From: Plicaturopsis crispa FD-325 SS-3
Lineage: Eukaryota; Basidiomycota; Agaricomycetes; Amylocorticiales; Amylocorticiaceae
Reading direction: 5' to 3'
NCBI GenBank assembly: GCA_000827205.1
Contig: KN832556.1
Span: 1,491,680 to 1,555,679 of the forward strand
DNA: 64,000 nt
Part shown: piece after piece, positions 1-64,000 of the stretch
Position numbering within the stretch: position 1 is the first letter of the stretch
How the letters are laid out: each line of letters starts with the position of its first letter
Program-made: the position numbers and the translations under genes
Notes under the pieces: model-generated
What the model was told of the DNA's origin: nothing
Databases searched by the model: none
The model's input: the letters and a program-made list of their open reading frames with translations, nothing else

Positions 1-1038
1 AAACTGAGCCCCGTGGAATCATGACTAGGACAGTGTCTTACTTGGACTTCTCGACATTCTCGTGCACGCGGGCACCAGTAGCTGTCATGGGTTCCGCAAA
101 GTCGGGATTTTCTCCCAAGCGCATGAGAACACCCTCGAAAGTCAGCCCTAGTATCTGTTTATACAGGTCAAACTTTGACCGCGACTATTATGCCATTAGT
201 ATCCACAAGATTTCATGAATGAGGAAGACTAGATACCGGTACAATGCCAAAAGTTCCCTCTGTACGTTGAAAATCAGCGATGAGCAGGCTCGGGGTCGAC
301 GGATTGCCCAATATAATGGCCCCCTTCTCCACAGAAATACCGAGGGGGAGGAGGGCCTTCGGGTCCAGTCGAGGAGCCTGCTTCTTCAACCAATTTACCG
401 CCCGCCTCAGAGAACGGGGAGTGCGGAGAAACGGCGGACTAGAGCGAAGGGAATTTCCCTGCGCGTCTGACATGTGCGATGGCGTTGGCTCTCGAGACAC
501 TGGTCTGGATGGCGTAGGTAATGGGCCTGAAAACAGTTTGGACGCGATACTGTCGTACGCGGCTGTGCGGTTATAGAGAAACCATTCGAATCCCTCGCAT
601 GAAACTTGCACGCGGCAGGATGGTGGTCCAAACTCGGCGTCGCGGTAATGCTGAGCAATGTCGGCGGAATGAGCTGGACGGCGGAGCCAGTAGCGCCATG
701 AAATCTGGGCCTTTACTATGCGTATGGATTGGTTGGACGAATGGTAGCGGAAGTCTTTGAGGAGTATGCGTCCGGCGAGAAGCGAAAAATGGATGGAACC
801 TGCATGCGGAAAAGACAATACGGTCAGAGTTCAAAGCCAACCATGATGAACTCGAGAAAACGGTTGAGCTGCACATACCGATATGTACCCACACGCCGGA
901 AGCGCGCCTGCCATTCCAATTCGCAAGTCGAAATGCGAACCCAAGCAGCGCGCCGACAACGCGGTTCCAGTAGAAGTGGTACGCGAGTAGTGCGGTCCCT
1001 ATGCACACAGTCGCCACGAGTAGTATTGGGTTCCACAT
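1..1038 (-). CDS. CSF1: Csf1 / BLTP1-type bridge-like lipid transfer protein, N-terminal part (runs off the left edge)
   Basis: The exons in the window are 1038-879, 799-237 and 184-42, about 288 residues; the rest of this very large family lies to the left of the window. Exon 1 encodes an N-terminal membrane segment (MWNPILLVATVCIGTALLAY) that would anchor the protein in the ER. Next come family-typical stretches GSIHFSLLAGRILLKD, YHSSNQSI, CEGFEWFLYNRTAAYDSI and SKFDLYKQ. Known for the family: Csf1/BLTP1/Tweek proteins form long hydrophobic rods that move phospholipids between membranes at contact sites and support GPI-anchor synthesis and cold growth. The introns have GT..AG ends, and phases agree across both complete junctions. 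A donor lies at 41-40, and the next acceptor cannot be placed because the window ends. The gene is divergent from the NDUFAF8-like gene, with about 350 bp shared between the starts. Identity rests on the Csf1 N-terminal motifs, and I am confident of it. Confidence 0.88.
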
Positions 1039-1391
1039 CGTGAATGATGATTTAGAGAATGCCTCGAAGCGAAGCGCGATGTACGAGACACCGTTAACAC
1101 GAGGAACGCGGTAGGTGCGTGTGCTGGATGCTCGATTATGAAGTTCAGCACCCGAGTACTGAGCTGCAGACTGTATGCATCTGCAATGATAGGACTGTCC
1201 GACACGCAGGCAGAGTCCAGCGGTCCGTAGCTGTTCAAGTCAAGCGGGAGGCAGGACGGAGGTAAACACTTAACGGAAACGCTGACGGCAAGAAGGTACA
1301 ACCTAATCAGAACGTGGCATCCGATTACCGATGGACGCAACTTTATGCCTCCGACGTCCGTCGCTCGTCCCACTTGTACTGTAAACGAACG

Positions 1392-1644
1392 ATGAACACA
1401 CCGACAGAACAAGTTACGCGTCCTCTACGACGCCTGGCGCAAGCCTCTGTAACTACCTGCGCGACTCCAGCATCGGCGTACGGCCGCTGCATCCTCGCGA
1501 CGTACACGGACGTGAAGAAGGACATCTGCGCGGACGAATTCAAGCAGTTCAAGGACTGCCTCTCGAAAACCGTAAGCAAGCGAAGGAGTAGATGCCATCT
1601 GCCCGTCTGACCAGCTACACCTGCAGATGAAGCGCAAATGGTGA
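1392..1644 (+). CDS. NDUFAF8: NDUFAF8-like complex I assembly factor, twin CX9C protein
   Basis: The exons are 1392-1571 and 1627-1644, giving 65 residues. The first motif is a Cys, ATPASAYGR, Cys; the second is a Cys, ADEFKQFKD, Cys. Both are CX9C, so the protein should be a small oxidised helical hairpin imported by the Mia40 relay into the mitochondrial intermembrane space. The AYGRC motif and the short length match NDUFAF8 (C17orf89), which works with NDUFAF5 in complex I assembly. The 18-base last exon ends KRKW then stop; it is found by a GTAAGC donor and a CTGCAG acceptor, and the RKW ending fits fungal relatives as I recall them. I chose the Met at 1392 because an in-frame Met at 1314 would add 26 residues not expected in this family. 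Splicing is inferred. Confidence 0.8.
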
Positions 1645-1726
1645 CCTCATCATATGGTGCGGGTATACGAGTGCGCAGAATTACAAAACAATCCAATGAA
1701 GGGAATAGAAATTATATCCATTGGCA

Positions 1727-2619
1727 TTATCCAGCCTCCATAGCCCCAGGCACCCGTCCATCTCCTCCAGCCTCTCGTGTAGCATTACCTCCCTGGTCAG
1801 CTCGTCTACGCATCTCGGCTCGTGCTCGCGCAAGCATCCGCAACCCAGTGGGAAATGCAAACGCAGTATTAGGCAATGGAAGTGACATATCTGTCCCAGG
1901 TGGTTGCTGTAGTTCTGGTGGTGAGCGTATGCGGGCTAGCAGGGCGGGGAGCCGCAGATCAATAATGTATGGAGGGTCTTCCCCGAGCTCTGGCTTGTTA
2001 GGGAGCATGGGCGTAGATGGTGGCGAGAGCCGCGGAGAGGATGTCGGAAGAAGAGGGGAGGGCATTGGCGACGCTGTGAGGAGTTCCTCCGGGAAAGGGT
2101 CCAGGATGGAAGGTGTTCCCGGGGGGAGCGATGATTCAAAGGCGATCGTCGTGAGCAGCCATTGTAGTATGACAATGAATCCGTCCAGCGCAAGCAAATG
2201 CGCTTTCGACGGTGCATGTGCTGCAGCTCTCCTTCAGTGTCCTTCAATGTCTTCAGTAAGTGACGGGAGCGCACCGAGTCCCACGAAGTCCAGCACAACC
2301 GCTCGTCCCTCATCCGCCCCTCCCATTGTCGCATGGTTCCAGAGCGCTCCGAAATTGAAAAAGAGCACGAGTCCGAACCAGAAGCGCAGCGTGCGCTTGG
2401 TGTCGAGGGCCCGGGGACTCGGGAGGTGGAACTGCACACAGAGGCGCGCGATGAGGACCCATACGGAAGGCGAGAGGAGGAAGGAGAGGGTGTGCAACTG
2501 GTACAGGAGGGTATCGAGCTGTGGCTGCGGTCAGAATAGACGAAACGAGTCGTGAGACGGCATGCGCAACATACGGAAGAGATAATGTGCTGGCGCTGGG
2601 CATGGTGCCGCTTGTGCAT
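1727..2619 (-). CDS. DSC4: DUF1746 membrane protein, Dsc4-like subunit of the Golgi Dsc E3 ligase
   Basis: The exons are 2619-2575, 2524-2275 and 2220-1727, giving 262 residues. The opening MHKRHHAQRQHIISS followed by LDTLLYQLHTLSFLLSPS is the conserved start of DUF1746. Hydrophobic segments follow (FLLSPSVWVLIARL; FWFGLVLFFNFGALW; LLALDGFIVILQWLLTTIAF), so it is a polytopic membrane protein. DUF1746 defines Dsc4 in fission yeast, a subunit of the Dsc ubiquitin ligase that acts in Golgi/endosome quality control and SREBP processing. The C-terminal third is Pro/Ser-rich and low in complexity. An in-frame Met at 2655 is possible, but the family start fits 2619. The gene name is inferred from the domain; the domain call itself is firm. 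Confidence 0.75.
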
Positions 2620-3010
2620 GTCATGTACAGCGGTAGGCCAGAAGAATGATAGCAAAGCTTCAGCTCCGTTGTCTTCAGTTCGATCCTATAAATTCTGGCA
2701 CGACTTCGGGCGCCCAGCGTATGGTGGTGGGACAGACAAGTATTGACCGGTATTTATCGCCACGTGCTAGTACTCAAATACTGGCAATATTTACTGAGGC
2801 GTGTCTGGCTGCGAACGGGGCCTGCAATGTTTTCAACTTTAACAGACGTTTGCATTGTTCTGATTGACCATTGCACGCCATGCAGTGTGTAATGGAGTTA
2901 TAGCTACAGAGTCCATGGGTACAGTCAACAAAGCTTGATTCGTCAATGCACCAAAGTCCAAATGTATGAATCGAAAAAAAAAAAATCCAAACCTCTAGTA
3001 GTAGTAGATT
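2620..3010. other. intergenic, no gene seen
   Basis: This 391-bp gap lies between two minus-strand genes, so it holds the Dsc4-like promoter and the 3' end of the four-TM gene. It carries a run of A at about 2974-2986. I see no conserved coding potential or structured repeat. Confidence 0.5.
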
Positions 3011-4112
3011 CTATGCGGGAGCTGTAGGTTTCTCCTTCCAGTTGGCGTGTTCATCCTCGTATGAAGGCGGGTCCCCCAGCTCACTCGAGCTCCCGACATG
3101 ACCTGTTCCGGCCTCGAGGTCTTTCGAGTGCGACAGCGCTAGCAGTGAGGGTTGCCGCTCAGACCAAGCATATCCCGAAGGCTTTGCGTCCACGGGCGCG
3201 ACGTCCGTGTGCGAAGGCTCGTGTTGGAAGGCGGGGGCGTATGCTTCAGGGACGTACGCGTGGCTGTCCTCGGGCTGTGCCTCGTACGTGCTGTACGGGT
3301 CGAACTCCTCCGCAGCATATGGCGAGTGGTCCAGCAACCCGACGCTTTGGCCCGCAGACACACCACGAGAGTGACGGTTGAAGGCACTGGCCGTCATGAG
3401 CCGTGACTGGCGGTCGATGCGCTTCTCGTTCCGCAGAAGGCGGAAGTACCGGGTGGCGATGAACGCGCCATCTATTGTCACACGGTCAAAGATAGCAGTG
3501 ATAATAATGGACGGACGCGTACATAGTTCAATAAGGATTGAGAGCCCAGCGACGCCGGCGAATACGCCTTGGACTATCTGGATGAGGTCGCTGCACTGGT
3601 CCTGTGCACCGGCATCCTTGACACCCTTTTGACATGCGGCCAGGATGTCGTTATGTGCGGCATGGTTGATCATCCACGCGACATAGCCCAGCACGCCGAC
3701 ATTGACGAGGAGATGGAAGTAGAGGAATATGGCGTAGATGTGGACGAAAAGCTGTTTGCGCGCAATGGCCCCTGCAAACCTGCGATAACATCTAAACAAA
3801 ACCATCGATGCGCTAGCATGTCGCGACGTACCCGAGGATGGACACGAGAAAGAGGAGGGACTCGACAACGCCAGCCAATATGAATATGGCGCGATACTGC
3901 TCCGTCAAGTTGGAGTCTGGGTTGTCGAGATTGAGTACTTGCCATCCACAGTAATTCTCGTACGCACCTCCGGTCTCGAACCAAAACAAAATGGACCCAG
4001 CTCCTGCGAGAAGGATGGTGAACAGCGACATGAGGACGACACCTAGCCGGACAGGCAGGCAGCAACAGAACGTCCTGCCGCCTATGAAAAACTCTTTGCA
4101 GCTGAATGCCAT
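3011..4112 (-). CDS. four-TM membrane protein with C-terminal PPSY motif, function unknown
   Basis: The exons are 4112-3832 and 3779-3011, giving 349 residues. A Cys-rich start (FFIGGRTFCCCLP) precedes four hydrophobic helices: RLGVVLMSLFTILLAGAG, YRAIFILAGVVESLLFLVS, FLYFHLLVNVGVLGYVAW and IVQGVFAGVAGLSILIELC. A polar loop rich in Cys and Asp lies between helices 3 and 4. About 160 residues of cytosolic-looking tail follow, acidic and Tyr/Ser-rich. It ends near GDPPSYEDEH, which contains PPSY, a PPxY-type ligand of the WW domains found in Rsp5/Nedd4 ubiquitin ligases. The layout resembles unnamed tetraspan proteins widespread in basidiomycetes. I do not recognise a named family. The intron has a GTACGT donor and a TATCGCAG acceptor. 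Confidence 0.75.
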
Positions 4113-5163
4113 GACGTTCGGATGTCAGACCGCGACAGATAGTCTTTTTTCTTGTGCAAGTATTTGAAGCAGGAGGAAAGCGATGTAACTCCGGGGGCGG
4201 TGCTTTGTGAGCGTGTTTGTAGAAGACAATAAGATCCATCAGGGGCCAGGGCTTGACAGCCTGCCAAGATTATCGCCGCCGCCCAAAAAGCCGTGTAGAC
4301 CAGTCGACCAAGTGGCAGGCTTGCCACCATCGCTGAGCACTTTGCAGTATCGATGTCGGCAGTGCCCAGCTACGAGGAGAATCTGAGGAAAATATGTCGG
4401 GGATAGAACTCGACTGGGATGTGGCATGCCATGGCAGCCATGCTGTTGTGCCACGTGTCGGACTTCTGCGCACTACGACCGAAGTTGCGGGCTTCGTGTC
4501 TCAATCGTGTCTCAATCCTTCATTGGCTCATTATCAACAAGCGAGGTCGAGCACCTTGAAGCTTGAGCATTCCTCTATACAGTGCTTGCAGACTAGACAA
4601 TGTAAATACCAGAGTAGTACGACCCCAATCACTGCGGGGAATTTTTCATTCAGCTCTTATCTTTCGATCAAGAAAAAGTGTTGAGTTCCAGCGCCGTGAA
4701 CAGCAGAAATCTTGTCGTTCGACACTTTGTCCTCACTGTGGATGCCTATGCTTGCTTACTCCTAAACGTAGCGCAAATAAACAATGCTGTATTGTGACAA
4801 GACCAGACAATGACGAACGTACTCAACTGCCATATTTGGAACGAAGACGATGGTGGAGCAATCCCGGTTTCCGATCCCGATATCCTGACGACAAGCGACA
4901 GTGCGGGGACAGCAATCCAGGCTTGACTCTTGCTACCACCTTCTCCCTCCCTTTCTCTTTCTCTTTTCCTCGTACCATAGGCAGGGCCATCCAAATCGAC
5001 AGGCTCGATCCAGTTTACATTCTCTTATCGACCTTGTTCAACCTGGTTGTTGAGCATTGTTTCTTAGCTGGCAAAGTCTCCAATTCAGTGAGCCACGAGT
5101 CTCACGATATTCCGCGAGAGGCGCTGACATTACCTGCTGCAGCACTTTTGAAAACTTGAGAAG
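4113..5163. other. divergent intergenic region
   Basis: This 1.05-kb gap lies between the divergent four-TM gene (minus) and the two-TM gene (plus), and must hold both promoters. Short open frames across it show no recognisable protein. A pyrimidine-rich tract is listed separately. I see nothing else that I can support. Confidence 0.5.
4939..4972 (+). promoter_or_regulatory. CT-rich tract upstream of the two-TM gene
   Basis: An almost pure pyrimidine stretch (CTCCCTCCCTTTCTCTTTCT and flanks) lies about 190-225 bases before the start codon at 5164. CT-rich blocks are frequent just upstream of transcription starts in fungi. This is a compositional call only. Confidence 0.35.
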
Positions 5164-6237
5164 ATGGCGTTCCCTTACTATGGCCCGCAGCGGACTTCCA
5201 ACCAAATCATGCTCGTATGTCCAGATAATCTTGTCTGGCGAAGGATACAGCGACGTGTTAACCCAAACCTCATTAGTATCTGTCGCCTAAACAGCCTGCA
5301 CCGGAGGCCCCACCTCTTGAGCTTCAAGGCTATGTATGTTTCTCTCAAAAACCTTATACCTATTCTCATTCTGACATATACACGCGCGCTAGATCTCTAA
5401 GGATGTCTGGAACATGCGCATTCCCGCTATCACTCGTCTAGCGTCGCGCTACTTCAAGCCCACGCTTGAGCGCATTTGGATGATCATCGCTCTCATGTAT
5501 GTCCTGCTTCATTCTAATATTCATCTCAGTTGCTCATGCGTAAATGAACAGCGCAATTGTCGTTCTGCCCATCGCGGTGTACCCAATTGTTCTGCACACT
5601 ACTCCCAGAGAGAACGACGGTTTCAATGACGGGTTCGACGATAGATTTGACGACCGCTTTGACGATCATGCCTACTTCTTGGCACGTGCCGTCAGCTTTG
5701 GTGTCTTTGTTGGCTCTTTGCTTCTTTTCTACGTCCCAATGGGAATCTGGAAATACGTTGGCCACAAGCGCGTCAATCGTATGGTACAGGGCTGGATGAA
5801 GGAGGATCAAAATACCAGCGGTGGAGCCTCCGTTCCCTCGTGGAGGGTTCGCACACCGGGTGTCTGGAACAGTCGCATTGTAAGTTGGCTTTCATACTCA
5901 TAAATTTTGACGATATCATCAATATTTTCTACAGTCGCTAGCGATAACAATTCCCCTCGATCGCCCACCGACTACATTCCACCCGGATGCTTATCTTCCG
6001 TCGTACATCAATGGTCCCATGGACGCTGATGCCCCCGCGTTCAGAGGACCGATGGGACCGTCTGGCTACGGCTACCAGAACTCGTATGGAAATGTTCCGC
6101 TCTATGGTAACGAGAAGGCTGGGTATGGATATCCTGCTGCCGCCCCGCCAGCACACGGGCAAGGTGACAATCCTTTCGGGGACGAGAAAGCTGCCAGTAA
6201 GGGAGGGTCGACGCCTTTTGAGGACGTGAAGGTGTAA
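5164..6237 (+). CDS. two-TM membrane protein with acidic Asp/Phe repeat, function unknown
   Basis: The exons are 5164-5214, 5295-5333, 5393-5496, 5552-5879 and 5935-6237, giving 274 residues; every phase closes. The start is MAFPYYGPQRTSNQIMLPAP. A conserved-looking soluble motif (SKDVWNMRIPAITRLASRYF) leads into a first membrane helix (WMIIALIAIVVLPIAVYPIVLH). Next comes an acidic stretch of repeated DGF/DDRF units, then a second helix (FGVFVGSLLLFYVPMGIW). The tail is Gly/Tyr/Pro-rich and probably disordered. The repeat sits between the two helices, so it would lie in a luminal or extracytosolic loop if both ends face the cytosol. No named family is recognised; its intron-rich structure argues for a real gene. 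It is separated from TRAPPC1 by 313 bp on the same strand. Confidence 0.8.
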
Positions 6238-6550
6238 TTGAAGAGGTCGCTTGCTTGTAAGTTAGTGTAGAGTCTCACAGATACATTGTTGCATGTTTGG
6301 AACATCAATAAATATCTGGACTGGATACAAACTAGACGCGGTGTGTACTCGAGGAGGCGCGTCAGTGTGCGCCACTTGCGCGGTCAGTATTGGATCTTTC
6401 GCATCCGAGTCCATCTGCCTGCTATTTGTCCGAGGCTGTCTGTATCAACGGCACTCTGTATCCTCCAGTTATAGCCTCGAAGACTCATATGTGAGTGACT
6501 TGAGCTTGACACCGGTCCTGTGTGCTGACATGGAATGATAGACGCAGACC

Positions 6551-7328
6551 ATGACGATTTATAGCTTGTATATCTACGATAGGCGCGCATCTACACCTTC
6601 CTATGGCATTGTGCACCCGTTTATAATGTTCCTCGGCCCTGCAGACACTGCGCCTGCGTCTACTATCAAGACTGGCACCGCACAAGACGACCAAAAGCTG
6701 CTGTCGAAGGCGGCATCCTGCCCGCGGTATCGCGCGCCGTTTCCCCTCGCCCATCGTTGGCAGACGTGAACACACCTACATCATCCGAGTTCGGCAGCCC
6801 ACGGAACACCCTGTCGTCCAACACAGGAGTCGTTGTCGCGCTCGGAGATGCATCATCGGCAAGCACCTCACCAGGACTGCTTCAGATGCCTTCACAACCA
6901 CCCGCGTCCCAGTTCTCATCGACGGGTTTGCCTTTCGACGAAGAGGCAAAGCTTGTGTATGGAGTTATATTATCGCTACGGAATATGATTAGGAAGCTTT
7001 CTGGGAGGTACGCTGCTCTTTGGTAGTTGTGGTCTTTCATCCGTCCTCATCTTGGCGTTACAGGGACGAGCAGTTCGTCGCGTACCGGACTTCTGCATAC
7101 AAACTTCATCTTCACGAAACAACTACGGGGTATAAATTCGTCATGCTCAGCGATCCTAACGCCGAGTCTTTGCGTTTTATCCTGCGCCAGATCTACATGG
7201 GTCCGTTCCTCGAATACGTAGTGCGCAACCCTCTGGTAAGCATGGACTCGCGGGAACACGGACTGGACAACGACTATTTTCGCACTAGTGTTGATCGTCT
7301 TGTCAGAGGGCTTTCCGTTTTCCAGTAG
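6551..7328 (+). CDS. BET5: TRAPP complex subunit 1 (TRAPPC1 / Bet5)
   Basis: The exons are 6551-6582, 6645-7007 and 7064-7328, giving 219 residues. The start MTIYSLYIYDR followed by HCACVYYQDWHR is the Bet5 signature. The core longin-like part carries FDEEAKLVYGVILSLRNMIRKL, then YRTSAYKLHLHETTTGYKFV and IYMGPFLEYVVRNPL. TRAPPC1 is a small Sedlin-fold core subunit of the TRAPP exchange factors that activate Ypt1/Rab1 at the Golgi. The protein is longer than the usual 145-160 residues because about 70 Ser/Pro-rich residues are inserted after QDWHRTRRP, probably a disordered loop. Intron 1 appears to start with GC (AG|GCGCGC) and end CTGCAG; no GT donor restores the conserved DRHC junction. It converges on FUN30, with only about 130 bp between stop codons. 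Confidence 0.85.
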
Positions 7329-7460
7329 TCTGCACCCGGTAATACACAGCTTAGCCATAGCGCAAAAAAGACCAGTGATACAGTGTCGTCGCTGGGACGT
7401 TGCAGATGATATATAAGATATGAGAATATATACAAAGTAGGTCTATCCTGCCTCGAACCA

Positions 7461-10400
7461 TCAGCTATCGTCCATTGCCTCGCCCGCATCCTGCTGTTCC
7501 TCAAACTGCTTGCGCAATACGTTCATCAGCGATGTCTTCATCTCCTGCTCTGGCGCGCTCTCTCCTGCGTCCTCGGTGTCCCCGGCTACGGCCTCGTCGA
7601 GCGCCAGTTTGGTTTCGCCGAGTTTCAGCATATCTTCCTCAATTGTCCCGCGAGTGATAAGTTTCACAACCTCGACATCCCGCTTCTGACCTATTCGATA
7701 TGCCCGGTCCTGGGCTTGTCTGTCGTTATGCGGATTGAAGTCTTGGTCGAACCTGAAGGACACATCATCAGCGACTGGCATGAGGTGATGCACGAGATGT
7801 ACTTGCATGATGACTACACTCGCTGCGGTCAGATTGATACCCATGCCGCCAGCCTTGGTAGAAAGAAGGAAAACAGGTATTGAGTCGTCCTCTGTGAATT
7901 CATCCACTAAACTTTGCCGAACATCCACCGGAGTAGAGCCCGTTAGCATCAGATAGTTGATCTCCTTCTGTGCCAAGACTGCCTTGAGAATATCGAGTAT
8001 TTGGGTGAACTTTTGCTCGCGGTCAGCACGGCGGACGAGGAAACGGCGAAGAAGCGCACCTGAGAGAATATCAAAACCTTCCGGCCTGCGTCCCCATACT
8101 CTTTGAGAAGCCTTAGGAGCGCCGTGACCTTGCCAGCTTCCCGGTAGCAGCTCTCATCTTGTAGGTATTTTCGCGTGGACTGACGGGCAAGTGAGAACAG
8201 CTCGAAGCGGCCATGACGAGCAGGGGATCATACCTTGTATGTAGACGCAAACAATTGTAGTTCGGCGTCCGTCATAACCTCCATGTCTTCCTTGACATAA
8301 GAGTAAACAGCGCCACGCTTCTTGAAATCAGGCTCTTTGAGGAGTAGCTTCGCCATGCCGCTCAGAGCTTGATCGTTGAATCGCGTGCGGAAGAGCATGG
8401 GGTGGGCGGCGGCTTTGCGTAGGTCCATCAGGACATTGGAGCTGTTTTCGAGATACATCTTGTCTTTCGGTCGGGCATTTGCGCGGGTCTTCTTCTTCGG
8501 CGCCTTACCGCGAGCCGTGGACGGTTTATCCGCAGGTGGCTCAGTAGCGTTGGCTTCCTCGTCAAAAACGGTCTTTCTCGAACGTCGAAGGGCGTCGCTG
8601 TAGATGGAGCGTTGCAGGTCCGTCATCTCACACCATTCAATGCGCTCGGTCTTGTTAGGCAAGTCTTTGAGGACCTATACAAGTAGGTGAGAATTGTGCA
8701 TGGTAATGGCCTGAATCGGTATTACCTGATCCTTCCGCCGTCTGAGCACGAACGGTGTCATCATTTTCTTGGCTCTTGAGACTCGCTCTTGGGCGAGCAA
8801 AGTGATCTTCGAATCGCCTTTTGCCTTGAAGATCGCACGCAGGTCTTCCAACGAGTCGGCGAAGTGATTGGGGAGAATGAAGTTCATCAACGACTGCGGG
8901 AGTCGCCATGAGTGGAATTGCAGACAAGGGTCATTGACGCCGTATACGTACCACCAGCTCTTGCAAGTTGTTCTGCAGCGGAGTGCCAGTCAAAAGGAGG
9001 CGCCACTTGGATCCGAACTTCAACAAAGCTTGGTAACGTTGAGACTGGTAGTTCTTGAGTACATGCCCTTCGTCAAAGACGCATGTCTGTGAAAAAGAAC
9101 GTCAAGCATTGGAATGGCAAAATAGACATTATACTCACATCCCACTCGACTCGTCGAAAGAATTTTCGATCACGATCGTCGCCTTGAGCCAGATTGTAAG
9201 TGGTGATGAGAACCTCCCACCCCTCGCCGTCTTTGCTTGTGCTTCGTTGTGTATCAAGGAGAGTTTGCCTCAGCATTGGCCGTTCCTCTTTACCAGCATA
9301 GTACGTCTGGACTGATATAGAGGGCGCAAACTTTGCAAATTCACGGCACCAATTTTCGAGCGTCGACGACCTACAGGATAGGATTGGTTAGCGAACCATG
9401 TCACATCGAACATGGGTGCGTACGGGACGACAACGAGATGAGGGCCTTTATTGCCCTGCTCCTTCAAGTGGGCAAAGAAGCTGATAACCTGGATTGTCTT
9501 CCCAAGCCCTACATCGCCTAGCTGTTAGCATCGATCGAAACAAGTTGAACGAGGACAAGTACCCATTTCATCTGCCAGTATACCGCTTAGCTTTCTCCGG
9601 TGAAGCAGCTGTAGCCAATTGACGCCCAGTAACTGATAGTCTTTGAGGGTGACGCCTTCCGCGAGCAGACCCGGCTGGGTCGTAAGATAGTCTTTGGGCT
9701 GCTTGACCTTCAGACCATCCAACGACCGAAGACTGAGAGCGCCATCCTCAATCTCATCCGACACAGGAGGCGAGCCAGGAACCTCCTTTTGTTTCCCCTT
9801 CTTGCTGCCGTCAATGGTCGTCCATGATGCAATAGCAGCTCGGAGATCGGCGCCAATCTCTTCACATTCTTGTAAGATGCTATCGACGGCACCATATCCC
9901 TTGAAGATTGTCGTGCAGTCCTCGAACATCCGTGGGCTAATGCCCCCAGGCCCAGCTTTCTTCTTCCCTTGACCGAGTTTGGTATTCAGGTCGTCGACGG
10001 AGCTGAAAGGACGGAGGTCTATGATTTTCTTGGCTTGGTCGGGGGTACAACCTGGGGAAACAGATGAGAACGCAAACGACCCATGAATCAATAGATCTCA
10101 CCGGTCAACTCTTGCAAGCTGTCCGACTCAGATTTGTTGAAGTAGTCTAAAGCACGGCCCTCGTTTGAGGTCTCCTGCCGAGCGCGTTTCGCATATTTCC
10201 GGTCATCTTCACTATCGGTAGCTTCCGAGTCAGATATGACCACCTTCTTGATGCGCTTGCGACGAGGAGCAACAATGGGGGAGTCTGCGGTAAGGTCGAT
10301 GGCAGACCTTGTGGCCGGTTGTGGCAGTGGCGGGGGTGTAGCAGCTCGGGGTTTGGAGATGGGGGGTCGATTTGCGTAGATCATAGATTTCTTCCCCTTC

Positions 10401-11449
10401 TCCCTCACAGCGGCACGCTGAGCTCTGTTCATTTCTTCCACCTCTTCAACACGGCCCGTGACCTCAGCGGAGGAGGATGCGGTGGCACGAGGTTTCGCAA
10501 GCCAAATCGGATCGGAGAGCAGAGCAGTCGCCTTCTGTACGTCCCCGTTCGTTTGATCCCAAGCAGCACGAACATCGTCGTACGAGTTCATGGGCATGGT
10601 CATCTTGAAGCGCGTAAATCTTGCCTCGGAATCGGACTTGGGTCCAGTAGAGGGAGGGGGATCTGGAGACTCCGGACGACGTCCACGGATAATCCGTTTG
10701 GAGCCGAGGCTTACAGCGTCGGGCAACGAGTCATCGGAGGACATGGACATGCCGCTCGTGCTGGCAGCTGGCCGTCGCTTTTGACCAGGGAGAGCGACGT
10801 CCGGGGACCCGGGTGAGTTGAGGAGGTCAAGCTGATCGCGTGAAGGGGGGCCACGGTTGACCTTCTTACGCGGAGGCTCATGTTCCTCGCCTACCCCATC
10901 CATCCCTGATGCCCGCTTCCCATCCCGCACTGAAGGGCGCTGAAATGACGCGTGAGACGCGCTGCTGTGGTTCGAGAAAGCACTTGGTGCAGATAGCGTG
11001 TCGAGGTCAGCGGACATCCTGCTCGACTGGCCCCAGGGATTGGAGGAGTTGGAATGCACTAGGCCAGGTATCGCCGACGTGTCATTGTCTATGGGCAAAC
11101 CATACGGTGGATAGGCTTGAAATCTTGAATCGGGGTTCAGAGGGCTTGAGTTCGGCACTAGGACGGTGCCATAAGAGCTGGGAGTCGTTGGAAAATAGCG
11201 CGATGGCACAGTGCCATCTCGCGACTGTGACGGCGGTGGGGGCTGCTGAAACTGGTCCCTAGGTGTTGTAGACGACGATGCGTCGGTAGAAGATGCTTTG
11301 GCAGGTCGCTTGCTGAATTTGAGGTTGTCGAGCGCCGTTTTCTGTGAAATGAGAAGACAAGCGCCGTGAGATACGACGACGACGAACGTCAACTCGCCCT
11401 ATTATTTAGCACTAACCCTGGCAGCTGCAGCCTCTGTGTCTAAAGACAT
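7461..11449 (-). CDS. FUN30: Fun30/SMARCAD1-family SNF2 chromatin remodeler
   Basis: Eleven exons: 11449-11417, 11341-10102, 10051-9563, 9508-9424, 9370-9139, 9086-8952, 8893-8726, 8674-8234, 8179-8060, 8009-7807 and 7752-7461, giving 1145 residues. The N-terminal 430 residues are Ser/Pro-rich and disordered. They include a CUE-like patch ([19 protein letters not shown]) expected to bind ubiquitin or nucleosomes. The ATPase core shows motif I (DEMGLGKT), the Fun30-type motif II DEGH, motif III (LTGTPLQNN), motif V ([15 protein letters not shown]) and motif VI (DRAYRIGQ). DEGH rather than DEAH is typical of this subfamily. Fun30 slides and evicts nucleosomes, and supports silencing and DNA-end resection. 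The last intron (7806-7753) begins GCAAGT, a consensus GC donor. Splicing there restores [14 protein letters not shown]; reading through adds 18 residues in frame. Confidence 0.92.
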
Positions 11450-11605
11450 CGACGACCTCAAGAATAATCTTGTTCTATGGTCGAAAGGGTTGCGTGAAGG
11501 TCTTACTCGTATTCGCCGTAGACGAAAGATGACAGAGTCGAACAAGGCGAGAGACGGGATTCTCGCGGCACCTCAGTCGGAGCGTCAAAATATGTGGCAA
11601 AAAAA

Positions 11606-12780
11606 CTATATTATGTAGAGATATACAATGCGGGAGATACGTCTAGAAGATGATGGAAAAAAGGACCCCAAGACCCAACAAACATACTGCAGAAATGGTT
11701 GGCGGAAGCACAGACAATGTGTCCCAGGATGTCGAGATGGAAAGACCAGCGTATCGCCCATGGGCCAGCCCAACGAATGCAATGCACGGGATGGAGACCA
11801 GACGCCGACATCCGTGGTACGAAGCAGATGAGGGCTGTCGGCCAAGAGTATTTGATCGTGGACACCGCGGGATAGCGAGGAGGGCACCGGGGCCACCGCG
11901 CAGTGCCGGACGCCATACGTCCGCAAGCCTAGCGTTGTCCACACACCAGACGGCCAGCACATTTGCGATTGGAACCAAGATGGCAGCCTGAGAATCAGCG
12001 TCATGATTTCCTCAAGGTTACAGAAGCACCAGGACCCGCAGACGCCCTGATTCGTACAGGATGACATAGGCGACGAGCAATATTGAAGAAGTGATGAGGC
12101 TGGAGCACATGCGCGCCGTGGAGGGAAGCGGAACCCTCAGGTTCCTTCAGTGCGATAGCACAATAGTGGCGAGGAAGGTCATGCATTGCCCTGTACGACG
12201 CGATTGTCCCGGGCATTTAGAAAGCACCTCTCCCGAGCTGCAATATTGCAAGAGGGGATTAGCTACGTCTGCATCAATAAGCTGCACGCCAACAAGCTGC
12301 TGGTCGGCGACGTACGGGTTTCTTTGCCAACAATGTAGGCGTGTCAAGCTCAAAGGCCTAGTCCTTCATGCCTACTCATAAGAGCCTGGCGGACGCCCGT
12401 AAGCATCGTCGATGACAGCAGGAAAGTAAAGTAAATCTTGAACATGTCATACTGTGTGGAACGTGTCAGTACAACCATGACGGAAAAGCAATGCGACAGC
12501 CAGAATCTACTTGCCTGCCCTCCCACATCCATCTGCTTCGTCTGCGCCTTTCACGCTGCAGGAGACAAGTGATACCAGTCCGGCAGAGGCACCTGGACCG
12601 GGTTTTCGAGTACGAACAGCAAGGAGCATAACGAAAGCTGCACACCAAGGAATATACCGAACTAGACACCATGCATAGTGATAAAAATGCGAGCCACATA
12701 ATGGAGACCAAGGACGAACGAAAAGAATCGTAAGACCTATCCGCAAAAAATAATCGTTGACTGCATTACGAATTGTACGA
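11606..12780 (-). CDS. possible multi-exon membrane protein gene or decayed copy, unresolved
   Basis: Several minus-strand frames here encode hydrophobic runs in an order reminiscent of basidiomycete seven-TM proteins of the DUF6533 kind. Examples are ILFVRPWS with LVRYIPW nearby (about 12.70-12.60 kb), ILLVAYVILYESGRLRVLVLL (about 12.08-12.03 kb, first 20 residues resembling a TM3 helix) and ILVPIANVLAVW (about 11.97 kb). I could not assemble a consistent set of exons with matching phases, and stops interrupt each frame. It could be a real intron-rich gene, a decayed copy, or chance hydrophobicity in GC-balanced DNA. No function is proposed, and the boundaries are approximate. Confidence 0.22.
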
Positions 12781-13685
12781 CAGCAATGGTAAAAATTGCG
12801 ATTGCGGAAGATCGCAAGGTAAAATTCCAGACAAAAGCAGCCCTCAATGGTGAATCATGACCACGCACGGAAGTGACAGTAGTCCATGGCTACTGCCATT
12901 GACTACTAGAGGAAAACCCAAAGTCGACTCAGGTAGTCCCGCAAGAGTCCGAGTGATGGTCTGAACGAATTCTGGGTGGGAATAAGACATCCAACGCTCT
13001 GAGGAATGGAAATTGGACCTATGGGAATTTTTTTGTTGTTGTTAGTCAGTTTCACTGCGGTGATGAAAAAAACACTCACGGTGTCAAGATAACTTACCAC
13101 TAACTTGAAAAAGCAAAACGGCAAATGTGCTACCTTGTACCAACGGATAGGCCTGGCTAGGGAAGCCTCAGAAAGGTTGTGTCAGACAAGAAAAGCATGG
13201 TTCCCGAGCCGAGAACAAGTAGAAAGCATGCCCTCGACACAAGAAGTGAAACACCACTAGCTTTAGTGCCATGACCCTCCTTCAGGCAAAGGGCCTAGCG
13301 GCAACCACACTCATCCCATGTAGATGGTTGGGTACTTTGAAAACCGAGCTCCACCATCCTGACGCGATACAGCAGAGCCACATGCATCGATCAGTATGAA
13401 TAGACGAGCGGAACGACCAAAGATGCGTGAAAAAAAGCTACAGCGAGAGCGTCGCCATGATGGTCGGAAGGAAAGGGGGAAAGTCGTTGTGTGAGCGCGA
13501 ATCGCCGGTGATCAGACATATTCCCACGGTACACCCAGATGCGGCTGGGGGACACCCCTGTCGCAACCGCAGCGGACAGGCCGAGGCGGGCGACGCCGCG
13601 TACCTCCTCTTGACCAGAGCAGTATACATACTGCGCATTTCTTCGCTACCGTCCCCACACGTCCTCGCAGACAACAGCCAACAGA
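12781..13685. other. intergenic, no gene seen
   Basis: About 0.9 kb upstream of the carrier gene. It holds only short open frames with no recognisable protein and no clear inverted or tandem repeat. Confidence 0.4.
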
Positions 13686-14965
13686 ATGCTGGGCCTCACA
13701 GATATCCTTGCGTTCTCTGTCTCTCTAGCGCTCTCTCTAGCTATTCTAGTTCCATTGACCGGCGCCCTCATCCGGTTTCGAGCAAACTACAATCCAAAGG
13801 GGCTTCAGCTAGATGCCGAGGGAGGTGCCCAACCGCATACAGGGCCAGTAGTCTCAACATTTTTCGGGATGCTGTTTCGGGTCAAGAAGATTGAAGGATG
13901 GTCGGGCCTTTACAAGGGACTCAGTAAGTTCGGATTTCGATCGAGGCAACTGGATACGATGGAATGCTGACCGGCTACGCAGTGCCCACATTTCTATCAA
14001 CCTTGTTCCTCGTGAGTCTCTGCAAAGCCTGCACGGTTACTTCAATGTGCTTTCGGTAGACGTCTAAAACGGTGTGCATTGGATGCAGGGAATGGTCATG
14101 ATGGCCTTCGATGTCTCTGACCCTCGCCATGGCGCGTACAACGCGCCAGCCGTCGGAATTCTCGGAAGGCTTGGTTATAGCTTCCTCAAGATGCTGATAG
14201 GTGTGTTCTGCAATCCAAATGTCTACCTTCATATTCACGACGCCGTAACGCTGTATCAGCGCTTCCTGCTGTGATCATCACATATCGGTCAGTTAGTTCC
14301 AAGGTGTCCATACGGACGTTCAATCTTACCCGGCGAATGGTTCTAGTGCTATTACTACGCCACACAAACTACCGTACTTCGCTCCCAGATTGTCGCTTCG
14401 CGTCCTTCTGACGCCGACCGAGCGTCGCCGCCCTTGGATTCTCTACCTTACCCCCGGCCTACTCGCATCGCAGGTTCTTCATATTGAATATGTCATTCTC
14501 GGCCTTCATACCCTCCGCTCGTGGCTCCTTCCTGCACTCTCGAAGGGGAGCATCCCGCGACCGGAGGACATCTCTCCCGTCCGTCTGAGCATATACTTCA
14601 CGGTAGTCATCCTCAGCACGGTCATCCTCACGCCTTTGGAGGTGATCGGGACGAGACTGGCTATCCAGCGCAACCACGCTGCCCCGGAATACAACTCCGT
14701 CGCGCAGGAGGAAGAGGGCGACGCTGAAGAGCTTGCCGAATATTCAGGTGCCGAGGAGGATGTCATCGGGTATGTGCCGTCTGCAGTCCTCTGCTCATGT
14801 AAATGTAAACTAACCTATTTTGACTCCAGACTGCGTAATGAGGGCGACCCTTACCTTGGGTTAGTAGACTGTGCCAAGAGCATCATTCACGAGGAAGGAT
14901 ACAGCGCTCTGTACCGAGCATGGTGGTTGACATTGCTGGGAGGACTGGTCGGCGCATTCTCATGA
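13686..14965 (+). CDS. mitochondrial-carrier-like membrane protein
   Basis: The exons are 13686-13923, 13983-14011, 14089-14200, 14260-14287, 14347-14769 and 14830-14965, giving 321 residues. An N-terminal helix (LAFSVSLALSLAILVPLTGALI) leads to FFGMLFRVKKIEGWSGLYKG. That is the matrix-loop pattern of the mitochondrial carrier fold (acidic-Gly, then LYKG). A second half has TPLEVIGTRLAIQRN, a variant of the PX[DE]XX[KR] signature, followed by CAKSIIHEEGYSALYRAWW. The repeats are divergent and the substrate cannot be read. An acidic insert (EEEGDAEELAEYSG) lies just after the signature. Two very short exons (29 and 28 bases) are needed to keep the frame and restore PTFLSTLFL and LPAVIITYR. The superfamily call is good;, but transport function is inferred. 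Confidence 0.75.
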
Positions 14966-16890
14966 ACGCCCTTCTTCGGTTCCCTCAGCGCCATCCACGT
15001 CTGAATATGACCATCACTCACGGAATCCCTGTAACATCGTCTCTGTCGTATGTCATTGCGCGCGCCAATGCCAATTCATTCGAATTCTTTGATGAAATAG
15101 GCGTGCCGTTCATATCGTAAGGATCCGTATCCAGTGCCAGCAGTACTGCAACTGGCTGGCGACGCTTCCCTGTGCGACACAGCACGCATCTGCTTCCATC
15201 GCAAAATTCGCGTTGGACCTTCGGTAGAGGTCTTGGCTGAAGCCTCGCGGAGGTCGGCGGTGGTCCCCGAAAGCCAGTGACATGATGTCATGACCGAGAC
15301 GTCGAATCACCGCCGTCCTATCCAGCATGCGTATCTGCCTGTGCTCCCTCGTGCATGCTCGTGCATACGCTCGTGCGTGATGGACAGGTTTGCTCTTCAA
15401 TCGAAAGACGTAGGCAAGATGTGCCTTGTGCGTCTACTCCATTGTAATCGATGAGACGTTCCCCAAATGGAAGTATAGACCACTCACTCAGATGGATTTC
15501 GTGAACGACTTGCTGAGCCTGCGGTAAAAAAAATACACTGGTGGGACGACATGGTGAACGTTAAATTCACTGAACACAGGTCGAGGTCACTCTGGCAGGA
15601 CCAAATTTCGTCAAATAGCGGTAGCAGTCGGGGAAATATCACTTTCTAGTAGGGAGTCGACATAGCCGACAAAACGCCGTTAGACCATGTGTATTGAAAA
15701 TTGAGCGTGGGCCCGTCCCTCTCGAGGGGTCGTGCAGCGTGCATTGCAGGGGGAGAGGTGAGGGCTGTGCAGGACGCGAGGATCAGCGCGTAAGATCTTC
15801 GGGTGCTAAGCCACGGTAGCGTCAGAGCAAACACCTCCCAAGCTTTTGCCCAAGATAAAGCCAAGCACACGCACCTACATGAGTCACTGAAGGACAACGG
15901 TAAACGTACCAAAAGTCGCTCAGTCTTCAACAAGTTGAGCACGGGGAGTTATACTTTGCCTCGACGCACCGACGTGCTCGGACTCGTAGCGGCGCATGCC
16001 CTGTGAGACCGTTTATATCTTGGTCTCCCTTGGCGAAATCGAGGAGGGTATGTCATGCCATCCTCCAGAACGCGACCGTGACTGGCGTGCCACCGACCGT
16101 TGATGCAGCCCAATTTTCGTCGGTATGATATTCAGCGGAACACGGAGGCAGTACGGAGGGATCACCCGCAGAGAATGAACTCAATAATGTCTCGGAGATG
16201 AAATGAGACGGTTGTTAATTGTGGCGGATACTCCGGGAGCTGAGATGCTCTTGGCCTGCTTTGATGAAGATTTTTATCCACGAGTCTCCAGGCCTGCCGC
16301 TACTCACTGTGAAATTGTGACGGGCGTCAGGGCATGCGAATGACAGATATTGGATGCGATGGGTAGCTACCCTATCCTCGGGATATAAAAGCTGATAGAA
16401 CCCCTTGGTGTATAGAATCGGAGCCACGGTGGAAAAAGCACTTTTGTGGAATAGTCGGTTCTGGCCTTGTCATATCTTTCTTCTCTCCGTTGGTTTTGTG
16501 AGAATAAAGTCGAGTCGGTATTCAAACCTTCATAGAGCAAATCCGAAGATCGTCTTAGATTCTGAGAGCAGGAGAGCAAAATCCACGTGGACCTACAGCG
16601 GCCAGCTAAACCGCTTCCGAGTCCGATTGCCGTTGGATCTTGCTAATACCCTGTCAAGCGCTCCAGTGTGAATTCTGCGCGATGGAGAGTAGTCTGACGG
16701 TGCAGTCCTATCTCGTCGCTTGCCCTGTCTTCTTTGTTGGGCGAACCTGTTTCTCAAATCTCTATAAGATTGCTCACTTTCCGCTTTCTCAGGATGCTTC
16801 TTAGTGCCAAGCCCCCGTTGACCTGGGGTGGTACATAAACATTGTTTCCTCGCGCTCGCAGGACTTCGCTCCCCCCACAGATTTCTCATC
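14966..16890. other. gene-poor interval
   Basis: About 1.9 kb with scattered short frames and no recognisable domain. A small run of related units (CTCGTGCATG, CTCGTGCATA, GCTCGTGCGT) occurs around 15348-15379. A TATAAA lies at about 16384, too far from the next start to assign. It contains the promoter of the Zn2Cys6 gene that starts at 16891. Confidence 0.4.
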
Positions 16891-18553
16891 ATGTCCACCG
16901 AGTCGAAAAAGCGAACAGCATCGACAAGTACGAGTAACCCCACCTCCGAAGGAGATCACCGCAAGAGAAGGCGGAATCGGACTACCCAGTCTTGCTTAAA
17001 TTGCCACACGTCGAAGCGTATGGTAAGTTCTGTACCGATAAATTTACGAAACCTTTACCCAAATTTTGCATTTTGTAGTGCGACCGGAAACGTCCCTGCG
17101 GGTGAATTTTTCTTTACATTTTGCCTTTTGTTAGACATCGATCTGACTATTGTGTTCCGCAGTCGTTGCACACAACTCGGCTTGGTAGGACTATTTGCGA
17201 AATACACGATCCAATTCTGATTCAATTATCGTCCCGTAGACTGGACTGTGCGTGTACGAGGTGGACGATCCAACTGAACGGTGAGAAACGACGACGCGTG
17301 GCGTTTCATGTGCTTTCTGATGCTTACCGGTGTGCCTATTCTTTAGTGAGCCGGAGGATGAAAGTTCCCGACTAATTAAACGTGTCGCTGAACTGGAGAG
17401 TGTGATACGGGAGGTGCGAGCACTTTCACCGTTTATCAAGGACGCCGTTCCAGTATACTGACCTTGTCCTTGTTTTAGCTGAAGAACAAGCCTCACCCGA
17501 AATGGTCGAAAGAGGGCACATCCTCTGGCGGAAAGAAAATCAAACCGTCCTCCCGCAAGCTCCCTACCATCATTGTGAGCGAGGCCGCGAGCTCTTCGCC
17601 CGACGAGATCCCTCCGGCTTCCCCTACGAGCGAGTCGGTTGACTCTTCAGACAATGGCTGCCTAAGTCCACACGCACGGCGCGATATCGGTTCTCTATCC
17701 CCGTCCATTCCAGCGAGTCTTTCACCGTCAGTCTACGGCGACCAATCCTCTGACAATGTCGTCGATTGGCCTTCGCCTTACTTCGGTGCCGAGTCTCCTT
17801 TTAGCACGCCATCTCCTGCTATCCTGACGCCGGTGGATGAACAACCTCCGTCGCACGTATCCGTATCTGCACACAGCCCAAACGCGCTCTCGCAGAGCCT
17901 CGACCTCGCCGCTCTTTTCTCGTCGTACCAAAGTGCCATCGAATATGACATGGAGATCTCCAATCACGTAGACCAACCTATTCAGTCTGCATCCGCGAAA
18001 TCGTTTCCCCCTCACGCCATGGGTGCTCATCAGATGGACACCGGACATTGCGGGTGCCTCCACGATACCACGAACTACAATATCCTCCTGGAACTATCTC
18101 TCCGGCTCCGCAAAGCCGCTGATATTTTGGGCCGCTCAGTGAATCATCGGATGGGATCGAGCTGCCTCTTGAACCAGAGGGTAGCCGAACTTGATGCCTT
18201 TGCAACGTACGTCCTCTACTTTCTTTATCTATGTTCCTATCATGACGATCTGCGTGTGCAGAACTGCTTTAGGAAACATCGCCGATACGCCACTGGAGAG
18301 TTCCGCTGCGTCGTCGTCCATGCACGAGTGCGGTCCGTCGTGCTTTATGGCCCACACCGCTAGACAGGATCAGTTATCACCAATGGTGCTAGCGCGCCCA
18401 CCGCAGCGAGCTCATGCCTCTCTCACCCCCGCGATTCCTCTGCCTCACACTACACCATCTGACTCTTGGGATTTCGTCCCACCGGTCTCCAATGCTTTCC
18501 CTACCCACGATGACACACTTCTACCTTGGGAACTGCCTGGTAATTCACACTAG
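16891..18553 (+). CDS. Zn2Cys6 (Gal4-type) transcription factor
   Basis: The exons are 16891-17022, 17079-17101, 17163-17184, 17240-17280, 17347-17413, 17479-18206 and 18262-18553, giving 434 residues. Splicing four small exons assembles the zinc cluster: Cys-X2-Cys-X6-Cys-X5-Cys-X2-Cys-X8-Cys, from CLNCHTSKRMCDRKRPCGRC to the final Cys at GLTGLC. Basic residues precede it (HRKRRRNRTTQ). A heptad-like helix (LIKRVAELESVIRELKNK) follows and is the likely dimerisation coiled coil. The rest is Ser/Pro-rich and disordered, with a Cys/His patch (HCGCLHDTTNYNILLELSLRL) that resembles the conserved C-terminal block of many basidiomycete factors. It lacks the large fungal-specific middle homology domain. 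DNA targets cannot be inferred. An in-frame Met at 16828 would add 21 residues. Confidence 0.87.
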
Positions 18554-20436
18554 ATGGAGCTTTGTGCGTTGAACGTAACCCCAGGGTGCGGTAATGCACA
18601 GCCTTTGTACAACTATTCCCGGAGGTTCTGTAGCATGCCTCCATTCGAGATAGATCTTTTATTGAGTATATATGTTGTACTGTTTACGACGTGGGTATCT
18701 ATGCGCTGTACAAGTTGTGTTTGCGGACCTAGTCCAAGTACTTAGATTTGTTCATTGATGACATTACTACTGTGTCCGTCAACATGTTTGACAATCTAGG
18801 AGAGTCTATTCTTCTATCTCAACGCCTTCGATCTTATCTTCCTCCGGCAAATAGATCCATAATAATGCTACAGCTACCGTTGAGTGCGCGCCGTCCTGCC
18901 GTTTGCTCGCAGTGAACGGGCCTCGGTCAGGACTCGGTGATCAGTCCTGCCTCGTTGAATGCGATAGTGTCGAGCAAGTCGTACGCCAGTACGAGTGTAT
19001 TCATCAGTGCCCACTGTGGAAGGACCCGCAATCACCAGTGTTCCAGCAAACGTACACACATCTGCGTGAGAGTTGATGATAGACCGACCATTCAACGCTG
19101 CACGCCAAGACATGTCGGGCCCGTTCTCGGCCAGAACATAGCGGAACAGAAAGAGGCGTGCACGGGCTTGGCAGCACACTTATGGAACAATTTGGACAGG
19201 TGCAAAGCCCCTCAACCGACCCTGCTTGGGGCCCTTTCACGCGGTTCGTACCCACTGTCGGGTGCCAGCTACCTGAGAAGGACACACATTGTGTGATCAG
19301 AAACCTCAGCCAAAAGAATCACGACTCACTGGCGAGCAGGGCACCGGAGTTGGCGGAGCGGGCCTCCAATATTCCGCATTGAAATTGACTTTCGAGGGGG
19401 CTGTCATTAGGAGATATCGAGGAGCTTGAGCAGTGAATGTCACACGCTCGGGATTCCACAGCGATCCGATCATGGGCGGGCCGTCGCGTCTCTGGAGTAA
19501 GTTGCATCCAAGATCAGGATGAGCAGCGGGCACCCTCACGTTAGAGGTACGCTCAGGCATGATCCCAGGGACTCGAGAGTCTCTGTGGAGTCAAGTAGGA
19601 TGAGAAGAACTGTGCGAGTGCTTGAGATACAAATGCCACCAGCCAATTATCTGAGCAGGAGCATCAGATGCGTTCTGCTAATGGAAAAATGGTTTAGAAT
19701 TCAATAACGGAACCGCGACGAAGCGTCCCATAAATCAGTACTCACGGAGGACAAAGCAATGCGCGCATCAATGGTACGGACCGCAAGTAGATGGCTTCCT
19801 TCGTGATAGAATTTGAGATGATTGGCTAGTACAATGTGCGGACACGATGCTCGCATGTCTTCTTCGAACGTTGCAGCAGGTTGCAGCTGCAGCGAATGCG
19901 ATGGCGGCGGGCGCGAGCAGTCCCCGAGTCCGCAGACGTCTAGCGGCCAACCGCGTAAATTGAATCTGTGCAGATGTTGATCACCCTATGCGGGTACCCG
20001 TGTTAATAGACGATTATTTTCTTGCATACCTAGTGTACTTATATCACCGGCGAATCCGTCTTCAAGTTGACTCGGATTTTTCCGACCATTGTACTGGCCT
20101 GCCGCGGGGAGCCCGAAAACTGTACACATTTAAAATAGACCGCTTGCCTGAAGATGTGCAAAAGGATTTTAAAGGAAAAAGAGAGCATGCATTGCGAGAT
20201 GCATGAGATCAACGATGGTGCGCGTTCGCGTCAAAACCTCAAAATCGCGGGCGCGCCAGGTGTCACAATGCGTCACGAGAAGTCACATCGTGACGCTGAC
20301 TCAGCCGCTTTTTGCGAGAACAGTCGCGAACGGCGAACACGACGGGGAGACAGCGCTCGAAGTGCTCTCGGCTCTTTCGTCTCTACCACCATCTACTTAT
20401 CGCTCGCTCGAAGGCTAGCGCGTCAACGACTCTAAT
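18554..20436. other. gene-poor interval
   Basis: About 1.9 kb between the Zn2Cys6 factor and the U2AF gene. Short frames on both strands carry no recognisable motif. No terminal inverted repeats or tandem arrays are evident by eye. The last 200-300 bases should carry the U2AF promoter. Confidence 0.4.
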
Positions 20437-21374
20437 ATGGCTTCACATTTGGTATGTTGGAACTTATAACACTTGACTGCCAGGTTGCTCATTTCACAAC
20501 TTTCAGGCAAACATCTTCGGTACTGAGCAGGACCGCGTTAACTGCTCTTTCTACTACAAGGTATGCTTCGTAGATGCGAAAAGCTTGTCAATAGGAGCTA
20601 ACCACTCTTTGTACCCTAGATCGGAGCTTGCCGCCACGGCGATCGCTGTTCTCGAAAGCACATAAAACCTCCATTCTCGCAAACGATACTTTTGCCCAAC
20701 GTCTACCACAATCCGTCTCATGACCCTGTCTGCAAGCTCACCGAACAAGAGCTGCAAGAAGGATTTGATGCGGTATACGAGGATTTGTACTGCGAATTGT
20801 CGAAGTTTGGGCATCTTCTGGAACTGCACGTACGTGAAACCTTCTTTTCCGTTTGCTGCTCCATCGCCTGACCTTTCATATTCTATAAGGTGTGCGACAA
20901 TGTCGGCGACCATCTAATTGGAAACGTATATGCGCGGTACGAGTGGGAAACTGAGGCCCAAGCTGCGGTAGACAATTTGAACGACCGCTGGTACGCCGGT
21001 GAGCATGAATCATTGTTTTTTATTTTCTTGCCTTCGCAATACTCACCATCAACATCTCGATCTCTGTAGGCCGACCCCTGTACGCCGAACTATCACCCGT
21101 AACGGACTTCCGTGAAGCTTGTTGTCGTCAAAACGAAAACGGTGAATGTAACCGGGGCGGCTTCTGCAACTTTATGCATCTTCGGCTAGCATCCCCGCCG
21201 CTCGTCTCGTCGCTGCGTGCCGGTCAGCGCTTAGAGAGGAGGCTCAACCCCCAGAAAGTCGAAGGCGGTGGCGGAGGGTGGGAACCTTCGAAGAGAGATG
21301 CAGGGCGCGGACGTAGCGCCAGTCCCCCTCGGCGAGGCGGGAATAGTGGTGAAGATCGTTGGACTAGGAAGTGA
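20437..21374 (+). CDS. uaf2: U2AF small subunit (U2AF35 / U2AF23), 3' splice-site recognition factor
   Basis: The exons are 20437-20451, 20507-20560, 20620-20829, 20890-20998 and 21070-21374, giving 230 residues. The start [20 protein letters not shown] is nearly universal in this family. Zinc finger 1 is [20 protein letters not shown] (CX8CX5CX3H). An atypical RRM (UHM) follows, with [20 protein letters not shown] and [20 protein letters not shown]. Zinc finger 2 is [20 protein letters not shown]. The tail is Gly/Arg/Ser-rich but short. The protein pairs with the large U2AF subunit and reads the AG at the 3' splice site in the nucleus. Its presence, with SmD3 in the same window, fits the intron-rich genome. 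The first coding exon is only 15 bases. Confidence 0.96.
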
Positions 21375-21909
21375 GGTTATGGATGACCTTCCGGGCTCTT
21401 AGCGTGGAGAGGTATGCTGAGATCAAAATGTACAATTTTTTTTCCTCATGAGTGTTGTCTTCCTCTAGCTAGGTTGGCTATTGATCCATATCTTGCAATA
21501 ATCTATTCCATATCTTGGCCACATCAGATCAGGCAGGACCCAGAGGCTCGATTGACGCTCTCGGCCATGCCGGACGTGTCCACGACAAGTTTGCCCATAC
21601 TGTTAGCGGTGTTGGCCGCAAGGAGTCGAAAACGATTGTCGTTGGAGTCGGTCTCTGTGGGAGGGCACATTGCCGGATAAGTTGTATGTCCGATTCGGAA
21701 TGGAAGGGGGAGTTTCCGTGTCGAGACAACCGTGTGGAACTGCTCTGTCAGGCAATAACAGGCTCTATCACGATGTATAGAAGAGAGGAGCGAATGGTAC
21801 TTGGTAGCCGAACAAACATCTGGGAGCTGAAGGCCGTTCCCTGGTTTCTGGAACGCTGTAAGACACCTACCGCCGTAAAGAAAAATTGTTCTTATTTCCA
21901 AGATGCCTG
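21375..21909. other. convergent intergenic region
   Basis: About 535 bp between the convergent U2AF (plus) and ALG14 (minus) stop codons, so it holds two 3' ends. No further gene is supported. Confidence 0.45.
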
Positions 21910-22852
21910 TCAAACGAGCCATCCATAACATTCTCCCCTGCCGCCATCCTTGATGGTCTGGGGCCATTGAACGATAAATCTTTGTATAGAAGGTCTCGTC
22001 GACGGGTGTCAATCAGTAAAAAGGCAATGTATTCGGCTCACCGATCAACAAAAGGCCGGAGCAGCTTGCCTGAAAGGGACAGCGACCGTACGCGGGCAAA
22101 CGACTCAATGTATATGAGTTTTGGCGAAGGAAGCCCAAGGACCTGTATGCGATTGCGGATAAGCAAGGCAGTGCACGGAGCTCCGAAACAACGAGAGTGG
22201 TGTAATCGATACGCACTCTGTTCACAAAAACGGCCGCACAGAGAACGAAGCAGGTACCAGGTCCATTGAGTATCAGGACATCCACAAATGGGGACCTCCA
22301 GGACTGGGGCGACATGAGAGGCGCGAAGGTGACGTGATATAAGCACGACAACAAGGAGAGCAGTGCGGTCGGCGGCGTGGTGACAAGGGATTGATGTACC
22401 CGCCGAGCTCGCGGTATCGTCAATATCCTGTAGCCATTGGACGTCTAAAGCACGATAGTATATTGAGAGCTACCGTTCCGACTGGCAGCCGACGTGTACA
22501 CACCGTATGATTTTTTTCGCCGGCTGATTTTTGGGACTCAAGCTCCAAGGCCTTTTGCGCACTCAGTTTGTCCCCTTCGCTGACAACGTACGTCCGTGGG
22601 GAGTAACGCGCAAAATCAAGGGTCGACAGCAGTGTCAAGGCCTCACTTGTGTGCCCACCTAGAAACACGTCATCAGAGATATGCGTGTAACCTTTCGAAG
22701 GAGTGGTATTTACCTGAGCCCAAGAAGACGCCGAGACTGCATGCCTCCGACTTCGATCGCTTCGACCGGTGCGCAGAGGGACGCCGGAGAATTGAATAAA
22801 TCCGACAGGCTGAGAGGGCGCAGAGCAGGACAACCAGAAAAAGATAGGACAT
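21910..22852 (-). CDS. ALG14: UDP-GlcNAc transferase subunit Alg14
   Basis: The exons are 22852-22714, 22658-22502, 22427-22217, 22142-22042 and 21979-21910, giving 225 residues with all phases closing. An N-terminal membrane anchor (MSYLFLVVLLCALSACRIYS) precedes the Alg14 glycosyltransferase-like start SLGVFLGSGGHTSEALTLL. Further family motifs are YVVSEGDKLSAQKALELE, LTIPRARRVHQS, LILNGPGTC, SPKLIYIESFARVRSLSLSG and the C-terminal FIVQWPQTIKDGG. Alg14 recruits the catalytic subunit Alg13 to the cytosolic face of the ER, where they add the second GlcNAc to dolichol-PP-GlcNAc in N-glycan synthesis. Exon 2 needs a GTGTAC donor to keep the frame. The gene is divergent from CDC23. Confidence 0.93.
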
Positions 22853-23428
22853 ATCTTCATCTGGCGAATGGTATAATTATTCTGGATGAGCAAGGGGAAC
22901 TGGGTTCGGAGCGGAGCCAGACAGTTACGCGCCCGGTGCCAAGACGATTACCTGGGAAGAATCAGCTGGGACTGGACTATCAAGTCCCCTCTTTTACGCA
23001 CCAATGGTGTACACAGCCAACGACGCCCAAATGTGAGGAGACGACGCGATGCTTAGGCTATGGTGTTGGCACGACGGTATGTTGCAGCAGCCAAATAGCA
23101 GCCTCCATTTCACGATCCATTACACAGCCCATATATGGTCGATGCGTGGGAACATTTCGAACGCCCACCTAATTCGGAGACCACAGTCGCTCAGGTGGCG
23201 GTGGCTTTCAGACCGCGACGGTGAACTTGCATTCGTTTCTCGCAGGAGGTTTCTTGCTCATTGTCTAGCCTAGGAATCGAACAATTATCGTGTCGTTTGC
23301 TCAGAAAAGACATCTGCGACTGAAATCTACCTCGACGGCTTCAAGGGACATCGCGTACGCGCTTGCGAAGGACACGCGCAAGAAGTTGCCATTTCGATAT
23401 CCTATCTTAAAAATCAGGATCTCCGAAA
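22853..23428. other. divergent promoter region of ALG14 and CDC23
   Basis: A 576-bp gap between two divergent starts. I see no gene and no repeat that I can support. Confidence 0.45.
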
Positions 23429-25902
23429 ATGAGCACACCCGTAACATCTGTGGACGCGGAGATGGTGGCAGACTTGCGGCGGACGGTCAAGGGCTGCTCA
23501 GAGAGGGGGCTTTCGGTCGCATCGAAATGGTATGTTTTGAAGCAATCCACGTCCATCCATACAGAAGACGAAGGATGTTCATTAGGGCATCAGAGTTACT
23601 TTTGTCTATCCCTCCGGCAAAGCGAAATATGCAGCCCCTGCCAGGAAACGCGTCGACATCCACCTTCTCTACATCCACGCCAGCCCGTTCGCACTCACGA
23701 TCTCCCCGACCTTCCCTATCATTTGCTCCAAATTCGCCCCAAGTTCCCTCAGCTTCGAATATCGCTTTAGTGAGCCGTCATCCACACGCCCCACCACTGC
23801 ATGCCCAGCCCGACGAGGTGACCGCCTGGGAACTTGGCTGGGAAGCCCGTGAAGAGGACTTACTTGCGGCTGCAAAGTCCTACTTTGACGCGCGGGAGTT
23901 TTTACGAGCTGTGCACGTACTTCAAGGATGCAACAGCTCAAAGGCGCGGTTTATCTCTCTTTATAGTCAATTCATGGTGCGTTATACACCTCGAAATAAT
24001 TTCCAACGGCCCAACTAAGGTCGACAACAGGCCAGTGAAAAGAAAGCGCTCAGAGAATGGCATAAACTTGATAGTATGCCCTCCGAATCCACGTAGGCTC
24101 CCAATATCTGACATTTATATCAAGGCAATCGAAACCAACCACCTGTACCCATGAACGCATCGCTCTTGGATCTCCTTGAAATGGTTCGGAATGTCACAGA
24201 TCCATGGCTCCTCTTCTTGTGCGTTCGAACCCGCTTATCTCTCCCCATTGGTATCACTCATTGTCAACATAGGAGAGCACTATTTTGCTCGCGCCTGTCT
24301 CGGAGAGAAGAGGCTATAGAAAGTGCAATATTATCTATCGCCGGTTGTCCGTGGAATTGGTCCACATGGATTTTGTTATCCGACTGTATTGGAGACGGTG
24401 ACGAGGTGAGTGGCAGTTGCCTTCGCATTGTCTTGCACTTTCTCAGTCCCGTCGCGTAACAGCTATTAGCGCTTTTGCCTCTGATGCCGATACCCCCAAC
24501 ACACCCACTGGTCCAGATGTTGCAAATCAAGATCCTGAACGAGCTTCACAGTCCCTCAGAGAATGAGGTAGCACTCTGTGACCGGCTTCTCAGCGAAGAC
24601 TTTTTCCCCGGCAGTCTATGGATAATGAGCCTCCGTGCCTGTTCTCTTTACCACCTTCACGGTCAGCATGATATGTTCATTTTTTGACATGCCCCTCATT
24701 TGCAATCCTCCCTGTACAGACTATACGCCAGCAGTTTCGCAGTTCGAGAAGGTTCTGGCGAAGGACCCATACCGCATTGACGACATCGATGTTTTCTCGA
24801 ACATACTTTATGTTACCGAAAACAGGTTGAGACTCTCGAAGCTAGCCCACGAATTTCTTGCGTTGGACAAAGACCGTCCAGAAGTGTGCTGCCTAGTCGG
24901 TTCGTCCTCTTCCTGTTTGGAATCATCGTAATGCATCTTCTAATGGCGACCGGCATGCGCAGGCAATCACTACTCTCTGCGCGCCGAGCATGAAAAGGCC
25001 GTGAAATACTTCAGGCGGGCGACACAGCTCGACCGAACATATCTTTCTGCCTGGACTCTCATGGGCCACGAATACGTAGAGATGAAGAACTCTCATGCTG
25101 CAATAGAAGCATACCGTAGGGCGATTGGTACGTCTGTTGGGTACATTGGTGTTGCCAACAACCCCTCATCCGCTCCGGCGTTAGATGTGAATCGGAAAGA
25201 TTACCGAGCATGGTATGGCTTAGGTCAAGCATACGAGCTGTTGAACATGCAGCACTATGCATTACACTATTACCAGCATGCGACTGCATTACGGTACAAT
25301 TTCCATATGCATGTCATCCATCAGCCTCTTTACTAAATCCTTTCGCAACAGACCATATGATGTGCGGATATGGCAGGCGCAAGGAATGTGCTACGAAGAA
25401 ATTGGCCGGTAAGTGCACAGGTCCACGTATGTTCTGCCGTATCTCAGACATGGCTATAGACCTCGAGAAGCCATAGAATGCCTGAAGCGGGCATTGCTTG
25501 GAGCGGACCCTCACGAAGTTCATATCAACACCAAAATCGCTAAATTGTATAACGACCTCAACGAGGTCGCGGAAGCAGCCGCCTACCATCGCCGGGTGGT
25601 GGAAGTCGCACGGGCTGACAGTGAGTGTCTTCATTTCGAACCGTAAAATCCATGCTAATCCCTACTCCGCGACAGTGCGCCCTGTTCAAGATTATGCCAA
25701 GTCCAGCATCTACGTTGCACGCTATCATATGGCAGCCCCTGAGGGTGACCTTGAGCTGGCCAGAGAGTATCTCCAACGCGTTGCGACTAGCAACTCGGAA
25801 GAAGTGACGACGGCCACGGAGATGCTGAAGAGATGCAAAGCGTTGATCACTGCACGAGCCCAGGCTGCAGCGGCGAAAGCCCAAGCAGATGCATCTATAT
25901 GA
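23429..25902 (+). CDS. CDC23: anaphase-promoting complex subunit 8 (Cdc23)
   Basis: Twelve exons: 23429-23529, 23586-23976, 24031-24073, 24125-24218, 24273-24405, 24463-24661, 24720-24899, 24963-25127, 25185-25293, 25352-25408, 25460-25620 and 25676-25902, giving 619 residues. After a Ser/Pro-rich insert, the Apc8 N-terminal region shows [20 protein letters not shown]. The C-terminal half is a run of TPR helices: [55 protein letters not shown] and [20 protein letters not shown]. Apc8 is a TPR scaffold of the APC/C ubiquitin ligase, which drives anaphase and mitotic exit in the nucleus. Apc8 and its paralogues Apc3/Apc6/Apc7 share TPRs; the N-terminal region and the NHYSLR block point to Apc8. 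Confidence 0.92.
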
Positions 25903-26071
25903 TCCTCTTGTATCCATCTTGTTAGACTCGCAATTATTTCTGTATCACTATCAAGCAAGCTGAAGACGGGCAATATTTCCTGGCTAAGTGCACGGCTAGC
26001 AAGAAAACACCGGCCCTTAAGGGCAGGCGGTCACGGGGAGGCAAGACGCTCAAGATAACAAAGTCCAAGAA

Positions 26072-27512
26072 ATGTCGAATTCGCGAAATTCATCGTTTCC
26101 TCCCTCTGCGTCCAACGGCTCCGCTTCGCAGTGGTCTCAGCATAGGTTCAAGCTCTCCGACGCATCGTCTTATCACAATTTGAGTCCAGTTCAGACACAA
26201 CATACCCCCATCGCAGGCCCATCAGCCTCTCGCCCCCCAGCCCCAGGCATCGATGCCAGCACAAATCATGTTACCGCTTTACCCGCTAAAAAGGCCAAGA
26301 AAAGGACTGTAGAGGAGGAGGAGATCACCAGAGAAACCGCAGCCAGGTGTGTACACACAAAGCTGTCGCCACAGTAGATCGAATTAACTTGAGTATCGCA
26401 GATTTGCTTCGACCCTCGCTGTTGACCAATTTTTGGCAACATTTCCGGATGTCGACACTCCGTTCACAGACCCTGTAGATGTCGTCCAGCGGCTGCTGCC
26501 CTACCATATCTTTCAGCAGCCGAAAGAAGACTTGGATGCTATCACAAAGCAAGACGACAAGGGCAAAGGCAAAGCCACTGAAAACGATCTTGCTCAAGAA
26601 ATTGCCGGTGAGACAAATATGTGTCGTTCTGCCTACACTCGCAATGCTCATTTCCTTTTCAGAGACCAAATTCGCGCTGCAATGCCAGAAACGTAAGGCA
26701 AACCTTGAGAAAAGGTTTAGAAATGCGAGGTTGAATTCCGGCAAGGTAATGAAAACTGCTGCCGCTATATCTACTCGCTCACTGATCGTGTCATGTAGCG
26801 ACCCGTACCATCCGGTCAAGCCTATATCCTTGCTCAAATGGTCTTAGAGGCGGACCGGACCGAAACCGCTGCGTTGAGCAACGAGCTTCGTACCGCGCGC
26901 ACAGAGCTCGATAGAGTTGAGCGCGAAAAGCGCTTAGCCGCAGCACCTCCGCGAGCGCCATACTATACTCATCTCTCAGCCCCGCAAACACAATATTACC
27001 CGAGATATCCTTACGCGTACGCTCAACCGTACAGCCCCAGCGCTCAACCCTACAACGCTAGTGCCCAACCCTACAGCCCCAGTGCGCAATCCGCTACACC
27101 AGCTGCGCACCCGCACGCAAATTATTCGGTCCCTTCCACGCCAGCTTCCACCTCCACCTCCCCGTCGGTGGCATCGACTCCTCAGATGAACCATTATTCT
27201 CCCCTTCCCCAAGGAGAGCCTGTCAATGTCGAGCTTCCCATCGCGTCTCTTCCCGCTCTACAGGCGCTCGGGATAGAGCCCGTTGCCGCGGCATCCCTTC
27301 CGCCAGCCGGTCAGCCACAACCGGCAGCTGTTCTTCGCGGATCCACTGCAAACGGCACCATGCTCAATCTAGAGTTTACCCCTTCGTTGCTGCAGCAGGG
27401 ACAGAAGAATGGCCTCGGGCTAATTTTGAACTCGTTGATGTCGAGGGGCGTTGCCCATAACGGTACAGGAACGAATGGCGCTGCATCTCAAAACGCGAGT
27501 CAGCCGAGTTGA
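26072..27512 (+). CDS. GLTSCR1-domain protein, probable SWI/SNF-type remodeler accessory subunit
   Basis: The exons are 26072-26346, 26402-26607, 26663-26745 and 26799-27512, giving 425 residues. The conserved core has DTPFTDPVDVVQRLLPYHIF followed by a basic helical stretch (QCQKRKANLEKRFRNARLNS) and a predicted coiled coil (LSNELRTARTELDRVEREK). The RLLPYHIF block is the hallmark of the GLTSCR1 (BICRA/BICRAL) domain, found in subunits of non-canonical BAF (GBAF) complexes. The N-terminus is Ser/Pro-rich. The middle has short imperfect repeats of the type AQPYSPSAQPYNASAQPYSP. A Pro/Ala-rich tail follows. The role in fungi is inferred from animal relatives. It converges on the DUF2786 gene. 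Confidence 0.78.
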
Positions 27513-27794
27513 GGCTTATCGTGCCCTGCAGGAGAACGTGAGGTAGAGCAGGGAATATTCTACACGGACTGCGACTGTATCTTTATACGTACTACTACTT
27601 GTGTTAACTTCCCTCGCTGCTGGCCCATATGGGCGACAACATCGGCTGCATACAACTGAAGACTTCAAGGTCCCACTTCAATTGGGTCAATGAAGAAATT
27701 ACGATAAAACGAGCGTACGGGTAATACTAAGTAATAGAAATGCACATAACGATAACGCGACCTAAATGCCTGCACCTGCTACAGCATGCCAGGA

Positions 27795-29709
27795 TCAATA
27801 TCTCTCTGCCCCTTCAATCCGTCGCCCTCTAACATCAATCTTTTTCGCGTCCCGTTTCCCATCCTCGAACACCTGGCGGGCATCATAGTCTTTGAGTTCC
27901 AAGGGCTTCGACTTCCGGCCTTTTCTCAGCTTCAGGCCCGTCGACTTAAGATACTCGTCGCCGATAGCCACGGATGCCTCCCGAAAGGCGACGAGCTGAT
28001 TGACAGAGTTCCACTTTACTTCCTCGGCGTCCTCGTCGACCTTCGCAGGCGGTGCCGGGGGCGGCATGCTGGCGGAGGGAGCCATATCGGGAAGTGGCCC
28101 TTCGTCGCCACTGGAATCGTCCAGACAGTCCTCGCGGGACGGGCCATCTTCATCGAAGTCGGCAGCCGCAAAGAGGCCCGGAATGAAGTCCCCACGGTCA
28201 GGATCCTCGGGTGGATCATCGAGGTCCATTGAGGCGTGTGGAGATCCGGCTTCCCGTTTGTACGAAGGCCCTGGGTGCGGATCCGCTTTGAGTGGCCGGG
28301 AAACCTCGTCCTCGTCCTCGACTTCCTCGATTTTGACCTTCGTCCGTTCATCTATCTGTTCTTCCTTCACTTTCCGGGATCCGGGCCCGCTCTCTTCCTT
28401 TGCGTCAACATCCGATGTATTAGGAGGGTCCTGGAGCCGGGCGATGCGTTTCTGATCTTCAGCCCGCTCCTCCTCCACCTTCTTTTGCAGGAGGTTCTGC
28501 TCCCTTGTAATAGCCTTCTTCCGCTCGTCTTTCTTCTCCTTATTCGCCAGGTCCTCAAGGCCGTGCGCTACGCCCATTCGATATGCGCTGTCGCACACAC
28601 GATGATTAGCACACACGATGTCACGTCGCGGATAAAGAACGGGTGCATACTGTTTTCTGTGCCGACCCACGGCAGCTGCGTTCTGCAGGCTCCATGTCAT
28701 GACCAGGTTGTAGACCTTTCAGAAGGTCAGAAAGGTACCATAACGCCATGCAACTAAGACTAACCATCTCGAACGCGTAAGCTGCCGCGACAGTCTGCTC
28801 TGCAAGACCTACGTGCGGCGTTAATCAGTAGATGTCCGGTGAAATATATCGCGTAGGATGGCTACCATAAAAGCAGAACTGCACGCGCCCAATATCATAG
28901 TCATCCCCTATTCTCTCCGTGTACACTTGGCAATCGAAGAATGTGGTGATGGCGTGAGCGACGCCCATTGCCCACGTTTCCAAGTTCACTGAGTTGCTCT
29001 TGGTACTCTTGATCGCGACCACAGACGTCCCGGCACTGGTAAGAAAGAACGGATTTTTTGTCAGGACCTGGGTCGTCGCTAATTAAGATAGAGACGCTAC
29101 GGTACCGCTTGAGTTTCTCGGCGTCGGTCTCCTGCGAAAGTATGTCGGCTTGCGTAACGCTTCCCGTAAAAGCAATGAGTATGGGCGACGTTCCTCGACG
29201 CTTAATGAGCGCACCTGTACTGCGCCATGAGCTTTGAAGCCATTCTGGAGCGAAGTTGTTAGGCGGCGCTCATGGTGGTATGAAGGCAGGCTCGATTCAC
29301 CTCAGTGCTGCCTTAGCTTCCTGTTCACCTGTACCCTCATGACTCGCCAGTGCCAATGCCTTCTTGATTCTGCCCAGGACCGCAGCATCTATCTTCTCCA
29401 CTGCATATGCACAATTCATTTAACCTACACCTCTTGCCAATTATGGATACAAACAAAGCTCACGTCGTTCGTGTACGTCCATCTTGTCCGGAGAGACGTC
29501 TGTCGCCAGTATCATGATGGACGCCTTGGTAGGCGGCGTAGGCGCTTTCACATTTCGCTTCTGTTTCTGTTTCTGCTCGAGCGCCGAGCAGTCCAATAAT
29601 TAGCAGCAGCACTGACGGTTTCTGTGCCTATGTACTGTACCTTCACTGGGCTGTACTCAGCCTCTGATTCATCCGAATCCAGTGCTTCTGAACGCTTTCG
29701 ACGACCCAT
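27795..29709 (-). CDS. DUF2786 domain protein, function unknown
   Basis: Nine exons: 29709-29641, 29575-29464, 29400-29301, 29244-29215, 29159-29106, 29035-28866, 28808-28765, 28715-28651 and 28587-27795, giving 478 residues. The N-terminus (MGRRKRSEALDSDESEAEYS) is basic/acidic and could be nuclear. The DUF2786 core is KIDAAVLGRIKKALALASHE and TGEQEAKAALRMASKLMAQY, then SVTQADILSQETDAEKL. A second conserved block follows (WAMGVAHAITTFFDCQVYT; FCFYGLAEQTVAAAYAFEM; VYNLVMTWSLQN; YRMGVAHGLEDLANKEKKD), as in the DUF7168-type C-terminal partner of DUF2786. The last half is charged and disordered. The acceptor of exon 2 is ambiguous within a CAGAAA repeat. No biochemical role is known to me. Confidence 0.82.
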
Positions 29710-30239
29710 TTCAACGCAATATGAAGCAGTACTGGGATGACAACGAAATAAAGTGGAACCGAAATTACTTTCATTCAAAGTCTCGGTGGTAATATTGCAT
29801 TTATGAAATCATTTGTAGCATTCAAAGGATGGTGCCAAACAACCGCCTCGCTTACGCGGTGGCGAAAACGATTTGGCGTCTCAATTTTTTTCGTTGTGTT
29901 AGCCCATGCCTTAGCGAAGCCCTGAGAAACAAACTGGCTAGGAAGGAAAGGGGAAGGGATTGCCCTCAACGCCTGATGAACTGTAGTAACAGATTCACCG
30001 CTACAAAGCGTGTGGGTAGAGAGCAGATGTGCAGAGATATCAACGACTTTCTGAAGCAATCTGGAAAACTCACAAGTTCAAGGACAATCTCATTTGTAGC
30101 GCTACACGAGAATACTCCACAATCGGTGGTCATCACAATGGTTACTCACATTTGGTGTTGCAAATTTTGATTATGGTTCTACAAGATGGAAAACAAGCAG
30201 GCGGCAGAGAGGAAATGATAGTGGTGTCCATGGCACAAA
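29710..30239. other. intergenic, no gene seen
   Basis: A 530-bp gap between SmD3 (minus, stop at 30240) and the DUF2786 gene (minus, start at 29709). It should contain the SmD3 3' end and the DUF2786 promoter. Nothing else is supported. Confidence 0.45.
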
Positions 30240-30865
30240 TCATCGCCTGATACCCCTTGCAGCTGGCACACCACGGCCACGACGAGCTGGAAAGAAAAGC
30301 AGTGGGTCAGTAATGTGCGGCAGTGGATATAACCAATCATAATTGTATGCATACCGTTCGCTGGAGGAATAGACATCGTCAGCAAGACGCCAATATGAGA
30401 GAGTGAAGAAGACGTACCGCGCATAATCGTAGCCCTTCCACGGGCTGTGCCGATACCCCGTCCCCTCATCGCATTGGGACCCACACGTTTGAACCTGTGT
30501 ATCAAGCGTCAGTTCCGCGTGTAAAACAAGACTGACAGCGACTGATCTACTCACATCGGTGCGTTCTGCAACATATCAGGTACGATGAAAAACCTGACCA
30601 TACTTCCCCTTATGTACACCTGATCGAGCTGCGATACGCGTCCATCACGGCCGGTAACGGTGATATCTTTCAGCGATATGTTCAAGTTATCTTCAGCTGT
30701 AGGAACCGGACGATCAGCTGAATGAACGAGGATGAGAAAAAAGGGAAACGTACCCTCGGCCAATTTTCCTCGGTAGAGTTGACCAGTTTTGAGTTCGACT
30801 GTTATTATGTGTCCGAGGGATTCATGGAGCAGTTTTACGGGGACACCGAGTCCTACGGCGGCCAT
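30240..30865 (-). CDS. SMD3: Sm-D3 core spliceosomal protein
   Basis: The exons are 30865-30754, 30696-30555, 30494-30418, 30360-30355 and 30286-30240, giving 127 residues. Sm1 is [20 protein letters not shown] and [20 protein letters not shown]. Sm2 contains [20 protein letters not shown]. The tail is RG/GR-rich ([32 protein letters not shown]), the kind methylated on Arg in SmD proteins. SmD3 pairs with SmB in the heptameric ring on U1, U2, U4 and U5 snRNAs. Exon 4 appears to be a 6-base microexon (CGAACG), flanked on each side by an intron with its own donor, CTGAC branch site and TCCAG acceptor. Skipping it keeps the frame and only removes two residues. An in-frame Met at 30889 is less likely. 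Confidence 0.93.
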
Positions 30866-31407
30866 TGCGAGATATTGTACGAGGAACACTGGAGGAAATA
30901 CAGGAGGAAGGAGAAATTGTGGAGGAGGGATTGCAAGGAGGCGCGTTTAGCACTCTTCCCACGCTACTAATTGGGCGGAAAGACGTCGCGTGGCTGTTCC
31001 GCGACGCCAACAACTTGAAGCGCGGTCTCTGAAGAAAAGCGAATTTAAAGGCATCCGCAGAAACATGGGAAGAACAAATCATAAAGTCCTCTGCATTAAC
31101 CATACAGACTTCGGGCAGCTCACCTAGTTTTCGTTGTGTCCTTCCGACTTGATTGTAGAAGAACGTCGAAAGCGATCGTTCCGACACCAGTCCACCGTCA
31201 CAAGACGGATCAGGCCCTCTTTGTGCCGGTGCCCTCCGCCAAGTAATATCTCTTGGCCTCCTCCTCCTCGTTAATCGTCTTTCTTTACCTATTTTTCTGC
31301 CACTTGGCTGGTCATTTCTATTTTTGCTGCACGTCGTAGTGGGTCGTGGGCAGCGTTACGGAATACGAAGGCCCCACGAGCTGACGCGAACAGAGCAAGC
31401 GCCCGTT
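30866..31407. other. divergent promoter region of SMD3 and the CLC gene
   Basis: A 542-bp gap between divergent starts. A pyrimidine-rich segment around 31240-31300 precedes the CLC start. No additional gene is supported. Confidence 0.45.
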
Positions 31408-34400
31408 ATGGTCAACGAAGCCGAACAAGAACTTGGTCCTGGCCCCTCGGGTCCCTTCAGCCCACCAGCTTCTACAGCGTGGCGTCGACAACGTCTTTTA
31501 CGCCTGGGAAGTAGCAATACAACAGCTACTGTCGCTGGACTGCCCGTTGGACACAGCGACGACGACTCTGTCGCGCCGCTGCGGCCACATAGATCGTCCG
31601 CTTCGTTGCGTCCGAACAAATCGTCGTCTTCGCTGCCGGCGGATGAAACCGCGCCTCTGCGTGGAGGTCAAGGCAATTCGTACGGCACACTTCCGCACCC
31701 ACGAGCACGATCCAAACCGCCCAAAGGCGCCAAGTCGGACTTCCGCTCTCGACATGGCCTCCCCTCTCTTCCCTCACTTGATGTCCCGAGAGGATACCTA
31801 TCCAATCCTACATCACCTCGAATACACTCACCGGTCCTCACGCGCGATCGCTCCTACTTCAATATCATCAAGGCGCAGCGCCCGATTTCGGCGTACGATG
31901 CGCCATTAGTCTCTGGCGCTAAAGTCGACGACGATGCAGAAGTAGACGCGAAAACGAACGGGGTCCGCGTGTGGTACGCGTCCTACAGCTCTATTGACTG
32001 GCTGCACGACGCAATCAAAGACTCCGTCCGCCACTCCCGTCTCCGAAGACGGAAATCCATACGCTCGCGCATTCGTTTGATCATCGACAAGAGCATGGGA
32101 TGGATTATCGTCACAATTGTTGGTTTCCTGACGGCCGTAGTTGCCTACCTTGTCGTACGCACAGAGCAATGGATGTTCCACGCCAAGGAAGGTTACTGCG
32201 GCACGGGATGGTGGAAGAGGATGAATTACTGCTGTCCAGTCGAGGAAATCAACGGACAGTTGATTTCGGGAGGGAGTGAGAGTGAGCCTTGCGACGATTG
32301 GAAATCGTGGGGAGAGGTCCTGGGGCCAGGAGACGGAACAGGTTTCGAAAGCGAAATTATAAAGTATGTTATGTATGGAGCTATCGCGGTGAGCCGGCAT
32401 TCATACACCCCACAGAGCCGTGCTTGCTGATACACCGTCTCTTTAGATCCTACTAGCTGTTGTATCTGGTCTACTCACCATCCATTTGACTGCTTCCTCG
32501 TCTTTCCTCACTCGCAAGGAATCTGGCGTCCTTGCTCCTGGATTTAACGATAACAATAAGGACGAGGAGTCCACTGTTGCTAGTGAGCCGAAACGCAAGA
32601 TAAGCTACTACGTATGCCTTACACGTATATCCTCGGACAATGCACTGATATAAGCCCTTGCATAGGCTGCTGGAAGTGGAATACCGGAGATCAAAACGAT
32701 CCTTTCAGGTTAGCCACGCTCTCAAGGCTTGTCTACGGTGGCCTCATATCCTCATTCGCAGGCTTCGTTATCCACGGCTACCTCGGTGGTAGGGTGCTGT
32801 TCACAAAGTCTTTAGGACTGGCGCTGTCTGTAGCGTCGGGGCTCTCATTGGGTACGCCCGACATATGTTGCGTTGATACTTGGTCTGTTAATGCATACTT
32901 CAGGGAAGGAAGGACCGTTTGTGCATATCGCCAGTTGCATAGGCAACATCATCAGTCGTTACGTTGGTAAATACGAGAATAACGAAGGTAAATTGCTACT
33001 TCTTTCTCTGCCTTTGTCGATCATCTGTTGAACACTTTACCAGCCAAACGCAGAGAAATACTGAGTGCGGCTTGTGCTGCTGGTGTCGCCGTGGCTTTCG
33101 GAGCACCCATCGGAGGAACCCTTTTCAGCTTGGAGGAAGTTTCCTACTTCTTCCCGCCGAAAGTTATGTGGCGGAGGTATGCATGATCCTGTTTCCACCT
33201 TGTGATGGGGTCTGAGACAGAGTGTGTTTGGAACGTAGCTTTTTCTGTGCGATGATTGCTGCCATCACACTACGGTTCCTAAATCCGTTCGGGACGGGCA
33301 AGCTTGTTCTTTTCCAGGTTACATATGACAAAGTGTGGCGCATAGTTGCATGGATGTCTTGATAACTCTGACGTGGTTATCAACAGGATTGGCATGCTTA
33401 CGAGCTTATCTTCTTCCTGCTGCTTGGCGTGTTCGGGGTAAGACATTTGCTGTTCCTTGTCATATGCAACGACTCATCGTTATGTAGGGTGTGTATGGCG
33501 CATACTTCTCCAAACTCAACTACCGCTGGAGTAGGCACGTGCGGAACAAGACATGGATGAAGAACCACCCGATAGCCGAGATCGTTCTCGTACGCAGTGA
33601 CACACTTCCTTGTACCCTAACTCTCGCTCACAAGCCCTCAATCCTTAGATCACTGTAGCCACCACAGCGCTTTGCTTCGTCAACACCTACACGAGCATCG
33701 GCGGCACCGAGCTCGTCTACAAGCTCTTCGCGGAATGCCGCACGGGCAGCGGCAACACGCACTCCGGCCTATGCGTGCTCGATCCCGGCTCCGTCGCGGC
33801 CATATGGCCGGTTGTGCGTGCCATCCTCGTCGCGATGGTCATCAAGGCCGCCCTCACTGTCGTGACGTTCGGTATCAAGGTGCCCGCGGGCATCTTCATA
33901 CCGACGCTCGGCGTGGGTGCGTGCGCCGGGCGGATCATGGGCATCGGCATGCAGTGGCTGCAGTATCGGTATCCCGACAACCGCGTGTTCGAAGTCTGCG
34001 GAGGGGACATGGACTGTGTCATCCCTGGATTGTATGCCATGGTCGGCGCCGCTGCCGCATTGTCAGGTGTCACGGTGCGCCCGGGTTGCTGGCGGCTTGT
34101 TTTGTGCTTTGACTGATGTGATACGTAGCGCACAACGGTATCGTTGGCTGTGATTATGTTTGAGCTGACCGACACTTTGACCTATGCCGTCCCTGTCATG
34201 TTGGCTGTCTTGGTAGCAAAGACCGTTGCTGACGCACTGGAACCGAAGGGCATCTACGATCTTGTTATAGAGTAAGTCACCAAAATTCGATTTCGCTTTC
34301 AGTCCCTCACCCTCTTCTGTAGGCTCTCTCATCTTCCATACCTCGACGTGAAAACCGAATACTTATGGGGGACCCTCCAGATCAATGATGCCGTACGCGA

Positions 34401-35071
34401 TCCTACCCCCCTGAATGCCAACCAGTGTACTGATAGTTGGATAGACTGATCGCGACGTCGAGGTCATCCGTCTCGACCGCGAGAATACCGTTGAAAGCTT
34501 GCGTGACCAATTGCAAGCGCTCCTCAACGATGGCCACGACGATACCGGGTTCCCTATCCTGCGGCGCGACAGAGATGATGAAGGCATGCGGATGGTGGGG
34601 TACATTGGCGCCAATGAGCTGGAACATGCCCTCAGTACGCAGCCTCCGTTCTTCTTTTCCCTTGACGGCAGCGATTGACGGTCCCTCGACAGGCATTGTC
34701 GCCGACGAGGCTACCAATCGCGTCTCGTTCCACACGACATACTCGCACGGGGACAATATGGCATCTTCGGTGTCGTCGCTGATCGATAGCACGCCGCGCC
34801 TGGGCACAGACCCGTTCGATTTCAGCGTGTACATGGACAAAGCCCCCCTCACTGTGCAGTCGAACTCACCCCTGGAGCTCGTGCACCAGTTCTTCGTCAA
34901 GCTGGGCGCACGATACGTTGTCGTCACTGATACAGATGGCCTATGTGAGTCGCCGGTGTGAGTGTCTTTACTGACCCGTGACTGATCATCCGCTACTGTC
35001 GCATAGACGAGGGCGTTATCGACAAGAAGACGTGGCTGGCGTTCCTCAGTGAGCTCGAGGAAAAGTCATGA
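31408..35071 (+). CDS. CLC-family chloride transporter, Gef1/ClC-3-5-like Cl-/H+ exchanger
   Basis: Fifteen exons: 31408-32388, 32447-32611, 32666-32708, 32762-32851, 32904-32987, 33044-33176, 33239-33332, 33387-33437, 33488-33589, 33649-34074, 34129-34271, 34323-34392, 34445-34634, 34693-34944 and 35007-35071, giving 962 residues. The three anion-filter signatures are present: [19 protein letters not shown] (gating Glu kept) and [20 protein letters not shown] keeps the second Glu, which acts as the proton glutamate in exchangers, so coupled Cl-/H+ exchange is likely rather than a channel. Two CBS domains follow ([33 protein letters not shown] with [15 protein letters not shown]). A long Ser-rich cytosolic N-terminus of about 190 residues precedes the membrane part. 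Relatives work in Golgi, endosomal or vacuolar acidification. An in-frame Met at 31324 is possible. Confidence 0.95.
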
Positions 35072-36286
35072 TGGTCCATCCGCGTATTATTATCCATGCG
35101 GTCCGGTTGTCACCCGTCGTCTTCTCTTTGCAGACGGATTCCCGCCTTTGCTCCGTGTCCCTCATCCCATGCCTTCAGTCTCTCACATGGAGTCCTTTAC
35201 GACAAGATACTTTACGCCCACTTTCATCAGCGGATGACCCAGTATACCCCTGCATCGGTATTCGCCCACTCTGTCATTATTTCCCTTCCATGGTTAGGTT
35301 ACATACTTTTCGGATGTGTCCTATGGATTCAATATTCCACGGCTATTTTTCTCGTATGATCTTCAATGTGCATGGCATGTACGGACTGTTCAACGCCGAA
35401 TGAATATGAAATTTATCATATTGCTCACTGGTGACTGCGTGGTCACAAGTAAATCACGGGAGGTTGCAATCTGTGGCAACGGAGGACCAATGGAATTCCT
35501 GGTTGCTTCGTGGCCCCCAATCAGACGCATTAACCGCCGCGTCCGCGTAAGCCCTGTACCTGCCAGTGGTGTAGTTTTTGTCCAATATGCTCCTCGGACT
35601 TAAATTCAAACCCCAGGGTAGACGCTGTTTGTTTAAGTTTCACGGAGGTCACGACATGGTCATGGTAGGGCCGTATTAGAGCTGTTTTGGACGGTCCAAA
35701 AAATTGGTTTTCAGACATCGCCTATTATTGAAGCCTTCGGGATGGGGTAATGGCCATGACAGAGGTCCTATGTCCATAGTTCCGTGGGGCCACCTCGTCA
35801 GACAAGTTGACAAGTATGAGTAGCATGCGTACGGGCGCTCAATCTTCGCATCTCTGAATTATGATTCAAAAGTAGTGGTCTAGCCAAACAAAATTCGTCG
35901 CCGTCGTTGTCATCGCCAGCAGCAGCCTGCTCAGCGCTCACAGCTTTAAGCATCAACTAAGTAAGTACATAAGGCAAACATAAGTGCTGCGGACTGATGA
36001 GAATCTAAGATTTCATTCTGGTTTTTTGATCTGTCGATTACCGGTAGCTGCCGTGCCTGCCGCTGACTTGGTTCCGTTGTTTCGAGGACGTCTGACGGTG
36101 CATACACCCCAGAACAACGGTTCGAATCTGCAAGTTATTTATCTGATACAGAGAGCCTAAGCGTGTACCAACTTGAAGATGAGAGGTGGGTAAAATTGGG
36201 CTATGCTTTTAGACTTTCCTACGACATGCATGATTCCAATGGCGACAAGTACCTGCGTGGTGACAAAAAGGAGTCGGTGACCTCTC
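35072..36286. other. intergenic, no gene seen
   Basis: About 1.2 kb holding the CLC 3' end and the 3' end of the minus-strand SDHAF4 gene. A GGTTCGAATC at 36119 resembles a tRNA B box but lacks a matching tRNA fold. No other signal is supported. Confidence 0.4.
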
Positions 36287-36694
36287 CTAAAAGTCGGAAA
36301 CCCTGCCCTTGAAGCTCCAATCACCATCGTCCTGCCCCCAGTTTTTCACAGGCTCTCTCTTTGGTCCCCCTCTTTCACCCGTACGTGGATTCACTTCACC
36401 CTCGAATTCCGGCTCCAGTGGACGGCGTGCGTCGGGATGTAGGGCAAGCTCTGCCTCAGCATCTCCGCGGGATGACGACGAGGCCGTGAGAGGGGCTTGT
36501 GCTGCGCGCTGAAGCTCCTCGAATTCGCGCTGCAGCTCCCGCGGTAGCGCGGGCGGTGCTGGGCGGTTTAAATTGGTAGACATGGTTCGAGAGCGGGACG
36601 TGGGAGGGGCTGTGACGCGCCGTAACGATGCTGTGTTCCGTGTACGAGTACAGGTCAATCGCAACGCGCTGCGGGCGGTATTGAAGGTGTTCAT
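36287..36694 (-). CDS. SDH8: succinate dehydrogenase assembly factor 4 (SDHAF4 / Sdh8)
   Basis: A single exon of 135 residues. The C-terminal EFEGEVNPRTGERGGPKREP followed by VKNWGQDDGDWSFKGRVSDF is the diagnostic DUF1674 block of SDHAF4. The N-terminus is Arg/Ser/Thr-rich with almost no acidic residues (MNTFNTARSALRLTCTRTRN), a typical mitochondrial presequence. The family binds the flavinylated catalytic subunit SdhA in the matrix, shields the FAD from side reactions, and helps it join SdhB. The start codon lies about 300 bp from a hAT-type transposon copy that occupies part of the shared upstream region. Confidence 0.93.
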   Translation of the reverse strand: MNTFNTARSALRLTCTRTRNTASLRRVTAPPTSRSRTMSTNLNRPAPPALPRELQREFEELQRAAQAPLTASSSSRGDAEAELALHPDARRPLEPEFEGEVNPRTGERGGPKREPVKNWGQDDGDWSFKGRVSDF

Positions 36695-37002
36695 GATTTC
36701 ACAAAGCAGTGCTCCAGTTGTGAAATGTAAGTTCCCGGTGGAGACACTTTATGAGAACATACGAGGACGTACCGGGATAGGCAATGACAACGCCTAACAA
36801 CCTTTACCCGTGTCTGTGTGTGTGAGAGGCTTTATGTTTGCCCTGCGGCGCTGTATGTTTCCAGGAAATATTGTCAGAAGATGAAGGTGAGAGTGGTGTG
36901 ATAGGATGTCAAGGTACCCGGAGAACCTTTGCACCGAGTTTTCGGCTACAAAGAGATCGGAGTCTCGGTGAGATCTTGTGCAAGATCTCTGTCTGCTACG
37001 AT
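36695..37002. other. upstream region of SDHAF4 up to the transposon
   Basis: About 300 bp of likely SDHAF4 promoter. Near its right end lies AGATCTTGTGCAAGATCT (36971-36988), two 8-bp arms around TG. It is followed by the left target-site copy GCTACGAT (36995-37002). Confidence 0.5.
36995..37002. repeat. left copy of 8-bp target-site duplication
   Basis: GCTACGAT, matched exactly by 37786-37793 on the other side of the element. Confidence 0.85.
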
Positions 37003-37785
37003 TAGTGCTGCCGCTGATGTGAGGTGAACTCAAGTTGACCTCAACTCAAATCAAGCCCATTACCTTATTGGGCGTCTTGAGGTGCCTCAAGGTGAACCGA
37101 CCTTGAGTTGCATCGCGATTTGATGACCGATTTAGAAAGCTCGAGAAATGTCGCGCGACGCACCATCGCGGGCAGCCTCTGGGCAACCTGAGACCCTATG
37201 GGCTCGAGTGTGGCCTGCCAGTAACACTGCCAGATGTGTAGTGTCATTATAACATGTAGTTCAGCGTTCCAACATCATTTTTTCGCTACGCAAGTTGAAA
37301 GCTACAGGCGCTCCGCTGCCGTCCAAGAGTCAACTTTGTTCTGGACCCCGCGCCACTTCATTCACGCGGGTGGGCGGTCGTCCGACTGAATGCATGACAA
37401 GTGGACAGGACCAGGGCTCCTGTTTTCTCTCACCACGCTAGGGGACATTGAGTGAAGAAAGAATTTTGCCGTCTTACAATTATCAAGACTGGCATTCTAG
37501 CACTAGGTGCTGACTTACGACCGGCCGTCAACGCGTCTAGGCTAAGTGCTGCCATCCCCCGAAAACATTAACAGTGGTGGACGCGGCGAGGGTCAACGGT
37601 ACAATAAGTATGCACCTTGCAAGTGCAAGCAGCGACGCGCAACAACGCGTCACGGCACCCTCTGCCGTCGTTCCCAAAATGGAATGCCATCTCAAGGTGA
37701 ATCAAGTTGGAATCACCTTGAGTTGCTTGAGATGCACAGCCACTTCACCTTGAGCTGATCTCAACTCACATCAGCGGCAGCACTA
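37003..37785. mobile_element. non-autonomous hAT-type DNA transposon (MITE-like), 783 bp
   Basis: The left end at 37003-37023 and the right end at 37765-37785 are perfect 21-bp inverted repeats beginning TAGTGCTGCCGCTGATGTGA. The bases just outside both ends are identical: GCTACGAT at 36995-37002 and at 37786-37793. This is an 8-bp target-site duplication. A TIR starting YARNG (here TAGTG) with an 8-bp duplication is the hAT superfamily rule. The 10-mer CTCAAGGTGA occurs four times near the ends, at 37086-37095 and 37691-37700 forward and at 37713-37722 and 37745-37754 reverse. Such subterminal repeats are a normal hAT transposase-binding feature. No transposase frame lies inside, so it must be moved in trans. 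The perfect duplication and TIRs suggest a fairly recent insertion. Confidence 0.88.
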
Positions 37786-37793
37786 GCTACGAT
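37786..37793. repeat. right copy of 8-bp target-site duplication
   Basis: GCTACGAT, matched exactly by 36995-37002. Confidence 0.85.
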
Positions 37794-38384
37794 GTTTCCT
37801 TATGTTTCCTCGACAATTTGTCGTCGACGCCCAGTCTTTTCGGTGGTCAAATAGTCAAGGAGATGCTGCACAACTGTGCATACGCCTGGACACTGCTGCC
37901 GCGAACTCGTCGTGCCAAAATGGACCCATCCGCGGCTCCGAATGGGATCAATCTTCCACGATTTGACCACCAGGATGCCGCCACAAAATGCGAACTTGCA
38001 GGCAAAATTACATTTTTAAGACCAGTCGTCCCCTGATGCGCTGTAGACTATAGCGCTGCACATCATTTTGCTTCACATAGAAAAAAACCGGGGCAGATAG
38101 GTACCACCAGGCTAACGCCTGATCGAATCCGCAGCACTTGCCACGCGCGAGGAAGCTTTAACGACTAAGCGCGACCATTCGGACAAGTTACTCATTCCGG
38201 ATTTTGTTTGAGCTCTATATATGTTTTCCCAAACGTCCTGTCTCCTGCTCCTACACCGTCACCTTGCTTTTGCGCGTTCTCGTTTTTCTACCGCTTGGTT
38301 TGCTTAACCGTTGTTAATTTTGACTCCGTCGCTCCTAGGGTGCTCCTCGTTCTCCTTTCTACCGCCTGCGCGAGGCGTCTGTCC
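37794..38384. promoter_or_regulatory. upstream region of the large Zn2Cys6 gene
   Basis: About 590 bp between the transposon and the start codon at 38385. A TATATA-containing stretch (CTCTATATATG) at about 38213-38223 lies about 165 bases before the ATG and could be a TATA element. Pyrimidine-rich DNA follows it. The promoter role is inferred from position and composition. Confidence 0.35.
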
Positions 38385-41300
38385 ATGCACGACGCTCACT
38401 CTTTCGGACAAGCGGGAGGAAGTGGTTATTCCACCAATGTTATCGATCTCGGTGGCCCCTCATCCTCGCATGCACCACGCATGATGTCGCGGCGGGCTGC
38501 GGCCCATAATTCCGACGATTCGGGGTCCATGTCGAACAAAAAACGAAAGATGGAGCGTGCGTGTGACGCATGCCGTCGCAAAAAGACCAGATGTGACGGG
38601 CCCAGCAAGCCCGACAACGTCTGCTCGAATTGCGCTCAGCTGCACAAGGATTGCACATATGTGTGCGTGTCTATTTTTTTTTGCCATGTTCCCTATTTTG
38701 CGACAACGACCGAAATGCACGGCTAATATATTATTTTCTCATCGGTCCATGCTTTTCATTAGGGAAGCATCGAAACCGCGAGGACCACCAAAGATGTGAG
38801 TAGCTATATTGCGACTGGTACAAATATAGAGGACGCAGTTCTCACAAGAAGCACCTTTCTCATCAGGTACGTTGTAGGTTTGGAAGACAGGGTTGAGGAG
38901 CTGGAGGCTCTTATTGAGAGGGTGAGTTTGGTCCAATAAACTCTTTTCCATAATACCCAATGGCAAAGGTGGCACCACGATATGACCTCGAGTGGCGTAT
39001 TTGCTTTGGGTCTCCTTTGTCATTCCGCAGAAGACAAAGTATTGGCTTCAAGAACTTCACTGCTCCAATGCTTGACATCGGCTACACCACCCATAGATTG
39101 CAACCGCACATGATCATGTCACTAACACCCCACAACTCTAAACAGCTCTATCCGGGTGCAGATTTCTCAGACGAGCTAGGTCCGCGTGTTATCCGCGACT
39201 CATGGCGAGACGATCATCCCATGCACACAACTATACCGCGCCCTCCGAAAGTCCAGCGGCGTCGCTCTATCTCTACGACTCAGCCCTCGCAGCCTACGAA
39301 TCCTCCGCTTCGACCGCCTCGGTACTCCGTCAGCCTCGCCCCGTTGCGTCCATATCCTTCTGGACGGTTCCCGCCTACAGAGACCATCTCCTCCACCCAT
39401 CTCCTAACACAACCGCCATCCCGTGTTCGCCGCCGGACTCAACGGCAGCCAGATGGCGGTATGGAAGCTGACGGAGAGTCTACCGAGGACAATTCGTCCT
39501 CCGACGTAGACCGGGTTGACACCCTGAACTTGACGAGGGGTCGGAAACATCTGACATATCGTGGTTTGGAATCGGTAGATGATTCATCCGCATCTGCGTC
39601 AGCGGTGGACAGTCAAATGCGCTTCCATGGGAAGAGTAGCCTCTTCGAGCTAATAGGCGAGACGATGAAATTGAAGGAGATGCATCGGTCTTCAGTTCGG
39701 GAGGAGGGTATGAGAGGTAACGATCCACCGCGGAGGAGTCCTTCGCATGCGAATCACCGACGGCCTGAATACTGGACCACCCCACCTGTGCGTAACAAAC
39801 GGCTAATAATTCCCCGAGGCTGACTCATTAGCATGCTGCAGTGGGAACTTGCTTGGGAAGGCTGCGGCCTGCCGTTCAACACCATGCTCCCTTTTCCGCC
39901 GCCAGATCTCGTCCATTCTCTATTCGGACTCTACTTCACCCACACGAACACGCAATTTCCCCTCTTGCACCTCCCGACGTTCGAGCGCCAGTGGCGGGCC
40001 GGCCTGCAGTTCCGGGATCAGTGGTTCGCGTGCCTTGCTTTTACCGTATTCGCGGTAGCGGCGCGGTGGAGCGACGATGAGCGCGTCCTAGATGCTTCGC
40101 TTGTAGACGAGGACGATGATGCGGACTCTACGCACAAGAAATGGTATCGTGCTGGGCGGCAGTGGTATCAGGCGGCGATGGGTAAGCGGTTTTCTCGAGG
40201 AAGACCGTTCATAGTAAATGACACTACCTTATTTATTTCAGATATAACGAGAGCGCATCGCAGCATAGTCTATCCGCCATGTCTGTTTGAAGTTCAGTCC
40301 CTTATTGTGCGCCTGCTCCCCCCTCCATTCACAACCCTTTTCGCTGATTCGAAGACATACAGCTTTTGGGAATGTTCACGCGAAGTACTCTTGCCGGCCA
40401 GTCTGCTTCTTGGATGTTTATCAGCGTCGGCCTCCGGAAAGCGCAAGACGTCGGTGCACACCGCAAGATGATGTACACGAGCACGCCTACAGTTGAGCAA
40501 GAGCTATGGAAACGGGCTTTTTGGCTGCTTGTCGCGTTTGACCGCATAGGCAGCACCATAATAGGCCGACCTTGTTGTGCAGGCGAGGAGGAGTGAGTCA
40601 CAGCCCTCTATCTGGTCACGTCGTGCTTATACTCGGTAACCTGTCGCAGTTTTGATATAGATTTACCGCTTGAAGTCGATGACGATTTTTGGGAAACAGG
40701 CGATCCTGCGACCGACTTTCAACAGCCACCTGGGAAGCCTGCACTCGTGGCCGCCTTCAACATCTGGATACACCTAACACAGATCCAAGCTTTCGTACTG
40801 AAGACAATTGTCCGCACCATTCCATTCGAAAGTCAGTCAATTCAATTATTGAACTCTTCTACTCTCGCAGTATGCATCCGACAAGGCCAAAGTCCTCCTC
40901 ACCTCCGGCGCGCCCAACTGGAGAGCCGAGTTGACTTCACAAATCAACACCGCCCTCAACGATTGGGTCGATACAGTTCCCGCACATTGTGCGTGTTCTT
41001 CCTTTCTATCAATCAAAGCCTGATTGATGAGATTTTGGGTTGGCTAGTGCGTTGGTCCGACAAGATTGAGAACCCTATCTTTGCGAATCAATCCTTCACG
41101 CTGCACACGACATATCACCTGCTACGCATCCTTGTGAACCGGCCCTTCATGGCTTCAACGGTAGCGCACCGGCTAAATCCTCCCAGCTCCTCCATAGATG
41201 CCCTTGACACATGTGCTCAGGCCGCGCAATCGTGTGCACGCATCGTGAAGGCACAACTCCGGCGTGGCGTCTCCAATATACCGAATCTTCTGCGAACATC

Positions 41301-42363
41301 GCATATCTGCGCTGCTCTGCTCTCAATGTACGTCTGGGACCTCAAGGGGAGAGAGAGGGCACAGAGAGAGGCAGGTATGGTGGTCGACATGAAACCGCCA
41401 TTGGAAGTCACCGTGGAGATTTTGCAGTCCGACATCAAAACGTTTATGCAAGCGTTAGAGCTCGCACTGCCAAAGTGGGAGCTGGCTGCTGAAAATCTGT
41501 GAGCTCGCTTTCCGTGGCTGTGATTTTGCGTTGCTGACAGCGGTATTCCTCCACACAGACGTGAGCTTCGGGAATCTTTACCGACCTCAGCGCCTCCAGT
41601 CAATATCCCACCACCACAACCGTCGCAACCTACGAAACAGAAAAGGTCCATAAGACCCGATAATCGCCCTGGAAATTCACCTTCAACATCATCATCCTCG
41701 CACCGCTCTACACCGCAAATGTCATATACTCCTGGCACCAACACTACCCTTTCCCGTTCCGCACGTCCTCCCCCAATACAGCTTCAGCCGCATCTCGTGC
41801 ATATATCCCCCGCACCCTCTCCGCATCTTCTGTCCTCCGTCGAGCCCCTCCGCTCTACCTGGCAGAAACCCCAGCTTCAACGGCAGGAGCAGGAGCAGTT
41901 TTACGCCGAACCATCTCCGGAACAACGGTCGTCAAATCCCCACGCACACGAGGACTGGCGCCGCGAGCCTCCTGTGTCTCGGTATGTGCAAAACATTAGC
42001 ATGACGCGGCGGATGTCTGCGAGTTCTTCGCGACATGAGGGCCCGCCTACAGACCCCGACGAAATGCAGCTCATCCAGCCGGGTGAGTTTTGGCTTCCGC
42101 CAACACCCTCCGTCGATCAGGAGACCAGGTACGTTTCGCTGCCTTCACCCTTCTGGCCCCATGGCCAGCCTCTGTCAGACTGTCTGATATCATTCCTTCC
42201 CAGATGGGCACCAGAATGGGCACCACCACCGACTCCCGAAAACCAGATGTCCGCGCCGTACATCCAACGGCGGCCCTCTTATCCTAATCCTAATTCTCAA
42301 CAAATGTACTCCGACTCTGGTCGATATCCTCCACCGGGACAATATCGGGAAAGCTACCAGTAA
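38385..42363 (+). CDS. Zn2Cys6 transcription factor with fungal-specific middle homology domain
   Basis: Twelve exons: 38385-38662, 38763-38795, 38867-38921, 39146-39787, 39842-40181, 40242-40306, 40363-40592, 40650-40809, 40871-40988, 41048-41498, 41559-42128 and 42204-42363, giving 1033 residues. The zinc cluster spans CDACRRKKTRCDGPSKPDNV then CSNCAQLHKDC (CX2CX6CX9CX2CX6C). The linker (EASKPRGPPK) and a short coiled coil (YVVGLEDRVEELEALIER) follow. The middle domain (PF04082 type) carries FGLYFTHTNTQFPLLHLPTF, LFEVQSLI, SWMFISVGLRKAQDVGAHRK and ELWKRAFWLLVAFDRIGS. The tail of about 300 residues is Pro/Ser/Gln-rich. Intron 3 is 224 bases, long for this window, so a small exon could be missing. 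The regulon is unknown. Confidence 0.9.
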
Positions 42364-42662
42364 CATTCTCCGATTTGCTTTTACACGTATCATGGACTAG
42401 TCAACCTAGCTGTGCAAACCATATTGTAGCCATAGTATTTTACCTAGAGTCTCGTTCGCTCATCTGTTTCTTTTACCTCGTCGCAATACATGGAATTGGT
42501 GTAATAGGGTCTGCATAATATCGTTGATTACTTCAATAAATGGCCTAAGGTTTTTGTCAACCTCCCCCACATCGCTCGTGTATAATAAAACACATCCGTC
42601 TTTCAGCTTGGTATTGCGAGGTAGATATATAGATAAAGTGCTGAAAGCCTGGTAGCCACTCA

Positions 42663-43520
42663 TTATAAAACCACAGAACGCCCCCGTCCTTGGGACAGGC
42701 GCTTTGCGACGACCCTCTCAGCGGCATCCCATACGGTTTCCCCGCGTTTCGCAGCATTTTCCCATTCTACCGTCGCTGATGACGGTGCCGACTCTACCAC
42801 CAGCCTAGGATCGCTCGGAATAGGACTCCAATCCTCTGACTCCACTATCTTGGACGCGCCGCAGACCTGGACGACAAGCACCTGCAAGTGCGAGAGGTCG
42901 TGCGACTTCAACATCGCCTGCAACGTCTCCAAGATGTAGAACAGCAGCTTGCGTCTGCACCATACGGCGAAGTGGGTGAGCTCCGGAAGCGCTGCAAGGA
43001 TGCTCGAGTAGTCCAGGGCATCCGCAACGCAAACCCGGAGGCGTCTGACGGATGGATCAACGATACGTAGATCTAGTCCGTCACGACATGACAGGCCCAA
43101 AAAGTGCTGCTCCTGCGACCTGAGCACCGTCCGCAACGAGAATATTGGATGCATGCGGGACATCGTGAAGCCGCAGGCAACACTCTCTACGCCGCTGCAA
43201 GCTGCGAGCACGCGGTCAATGCTACGCAAGGGGCCGAGCGCGAATATACCGATGTATCTGACGAGCTGGGAAGGATTGTCGGTGTGTTGGAGAGCGAGCA
43301 GGAAAGAGTCGAGAGCGTGCGATGTACGCAGGATGACGGTATGGTAGAGAGACGGCGCGGCCCATCGTTTCACCCAGGTAGAAACGAGGGACAGGCGGAG
43401 TGCGGCGGGCGTAGAAGTCCACGCCGCAAGCTCGAAGACGTCGCGCATGATCTCAATAGGGAGTTGGGCGAATATGGTGACTTTGACGTCGGATGTGGTC
43501 TTGGGGATTGCCATGGTCAA
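42663..43520 (-). CDS. F-box-like domain protein
   Basis: A single exon of 285 residues. Residues about 16-60 (IFAQLPIEIMRDVFELAAW, LRLSLVSTWVKRWAAPSLYH, TVIL) match the basidiomycete F-box-like pattern of an LP.E...V..L.A helix pair followed by a W...LY strand. The rest shows weak leucine-rich spacing, as in the many expanded F-box-like genes of Agaricomycetes. Such proteins usually act as SCF substrate adaptors, but no partner can be read here. A second Met two residues in (MAIPKT) may be the true start. It converges on the large Zn2Cys6 gene. Confidence 0.75.
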   Translation of the reverse strand: MTMAIPKTTSDVKVTIFAQLPIEIMRDVFELAAWTSTPAALRLSLVSTWVKRWAAPSLYHTVILRTSHALDSFLLALQHTDNPSQLVRYIGIFALGPLRSIDRVLAACSGVESVACGFTMSRMHPIFSLRTVLRSQEQHFLGLSCRDGLDLRIVDPSVRRLRVCVADALDYSSILAALPELTHFAVWCRRKLLFYILETLQAMLKSHDLSHLQVLVVQVCGASKIVESEDWSPIPSDPRLVVESAPSSATVEWENAAKRGETVWDAAERVVAKRLSQGRGRSVVL

Positions 43521-44094
43521 GTCATGCTGCTGCTGTAGTCATGCATATATATATGAGGTTTATCTGATTCGCCCACGAGAGAAACTTACGCGGAATGCCT
43601 GGTATAGATATCTGCCAGCAAACTCCACACTGCTTCATCGATTTCCGTGGAAGTCAAAGGCACCCATCATGACGCTTTGTTAGATGCATAGTAATGCAAT
43701 ACCGGGGATTTGAGAAGGTATGTCTCAGTGAGAGGGATACCCCAAGTTTCAATGTGAGTCCTTGCGCAGACGATAGCATACCATGTCCTCTTACCATTGT
43801 AGGAGGAGAATTGTCAATACGCTGCTCTTCAAGTAAGTGCTGTTTGCGAGGACAGAACAAGCGAGGAGACCGCTGGCTAACGTCATGCAGGAAGCAAGAC
43901 TGAAGCAAGCTTGTGACTCGACAGTGATGATCAGGTCCAATGTTCACGGTCGCGTGACGCATCGCGTACTTGAGTATACGGACCCGATATACTTTTATTC
44001 TGCGAACTTGAAAACGCAAGCAAACGCACGACAGTGTCTAAATCAGAGTGGGTGGTACGCATAAATGGACAGCGACTAACGCTTGAGGAACAGG
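43521..44094. other. intergenic, no gene seen
   Basis: A 574-bp gap between two minus-strand genes. Short frames only. A TATATATATATG stretch lies at about 43545, just upstream of the F-box-like start. Confidence 0.4.
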
Positions 44095-44903
44095 TCAATG
44101 TCGGAGTTTCGCCGCCTTCGCCTCAGCCTTCATATCCTTTGTCCTCGCCAGAAGTTTTGCCGTGTCCTCGGCTGTGGTAATCCCTGGGTGTACATCGGTC
44201 GTAGACAGCGTAGACAGTGACTCCTCAAGCAAAGCTGCAAAATCGACATCGCGCATCGTGACCCCAGGGCCTATGGAGGTGCCAGAGCGCGCGTCGTGCG
44301 TGTGGAGGTATATGTGAACCTTCCGAGAGTCGATAGTGATCATCGGATGGTGCTAGTATGCACAAAGTGTATTAGCGCTGAATAGGTAAATATGAAAATA
44401 CACGGACGCACCCTTGTCAGCTGCGTTAGATCACGGAGACCTTCCACGAATTTCCATGCAGTAGCGAATTTTTCGAACTCAAACGTCTTCACTAAGCATC
44501 GCACCAGCTCATTGGCGTGGTACGCGTCGTTAATGGATACATTCTGAGCCTGACTTTGACTTTCCAGCCCTGAGTTCTCCCTGGGAAGTAAAACCGGGGG
44601 ACCTATGCGCCAAGCGCGCGCAAAAAGCGGCTTGAATTGGTGGGGTGACATGACGGGATCGACATGGGTTGGCAGCGATGCGAATGAGGCACTGGGACCA
44701 GTCTGAGGGCTTGGCTTCGTTTCGGAAGAGACTGTTGCCTCTGGGGCACTGGATGCATTGTGCGGTGGGATCGAAGTGGACTTGGTCCGGACGAAATGTT
44801 GCCAGTGAATCCGTGTCGGCTTTCTTGTAGCGGTGGCAGAGGCTGGCGTTCGAATGCCAGTTATCGCGCTAGAACGCGTCGTCTCGACCAGAAAGCGAAA
44901 CAT
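44095..44903 (-). CDS. pterin-4a-carbinolamine dehydratase-like protein with mitochondrial-type leader
   Basis: The exons are 44903-44412 and 44352-44095, giving 249 residues. The catalytic-family core is FEFEKFATAWKFVEGLRDLT, then QLTRHHPMI with the HHP motif, and VHIYLHTHDA. This is followed by GVTMRDVDFAALLEE, corresponding to the usual GLTxxDxxLA ending. The aromatic residue normally found five or six positions after HHP seems absent (ITIDSRK instead). The fold is clear but full activity is uncertain. About 115 residues precede the core. The first 45 are Arg/Thr-rich and nearly free of acids, as in mitochondrial leaders. A 60-base intron falls exactly before HHP. The start lies about 180 bp from a second hAT-type element. 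Confidence 0.78.
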
Positions 44904-45072
44904 CTGCGTATCTTAGGAGAACGCGGTTCAAAGTTGGTGGTCAGGACTCAGAGGCAGAAACTGCAGTGACGGTGAGATCCCAGATGGACATCGTATGCCC
45001 CTGTCTTTGAACTTACTGACTTGCCGCTTTGGGACTCTCACCACGGCGTCCCGTATTCGACACTCTTTTTCA

Positions 45073-45080
45073 CTGGAGTC
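45073..45080. repeat. left copy of 8-bp target-site duplication
   Basis: CTGGAGTC, matched exactly by 45641-45648 across the element. Confidence 0.82.
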
Positions 45081-45640
45081 TAGTGTACCGTGAAAAACTA
45101 TTTGGGCCTGTTATTAACCAGGTTAATAACCACCCGGGGTCAGAGCAATTATTCACAGGTGTTTTTAACATGGTTATTAACAGGTCACGTGCACGTTTCC
45201 CCCAAAAATGCGAATTAAATCATAAAAATTTTCTCGCGCGCCCCGCGGTGCCTACAATCGCCCTGACGTGTACTGACGAGTACTCACGACATCTATTGAG
45301 CAATCCAAGGGCATTGGGAGTACATTTGGTGAACCGAGAGGACTGTGGTCTTTGTTCAGAGACCTGTGAGAGCGTGGGAATGAGTGCAGCTCCTTGCAAT
45401 CTCCTGTTTTGGTTGGAATAACACAAACTCATTCAATGCACTCTATGTCCCTTTGAATTCAAGTCTGGCAAGCACTCCTATGCCTAGGTCGACAGCGACA
45501 GCCCTCGAAAGTCTCAAATAGTTTTTCACAAATAATTCACCTCTCCAAAGCCAGATTATTTATTAACTGGTTATTAACCGGTTATTAACCGGTGTTAATT
45601 AACCGGTGTTAATAACTCTGGCGTTTTTCACGGTACGCTA
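45081..45640. mobile_element. second non-autonomous hAT-type DNA transposon (MITE-like), 560 bp
   Basis: The left end reads TAGTGTACCGTGAAAAAC. The right end, read inward, is TAGCGTACCGTGAAAAAC, so 17 of 18 bases match. Both sides are flanked by CTGGAGTC (45073-45080 and 45641-45648), an 8-bp target duplication. TIR start and duplication length fit hAT. The subterminal DNA is packed with short self-complementary units (GTTATTAACC, GGTTAATAACC, TTAATTAACCGG), more at the right end. No transposase frame is present. The TIR sequence differs from that of the element at 37 kb, so the two belong to different families and would need different or broadly specific transposases. Confidence 0.85.
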
Positions 45641-45648
45641 CTGGAGTC
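45641..45648. repeat. right copy of 8-bp target-site duplication
   Basis: CTGGAGTC, matched exactly by 45073-45080. Confidence 0.82.
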
Positions 45649-46454
45649 AGTGTCCCGGAGAAACGTTGCCATTTCCACTGCTCAGTCGTCAACGCGTCAT
45701 CTTCACTAGGCGACCTCAGAAGGCGTCTACCGGGACTGTGTAATGTTTATAAAGAACGTTATTGACTGTGTAGTACGCGGTCGCGCGGACCCTGCTTTTT
45801 CATGTCGAAATCACTTCCATAAGCTATTCCAAGCTAATTTGTGACGATCAGTAGCCTTCCATGAGTATCAGAAGACTCCTTTACAGCGCCAAAAAAAAGC
45901 TGCAAAGAGTAGCGGCCCAAGGAAAAGGTCGCAGCGGCAAAATAAATATTGTTCTCCGTAGAGAAAACACTCCGGGAAAGCAATTTTCAGTTATGTATAT
46001 CGGCAGCCATACGCAGCTGCCAACCATTATGAAAATGGCTGTATAACATAGGCTCGTTGTGGTCCTGGCTTGACGCACGATACTTAAGTAGTGGCAAGTC
46101 GCGACGATGCGCCACAAATTCGCGCGGTCAGAAAACATGACACGTGGCGGCGCGCCTCATGTCAATATCAATATTATTATTGAGCACCGTGCGGCGTCAG
46201 GCTGGGGTACTTAAAAGTAGTGTGTACTTCAAGTTATACACCGAGATCAAAACCTCTATACAGTACAGGCTGTCTGCATACAGATCCTAGAAGACGAAGA
46301 TCCCGGTGTAAATAAATCAACTGTTGTCCCATACGACGGCATAGCTTCATTCGGTACCCGGCCTCAACAGTGTAGGAACAGCAGAAAAGCGCGTTCGGTC
46401 CAACAAGGGATATTACAGAGTAGGCATTTTCCACAGCAGCAGTCGTACAGCAGA
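45649..46454. other. intergenic, no gene seen
   Basis: About 0.8 kb downstream of the copper transporter, AT-richer than the surrounding genes. Only short frames occur. No inverted-repeat pair is visible by eye. Confidence 0.4.
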
Positions 46455-47270
46455 TCAGTGACACGCCATGCCTTTGGCGTCCCCCGCGCCCTCGACATCA
46501 ATGCGTGCCCCGAAGACATAATGTCCAATCGCAGCGCCCACCACCACTGCGAGGATCAAGTACGCCTACATCACAGAGGTCAGATGTGAGTAGCAGAGTG
46601 ATTGCATGGAGGACGCGTACGTTGTAAGTCATGAATACCAGCATGAGGAAGAACGAGAGGAACACGGTCGCCCCGTACAACACCGCGCGCAGCACACGGG
46701 GACCAAATGGCACTGGCGTTCTGCAACGTGCCAGGCATGAAGGATCAGCTCTTCTCGTTCTGACAGTACTGGTTGCCCGGAAGTACGACACCGCTTACCC
46801 AGACGCCTGTGCAGTCTTAAACACACGCCGGCCAGTCAACAACCCCTCTTCCTGATACGAGGCCTCCTCCGCACTCACCAGTCCTCCCCGCTCCCCGCTC
46901 ACACTCCTGCTCCGCCCGCCACCGTGCTTCGCCTTGAGCGACGCGGCGATGCGCCGGTCGACGGAGCGCTGGAACGCGCGGAGGTACTCGTAGCCGACGC
47001 CGAGCGCGACGACGACGAAGAACGAGAACACGAACGAGGCGTTCGAGGAGATGTGCCAGAAGGGGAAGACGATGCAGGTGTCGATGATCTGCGTGTTCCT
47101 AGTGGAGCGTACGGAGCGTGTTACTTAGCAGAGAGCGGTCGGTGCTGGCAGGCGCGTTGCTGTTCTCACCAGATCATGTTCATGGCGCATTTCGCGCCCA
47201 TGTCCATACCGCCGTGCCCGCTGTGGTCACCGTGGTCCATGCCACCGTGCCCCATATCGCCGTGGTTCAT
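46455..47270 (-). CDS. Ctr-type copper transporter
   Basis: The exons are 47270-47170, 47098-46799, 46720-46621 and 46565-46455, giving 203 residues. The N-terminus is a Met/His/Gly-rich copper-binding segment (MNHGDMGHGGMDHGDHSGHG). TM1 follows NTQIIDTCIVFPFWHIS. TM2 carries the MX3M copper gate (FFLMLVFMTYN), and TM3 ends with the GX3G packing motif (VVGAAIGHYVFG). These three features define Ctr proteins, which form trimers that import Cu(I) or release it from the vacuole. The loop between TM1 and TM2 is long, about 75 residues and Arg/Ser-rich. The C-terminus holds a Cys-His pair (MACH). The upstream gap to PSMA4 is about 300 bp and holds a striking palindrome. Confidence 0.94.
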
Positions 47271-47425
47271 TGCAGGGTGTAGAAAGCGAAAATAAGGAGA
47301 TGCGAAGTGGACAGCAGGATGGTTACAGACAAGATAAGAATTGCTTCCGCAGCACAGTCCGAGGACGATTTAGATTTGGCTGCCTGTCGGTGCACAACAA
47401 GCGGCAAGCACCTGTTGATTTAACA

Positions 47426-47449
47426 ATCTCGCAGGAAATCCTGCGAGAT
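47426..47449. promoter_or_regulatory. 24-bp near-perfect palindrome upstream of the copper transporter
   Basis: Two perfect 11-bp arms, ATCTCGCAGGA and TCCTGCGAGAT, are separated by AA. It lies 156-179 bases before the Ctr start codon and just past the PSMA4 stop. A dimeric regulator site is one reading; a transcript-end hairpin of PSMA4 is another. The role is inferred from position only. Confidence 0.4.
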
Positions 47450-47576
47450 ATAGTCTCTCCTAGACAGACACCAACAGTCGTACCTCCTTCTGTATGCGAG
47501 ATACCACTTGCAGGGGACGTGGACCCAGCGCCAGAGAGTATGAAAATGTGTTTTGCGTGTACAGACAGTCCAAAAA

Positions 47577-48770
47577 TCAAGCAGCCTTCATCTCAGTGTC
47601 TTCGTCCTTCTTCCCCAGCCCCTGCTCCTGCAACAATACATCGATCTCAGCCGGCTTGTAGATTTTGGCCTTCGGCTGCTTCGTCGTCGGGTCCAGTGTT
47701 AGCACCGCAAATTCCACTAGACGTGGCGAATTCACGTTAGCAGTGCTCGCAAGCCAGACTCATGCGAGGGTACTCACGTTTCTCACTGCCGAGCGTCGTG
47801 CTGTCCATCGTCTTGCTCATTACCCGCAGGACGAGCTCGATCGCGTCCTTGACCTCGATATCGTCCTTGTACTCCTGTTTCAGCAAGCTCTGTGCCGTCC
47901 CGTTGTTCGCGCCGATGCATGTCGCCTTCCAGCCGGAGTAGTTACCCGACGGATCCGAGTGGTACAGCTGAAAGTGATAGTGTGGGTCGTAGCCGGCGTA
48001 CAGCAGGGACACACCGAATGGCCGGAGACCTGAGGTGCTTGGGTAAGGCTCGAACTACGATATATATAAATGAGACTCACCTCCGTATTGTGTGTAACCT
48101 TGCTTCATATCGCATAGCCGTTGCGCGAGAAGTTCGACGGGGATATCCTCGTTGTAGAGGAAGAGGTGCCGTTGGGCGGCTGTCCGCGCGTAGTTGATGA
48201 GCGAATTCGCGTCGGCTGTGAGCCCTGCGACGCCGCCAATGACATTCCTGATACCACGATCTTCAGAAAGCCGCACCCGGAAACAAACGGCAGATCCACG
48301 TACGAATTGAGCAAGAAAATCTTCTCTCCACTACCACCGTACCCTCCCTCCTTCGCACCCGACAGATCAAGCAACTTTCCTGTCACTTTCTTCTCGGCAG
48401 CCAGAACTACACCATCCTTCGCAAGAACGCCAAGAACAGTCCCCGCGTGCGAGATGGCCTCCATCGCATATTCAACTGCGTAACATAGATCGTCAGTACA
48501 TTCGTGCGTCTGCAGACATACGTCAAGACGAACTCTGGTACAATCGCCCTGATCAAACGAGCTAAATTAGCATAGAAATCTCGTGAAACGTCCTGGATAC
48601 GCACCCTCGGGCGAGAAAATGGTTGTGCGGCCTTGAGAAATCGCGAAGGTTAGTGTCTCATTATGCGGAGTATGATGACCGCAGACATACTGTCATAACG
48701 TCTGGCCTGATAGACACAATAATAAATCAGCGCGATCCAGACTACTGAGGCTGGAGAATAGACATACCAT
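47577..48770 (-). CDS. PRE9: 20S proteasome alpha-3 subunit (PSMA4 / Pre9)
   Basis: Eight coding exons: 48770-48768, 48706-48691, 48631-48605, 48548-48534, 48475-48304, 48247-48081, 48029-47778 and 47716-47577, giving 263 residues. The alpha-subunit start [20 protein letters not shown] and [20 protein letters not shown] is rebuilt from four tiny exons of 3, 16, 27 and 15 bases; the first contains only ATG. Later motifs are [20 protein letters not shown] and [20 protein letters not shown]. The C-terminus is Lys/Glu-rich. The alpha-3 N-terminus helps gate the core particle's entry pore. All phases close. The gene is divergent from the seven-TM gene. Confidence 0.95.
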
Positions 48771-49857
48771 GGTGAAACGAAAGGGAGAGGTTGAGGAGAA
48801 GAAGTGACGCGTCCTCGACCTTGGGACGCGCCTCGCTGATTTCGGCATTTGCCGAACTATTATCATTTCCCGTATTTTCAGATTTCTTCTCCTTTGCTTT
48901 CATCTTTGCATCTGCTCGACGACGTCTGGTGTTCTCTGGCTGATACTGTCTCTGTGATCGTATACTGTGATTCTGGGCTTAGGCTGCTGTCAATGTCAAT
49001 GATAACTGCCGTTCACTTTTGATACAGGCTGCAGTGACCGGGCTTTTCGACTCTGCGAGACCACACTTCGACGATATGTGCGGCTGTACGCGCTCGCAGT
49101 CCTTGACGACTACTTGGCACTAGGGAAACCGTTGCATGCACTTTGACAGTAACCTGACTGGCATTTCTGACCTACTCATGAGCTGTGTAGGCATGTGGGT
49201 GCCGATACTGTGGCTTCGATGGCCTATGGAAGCGTATATCCCGTCCATCAACTTTTGCCTACCGTGCGATGCGCTCAGGGCGCGCTAATTTGCCCATAGA
49301 CATCCGATCCGCAGTTACTGGACTGCTCGGTACTCGTCTTGCGGCACGGAACTCGACGTTGAACGTGGCTATACTGGTGTCCTCCGCAACTTACACCTGG
49401 CTGAAAGTTACAGACCGTTCAATTGTCATTGCTGACTATGACTCGTTTCTACCGGTGTAATTCGGTCTAATGGAATCTAATGGTTCACTTTGCGAAGCTG
49501 GCCTGCAGAACACTGGATCGCTGGAATTCCCTAAACTGTTGCCCGAGCTCATCGTTCCTCGGCGAGCCTTCAGTTCATCGATATTCTACTCCATGGTCAT
49601 ATGCCGAGTCCGACGCATGGCTCGCAAGGACCTCGACGATTAATTAAAGAGATGGGCGAAGGCAAAGAAGCAAACTAGAAGCCGACAGAGTTTCATCGTC
49701 TGTTTTCCTAGGGTGAAAAGAGTGCCGTTTGCGGCGGCACATCCTCGTCTGCTCGGCACGCGCGAAACTGACTTAGTGGCGTCACAGTCCCAAATATTCC
49801 AGCCCGAGTCTTTCTCCTCCCGCCATTCCACACACTCTCTCGCTCGAAGAAAAAACT
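48771..49857. other. divergent intergenic region
   Basis: About 1.1 kb between the divergent PSMA4 and seven-TM starts. No coding region with recognisable motifs and no repeat pair is seen. Confidence 0.4.
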
Positions 49858-51515
49858 ATGTCCTCCTCCTCCTCCGTAATCCAGCAGCAAGCGATACCTG
49901 CCGCCCTTTTCCTCCTGGTGCCTTTCTTCTCCGTCCCGGTTTTGTACCTCGTTTTGTCGCGTCCGTTCCCGTCGAATTCTCATGGATATCGCAAATCACG
50001 CGTGTGGATCTCTTGCATCGCTATCTCGTTTCTTGGGCTCCTTTCTACGGCCGTAGGCGCGCTCGGCATCGCTGCAGCACTCGTCGGCGACAACGAAGCG
50101 CGTAATATAAATCTCGCAGTCGCGAGAGACGTCCTAGCGACGCTTTTGACGCTCACGCGTAAGCCTACCTTTCGCTCTTTCCAGCCCGTAATTTCACGTC
50201 TAACGGTCGTTTTCTACAGTTGGAGCTTCTGTACTGTATTTTATCGCCGTTGCAATCCCTGGTATAATGATTTCGCCTCTCAAAGTTCTGGTCCATAATG
50301 CAATTCTCGGTACCGTTTTCGTCACCGGTAGGTTCACCCAAACATTCACTGCAGCTACACCTGACGCGTATCATCAGCTGCTGTCTTTACCATTCTTTCG
50401 CCCGTCGTTGGGAAAACGATCCCCAACATCCTGGCGCCATTGCTCACGCTCATTGCCATATGCATTCCTTTGCCCGTGCTTTTCATCTCGCTCTTTCTTG
50501 CCATCAAATCCGCCTATCAAGGACACCGTGCCGCGTCCGGGAGTGTCGAGTTCTTCACCAGCTCGGCCGAGAAGGGCAAATTCAAACTTGGGCCCGCGCT
50601 GAATAGGCCGCGCCTGAAGTTGTGGCTGCTGCTTCTCGCCTCAGAGAGCGTGGGCGCGCTGTCTGCGCTCTTCGGTCTGCTCCAGGACAATTTTCAGGGT
50701 GGCGGTGAAACTGCCGCACTCATCATGCACTCGGCGTTCATGATCATCTGGACGAGCGGTGTAATGATGGCGTTCCATAGTAAGTTCCTACTAGATATAC
50801 AGTACGTGCTTCTGGGCTCATCATCTTTCGATTAGCTTTCCTCTCGTACCCAGCCTTCTCTTCCGCTGCTTCTCAAGAAGAATTCATCCCCCCGATCTCC
50901 CAGGCTCACAGTGTCGCCTCCCGGCCCCACTCTTCCCGTTCTGCACAGACTACTTCCGACTTCCTGAACCTGCGCGACCCCTTCGCCTCGCCTCCGCCGG
51001 GCTCCGCCACCCTCCCCAGCTTCCTCCGCGACAGCGTCAACGAGAAATACGACGTCCCCAGCAGCCCCCCGCGCCCCTCGTCCTCCAACCCCATCTCGCA
51101 CCTGCAGCTCGCCAAGCGGGAGCGCAAGGCGCGGAAGAAGGCGTCTGCGCAGTCGGCGCGCATCCGGAAGACCAAGTCCGAGCCGCCGAAGCCCGCGAGC
51201 CCCGAGGACGCGGATTTCGGGACGGAGGAGGCGTTGCTCGCGCAGATGCTGCTGCGCACGCTCGACTACGAGGAGCAGAGCGCGCTCGGGCAGAGCCTCA
51301 GCGCGAACCAGAGCACGGTGACGCTGGTGGGCAAGTCGGACGGCGGGCACCACCCGTACCACTACCGCCGGAACCGGTTCACGCAGGACTCGGTGGGGAC
51401 GGAGGTTGCGGCGACGCTGTGCGAGGCGTCGCCGCCGCCGTCGCCGATGGCCATCAAGATCAAGGTCGAGCGCACGGAGACGACGCATGTGATGGATTTT
51501 GTGCCAGAGAAGTAA
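49858..51515 (+). CDS. seven-TM membrane protein with long C-terminal tail, function unknown
   Basis: The exons are 49858-50158, 50220-50327, 50378-50779 and 50836-51515, giving 496 residues. Seven hydrophobic helices can be counted, among them FLLVPFFSVPVLYLVLS, WISCIAISFLGLLSTAVGAL, VLYFIAVAIPGIMI, ILGTVFVTAAVFTILSPVVG, LLTLIAICIPLPVLFISLFL and LKLWLLLLASESVGALSALF. The last is ALIMHSAFMIIWTSGVMMAF. A cytosolic-looking tail of about 230 residues follows. It is Ser/Pro-rich and then basic (KRERKARKKASAQSARIRK) with an ILVER-like end. The architecture (7 TM, short N-terminus, long tail) resembles fungal GPCR-like proteins, but I recognise no signature motif of a named class. The final 500 bases are strongly GC-rich. 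Confidence 0.75.
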
Positions 51516-52087
51516 TTCCTTTCCCGTATACGCTTTCGATGTTTTCCCTCTGCTGTGCCGTTGAACCCGCCCTAATACCGTCGAGATACCCCACCCACCT
51601 CATGATCGTTGATTGTCGTGATTACTAGTGTACATTCGTGTAGTTTTTTTTTAATGTTTTCGTGCTCTTGACGCTCTGTTCGCTCTTTTACTGTCGGTAG
51701 TGTTTAGCTAGTGTTGTACCTCGTCTTGCCCACCTACAAATAATTACTCAATGCCATTGATGTCGTCCCGCACAATGTCTTCCATCCTTCCCTGTCCTTC
51801 CTCGTGTCGTTCGTCTGATTTCCGTCAAGTATAAACAGAAGAAACGCTACAAAATCTTAGCGAAATGACTGATTATCTGATAATTGGGGTGATCGGCGGT
51901 TGTCGGCCAAGATAGTTTGTGCGACAACAAGAGCCACGTTCAAACAACCAGTCTCACTTTCATACAATTCGCTCCAGTTACTCGTGTGCATATTTCCATC
52001 ACTTTACTTCTTCAAAACAGGTATTTACGCTCGACATAAACGCTACCTCCTTGACTTATACCATCACCTTGCAGCACGCTCTCTACC
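51516..52087. other. intergenic, no gene seen
   Basis: About 570 bp between two plus-strand genes. It holds a T-rich stretch at about 51640-51665, probably the 3' end of the seven-TM gene, and the promoter of the F-box gene. Confidence 0.4.
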
Positions 52088-54081
52088 ATGACACCGGTCT
52101 CTTTGCGCTCGGTGCTCATTCCTTCGTCTCGGAAACAGAAACACGCGCCTTTGGCGCCAATGGCAGCGCTGCCGGGCGACATTCTCCTCGAGATAGCGAG
52201 CTACTTGGACTCGCGCGCAGAAATGTCCGATCTCACTCTGACAGTAGGTCTACTTCCGTCCTGACACCAGCTCGGTTCTAAGCGGCCGCCTCCCACCCGC
52301 AGTGCTCTCGCATCATGGCAAGCGTCGTCCCGCTTCTCTATGCGAGCGTCGTCGTCTCGGGTGGGGAGCAGGCGAGCGCGACGCTCGGGATGCTTGCGAG
52401 GCGCCCGGATGTAGCGCGGCATGTCACACGGCTCGCCGTCCGTACTTGCAAGGATCAGAAGAGGTGCTTTGGTCAGTGCGACGGATACGTCGCATCCGCT
52501 GCGGTCCGACAGGCTGCGCGGCACATGGATGCGTTGAACACGTTCATGTGGGACGGCGAGGAGGCACCACCGTACGATGACATGTGGTTCGCATTGCGCA
52601 TGTCGTCAGTTTTGGTTCTATTCTCTTTCATCCGTACACCCGTATTCACCACCTGGTTGCAGATGCCCGCAGCTGAAGAGCATAGCTACGACTCTGGGAG
52701 CGTGCACGCTGGATGCCAACAGTCACGTAAGTGCGATAACGATCGTGCGGTGTAAACATGGAATATTAACATCTCGCGTAGATGCTCGACTTCGTGGGCC
52801 TACGCAGCTTCTCCCTGACCCTTAAGCGCGGCTTTTATATCGACCACGTTGGATTTCCCTCTCACGGTTCGTGCACATGCCATCAAGCTGCTCTTTTCTT
52901 ATGCATTTCTAGAAGAATTTCCCGCGTCGACAAAGCTATGGGAGATGCTCATCAACCGCTGCCCCAACCTCGAGGAGCTCTGCATCGAGGGCACATACGT
53001 ACTATCTGCTAATGCCCACGAGCTGACCCGTGGGCGCTGGCCGAAGTTGCGCAAGCTGACCCTCGGCGATGTCCTCGTAGACTGGCACACGCCAGCGCCG
53101 ACCGAGAAGCGGCCATTCATAGATTTCCTAGAAACACACAGCTCCTTACAAAGCCTCTCCATCTCCCGACATGTCCTTCCCCACACTCATATGCCGATGC
53201 TCGACCCTGAGGCACTTCCGAACTTGACACATTTCGGGGGCACTCTCGAGCAGCTTCAGGCGCTGCCGCGCCTGCACTCATCCATCAAGTCCATTGGTTT
53301 CAGGGAACCGATGTTGATGCGGGAGATTACCCCCTTGACCGTCTCGGGGCTGCTGCAAAGCCTCAGCTCGCTGACGGAGCTCAGTATTGCGTTTGCGCTG
53401 CACTCTATGTACGATAGTAGCAGCCTACTGCGCTCGCTTACATCCTCATGCCCCCAACTTCGCCACTTGGAATTAACCTGCGGGCACAAGCCGTCCTTCC
53501 AACTCGTAAGACATCGTTTTATTGATCGTCTACAGAAAAACACTGATAACCCCCTCCAGGAATCGTTCGCAAAGACCATACGCCGATTCCCCAAACTGCG
53601 GTCTCTCGCACTAACAATCGTAAAGTACCCCGGCGACGAATCGCTCTCCACCGGCGCTGCGCACATCGCGCGCGCCAACCCGCGCCTGCGCACCTTCACC
53701 ATTACCCTCATCCCTCCGTCCTTCCCACTGCCTTTGCCGTTCTCCCCGTGGGCGCTGCGCCTGTGCGTGCCGCCCGTGCACGCGACGGGCACGTACGTGC
53801 TCGCGTGCGACCACCACGGGTTGCCGACGCAGCTCACCGCGCACGAGCAGCGCGTGTGGCTCTACGGCCTCGCGCGCTCGTCGGGGCGCTTCGTGCGCGA
53901 CCTGCGCCCCGGGCACGCGGCAAGGCCGGGGTGGGGCGAGCTGCTGATGGAGCGCTCGCCGGCGGGGGAGGAGGTGCGGATGATTTTGTTTGCGTGCCTG
54001 CTGGTCGGGATGGCGGTGTGGGGGTTCATGGCGACCGGGGGGAGAGTCAATCTCGCGGAATTGGAGGGCGTTGGGGTCTGA
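52088..54081 (+). CDS. F-box/LRR-like protein with C-terminal membrane segment
   Basis: The exons are 52088-52243, 52303-52604, 52663-52726, 52782-52866, 52913-53505 and 53560-54081, giving 573 residues. The F-box is ALPGDILLEIASYLDSRAEM then SDLTLTCSRIMASVVPLLYA. Leucine-rich repeats follow (LINRCPNLEELCIEG; RWPKLRKLTLGDVL; ETHSSLQSLSISRHVL; SCPQLRHLELTCGH; RFPKLRSLALTIVK). An unusual feature is a hydrophobic C-terminal helix (MILFACLLVGMAVWGFMATG), which could tail-anchor the protein. The intron at 53506-53559 is 54 bases, in frame and free of stops, so retention would add 18 residues. F-box/LRR proteins normally choose substrates for SCF ubiquitin ligases. The 3' third is very GC-rich. Confidence 0.82.
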
Positions 54082-54401
54082 GAAGATGGACGTAGTATCA
54101 GATGTACTTTTAGGGTAGATGTTTGTATTGGATCGACGTCGGGATATAATAGATACCAGCAACTTTTTAATTGCACTCTATGTACCATTCGTGCCGACGA
54201 GCAACCCGCGCGTTGCATACCAAGATAGCAACCGTAACATACATATGGAACTTCGTGGAATTTGACACACGTCTATTGTACGCACGGCAGGGGGAACGGT
54301 AGATACTAGATACAGAGATGAGTATAGAATGACAGACAAAACAGTACAACTAATATGCAATGGATACCGTGGGGCATAACACGCAATGATGCTCACCATT
54401 C
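54082..54401. other. convergent intergenic region
   Basis: 320 bp between the convergent F-box/LRR and RNase III-like stop codons. Only 3' ends are expected here. Confidence 0.5.
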
Positions 54402-55479
54402 TCAATACCCTACATTGAGAAAACAATGTTGATCAGCTTCACGCTGTTCGGCATTAGACATACCGCAGCACAAGCACTCACCGCCGGCACCCCATCCCAT
54501 GGCTTGAAATGCTTGCTTCGCAGCCTCCTCCTTGGCTGTCTTTTGGTTACGACCGACACCGGCACCCTTTTCCACGCCGTTGACTGTCATGCCCGTCAAT
54601 CCAAGCCCTAGATGAAGCTACGCGAAAGATGTGTACGTACTGAGGCACCGGACGGTCCAGCGAGGCATGTGTGGCGGGCCTTCGCTCCTTGCAGGGTATT
54701 CGATATGCATGCCCATCCCGATGGCGGTCTGATTTAGTAGCGCCAGCACGGTGAATGAGCTTGGAAGAGGTGGAGATGCGGGGGCCGCGTGGCTCGGAAG
54801 CGGTGGGGGCGCGTATGGAGGGGGCTGGGGCTGCGCATCAGACTGTACAGGCGAGGACTGCGGCGAGGGTGAGTGTCTATTGGCGACTGGAGAGATGGGC
54901 CCAGCACTGGTACTAGCCCCGGAGACACTAGGGGGCTCAGCATCCGGACTGATCGCCCTCGACATGAACTCTACGATCGGAGATACAGAATTCGTCTGGA
55001 GATAAACGGCCCCAAAGTAAGAATTGAAAAGGAATCGCTTCTCCTGTACTTCATATTAGTACGTGGATGCAATTGGGTTGACGAAAAATCATTACCTCTG
55101 CAGTTTCCGTGGAGTTGGCATTGTCTATGTCATGAGGGCGTCGCAGCTTGTCCCAGAGACCGTATATCTGGACGAACTCTTCGATTCTCTCGTCACACAA
55201 GATGTCTCTAGTCCGGGTCTACATAGGATGATTAGCGCCGCATAAAGGGTGGGTGCCAAAAGACACGCGCACCTCGAGTTCCTCTGCGCTCAACACCGGG
55301 CGGTGAGAGAAAGAACATAGAGCAACAGCCATCTGCAGCATCTTGTCACCGATCACAGCAAGTCTGGCGCTGCCGGCGTAGTCTCCCACTGGCGTCGGAC
55401 GTAGTGAGCGATGCGTAAATACATCGAGCATAAGATCACCATTGATCTGAGGGAGGGAGGGAGCTCGATGGGAATCCAT
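54402..55479 (-). CDS. RNase III-like / double-stranded-RNA-binding protein, catalytic motif degenerate
   Basis: The exons are 55479-55273, 55218-55096, 55043-54641, 54607-54482 and 54409-54402, giving 288 residues. The N-terminal half follows the RNase III fold: LPQINGDLMLDVFTHRSLR, then SARLAVIGDKMLQMAVALCS and EKRFLFNSYFGAVYL. A Pro/Ser linker leads to a dsRBD (TVRCLRLGLTGMTVNGVEKG; GRNQKTAKEEAAKQAFQAMG). In active RNase III the signature is NERLEFLGD. Here both Glu are lost while the Asp is kept, so cleavage activity is unlikely. Upstream sequence (about 55.5-55.8 kb) could supply extra 5' exons ending FKYASSLEDTCSELR; the true start may be near 55794. The intron at 54640-54608 is only 33 bases. 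Confidence 0.75.
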
Positions 55480-56849
55480 TGCAGATATGCCTAGAGGTTT
55501 CCGCGTGAGGACGACCATGTCAAGGAGAAGTATTTATGAGGTCGGGTGGGTGCTCACTGCGCAGTTCAGAACAAGTGTCCTCAAGAGAAGAGGCGTACTT
55601 GAACAGCTGCGGACCCCACACGTGTGGACATGCCTGCACGGCGTCTAGTAGCTACTAGTCAAGGGTCCACTGTGCATGAGGAGGATCAGCGGTCTTGTAC
55701 ATGGAAGTGGGGGCGTATCTTGGGGAACGCGTCACTTACCTTCGCCTGCAATCGATATCCAGAACTCGTCCTCGGCAACGATTGGCATCGACATTTCCTT
55801 TGTGTGAGAGAATCGATTGGGCGGCTATCATTGTGGGTGAGTATTTGGAAGTCGACGTTCGTTGGCTTCCACTGGCTATGATGCACTGCGGGGTTATAAG
55901 TAGAACGACCGACTGATACGCGCCTACTTTCCTTGCCGAACCTCCTCCTGCTTACTAGCCCCAGGTGCACGCAAAGCTAGAACCCCAGACTGGACCAACA
56001 AAACCGAAGATTCGTCGGGAGAATGTGGCCAGGCGCTACCCGTAGTCTTAGCGCCTCGGACGCTTCGGCACAATGTAATGCCCAAAATGCCCTAGTATGC
56101 TGCGGAGGCAAGGATGCGTTTGACTTGATCGATATGGTATACCCTGTTCACATCGTAGGTAAGTCACTCGCCCTACCTTGCACCAATTAGACGGGCGACT
56201 CACGATTTTCGTTCAAACTAGTATGCGCCATCTCAGGCAGGCCCATCAACGATGCTGCATCCGTGCGTACGCGTCGATTGGCCGTCGCTGCCTTTGGAAG
56301 GCACAGCGTTGTTATAACGGTGCACATGAGAGGTATGCATGCGCAGCTTCATAATAAACCAACACGAAGGCCTCAGAAAGTTTGGTAAAGCCCTCGGCGG
56401 GACCATGGTGCCGCAAAGACAGAGATAATCGATAACGAGCTAGGACCAGAGTTATTCTATTTGTTGAAAGACAGCATAGAGCAAGGCAGGAGGAGTGTGA
56501 AGAACCTTTTTAGCGAGGCTGGCAGTGGACACCGCAGCATGCCTCGCCCAAGTCTCGCGGTGTTTTCGTCCTCAAAATCGCGTCCGTCGTTGAGTATGAG
56601 ACGCGTCAATATCGATGCATGGCACACGTTATGCGCATATGATACGGAGAGCGAGTAGATACATTGCAATAGACGCAGCATGGATACCAAAGAGCAAGAG
56701 CAGGACTGAACAGACACAACAACGTCGACCTCGCCACGAGTAGGTAGCAGCACAATCGCCATAAAACGATAAAGAAAGATAAAGCAGCAGTCAACCAGAC
56801 GATATTAAGAGACTTCACATAACTATGTGCCACCCGAGGGGAAAGATGT
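55480..56849. other. intergenic region with possible 5' exons of the RNase III-like gene
   Basis: About 1.4 kb between two minus-strand genes. The first 320 bases may contain upstream exons: a Met at 55794 opening MSMPIVAEDEFWISIAGE with a GTAAGT donor, and then ACPHVWGPQLFKYASSLEDT near 55.6 kb. The remainder shows only short frames. Confidence 0.35.
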
Positions 56850-57377
56850 TTACTCGTCCTTCATCTCGTCGTCGTCGTCATCCTCGTCGGCGGCATCGGC
56901 CTTCAAGCCCGCCTTCGCAAGCGCCTCGGGGGACGTGTAGTCGACCTTCGCACCACGCGTGCGGCGCGCGCCGGAGATGATCGCGGTGGGGTCAATCTCT
57001 TCGAGGTCGTCCTCCTCCTGATAGACAATGAAAAAACGCGTTAGCGACGCGTCATGAACACAAATGTTGACATAAAAATGGGAAGGAAGATGCTACGCGT
57101 GGTGCTTGCGCTTGGGAAAAAGGTTAAAAGTAGAAGACAAACCTCATCTTCGTCGTCCTCGCCATCTTCATCGTCGTCTTCCTCTTCGTCGTCATCATCC
57201 TCGTCCTCTTCCATGGACACGTCGTTCTCGTTCGATACGCTCTTTCCCTTGCCCTTGTCTACAGGCGCGGTGCTCGCGGGTGCCGCTCCACTGTGCATAG
57301 ATGAGTGAGAAAATTCTGAGGCGCATAGTGCACGCGACTTACGAGGAGGCAGAGGGGTTTGTCGCGTCGGTAGACAT
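56850..57377 (-). CDS. CHZ1: Chz1 histone H2A.Z-H2B chaperone
   Basis: The exons are 57377-57343, 57290-57143 and 57017-56850, giving 116 residues. The protein is almost wholly charged and disordered. After MSTDATNPSAS and a Lys-rich stretch, an acidic run of about 40 Asp/Glu residues leads to EEIDPTAIISGARRTRGAKV and DYTSPEALAKAGL. That last block is the CHZ motif, which contacts H2A.Z-H2B dimers. Chz1 delivers such dimers to the SWR1 remodeler in the nucleus. The small size and acidic layout match the family. The start fits the short first exon and a GTAAGT donor. Confidence 0.9.
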
Positions 57378-57743
57378 TTTTTGGTGGATGGGCAGCAGAC
57401 AGAAAACAGTGGCTCGTTGGTTGCGGTGGTGGTGGTTTGGGAAAAGAAACGCGCCGCGCTCGGCTCCTGGTCATCCCACCTGTCGGAGGTTGAAACGCAC
57501 GTGCGCATAATTACATACGTTCGTACGGCCCGAGCCGAGGGCCGCCTCGACGACAGAAAGAAAATGAAATTGGCATTGACAATGTAAATGATAAGATAAA
57601 AATACAGCCTACACGGACATGTCAGTGCTACCTCTGCGAAGACAGATGGGGACAAGATGAGGCCCTACGTTGTGCGGGAATTGAGGAATGATAAATGAAT
57701 CCCATGTTCAAGTTTTCCGAGACGCACATCCGAGACGCCGCCG
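57378..57743. other. intergenic, no gene seen
   Basis: A 366-bp gap between two minus-strand genes, holding the CHZ1 promoter and the 3' end of the GNAT gene. Nothing else is supported. Confidence 0.45.
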
Positions 57744-58576
57744 CTACGAAGCGTTAGACGGTACGACCCTCATCTCCCATTCAATTTCCATAGGTTCCTT
57801 CCAATAGTTTGTCTGGAAGGAGAACATAAGGTCGCGTAGGCACCAGCGAAACAGAGAACAAACTCACTCCGCTCTCAGAAAATCCTAGTTTCTTCAAGAT
57901 ATTCCCGCTCCTGGCATTGGGCCTTTCGGTCTCAGCGATAAATCGAGTTACACCTCTGTGACTGGCAGCCCAGCTCATGACAGCCTTGGCTGCTTCCGGC
58001 GCAAGTCCACGGCCCCAGAATTTTGGATCGACGCCGTACCGGATTTCGACCACTGGAAAATAAAATTAGGCACACAGTCAGCGTTTCCTGGTCGGCAAGA
58101 AATAGTGAACCGTGCTGACTTTCTTGCCACCCAGGGAGAACTGGATCGCCAGGCTCGCGAGCGGGCATGCTAGTGGTAGTCGCATCTCTAACACCTGCAT
58201 AGCCACACCACTCGATTTTTCCGGTCGTTGCCGCCATCATGGCCTCGAAATCTTTTCCCTCGACGACCCTCGGGACGTCGCTTTTGTCTGCAGAGCCTCC
58301 ATCAGGACGTAGACCGACGGCAAAATCGCCCACGCCGCGGGGCAGCCAAGACCGTGTCACCTCGGACTGAACGACCTCGCGGACCTGGGCATCCGTCCAT
58401 TGGCGGGGACCCCAGTCTGGGCCGAATCCCATTTCGCAGAAATCTGCGGACGCGTGAAGGGCGGTGTACATGCTGAGGTATTCTGCATGGCAGAGGGCGA
58501 AGGGGGTCGGGAGGATGACTAAACGCGGGCTGAGGAGGAGAAATGGCGTGAGGCCAGGAGTAAGATCGGACGCCAT
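57744..58576 (-). CDS. GNAT-family N-acetyltransferase
   Basis: The exons are 58576-58120, 58052-57868 and 57812-57744, giving 236 residues. The N-terminal strand (PFLLLSPRLVILPTPFALCH) is the start of the RimJ/RimL-like (Acetyltransf_3) branch. The acetyl-CoA site is at VEIRYGVDPKFWGRGLAPEA with AAKAVMSWA. The last strands are VTRFIAETERPNARSGNILK and KLGFSESG, then GTNYWKEPMEIEWEM. This branch often acetylates small molecules or protein N-termini; the substrate cannot be read. The exon 1 donor is GTCAGC, chosen because it restores QEMVEIRYG in phase. The gene is divergent from the DUF6593-like gene. Confidence 0.88.
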
Positions 58577-59719
58577 GACAGTTCCGCGAGACAAATTATG
58601 CTCGATTTCCGACTGCACGGAGGACAGCAAGAAACGTGAAATGCCAGGACGAAGCTTGGGCTGCACTTACATACCTTTGAATTCTGAACATTCACCTTTC
58701 GGTACCGGTGTGGCTGCGACCCATCACGATGACCAAACAACCGCAAGCACGATGTCCCTCGCCAAGAGCGCCGCTCGGCGCTGAGAACCTCTACTATGTT
58801 TTCCGCTATATGCTAGGGGTTATCGAGGGAGGCTGCAACCATCGGATGATTTTACCGCGAGAGCAAGAGTGAAAGGCCAGATTGCGACGGACAGGAAAAC
58901 AGAACAAGCGCCCGTGTAAGTCGCGTATTTGCCTCATTCCTTCCTCCTCAGACTTCGTCAAATGGGAGCTTGTGGCGCGCGAACAGTGGCGAGATGCTAA
59001 ATTCTTAATACGTTGCTCTAGTCATTATAATGTAAATTGAAACGGTATCTCGTGGTAAAGAACGAAAGCCAAACGGCACTTACTGCTATCCTCAACGCTG
59101 CGGAATACAAGCCGCCGCAAAACAGGTTGGTCTGTATAGCTCGTGTCGGGTATCCGCATGCCAATGCGTGCACCATGGGACAACGTGGATGTTGCTACTG
59201 GTTGCTACAGCGGCTACTAGATAACTGTCGGGCTGTTTTGTCGCAGTACTTGCATGTGAATCGACATGCAGAGCGTATCATGGGATGTGCATTGTAACTG
59301 GCGTGACTCGAGAGTGGCGACTTCCCTGTCGCTTGCTGACAGCGTGAGGGCGGCGCGCAGCTGTCTTGGAGTACATGCCTTTCATTTTGTGTGTTGCCCT
59401 GCAGATGTGCCATGTGGGAGGAGGCCCGTTGTGCGACAGCCGGTTTAATAAAATGATCCTGACCTAAGCCGGACCTGGCGGAACTGGCTCAACTCCATCG
59501 GGACGGGGCTCGTCGGTCTTGAAGCATGCGTTCAACGACGTATTTCTTTTCTTTGCCGTTTCCTCTTCTTGGGCCTCTGCGATGGCAAGAGGACGCTCGA
59601 CTATAACCCCCTTCATCGTAGACGACATTCAGGACCACTGCAACGAACAGAACGCGACTTCCCCCACGTCCTCCTTCTTTCCCTATCTCAAACGCCTCGA
59701 CGCGGCCCATTCTGGAAAC
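58577..59719. other. divergent intergenic region
   Basis: About 1.1 kb between the GNAT and DUF6593-like starts. An open frame in phase with the downstream gene extends back to 59519 (Met also at 59582) and may be coding or leader. The rest shows no gene. Confidence 0.4.
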
Positions 59720-61918
59720 ATGCCCGTGGCCCACTCTCGTCCACATAAAAAGGCACTTCTCACTTTGAGATTGACCTCGGCATCCTTTCTAGACTCGGTG
59801 GTGCTTAACAATAATCTTCAGAAACCACTCTATCGTATCGAGACAGCCCACTCGCGTACCACCCTCTTGCGATACGACGCCCAGGACGAAGCGAACAACG
59901 CGGCGGAGATCAAGTGGACGACTGGAGTGTACAAGGGCCGTAGCAAGGACTTGCACGATGGCGCGTTCATACAGATGGCTGGGGATCGCTGGAAATCGGC
60001 AGAGAGTTTCTTGAAGGTGGGCGGCATCGTAAGGTAAGCGTGATTAATGCGGTCGCTGCTGGTGCGCACTCTGATAATTCATTGTAGCGCACGGAAATTT
60101 CAGATTCCAAATTATCCGCACAGTCTCAAGTGGAAACGAAGTGGATCCTCGTTTCATGTACGTTCAGCGCCGATCTCGACGCGTCGATTGGAGAACTCAC
60201 ATTATCTTCTCAACAACCTACAGTGTACGACCTCCCAAGTCAAAGGCCCAATAGCCGTCTTCGAGCCTGCATTTCGGTCTGTGACACCCAGGCTGATTAT
60301 CTATGAAACCTTTCATGACGAGCACGAGATTGCGCCGCGCCGCGAACACTGCGGTGTCGCCGTTATGCTTATCGACTACCTGCTGGTTACAGCGCTCCTG
60401 CTGGGAACCGAAGCCGGTGAACACGCGAATGTAGCCGCGCGCACCTCGACGGTACCGCCCACGATCGAGACTGTTCCTGCGACACCCGCAACGCCCGCCA
60501 CTATGGCGGATCGCCAATGGCGCAAGATAATATATGGCGAACCATTATTCCCGTCTATCCGTTCCTCTAGCCCGGCGCTGACGGAGGACAACTCGGCATG
60601 GGATGGAGCGAGCCAGACTAGCTCTGCACAATACCCCCAGACGCCTCTGACGCCCACTTCTGGGGTTAACAGTTACGCTGAGTCGTCTTATAGCAGCAAT
60701 CGTATCCCTCCCGTGCCACCATTGCCAACGCTCGATTCTCAGTACGAGTCACGCTTGGCAGGCGCGCCGAACCGGTCATTATCTCTTCCTGGGTCGACTG
60801 CCAGCCTCGTACATCATCATCCGCGATTGACACCTCCCTTGGAAGCCGAACATGATTCTGATGCTCTCCCGGAACCCGATATGCCCTGGCTTGCACGGTC
60901 ACGTTCTTCTCCGTCCGTAAACCACCGACCACCATTCAGCCCAATACATCCGTACGCCGCGCGGGCGTCACCCTCACCTTCCCCTGAAAGGAGGACTGAT
61001 CTATTACAGGAGACGTCCTCAGCATCTTATCTCAGCCTCTCCGTCGATGACCTTTCCGCTACGGAAGAGGCACTACAGTCCTTCAGGCGTGGGACCACGA
61101 CTCAGGTCCCATCAGAGGGATCGTTCAACCCTAGCTGTTCTTACCAGAGTCTGACGTCTGCGGGACCGTCGACATCTCCAGTCAATACAAGCAACTTTCT
61201 TAATTCGGATCCTACCTCTCCTTCCTCTTCGTATCGTGGGCCTTACGCGAGTTCATCACGCGTCGATTCTCCATCGCCATCTTTCGCCTCTTACCCCCAT
61301 GCCGATCTCTCTCACCACAGTGGTTATCGGGAGCCAACCTCTGCGAGGCTTCCTCCCGCTCCCCCCTCACGGCATACAAGTCGTCGTCCTTCTACCGCTA
61401 ATCCCAGCCCTTCATACTACGGTCCCACACGCAGTGAAGCAGGCTCTTCCATGCGAGCAGTCCCTCTTTCTCGCTCCGGATCGGCGGCTTCCACAGGCAG
61501 ACGCATGCTTCCGCAACCGCCACTGCCAAATCCCCCTCCTCTACCCACCCCCTCCATCAAAGAAAAGCGCTTCTCGGGCATGTCCTTCCCTCGTACCTTG
61601 CCCTCCCCGCCCAATGGTAGCACCGCTGGAACAAGTTCACGTCCACCTACCAAAGAAGATCTTGCAGATTGGATGCATGGCATCACCTCTCGCACAAGCA
61701 TGGAGGCGGGCGCGGCCACACCCGCGATGTCGTTCGATGTGCCACCACCTGCATACCATGCTATCGATTTCTCTACATCACGACCGCCCCCTCCGCCGCC
61801 GCCGCGAGTTTCTGCGGCGTCAGCCTCGTCCGACTCGCTGCCCATGTCCCCGTCGTATTCGCGCCCCATGCCGATACCGCCGCTTCCCGTTCAGCCGAGC
61901 CCCACGCTGCAGCGGTAG
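59720..61918 (+). CDS. DUF6593-like domain protein with long Ser/Pro-rich tail
   Basis: The exons are 59720-60033, 60088-60157 and 60224-61918, giving 692 residues. The N-terminal 200 residues form a beta-rich fold: LQKPLYRIETAHSRTTLLRY, IQMAGDRWKSAESFLKVGG, FQIPNYPHSLKWKRSGSSFH, GPIAVFEPAFRSV and RLIIYETF. A hydrophobic C-terminal segment follows (GVAVMLIDYLLVTALLLGTE). This pattern recalls the DUF6593 family, abundant and uncharacterised in Agaricomycetes. The remaining about 470 residues are disordered and Ser/Pro-rich, with polyproline blocks (RPPPPPPPRV; PPLPNPPPLPTP) that may bind SH3 or profilin-type domains. Starts at 59582 or 59519 would lengthen the N-terminus. Function is unknown. 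Confidence 0.72.
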
Positions 61919-62594
61919 CATCTCGGGGCCTAGCGGTCATTTACATTTGTGTTTTTGCATGGATTTTGGACTTCTGCTGTTGTCTGTGTGTGCTGCATAC
62001 AAGATACTTAGACCGCCCACGGACACCCGGGGATTCACCGAGCATAGCATCCCCACGCCTCTCATTTTTCATCGCAATATCCTTTCCTTTTGGTTCCCTG
62101 GTTGTCGCTGTGTATACCTTATTGTCGACCGGCCGTGCCTCGTTGTTCGTGTTAATGTTCTCTCCGAATTGTTCCACCTAATGTATCATCGATATCATCC
62201 TCCACCATCTATATATCCACGTCCTGACTCGGTTCCTACTTACGCCCCTCATTGACCGCCTTGTTTACTAACAGGTCTATGTATGTCAATATAGACCTGG
62301 CTACGCACAATCCTCGCTGTGCTCGAATGTTGCAAATCGTGTGTTTTTGCGGCGTCTTGTTTCCGACTGGACGACATTTGTGGGTCGGCCCGGGCTTCCG
62401 GTGTAACATGAACGGAGCTTTCGAAACCTCCACAGTTTTCCCGACAGTTATGACCGTCTCGGAACCTCTCAGTTTCTCTTCATCCTACGAGTTGCGACGA
62501 GACGCCATTCCAGGCTGCATCGACTGCTAACGCATTATTTATCTGACCGTCGATCGCCAGCTACGGAGTACCGTGCTGCCGATCTCGCCTGTCC
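61919..62594. other. intergenic, no gene seen
   Basis: 676 bp between two plus-strand genes, holding the 3' end of the DUF6593-like gene and the gluconokinase promoter. Only short frames occur. Confidence 0.45.
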
Positions 62595-63272
62595 ATGGCG
62601 AAACCATATCCTGATCCAAATCATGGAATCCTCATCATAGCCATGGTAAGTAAGTCTACCCCGAATCCAACAAATCCCGTGGCTCATGTAGCATATGCAC
62701 AGGGCGTCTCCGGCACGGGGAAGTCTACCCTTGGACAAGCCCTCGCAAAATCACTCGATATGCCGTTCAAGGACGGCGACGAGCTGCACCCCCAAGCGAA
62801 TATCGACAAGATGTCCGCGGGGCACCCGCTGACGGACGCAGACCGCGAGCCCTGGCTTGAGCTGATCCGCACGACAGCGGAGAGCTTGACCGTCGAGCAG
62901 CATCACGACTCCGCGTCCTCGTCCCGTTCCGGTGTCGTCATAGCGTGCTCCGCGCTGAAGAAATATTATCGTGATATCTTGCGCGGTACGGCGCGCCCGG
63001 GGAGTGTACCGGAGCATCTTGATCCGCCTCAGCCAAGGGTGCTGCCGACATATTTTGTTTTCATCCGGGGGTCGCGAGACATGCTGGTGGATAGGATGTC
63101 GAAGCGGAGTGGGCATTTCATGAAGGTGGATATGCTGGACAGCCAGTTAAATACGCTGGAGGATCCCGAAGGCGAAGAGGGTGTGATTGTGGTCTCCGCC
63201 GAGGATTCGACAGAGGAGCAAGTTCGGAAAGCGAGAGCTGGATTGGAGGCATTAATAGCGGGGTCATTGTAG
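62595..63272 (+). CDS. gluconokinase
   Basis: The exons are 62595-62645 and 62703-63272, giving 206 residues. Splicing joins IIAM to GVSGTGKSTLG, the Walker A loop. Family motifs follow: FKDGDELHPQANIDKMSAGH, PLTDADREPWLELI, VVIACSALKKYYRDILRG, YFVFIRGSRDMLVDRMSKRS and GHFMKVDMLDSQLNTLEDP. The enzyme phosphorylates D-gluconate with ATP to 6-phosphogluconate, feeding the pentose phosphate pathway in the cytosol. The length is normal for fungal members. An insert of Ser/His residues (HHDSASSSR) sits before the VVIACSALK strand. Confidence 0.95.
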   Translation: MAKPYPDPNHGILIIAMVSKSTPNPTNPVAHVAYAQGVSGTGKSTLGQALAKSLDMPFKDGDELHPQANIDKMSAGHPLTDADREPWLELIRTTAESLTVEQHHDSASSSRSGVVIACSALKKYYRDILRGTARPGSVPEHLDPPQPRVLPTYFVFIRGSRDMLVDRMSKRSGHFMKVDMLDSQLNTLEDPEGEEGVIVVSAEDSTEEQVRKARAGLEALIAGSL

Positions 63273-63601
63273 AGCACAATTGAACAGCTGGATTGAAGGA
63301 TCTCTTCTGGGGGTATGTATTGATAGAACTTAGTGAACATCATTGCATGTACACCGCCGAAATTATTGTGATATGTCTGTTGGTCGAGATCGGTAAGATG
63401 CAGCGGACGGTGTGCCTTACAGAGACGGTCTACCTTCCGAGTCCTTGAAGCTTGTAACAGTGTTCTTATCTGGAACTCACAAGACAGAAACGAGAGAATA
63501 CATTATTGGCCATGCATGAATAGGTAAAGATACAAAGACTCACAGAGGCGCAGCGAGCCTCGAGGCTCGTGCGGTGCCAGTGCGTAGGACCCATGATTAT
63601 A

Positions 63602-63784
63602 AGGGGGTATGCCTGATCGCAATCCGGACAAATTTTTGAGATTTTTTGGCCTCAGCCTGATCCAAATCCGGACAAAACATGCCAAATTTCGAACCTGGCC
63701 TGATCTTTTGTCCAGACAAAAAATTCCCTGGATGAGCACGCCTGAGGCAAAATCCGGACATAATTTTGGTGGCTGAGCCGGACC
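63602..63784. repeat. cluster of ATCCGGACA motifs, possible end of a mobile element
   Basis: Starting from GGGGGTATGCCTGATC, the motif ATCCGGACA recurs at 63622-63630, 63666-63674 and 63752-63760, with variants at 63710-63718 and 63777-63783. Several copies are preceded by CCTGATC or CCTGAGG. The block ends two bases before an ATG that opens a frame to the window edge. A G-run start plus subterminal repeats suggests a transposon end; the matching end would lie outside. Confidence 0.45.
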
Positions 63785-63785
63785 T

Positions 63786-64000
63786 ATGAAGCCACCCTCA
63801 CCCAACCTCGCCCGAGAGATTTTGCAGCTTATATGCAAAGGTCAAGGGTTCAATTTGTACTTTGCGCAGCTTTTTGGCGCGATTTATGACCGCGGCGCCC
63901 TCGCAGAGGGCGTGGAGAGTTTTTTTCGCCTTTTTCGGCAATTTTTAGATTTTGAGAGGCCTACAGTCATCCACCGGCCCGTGATACACTCAAAACTCAT
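63786..64000 (+). CDS. open reading frame running off the right edge, possible element-encoded protein
   Basis: From the ATG at 63786 the frame is open for 71 codons to the last base. It begins MKPPSPNLAREILQLICKGQ and continues with hydrophobic and aromatic residues (LYFAQLFGAIYDRG; FFRLFRQFLDFERP). I do not recognise it. Its position directly after the ATCCGGACA repeat block suggests a transposon gene, but it could be chance. Confidence 0.3.
   Translation, partial: MKPPSPNLAREILQLICKGQGFNLYFAQLFGAIYDRGALAEGVESFFRLFRQFLDFERPTVIHRPVIHSKL

Follow-up and report, generated by a model that had tools for sequence, protein, structure and literature searches.

A 783-bp element between two divergent genes of Plicaturopsis crispa very probably belongs to a low-copy non-autonomous hAT family

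For Marasmius oreades, a published account describes the non-autonomous hAT family MarorhAT-4 and its relatives, 597 to 631 bp long and sharing their terminal inverted repeats (TIRs) with a transposase-bearing hAT, together with the 3,396-bp autonomous partner MarorhAT-10 and newly observed insertions (PMC9674265). For maize, a second source gives 903 Ds-related elements in B73 with Ac as their known partner and notes that Ds1 shares little homology with Ac (PMC3260210). The hAT transposase Kat1 of Kluyveromyces lactis cuts in a TIR-dependent manner, and repeated subterminal hexamers are proposed to help (PMC4763223). Fungal hAT elements with 7-bp instead of the usual 8-bp duplications are described in a further source (PMC12730594).

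We analysed a 64-kb stretch of the Plicaturopsis crispa genome (64,000 nt; hereafter the window), in which a 783-bp element lies between two divergent genes. The features, in window positions, are:

36287..36694, minus strand: neighbour gene with a Pfam match to DUF1674 (PF07896, 5.3e-15); its ATG lies 308 bp from the element
36995..37002, no strand: left target site duplication GCTACGAT, read from the sequence
37003..37785, no strand: element of 783 bp, very probably a non-autonomous hAT, with all stop-to-stop frames at or below 70 codons
37003..37023, plus strand: left TIR, perfect over 21 nt (90% when the arms are extended to 30 nt)
37003..37132, no strand: left subterminal zone with CTCAAG/CTTGAG/CTCAAC/AGGTGA repeats; outer 115 bp kept between copies
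37133..37655, no strand: interior, with neither a long frame nor the tested subterminal motifs, diverging more than the ends
37656..37785, no strand: right subterminal zone with TCACCT/CTTGAG repeats; outer 115 bp kept between copies
37765..37785, minus strand: right TIR, perfect over 21 nt
37786..37793, no strand: right target site duplication GCTACGAT, 8 bp, read from the sequence
38208..38726, plus strand: ORF with a Zn2Cys6 domain, a Pfam match to Zn_clus (PF00172, 1.3e-7)

A first-pass annotation had described perfect 21-bp inverted repeats, flanked on both sides by the same 8 bp and lying between divergent neighbours; the repeats and flanks proved exact in sequence and position, and the ORFs at 36287–36694 and 38208–38726 carry the DUF1674 and Zn_clus matches, respectively. 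Among pairs within 10 kb, this is the only one in the window that joins a perfect 14-nt TIR to a perfect 8-bp flanking repeat. Both ends start with TAGTG and conform to the YARNG rule that hAT ends follow. A search of the element for long reading frames returned none, the longest stop-to-stop frame having 70 codons.

The family represented by this element resembles MarorhAT-4 in being a fungal non-autonomous hAT of similar size that has terminal sequence in common with a transposase-bearing hAT; unlike MarorhAT-4, which the published account presents as active and provided with an autonomous partner, it has only a decayed relative as far as known (PMC9674265). With maize Ds1 and the Ds-like elements it shares the non-autonomous hAT character and 8-bp duplications, whereas the 903 elements and the known Ac of maize stand against at least nine loci and no intact partner found here (PMC3260210). 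TIRs and subterminal repeats are present as in the Kat1 system, but Kat1 is domesticated and acts on the MAT locus (PMC4763223). A search of the open-licence literature found no description of the exact family. The window element is a real but ordinary mobile element, the member of a fresh family within the already described fungal non-autonomous hAT elements, and it adds one well-delimited family of this kind for the Plicaturopsis crispa genome.

The genome-wide search for further copies that had been proposed with the first annotation was run on the element's own genome (33,202,659 bases, 49 contigs; all counts are lower bounds) and shows more than a single copy: the element and its relatives are present at nine loci or more. 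The window copy and its duplications correspond to C3:1528674-1529472. The 16 match rows comprise 13 at these nine loci, the window copy counted, and three cross-matches of opposite ends. Both ends are present at six loci, the window copy and those on contigs C19, C5, C3 (C3:1413819), C10 and C13; the three partial or one-ended copies lie on C7 and, near contig ends, on C1 and C8. Perfect 8-bp duplications, each different (GCTACGAT, TGTAGGAG, CTTGAACC, GTAGTATT, GTCGCGAG), flank five of the six two-ended copies, and matching 8-bp flanks were sought at the C13 copy and were absent. Because five of six two-ended copies repeat the ends with different perfect 8-bp duplications, the inverted ends of the window element are not due to chance. 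An inverted repeat that arose by chance or from host sequence, such as a conserved regulatory element in a divergent promoter, would suit a position between two divergent genes, but it is refuted by the five other two-ended and three partial copies elsewhere, four of the five with different perfect 8-bp duplications, and its probability is close to nil.

The closest copy, on C19, differs from the window copy at 35 of 780 aligned sites (4.5%, gaps not counted), and the largest difference among the five aligned two-ended copies, C13 left out, is 24.5%. The suggestion of a recent insertion is not borne out by this distance, and intactness of the 8-bp duplication allows no fine dating. The original label MITE fits loosely: the 783-bp element is short and non-coding and has TIRs and target site duplications, but the many near-uniform copies of a MITE are not seen (at least nine loci, six of them two-ended, up to 24.5% difference), and low-copy non-autonomous hAT is the better name. 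A 16-nt TIR pattern searched with up to two mismatches gave 39 matches versus 52 for its reversed control; therefore, we count its 22 two-mismatch matches as no evidence. Two one-mismatch matches of the same pattern, C3:260939 and C8:197096, were rejected: BLAST matches nothing around them to the element, and inspection by eye suggests that the bases next to them are unrelated.

Assignment to hAT draws on the outermost 12 nt. Across the whole genome the exact sequence TAGTGYTGCCGC occurs at 39 places, compared with 16 for the reversed pattern; 26 of these sites form 13 converging pairs (six of the window family, seven others) and 13 are single. Twelve of the 13 pairs have a perfect 8-bp duplication, including all seven of the others, and inside two of these seven Dimer_Tnp_hAT scores over the cut-off, at C2:1770759 (with one TAG within the match) and at C9:1066355. 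Elements of hAT type with TAGTGTTGCCGC ends lie at C2:1766999-1771352, C2:1820813-1824934 and C9:1065950-1072335, all with perfect 8-bp duplications that differ among the three. With the first as reference, the printed alignments show 100% identity between the transposase 3′ part and the end of the element, over 619 bp in the C9 element and over 467 bp in C2:1820813-1824934, where the identical stretch reaches only the end of the hAT domain. Judged by these sequences, the C2 and C9 elements look recently active despite the one TAG in the C2 domain match. The hAT domains inside the two pairs moved together with the ends and may be either original or acquired.

The hAT reading of the first annotation thus holds on (i) copies elsewhere in the genome, (ii) elements that contain hAT domains and have this 12-nt end together with 8-bp duplications, and (iii) a decayed hAT beside terminal DNA of the family. 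Transposase domains in same-ended elements are found for the 12-nt end (two pairs with Dimer_Tnp_hAT); for the family's own longer end there is only the decayed relic, which has no Pfam match. Together with the 8-bp duplications at five of six two-ended copies, C13 being the exception, and the short TIRs with their YARNG start, this makes it very probable that the window element represents a non-autonomous family of hAT DNA transposons with a low copy number.

Duplications of 8 bp are also made by P, Merlin, Novosib and the KDZ elements, Zisupton among them. On the KDZ and hAT domain matches, membership of the element in one of these superfamilies is very unlikely. KDZ domains (PF18758) are abundant in the genome and one of them separates the C5 copy into its two halves, but by the listed coordinates the 13 TAGTGYTGCCGC pairs contain no other KDZ match, and this one sits in a 19.3-kb insert that splits the C5 copy, leaving no unnested KDZ match inside a pair. 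By contrast, hAT domains occur inside two other TAGTGYTGCCGC pairs. KDZ as partner was rejected on this comparison of coordinates. The KDZ expansion in this genome is sizeable (43 match rows, 42 over the cut-off and 9 over 200 bits, some rows being two pieces of one gene).

One family copy appears to carry a transposase of a different kind. The 3.8-kb copy at C10:1212533-1216371 has the family TIRs, a perfect 8-bp duplication and a 683-aa frame with DDE_3 (PF13358, 3.4e-11), as would be expected if the mover were the Tc1/mariner-like transposase of a DDE_3 family that duplicates 8 bp, and a DDE_3 gene as true partner would have overturned the hAT reading. The empty copy C3:1413819 refutes this: its two sides are 99.3% and 97.8% identical to those of the C10 copy, and it is the same element without the intervening 3.04 kb. 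The extra DNA (about 825–3866 of C10:1212000-1217000) is bounded by 41-bp inverted ends of its own (97.6%) and by a TA duplication, the latter read from the junctions, with one right-flank base differing from the empty copy. The 3.04-kb DNA is thus a Tc1/mariner-like transposon nested in a family copy; the DDE_3 gene was rejected as partner, and DDE_3 as the mover is extremely unlikely. With its 8-bp duplications and a DDE_3 gene that is nested, the window family itself does not belong to Tc1/mariner. The C10 case illustrates that a nested insertion can mimic an autonomous partner. At five DDE_3 paralogue loci, a combined search for TIRs and target site duplications of at least 5 bp found no perfect 8-bp duplication; at two of them (C7, C9), 9-bp flanks with one mismatch merely prolong the inverted repeat. 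Relatives of the C10 DDE_3 protein occur at C7:1235537 (59%, one stop inside) and C5:305160 (56%).

Further insertions interrupt other copies, and such nesting puts several transposon families in time order. The 19.3-kb insert in the C5 copy (C5:892803-912915) has a duplication of ~9 bp, ambiguously GCGCGACGC or GACGCCTGC, with the KDZ match at C5:909576, and the C19 copy is split by a 4.8-kb insert (about 1170–5965 of C19:51400-58000) with a 7–8 bp duplication. Frames of the latter insert, which interrupts the closest relative of the window copy, match none of 12 hAT loci. The C13 copy contains extra DNA of ~1.05 kb and ~0.94 kb. The 0.94-kb piece (about 2184–3120 of C13:907400-911300) is a fold-back with arms 82% identical over 710 bp, ends GGGGGGTCTCAA and GTACACGT on both flanks.

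No intact hAT with the family's own longer ends was found among the matches listed in the genome search. At the end of contig C8, terminal DNA of the family, 87% identical to the window copy over 86 bp, runs on into decayed frames that match other hAT loci (6.8e-28 to C39, 4.4e-26 to C2; e-values from a database of only 12 hAT loci, a genome search also having been run). Frames on the opposite strand give weaker matches, down to 3.5e-11, that mirror the main ones. Six of the relic frames have no Pfam match when searched alone, the profile search does not list Dimer_Tnp_hAT on C8, and the second end of the relic is absent from the contig as far as seen. The final 84 bp of the window element's right zone (37656..37785) also match this relic. 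Between relic and window element, the C1 copy forms a bridge: its end is 88% identical to C8 over 117 bp, and stretches further in match the window element. We found no support for the interior having arisen from a hAT gene through internal deletion, as at most the first 117 bases of the C8 relic match family members. Of 268 frames of at least 30 codons from C13, the C19 insert, C7, C1 and C3:1413819, none matches the 12 hAT loci at 1e-3, and their matches to the C10 locus lie in the element common to both rather than in the DDE_3 frame. The transposase source of the family itself seems either to have decayed, with the relic at the end of C8 as its remnant, or to lie outside the assembly.

Comparison of ends and interiors covered the ten pairs formed by the five two-ended copies other than C13. 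When the window copy is aligned with C3:1413819, the ends agree at 217 of 230 sites (109/115 and 108/115, ~94%) and the interiors at 350 of 508 (68–69%; p 2e-16, by a Fisher's test that treats sites as independent). Corresponding values are 97.4% and 86% for C5 and 98.7% and 94% for C19 (p 0.004); for C3:1413819 versus C10 the difference is not significant (p 0.12). Subterminal motifs number 15 in the two 130-bp ends and zero in the 523-bp middle. In 5000 base shuffles, the shuffled ends contain 0.38 motifs on average and never more than 4. Both the motifs and the 115- and 130-bp zones were chosen after inspection of the sequence; such repeats are a further hAT trait. Ends at ~94% beside interiors at 68–69% in the most diverged two-ended copies fit the expectation for copies that were mobilised anew through their ends over a long period. 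Our reading is that the copies moved in trans repeatedly while selection acted on their ends alone, which would have produced this pattern, and gene conversion or exchange of ends may explain the conserved ends instead. The first-pass annotation had the element moved in trans, and we likewise infer this because it has no long frame of its own (maximum 70 codons) and no intact partner was found among the matches listed.

Under the hAT reading, a hAT transposase supplied by another element would have recognised the window element by its ends and subterminal repeats, bound there, excised it and inserted it at GCTACGAT between the two divergent genes, where 8 bp would have been duplicated. More tentatively, the family may long have been kept mobile purely through its ends while its source survives only as the decayed relic at a contig end, so that it would now be either orphaned or cross-mobilised by the recently-active-looking hAT of the same genome, which shares only the first 12 nt of the TIR with one base changed; we consider this rather doubtful.

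Through the element, the spacer between the two start codons grows from 899 to 1690 bp. The DUF1674 gene is SDHAF4-like, and the zinc-cluster gene likely starts at the in-frame ATG at 38385, 599 bp from the element. A TATATAT noted by eye at 38216–38222, 430 bp past the element, is a possible core promoter for the zinc-cluster gene. From its position, the element might possibly alter expression of the DUF1674 or the zinc-cluster neighbour; an effect on the SDHAF4-like or the zinc-cluster gene would be of importance only once demonstrated.

Target-site duplications of hAT elements follow nTnnnnAn. In the 12 duplications of the TAGTGYTGCCGC pairs, read on both strands, position 3 is T in 17 of 24 readings and position 6 is A in 17 of 24, a small sample in which the pattern is nnTnnAnn rather than nTnnnnAn.
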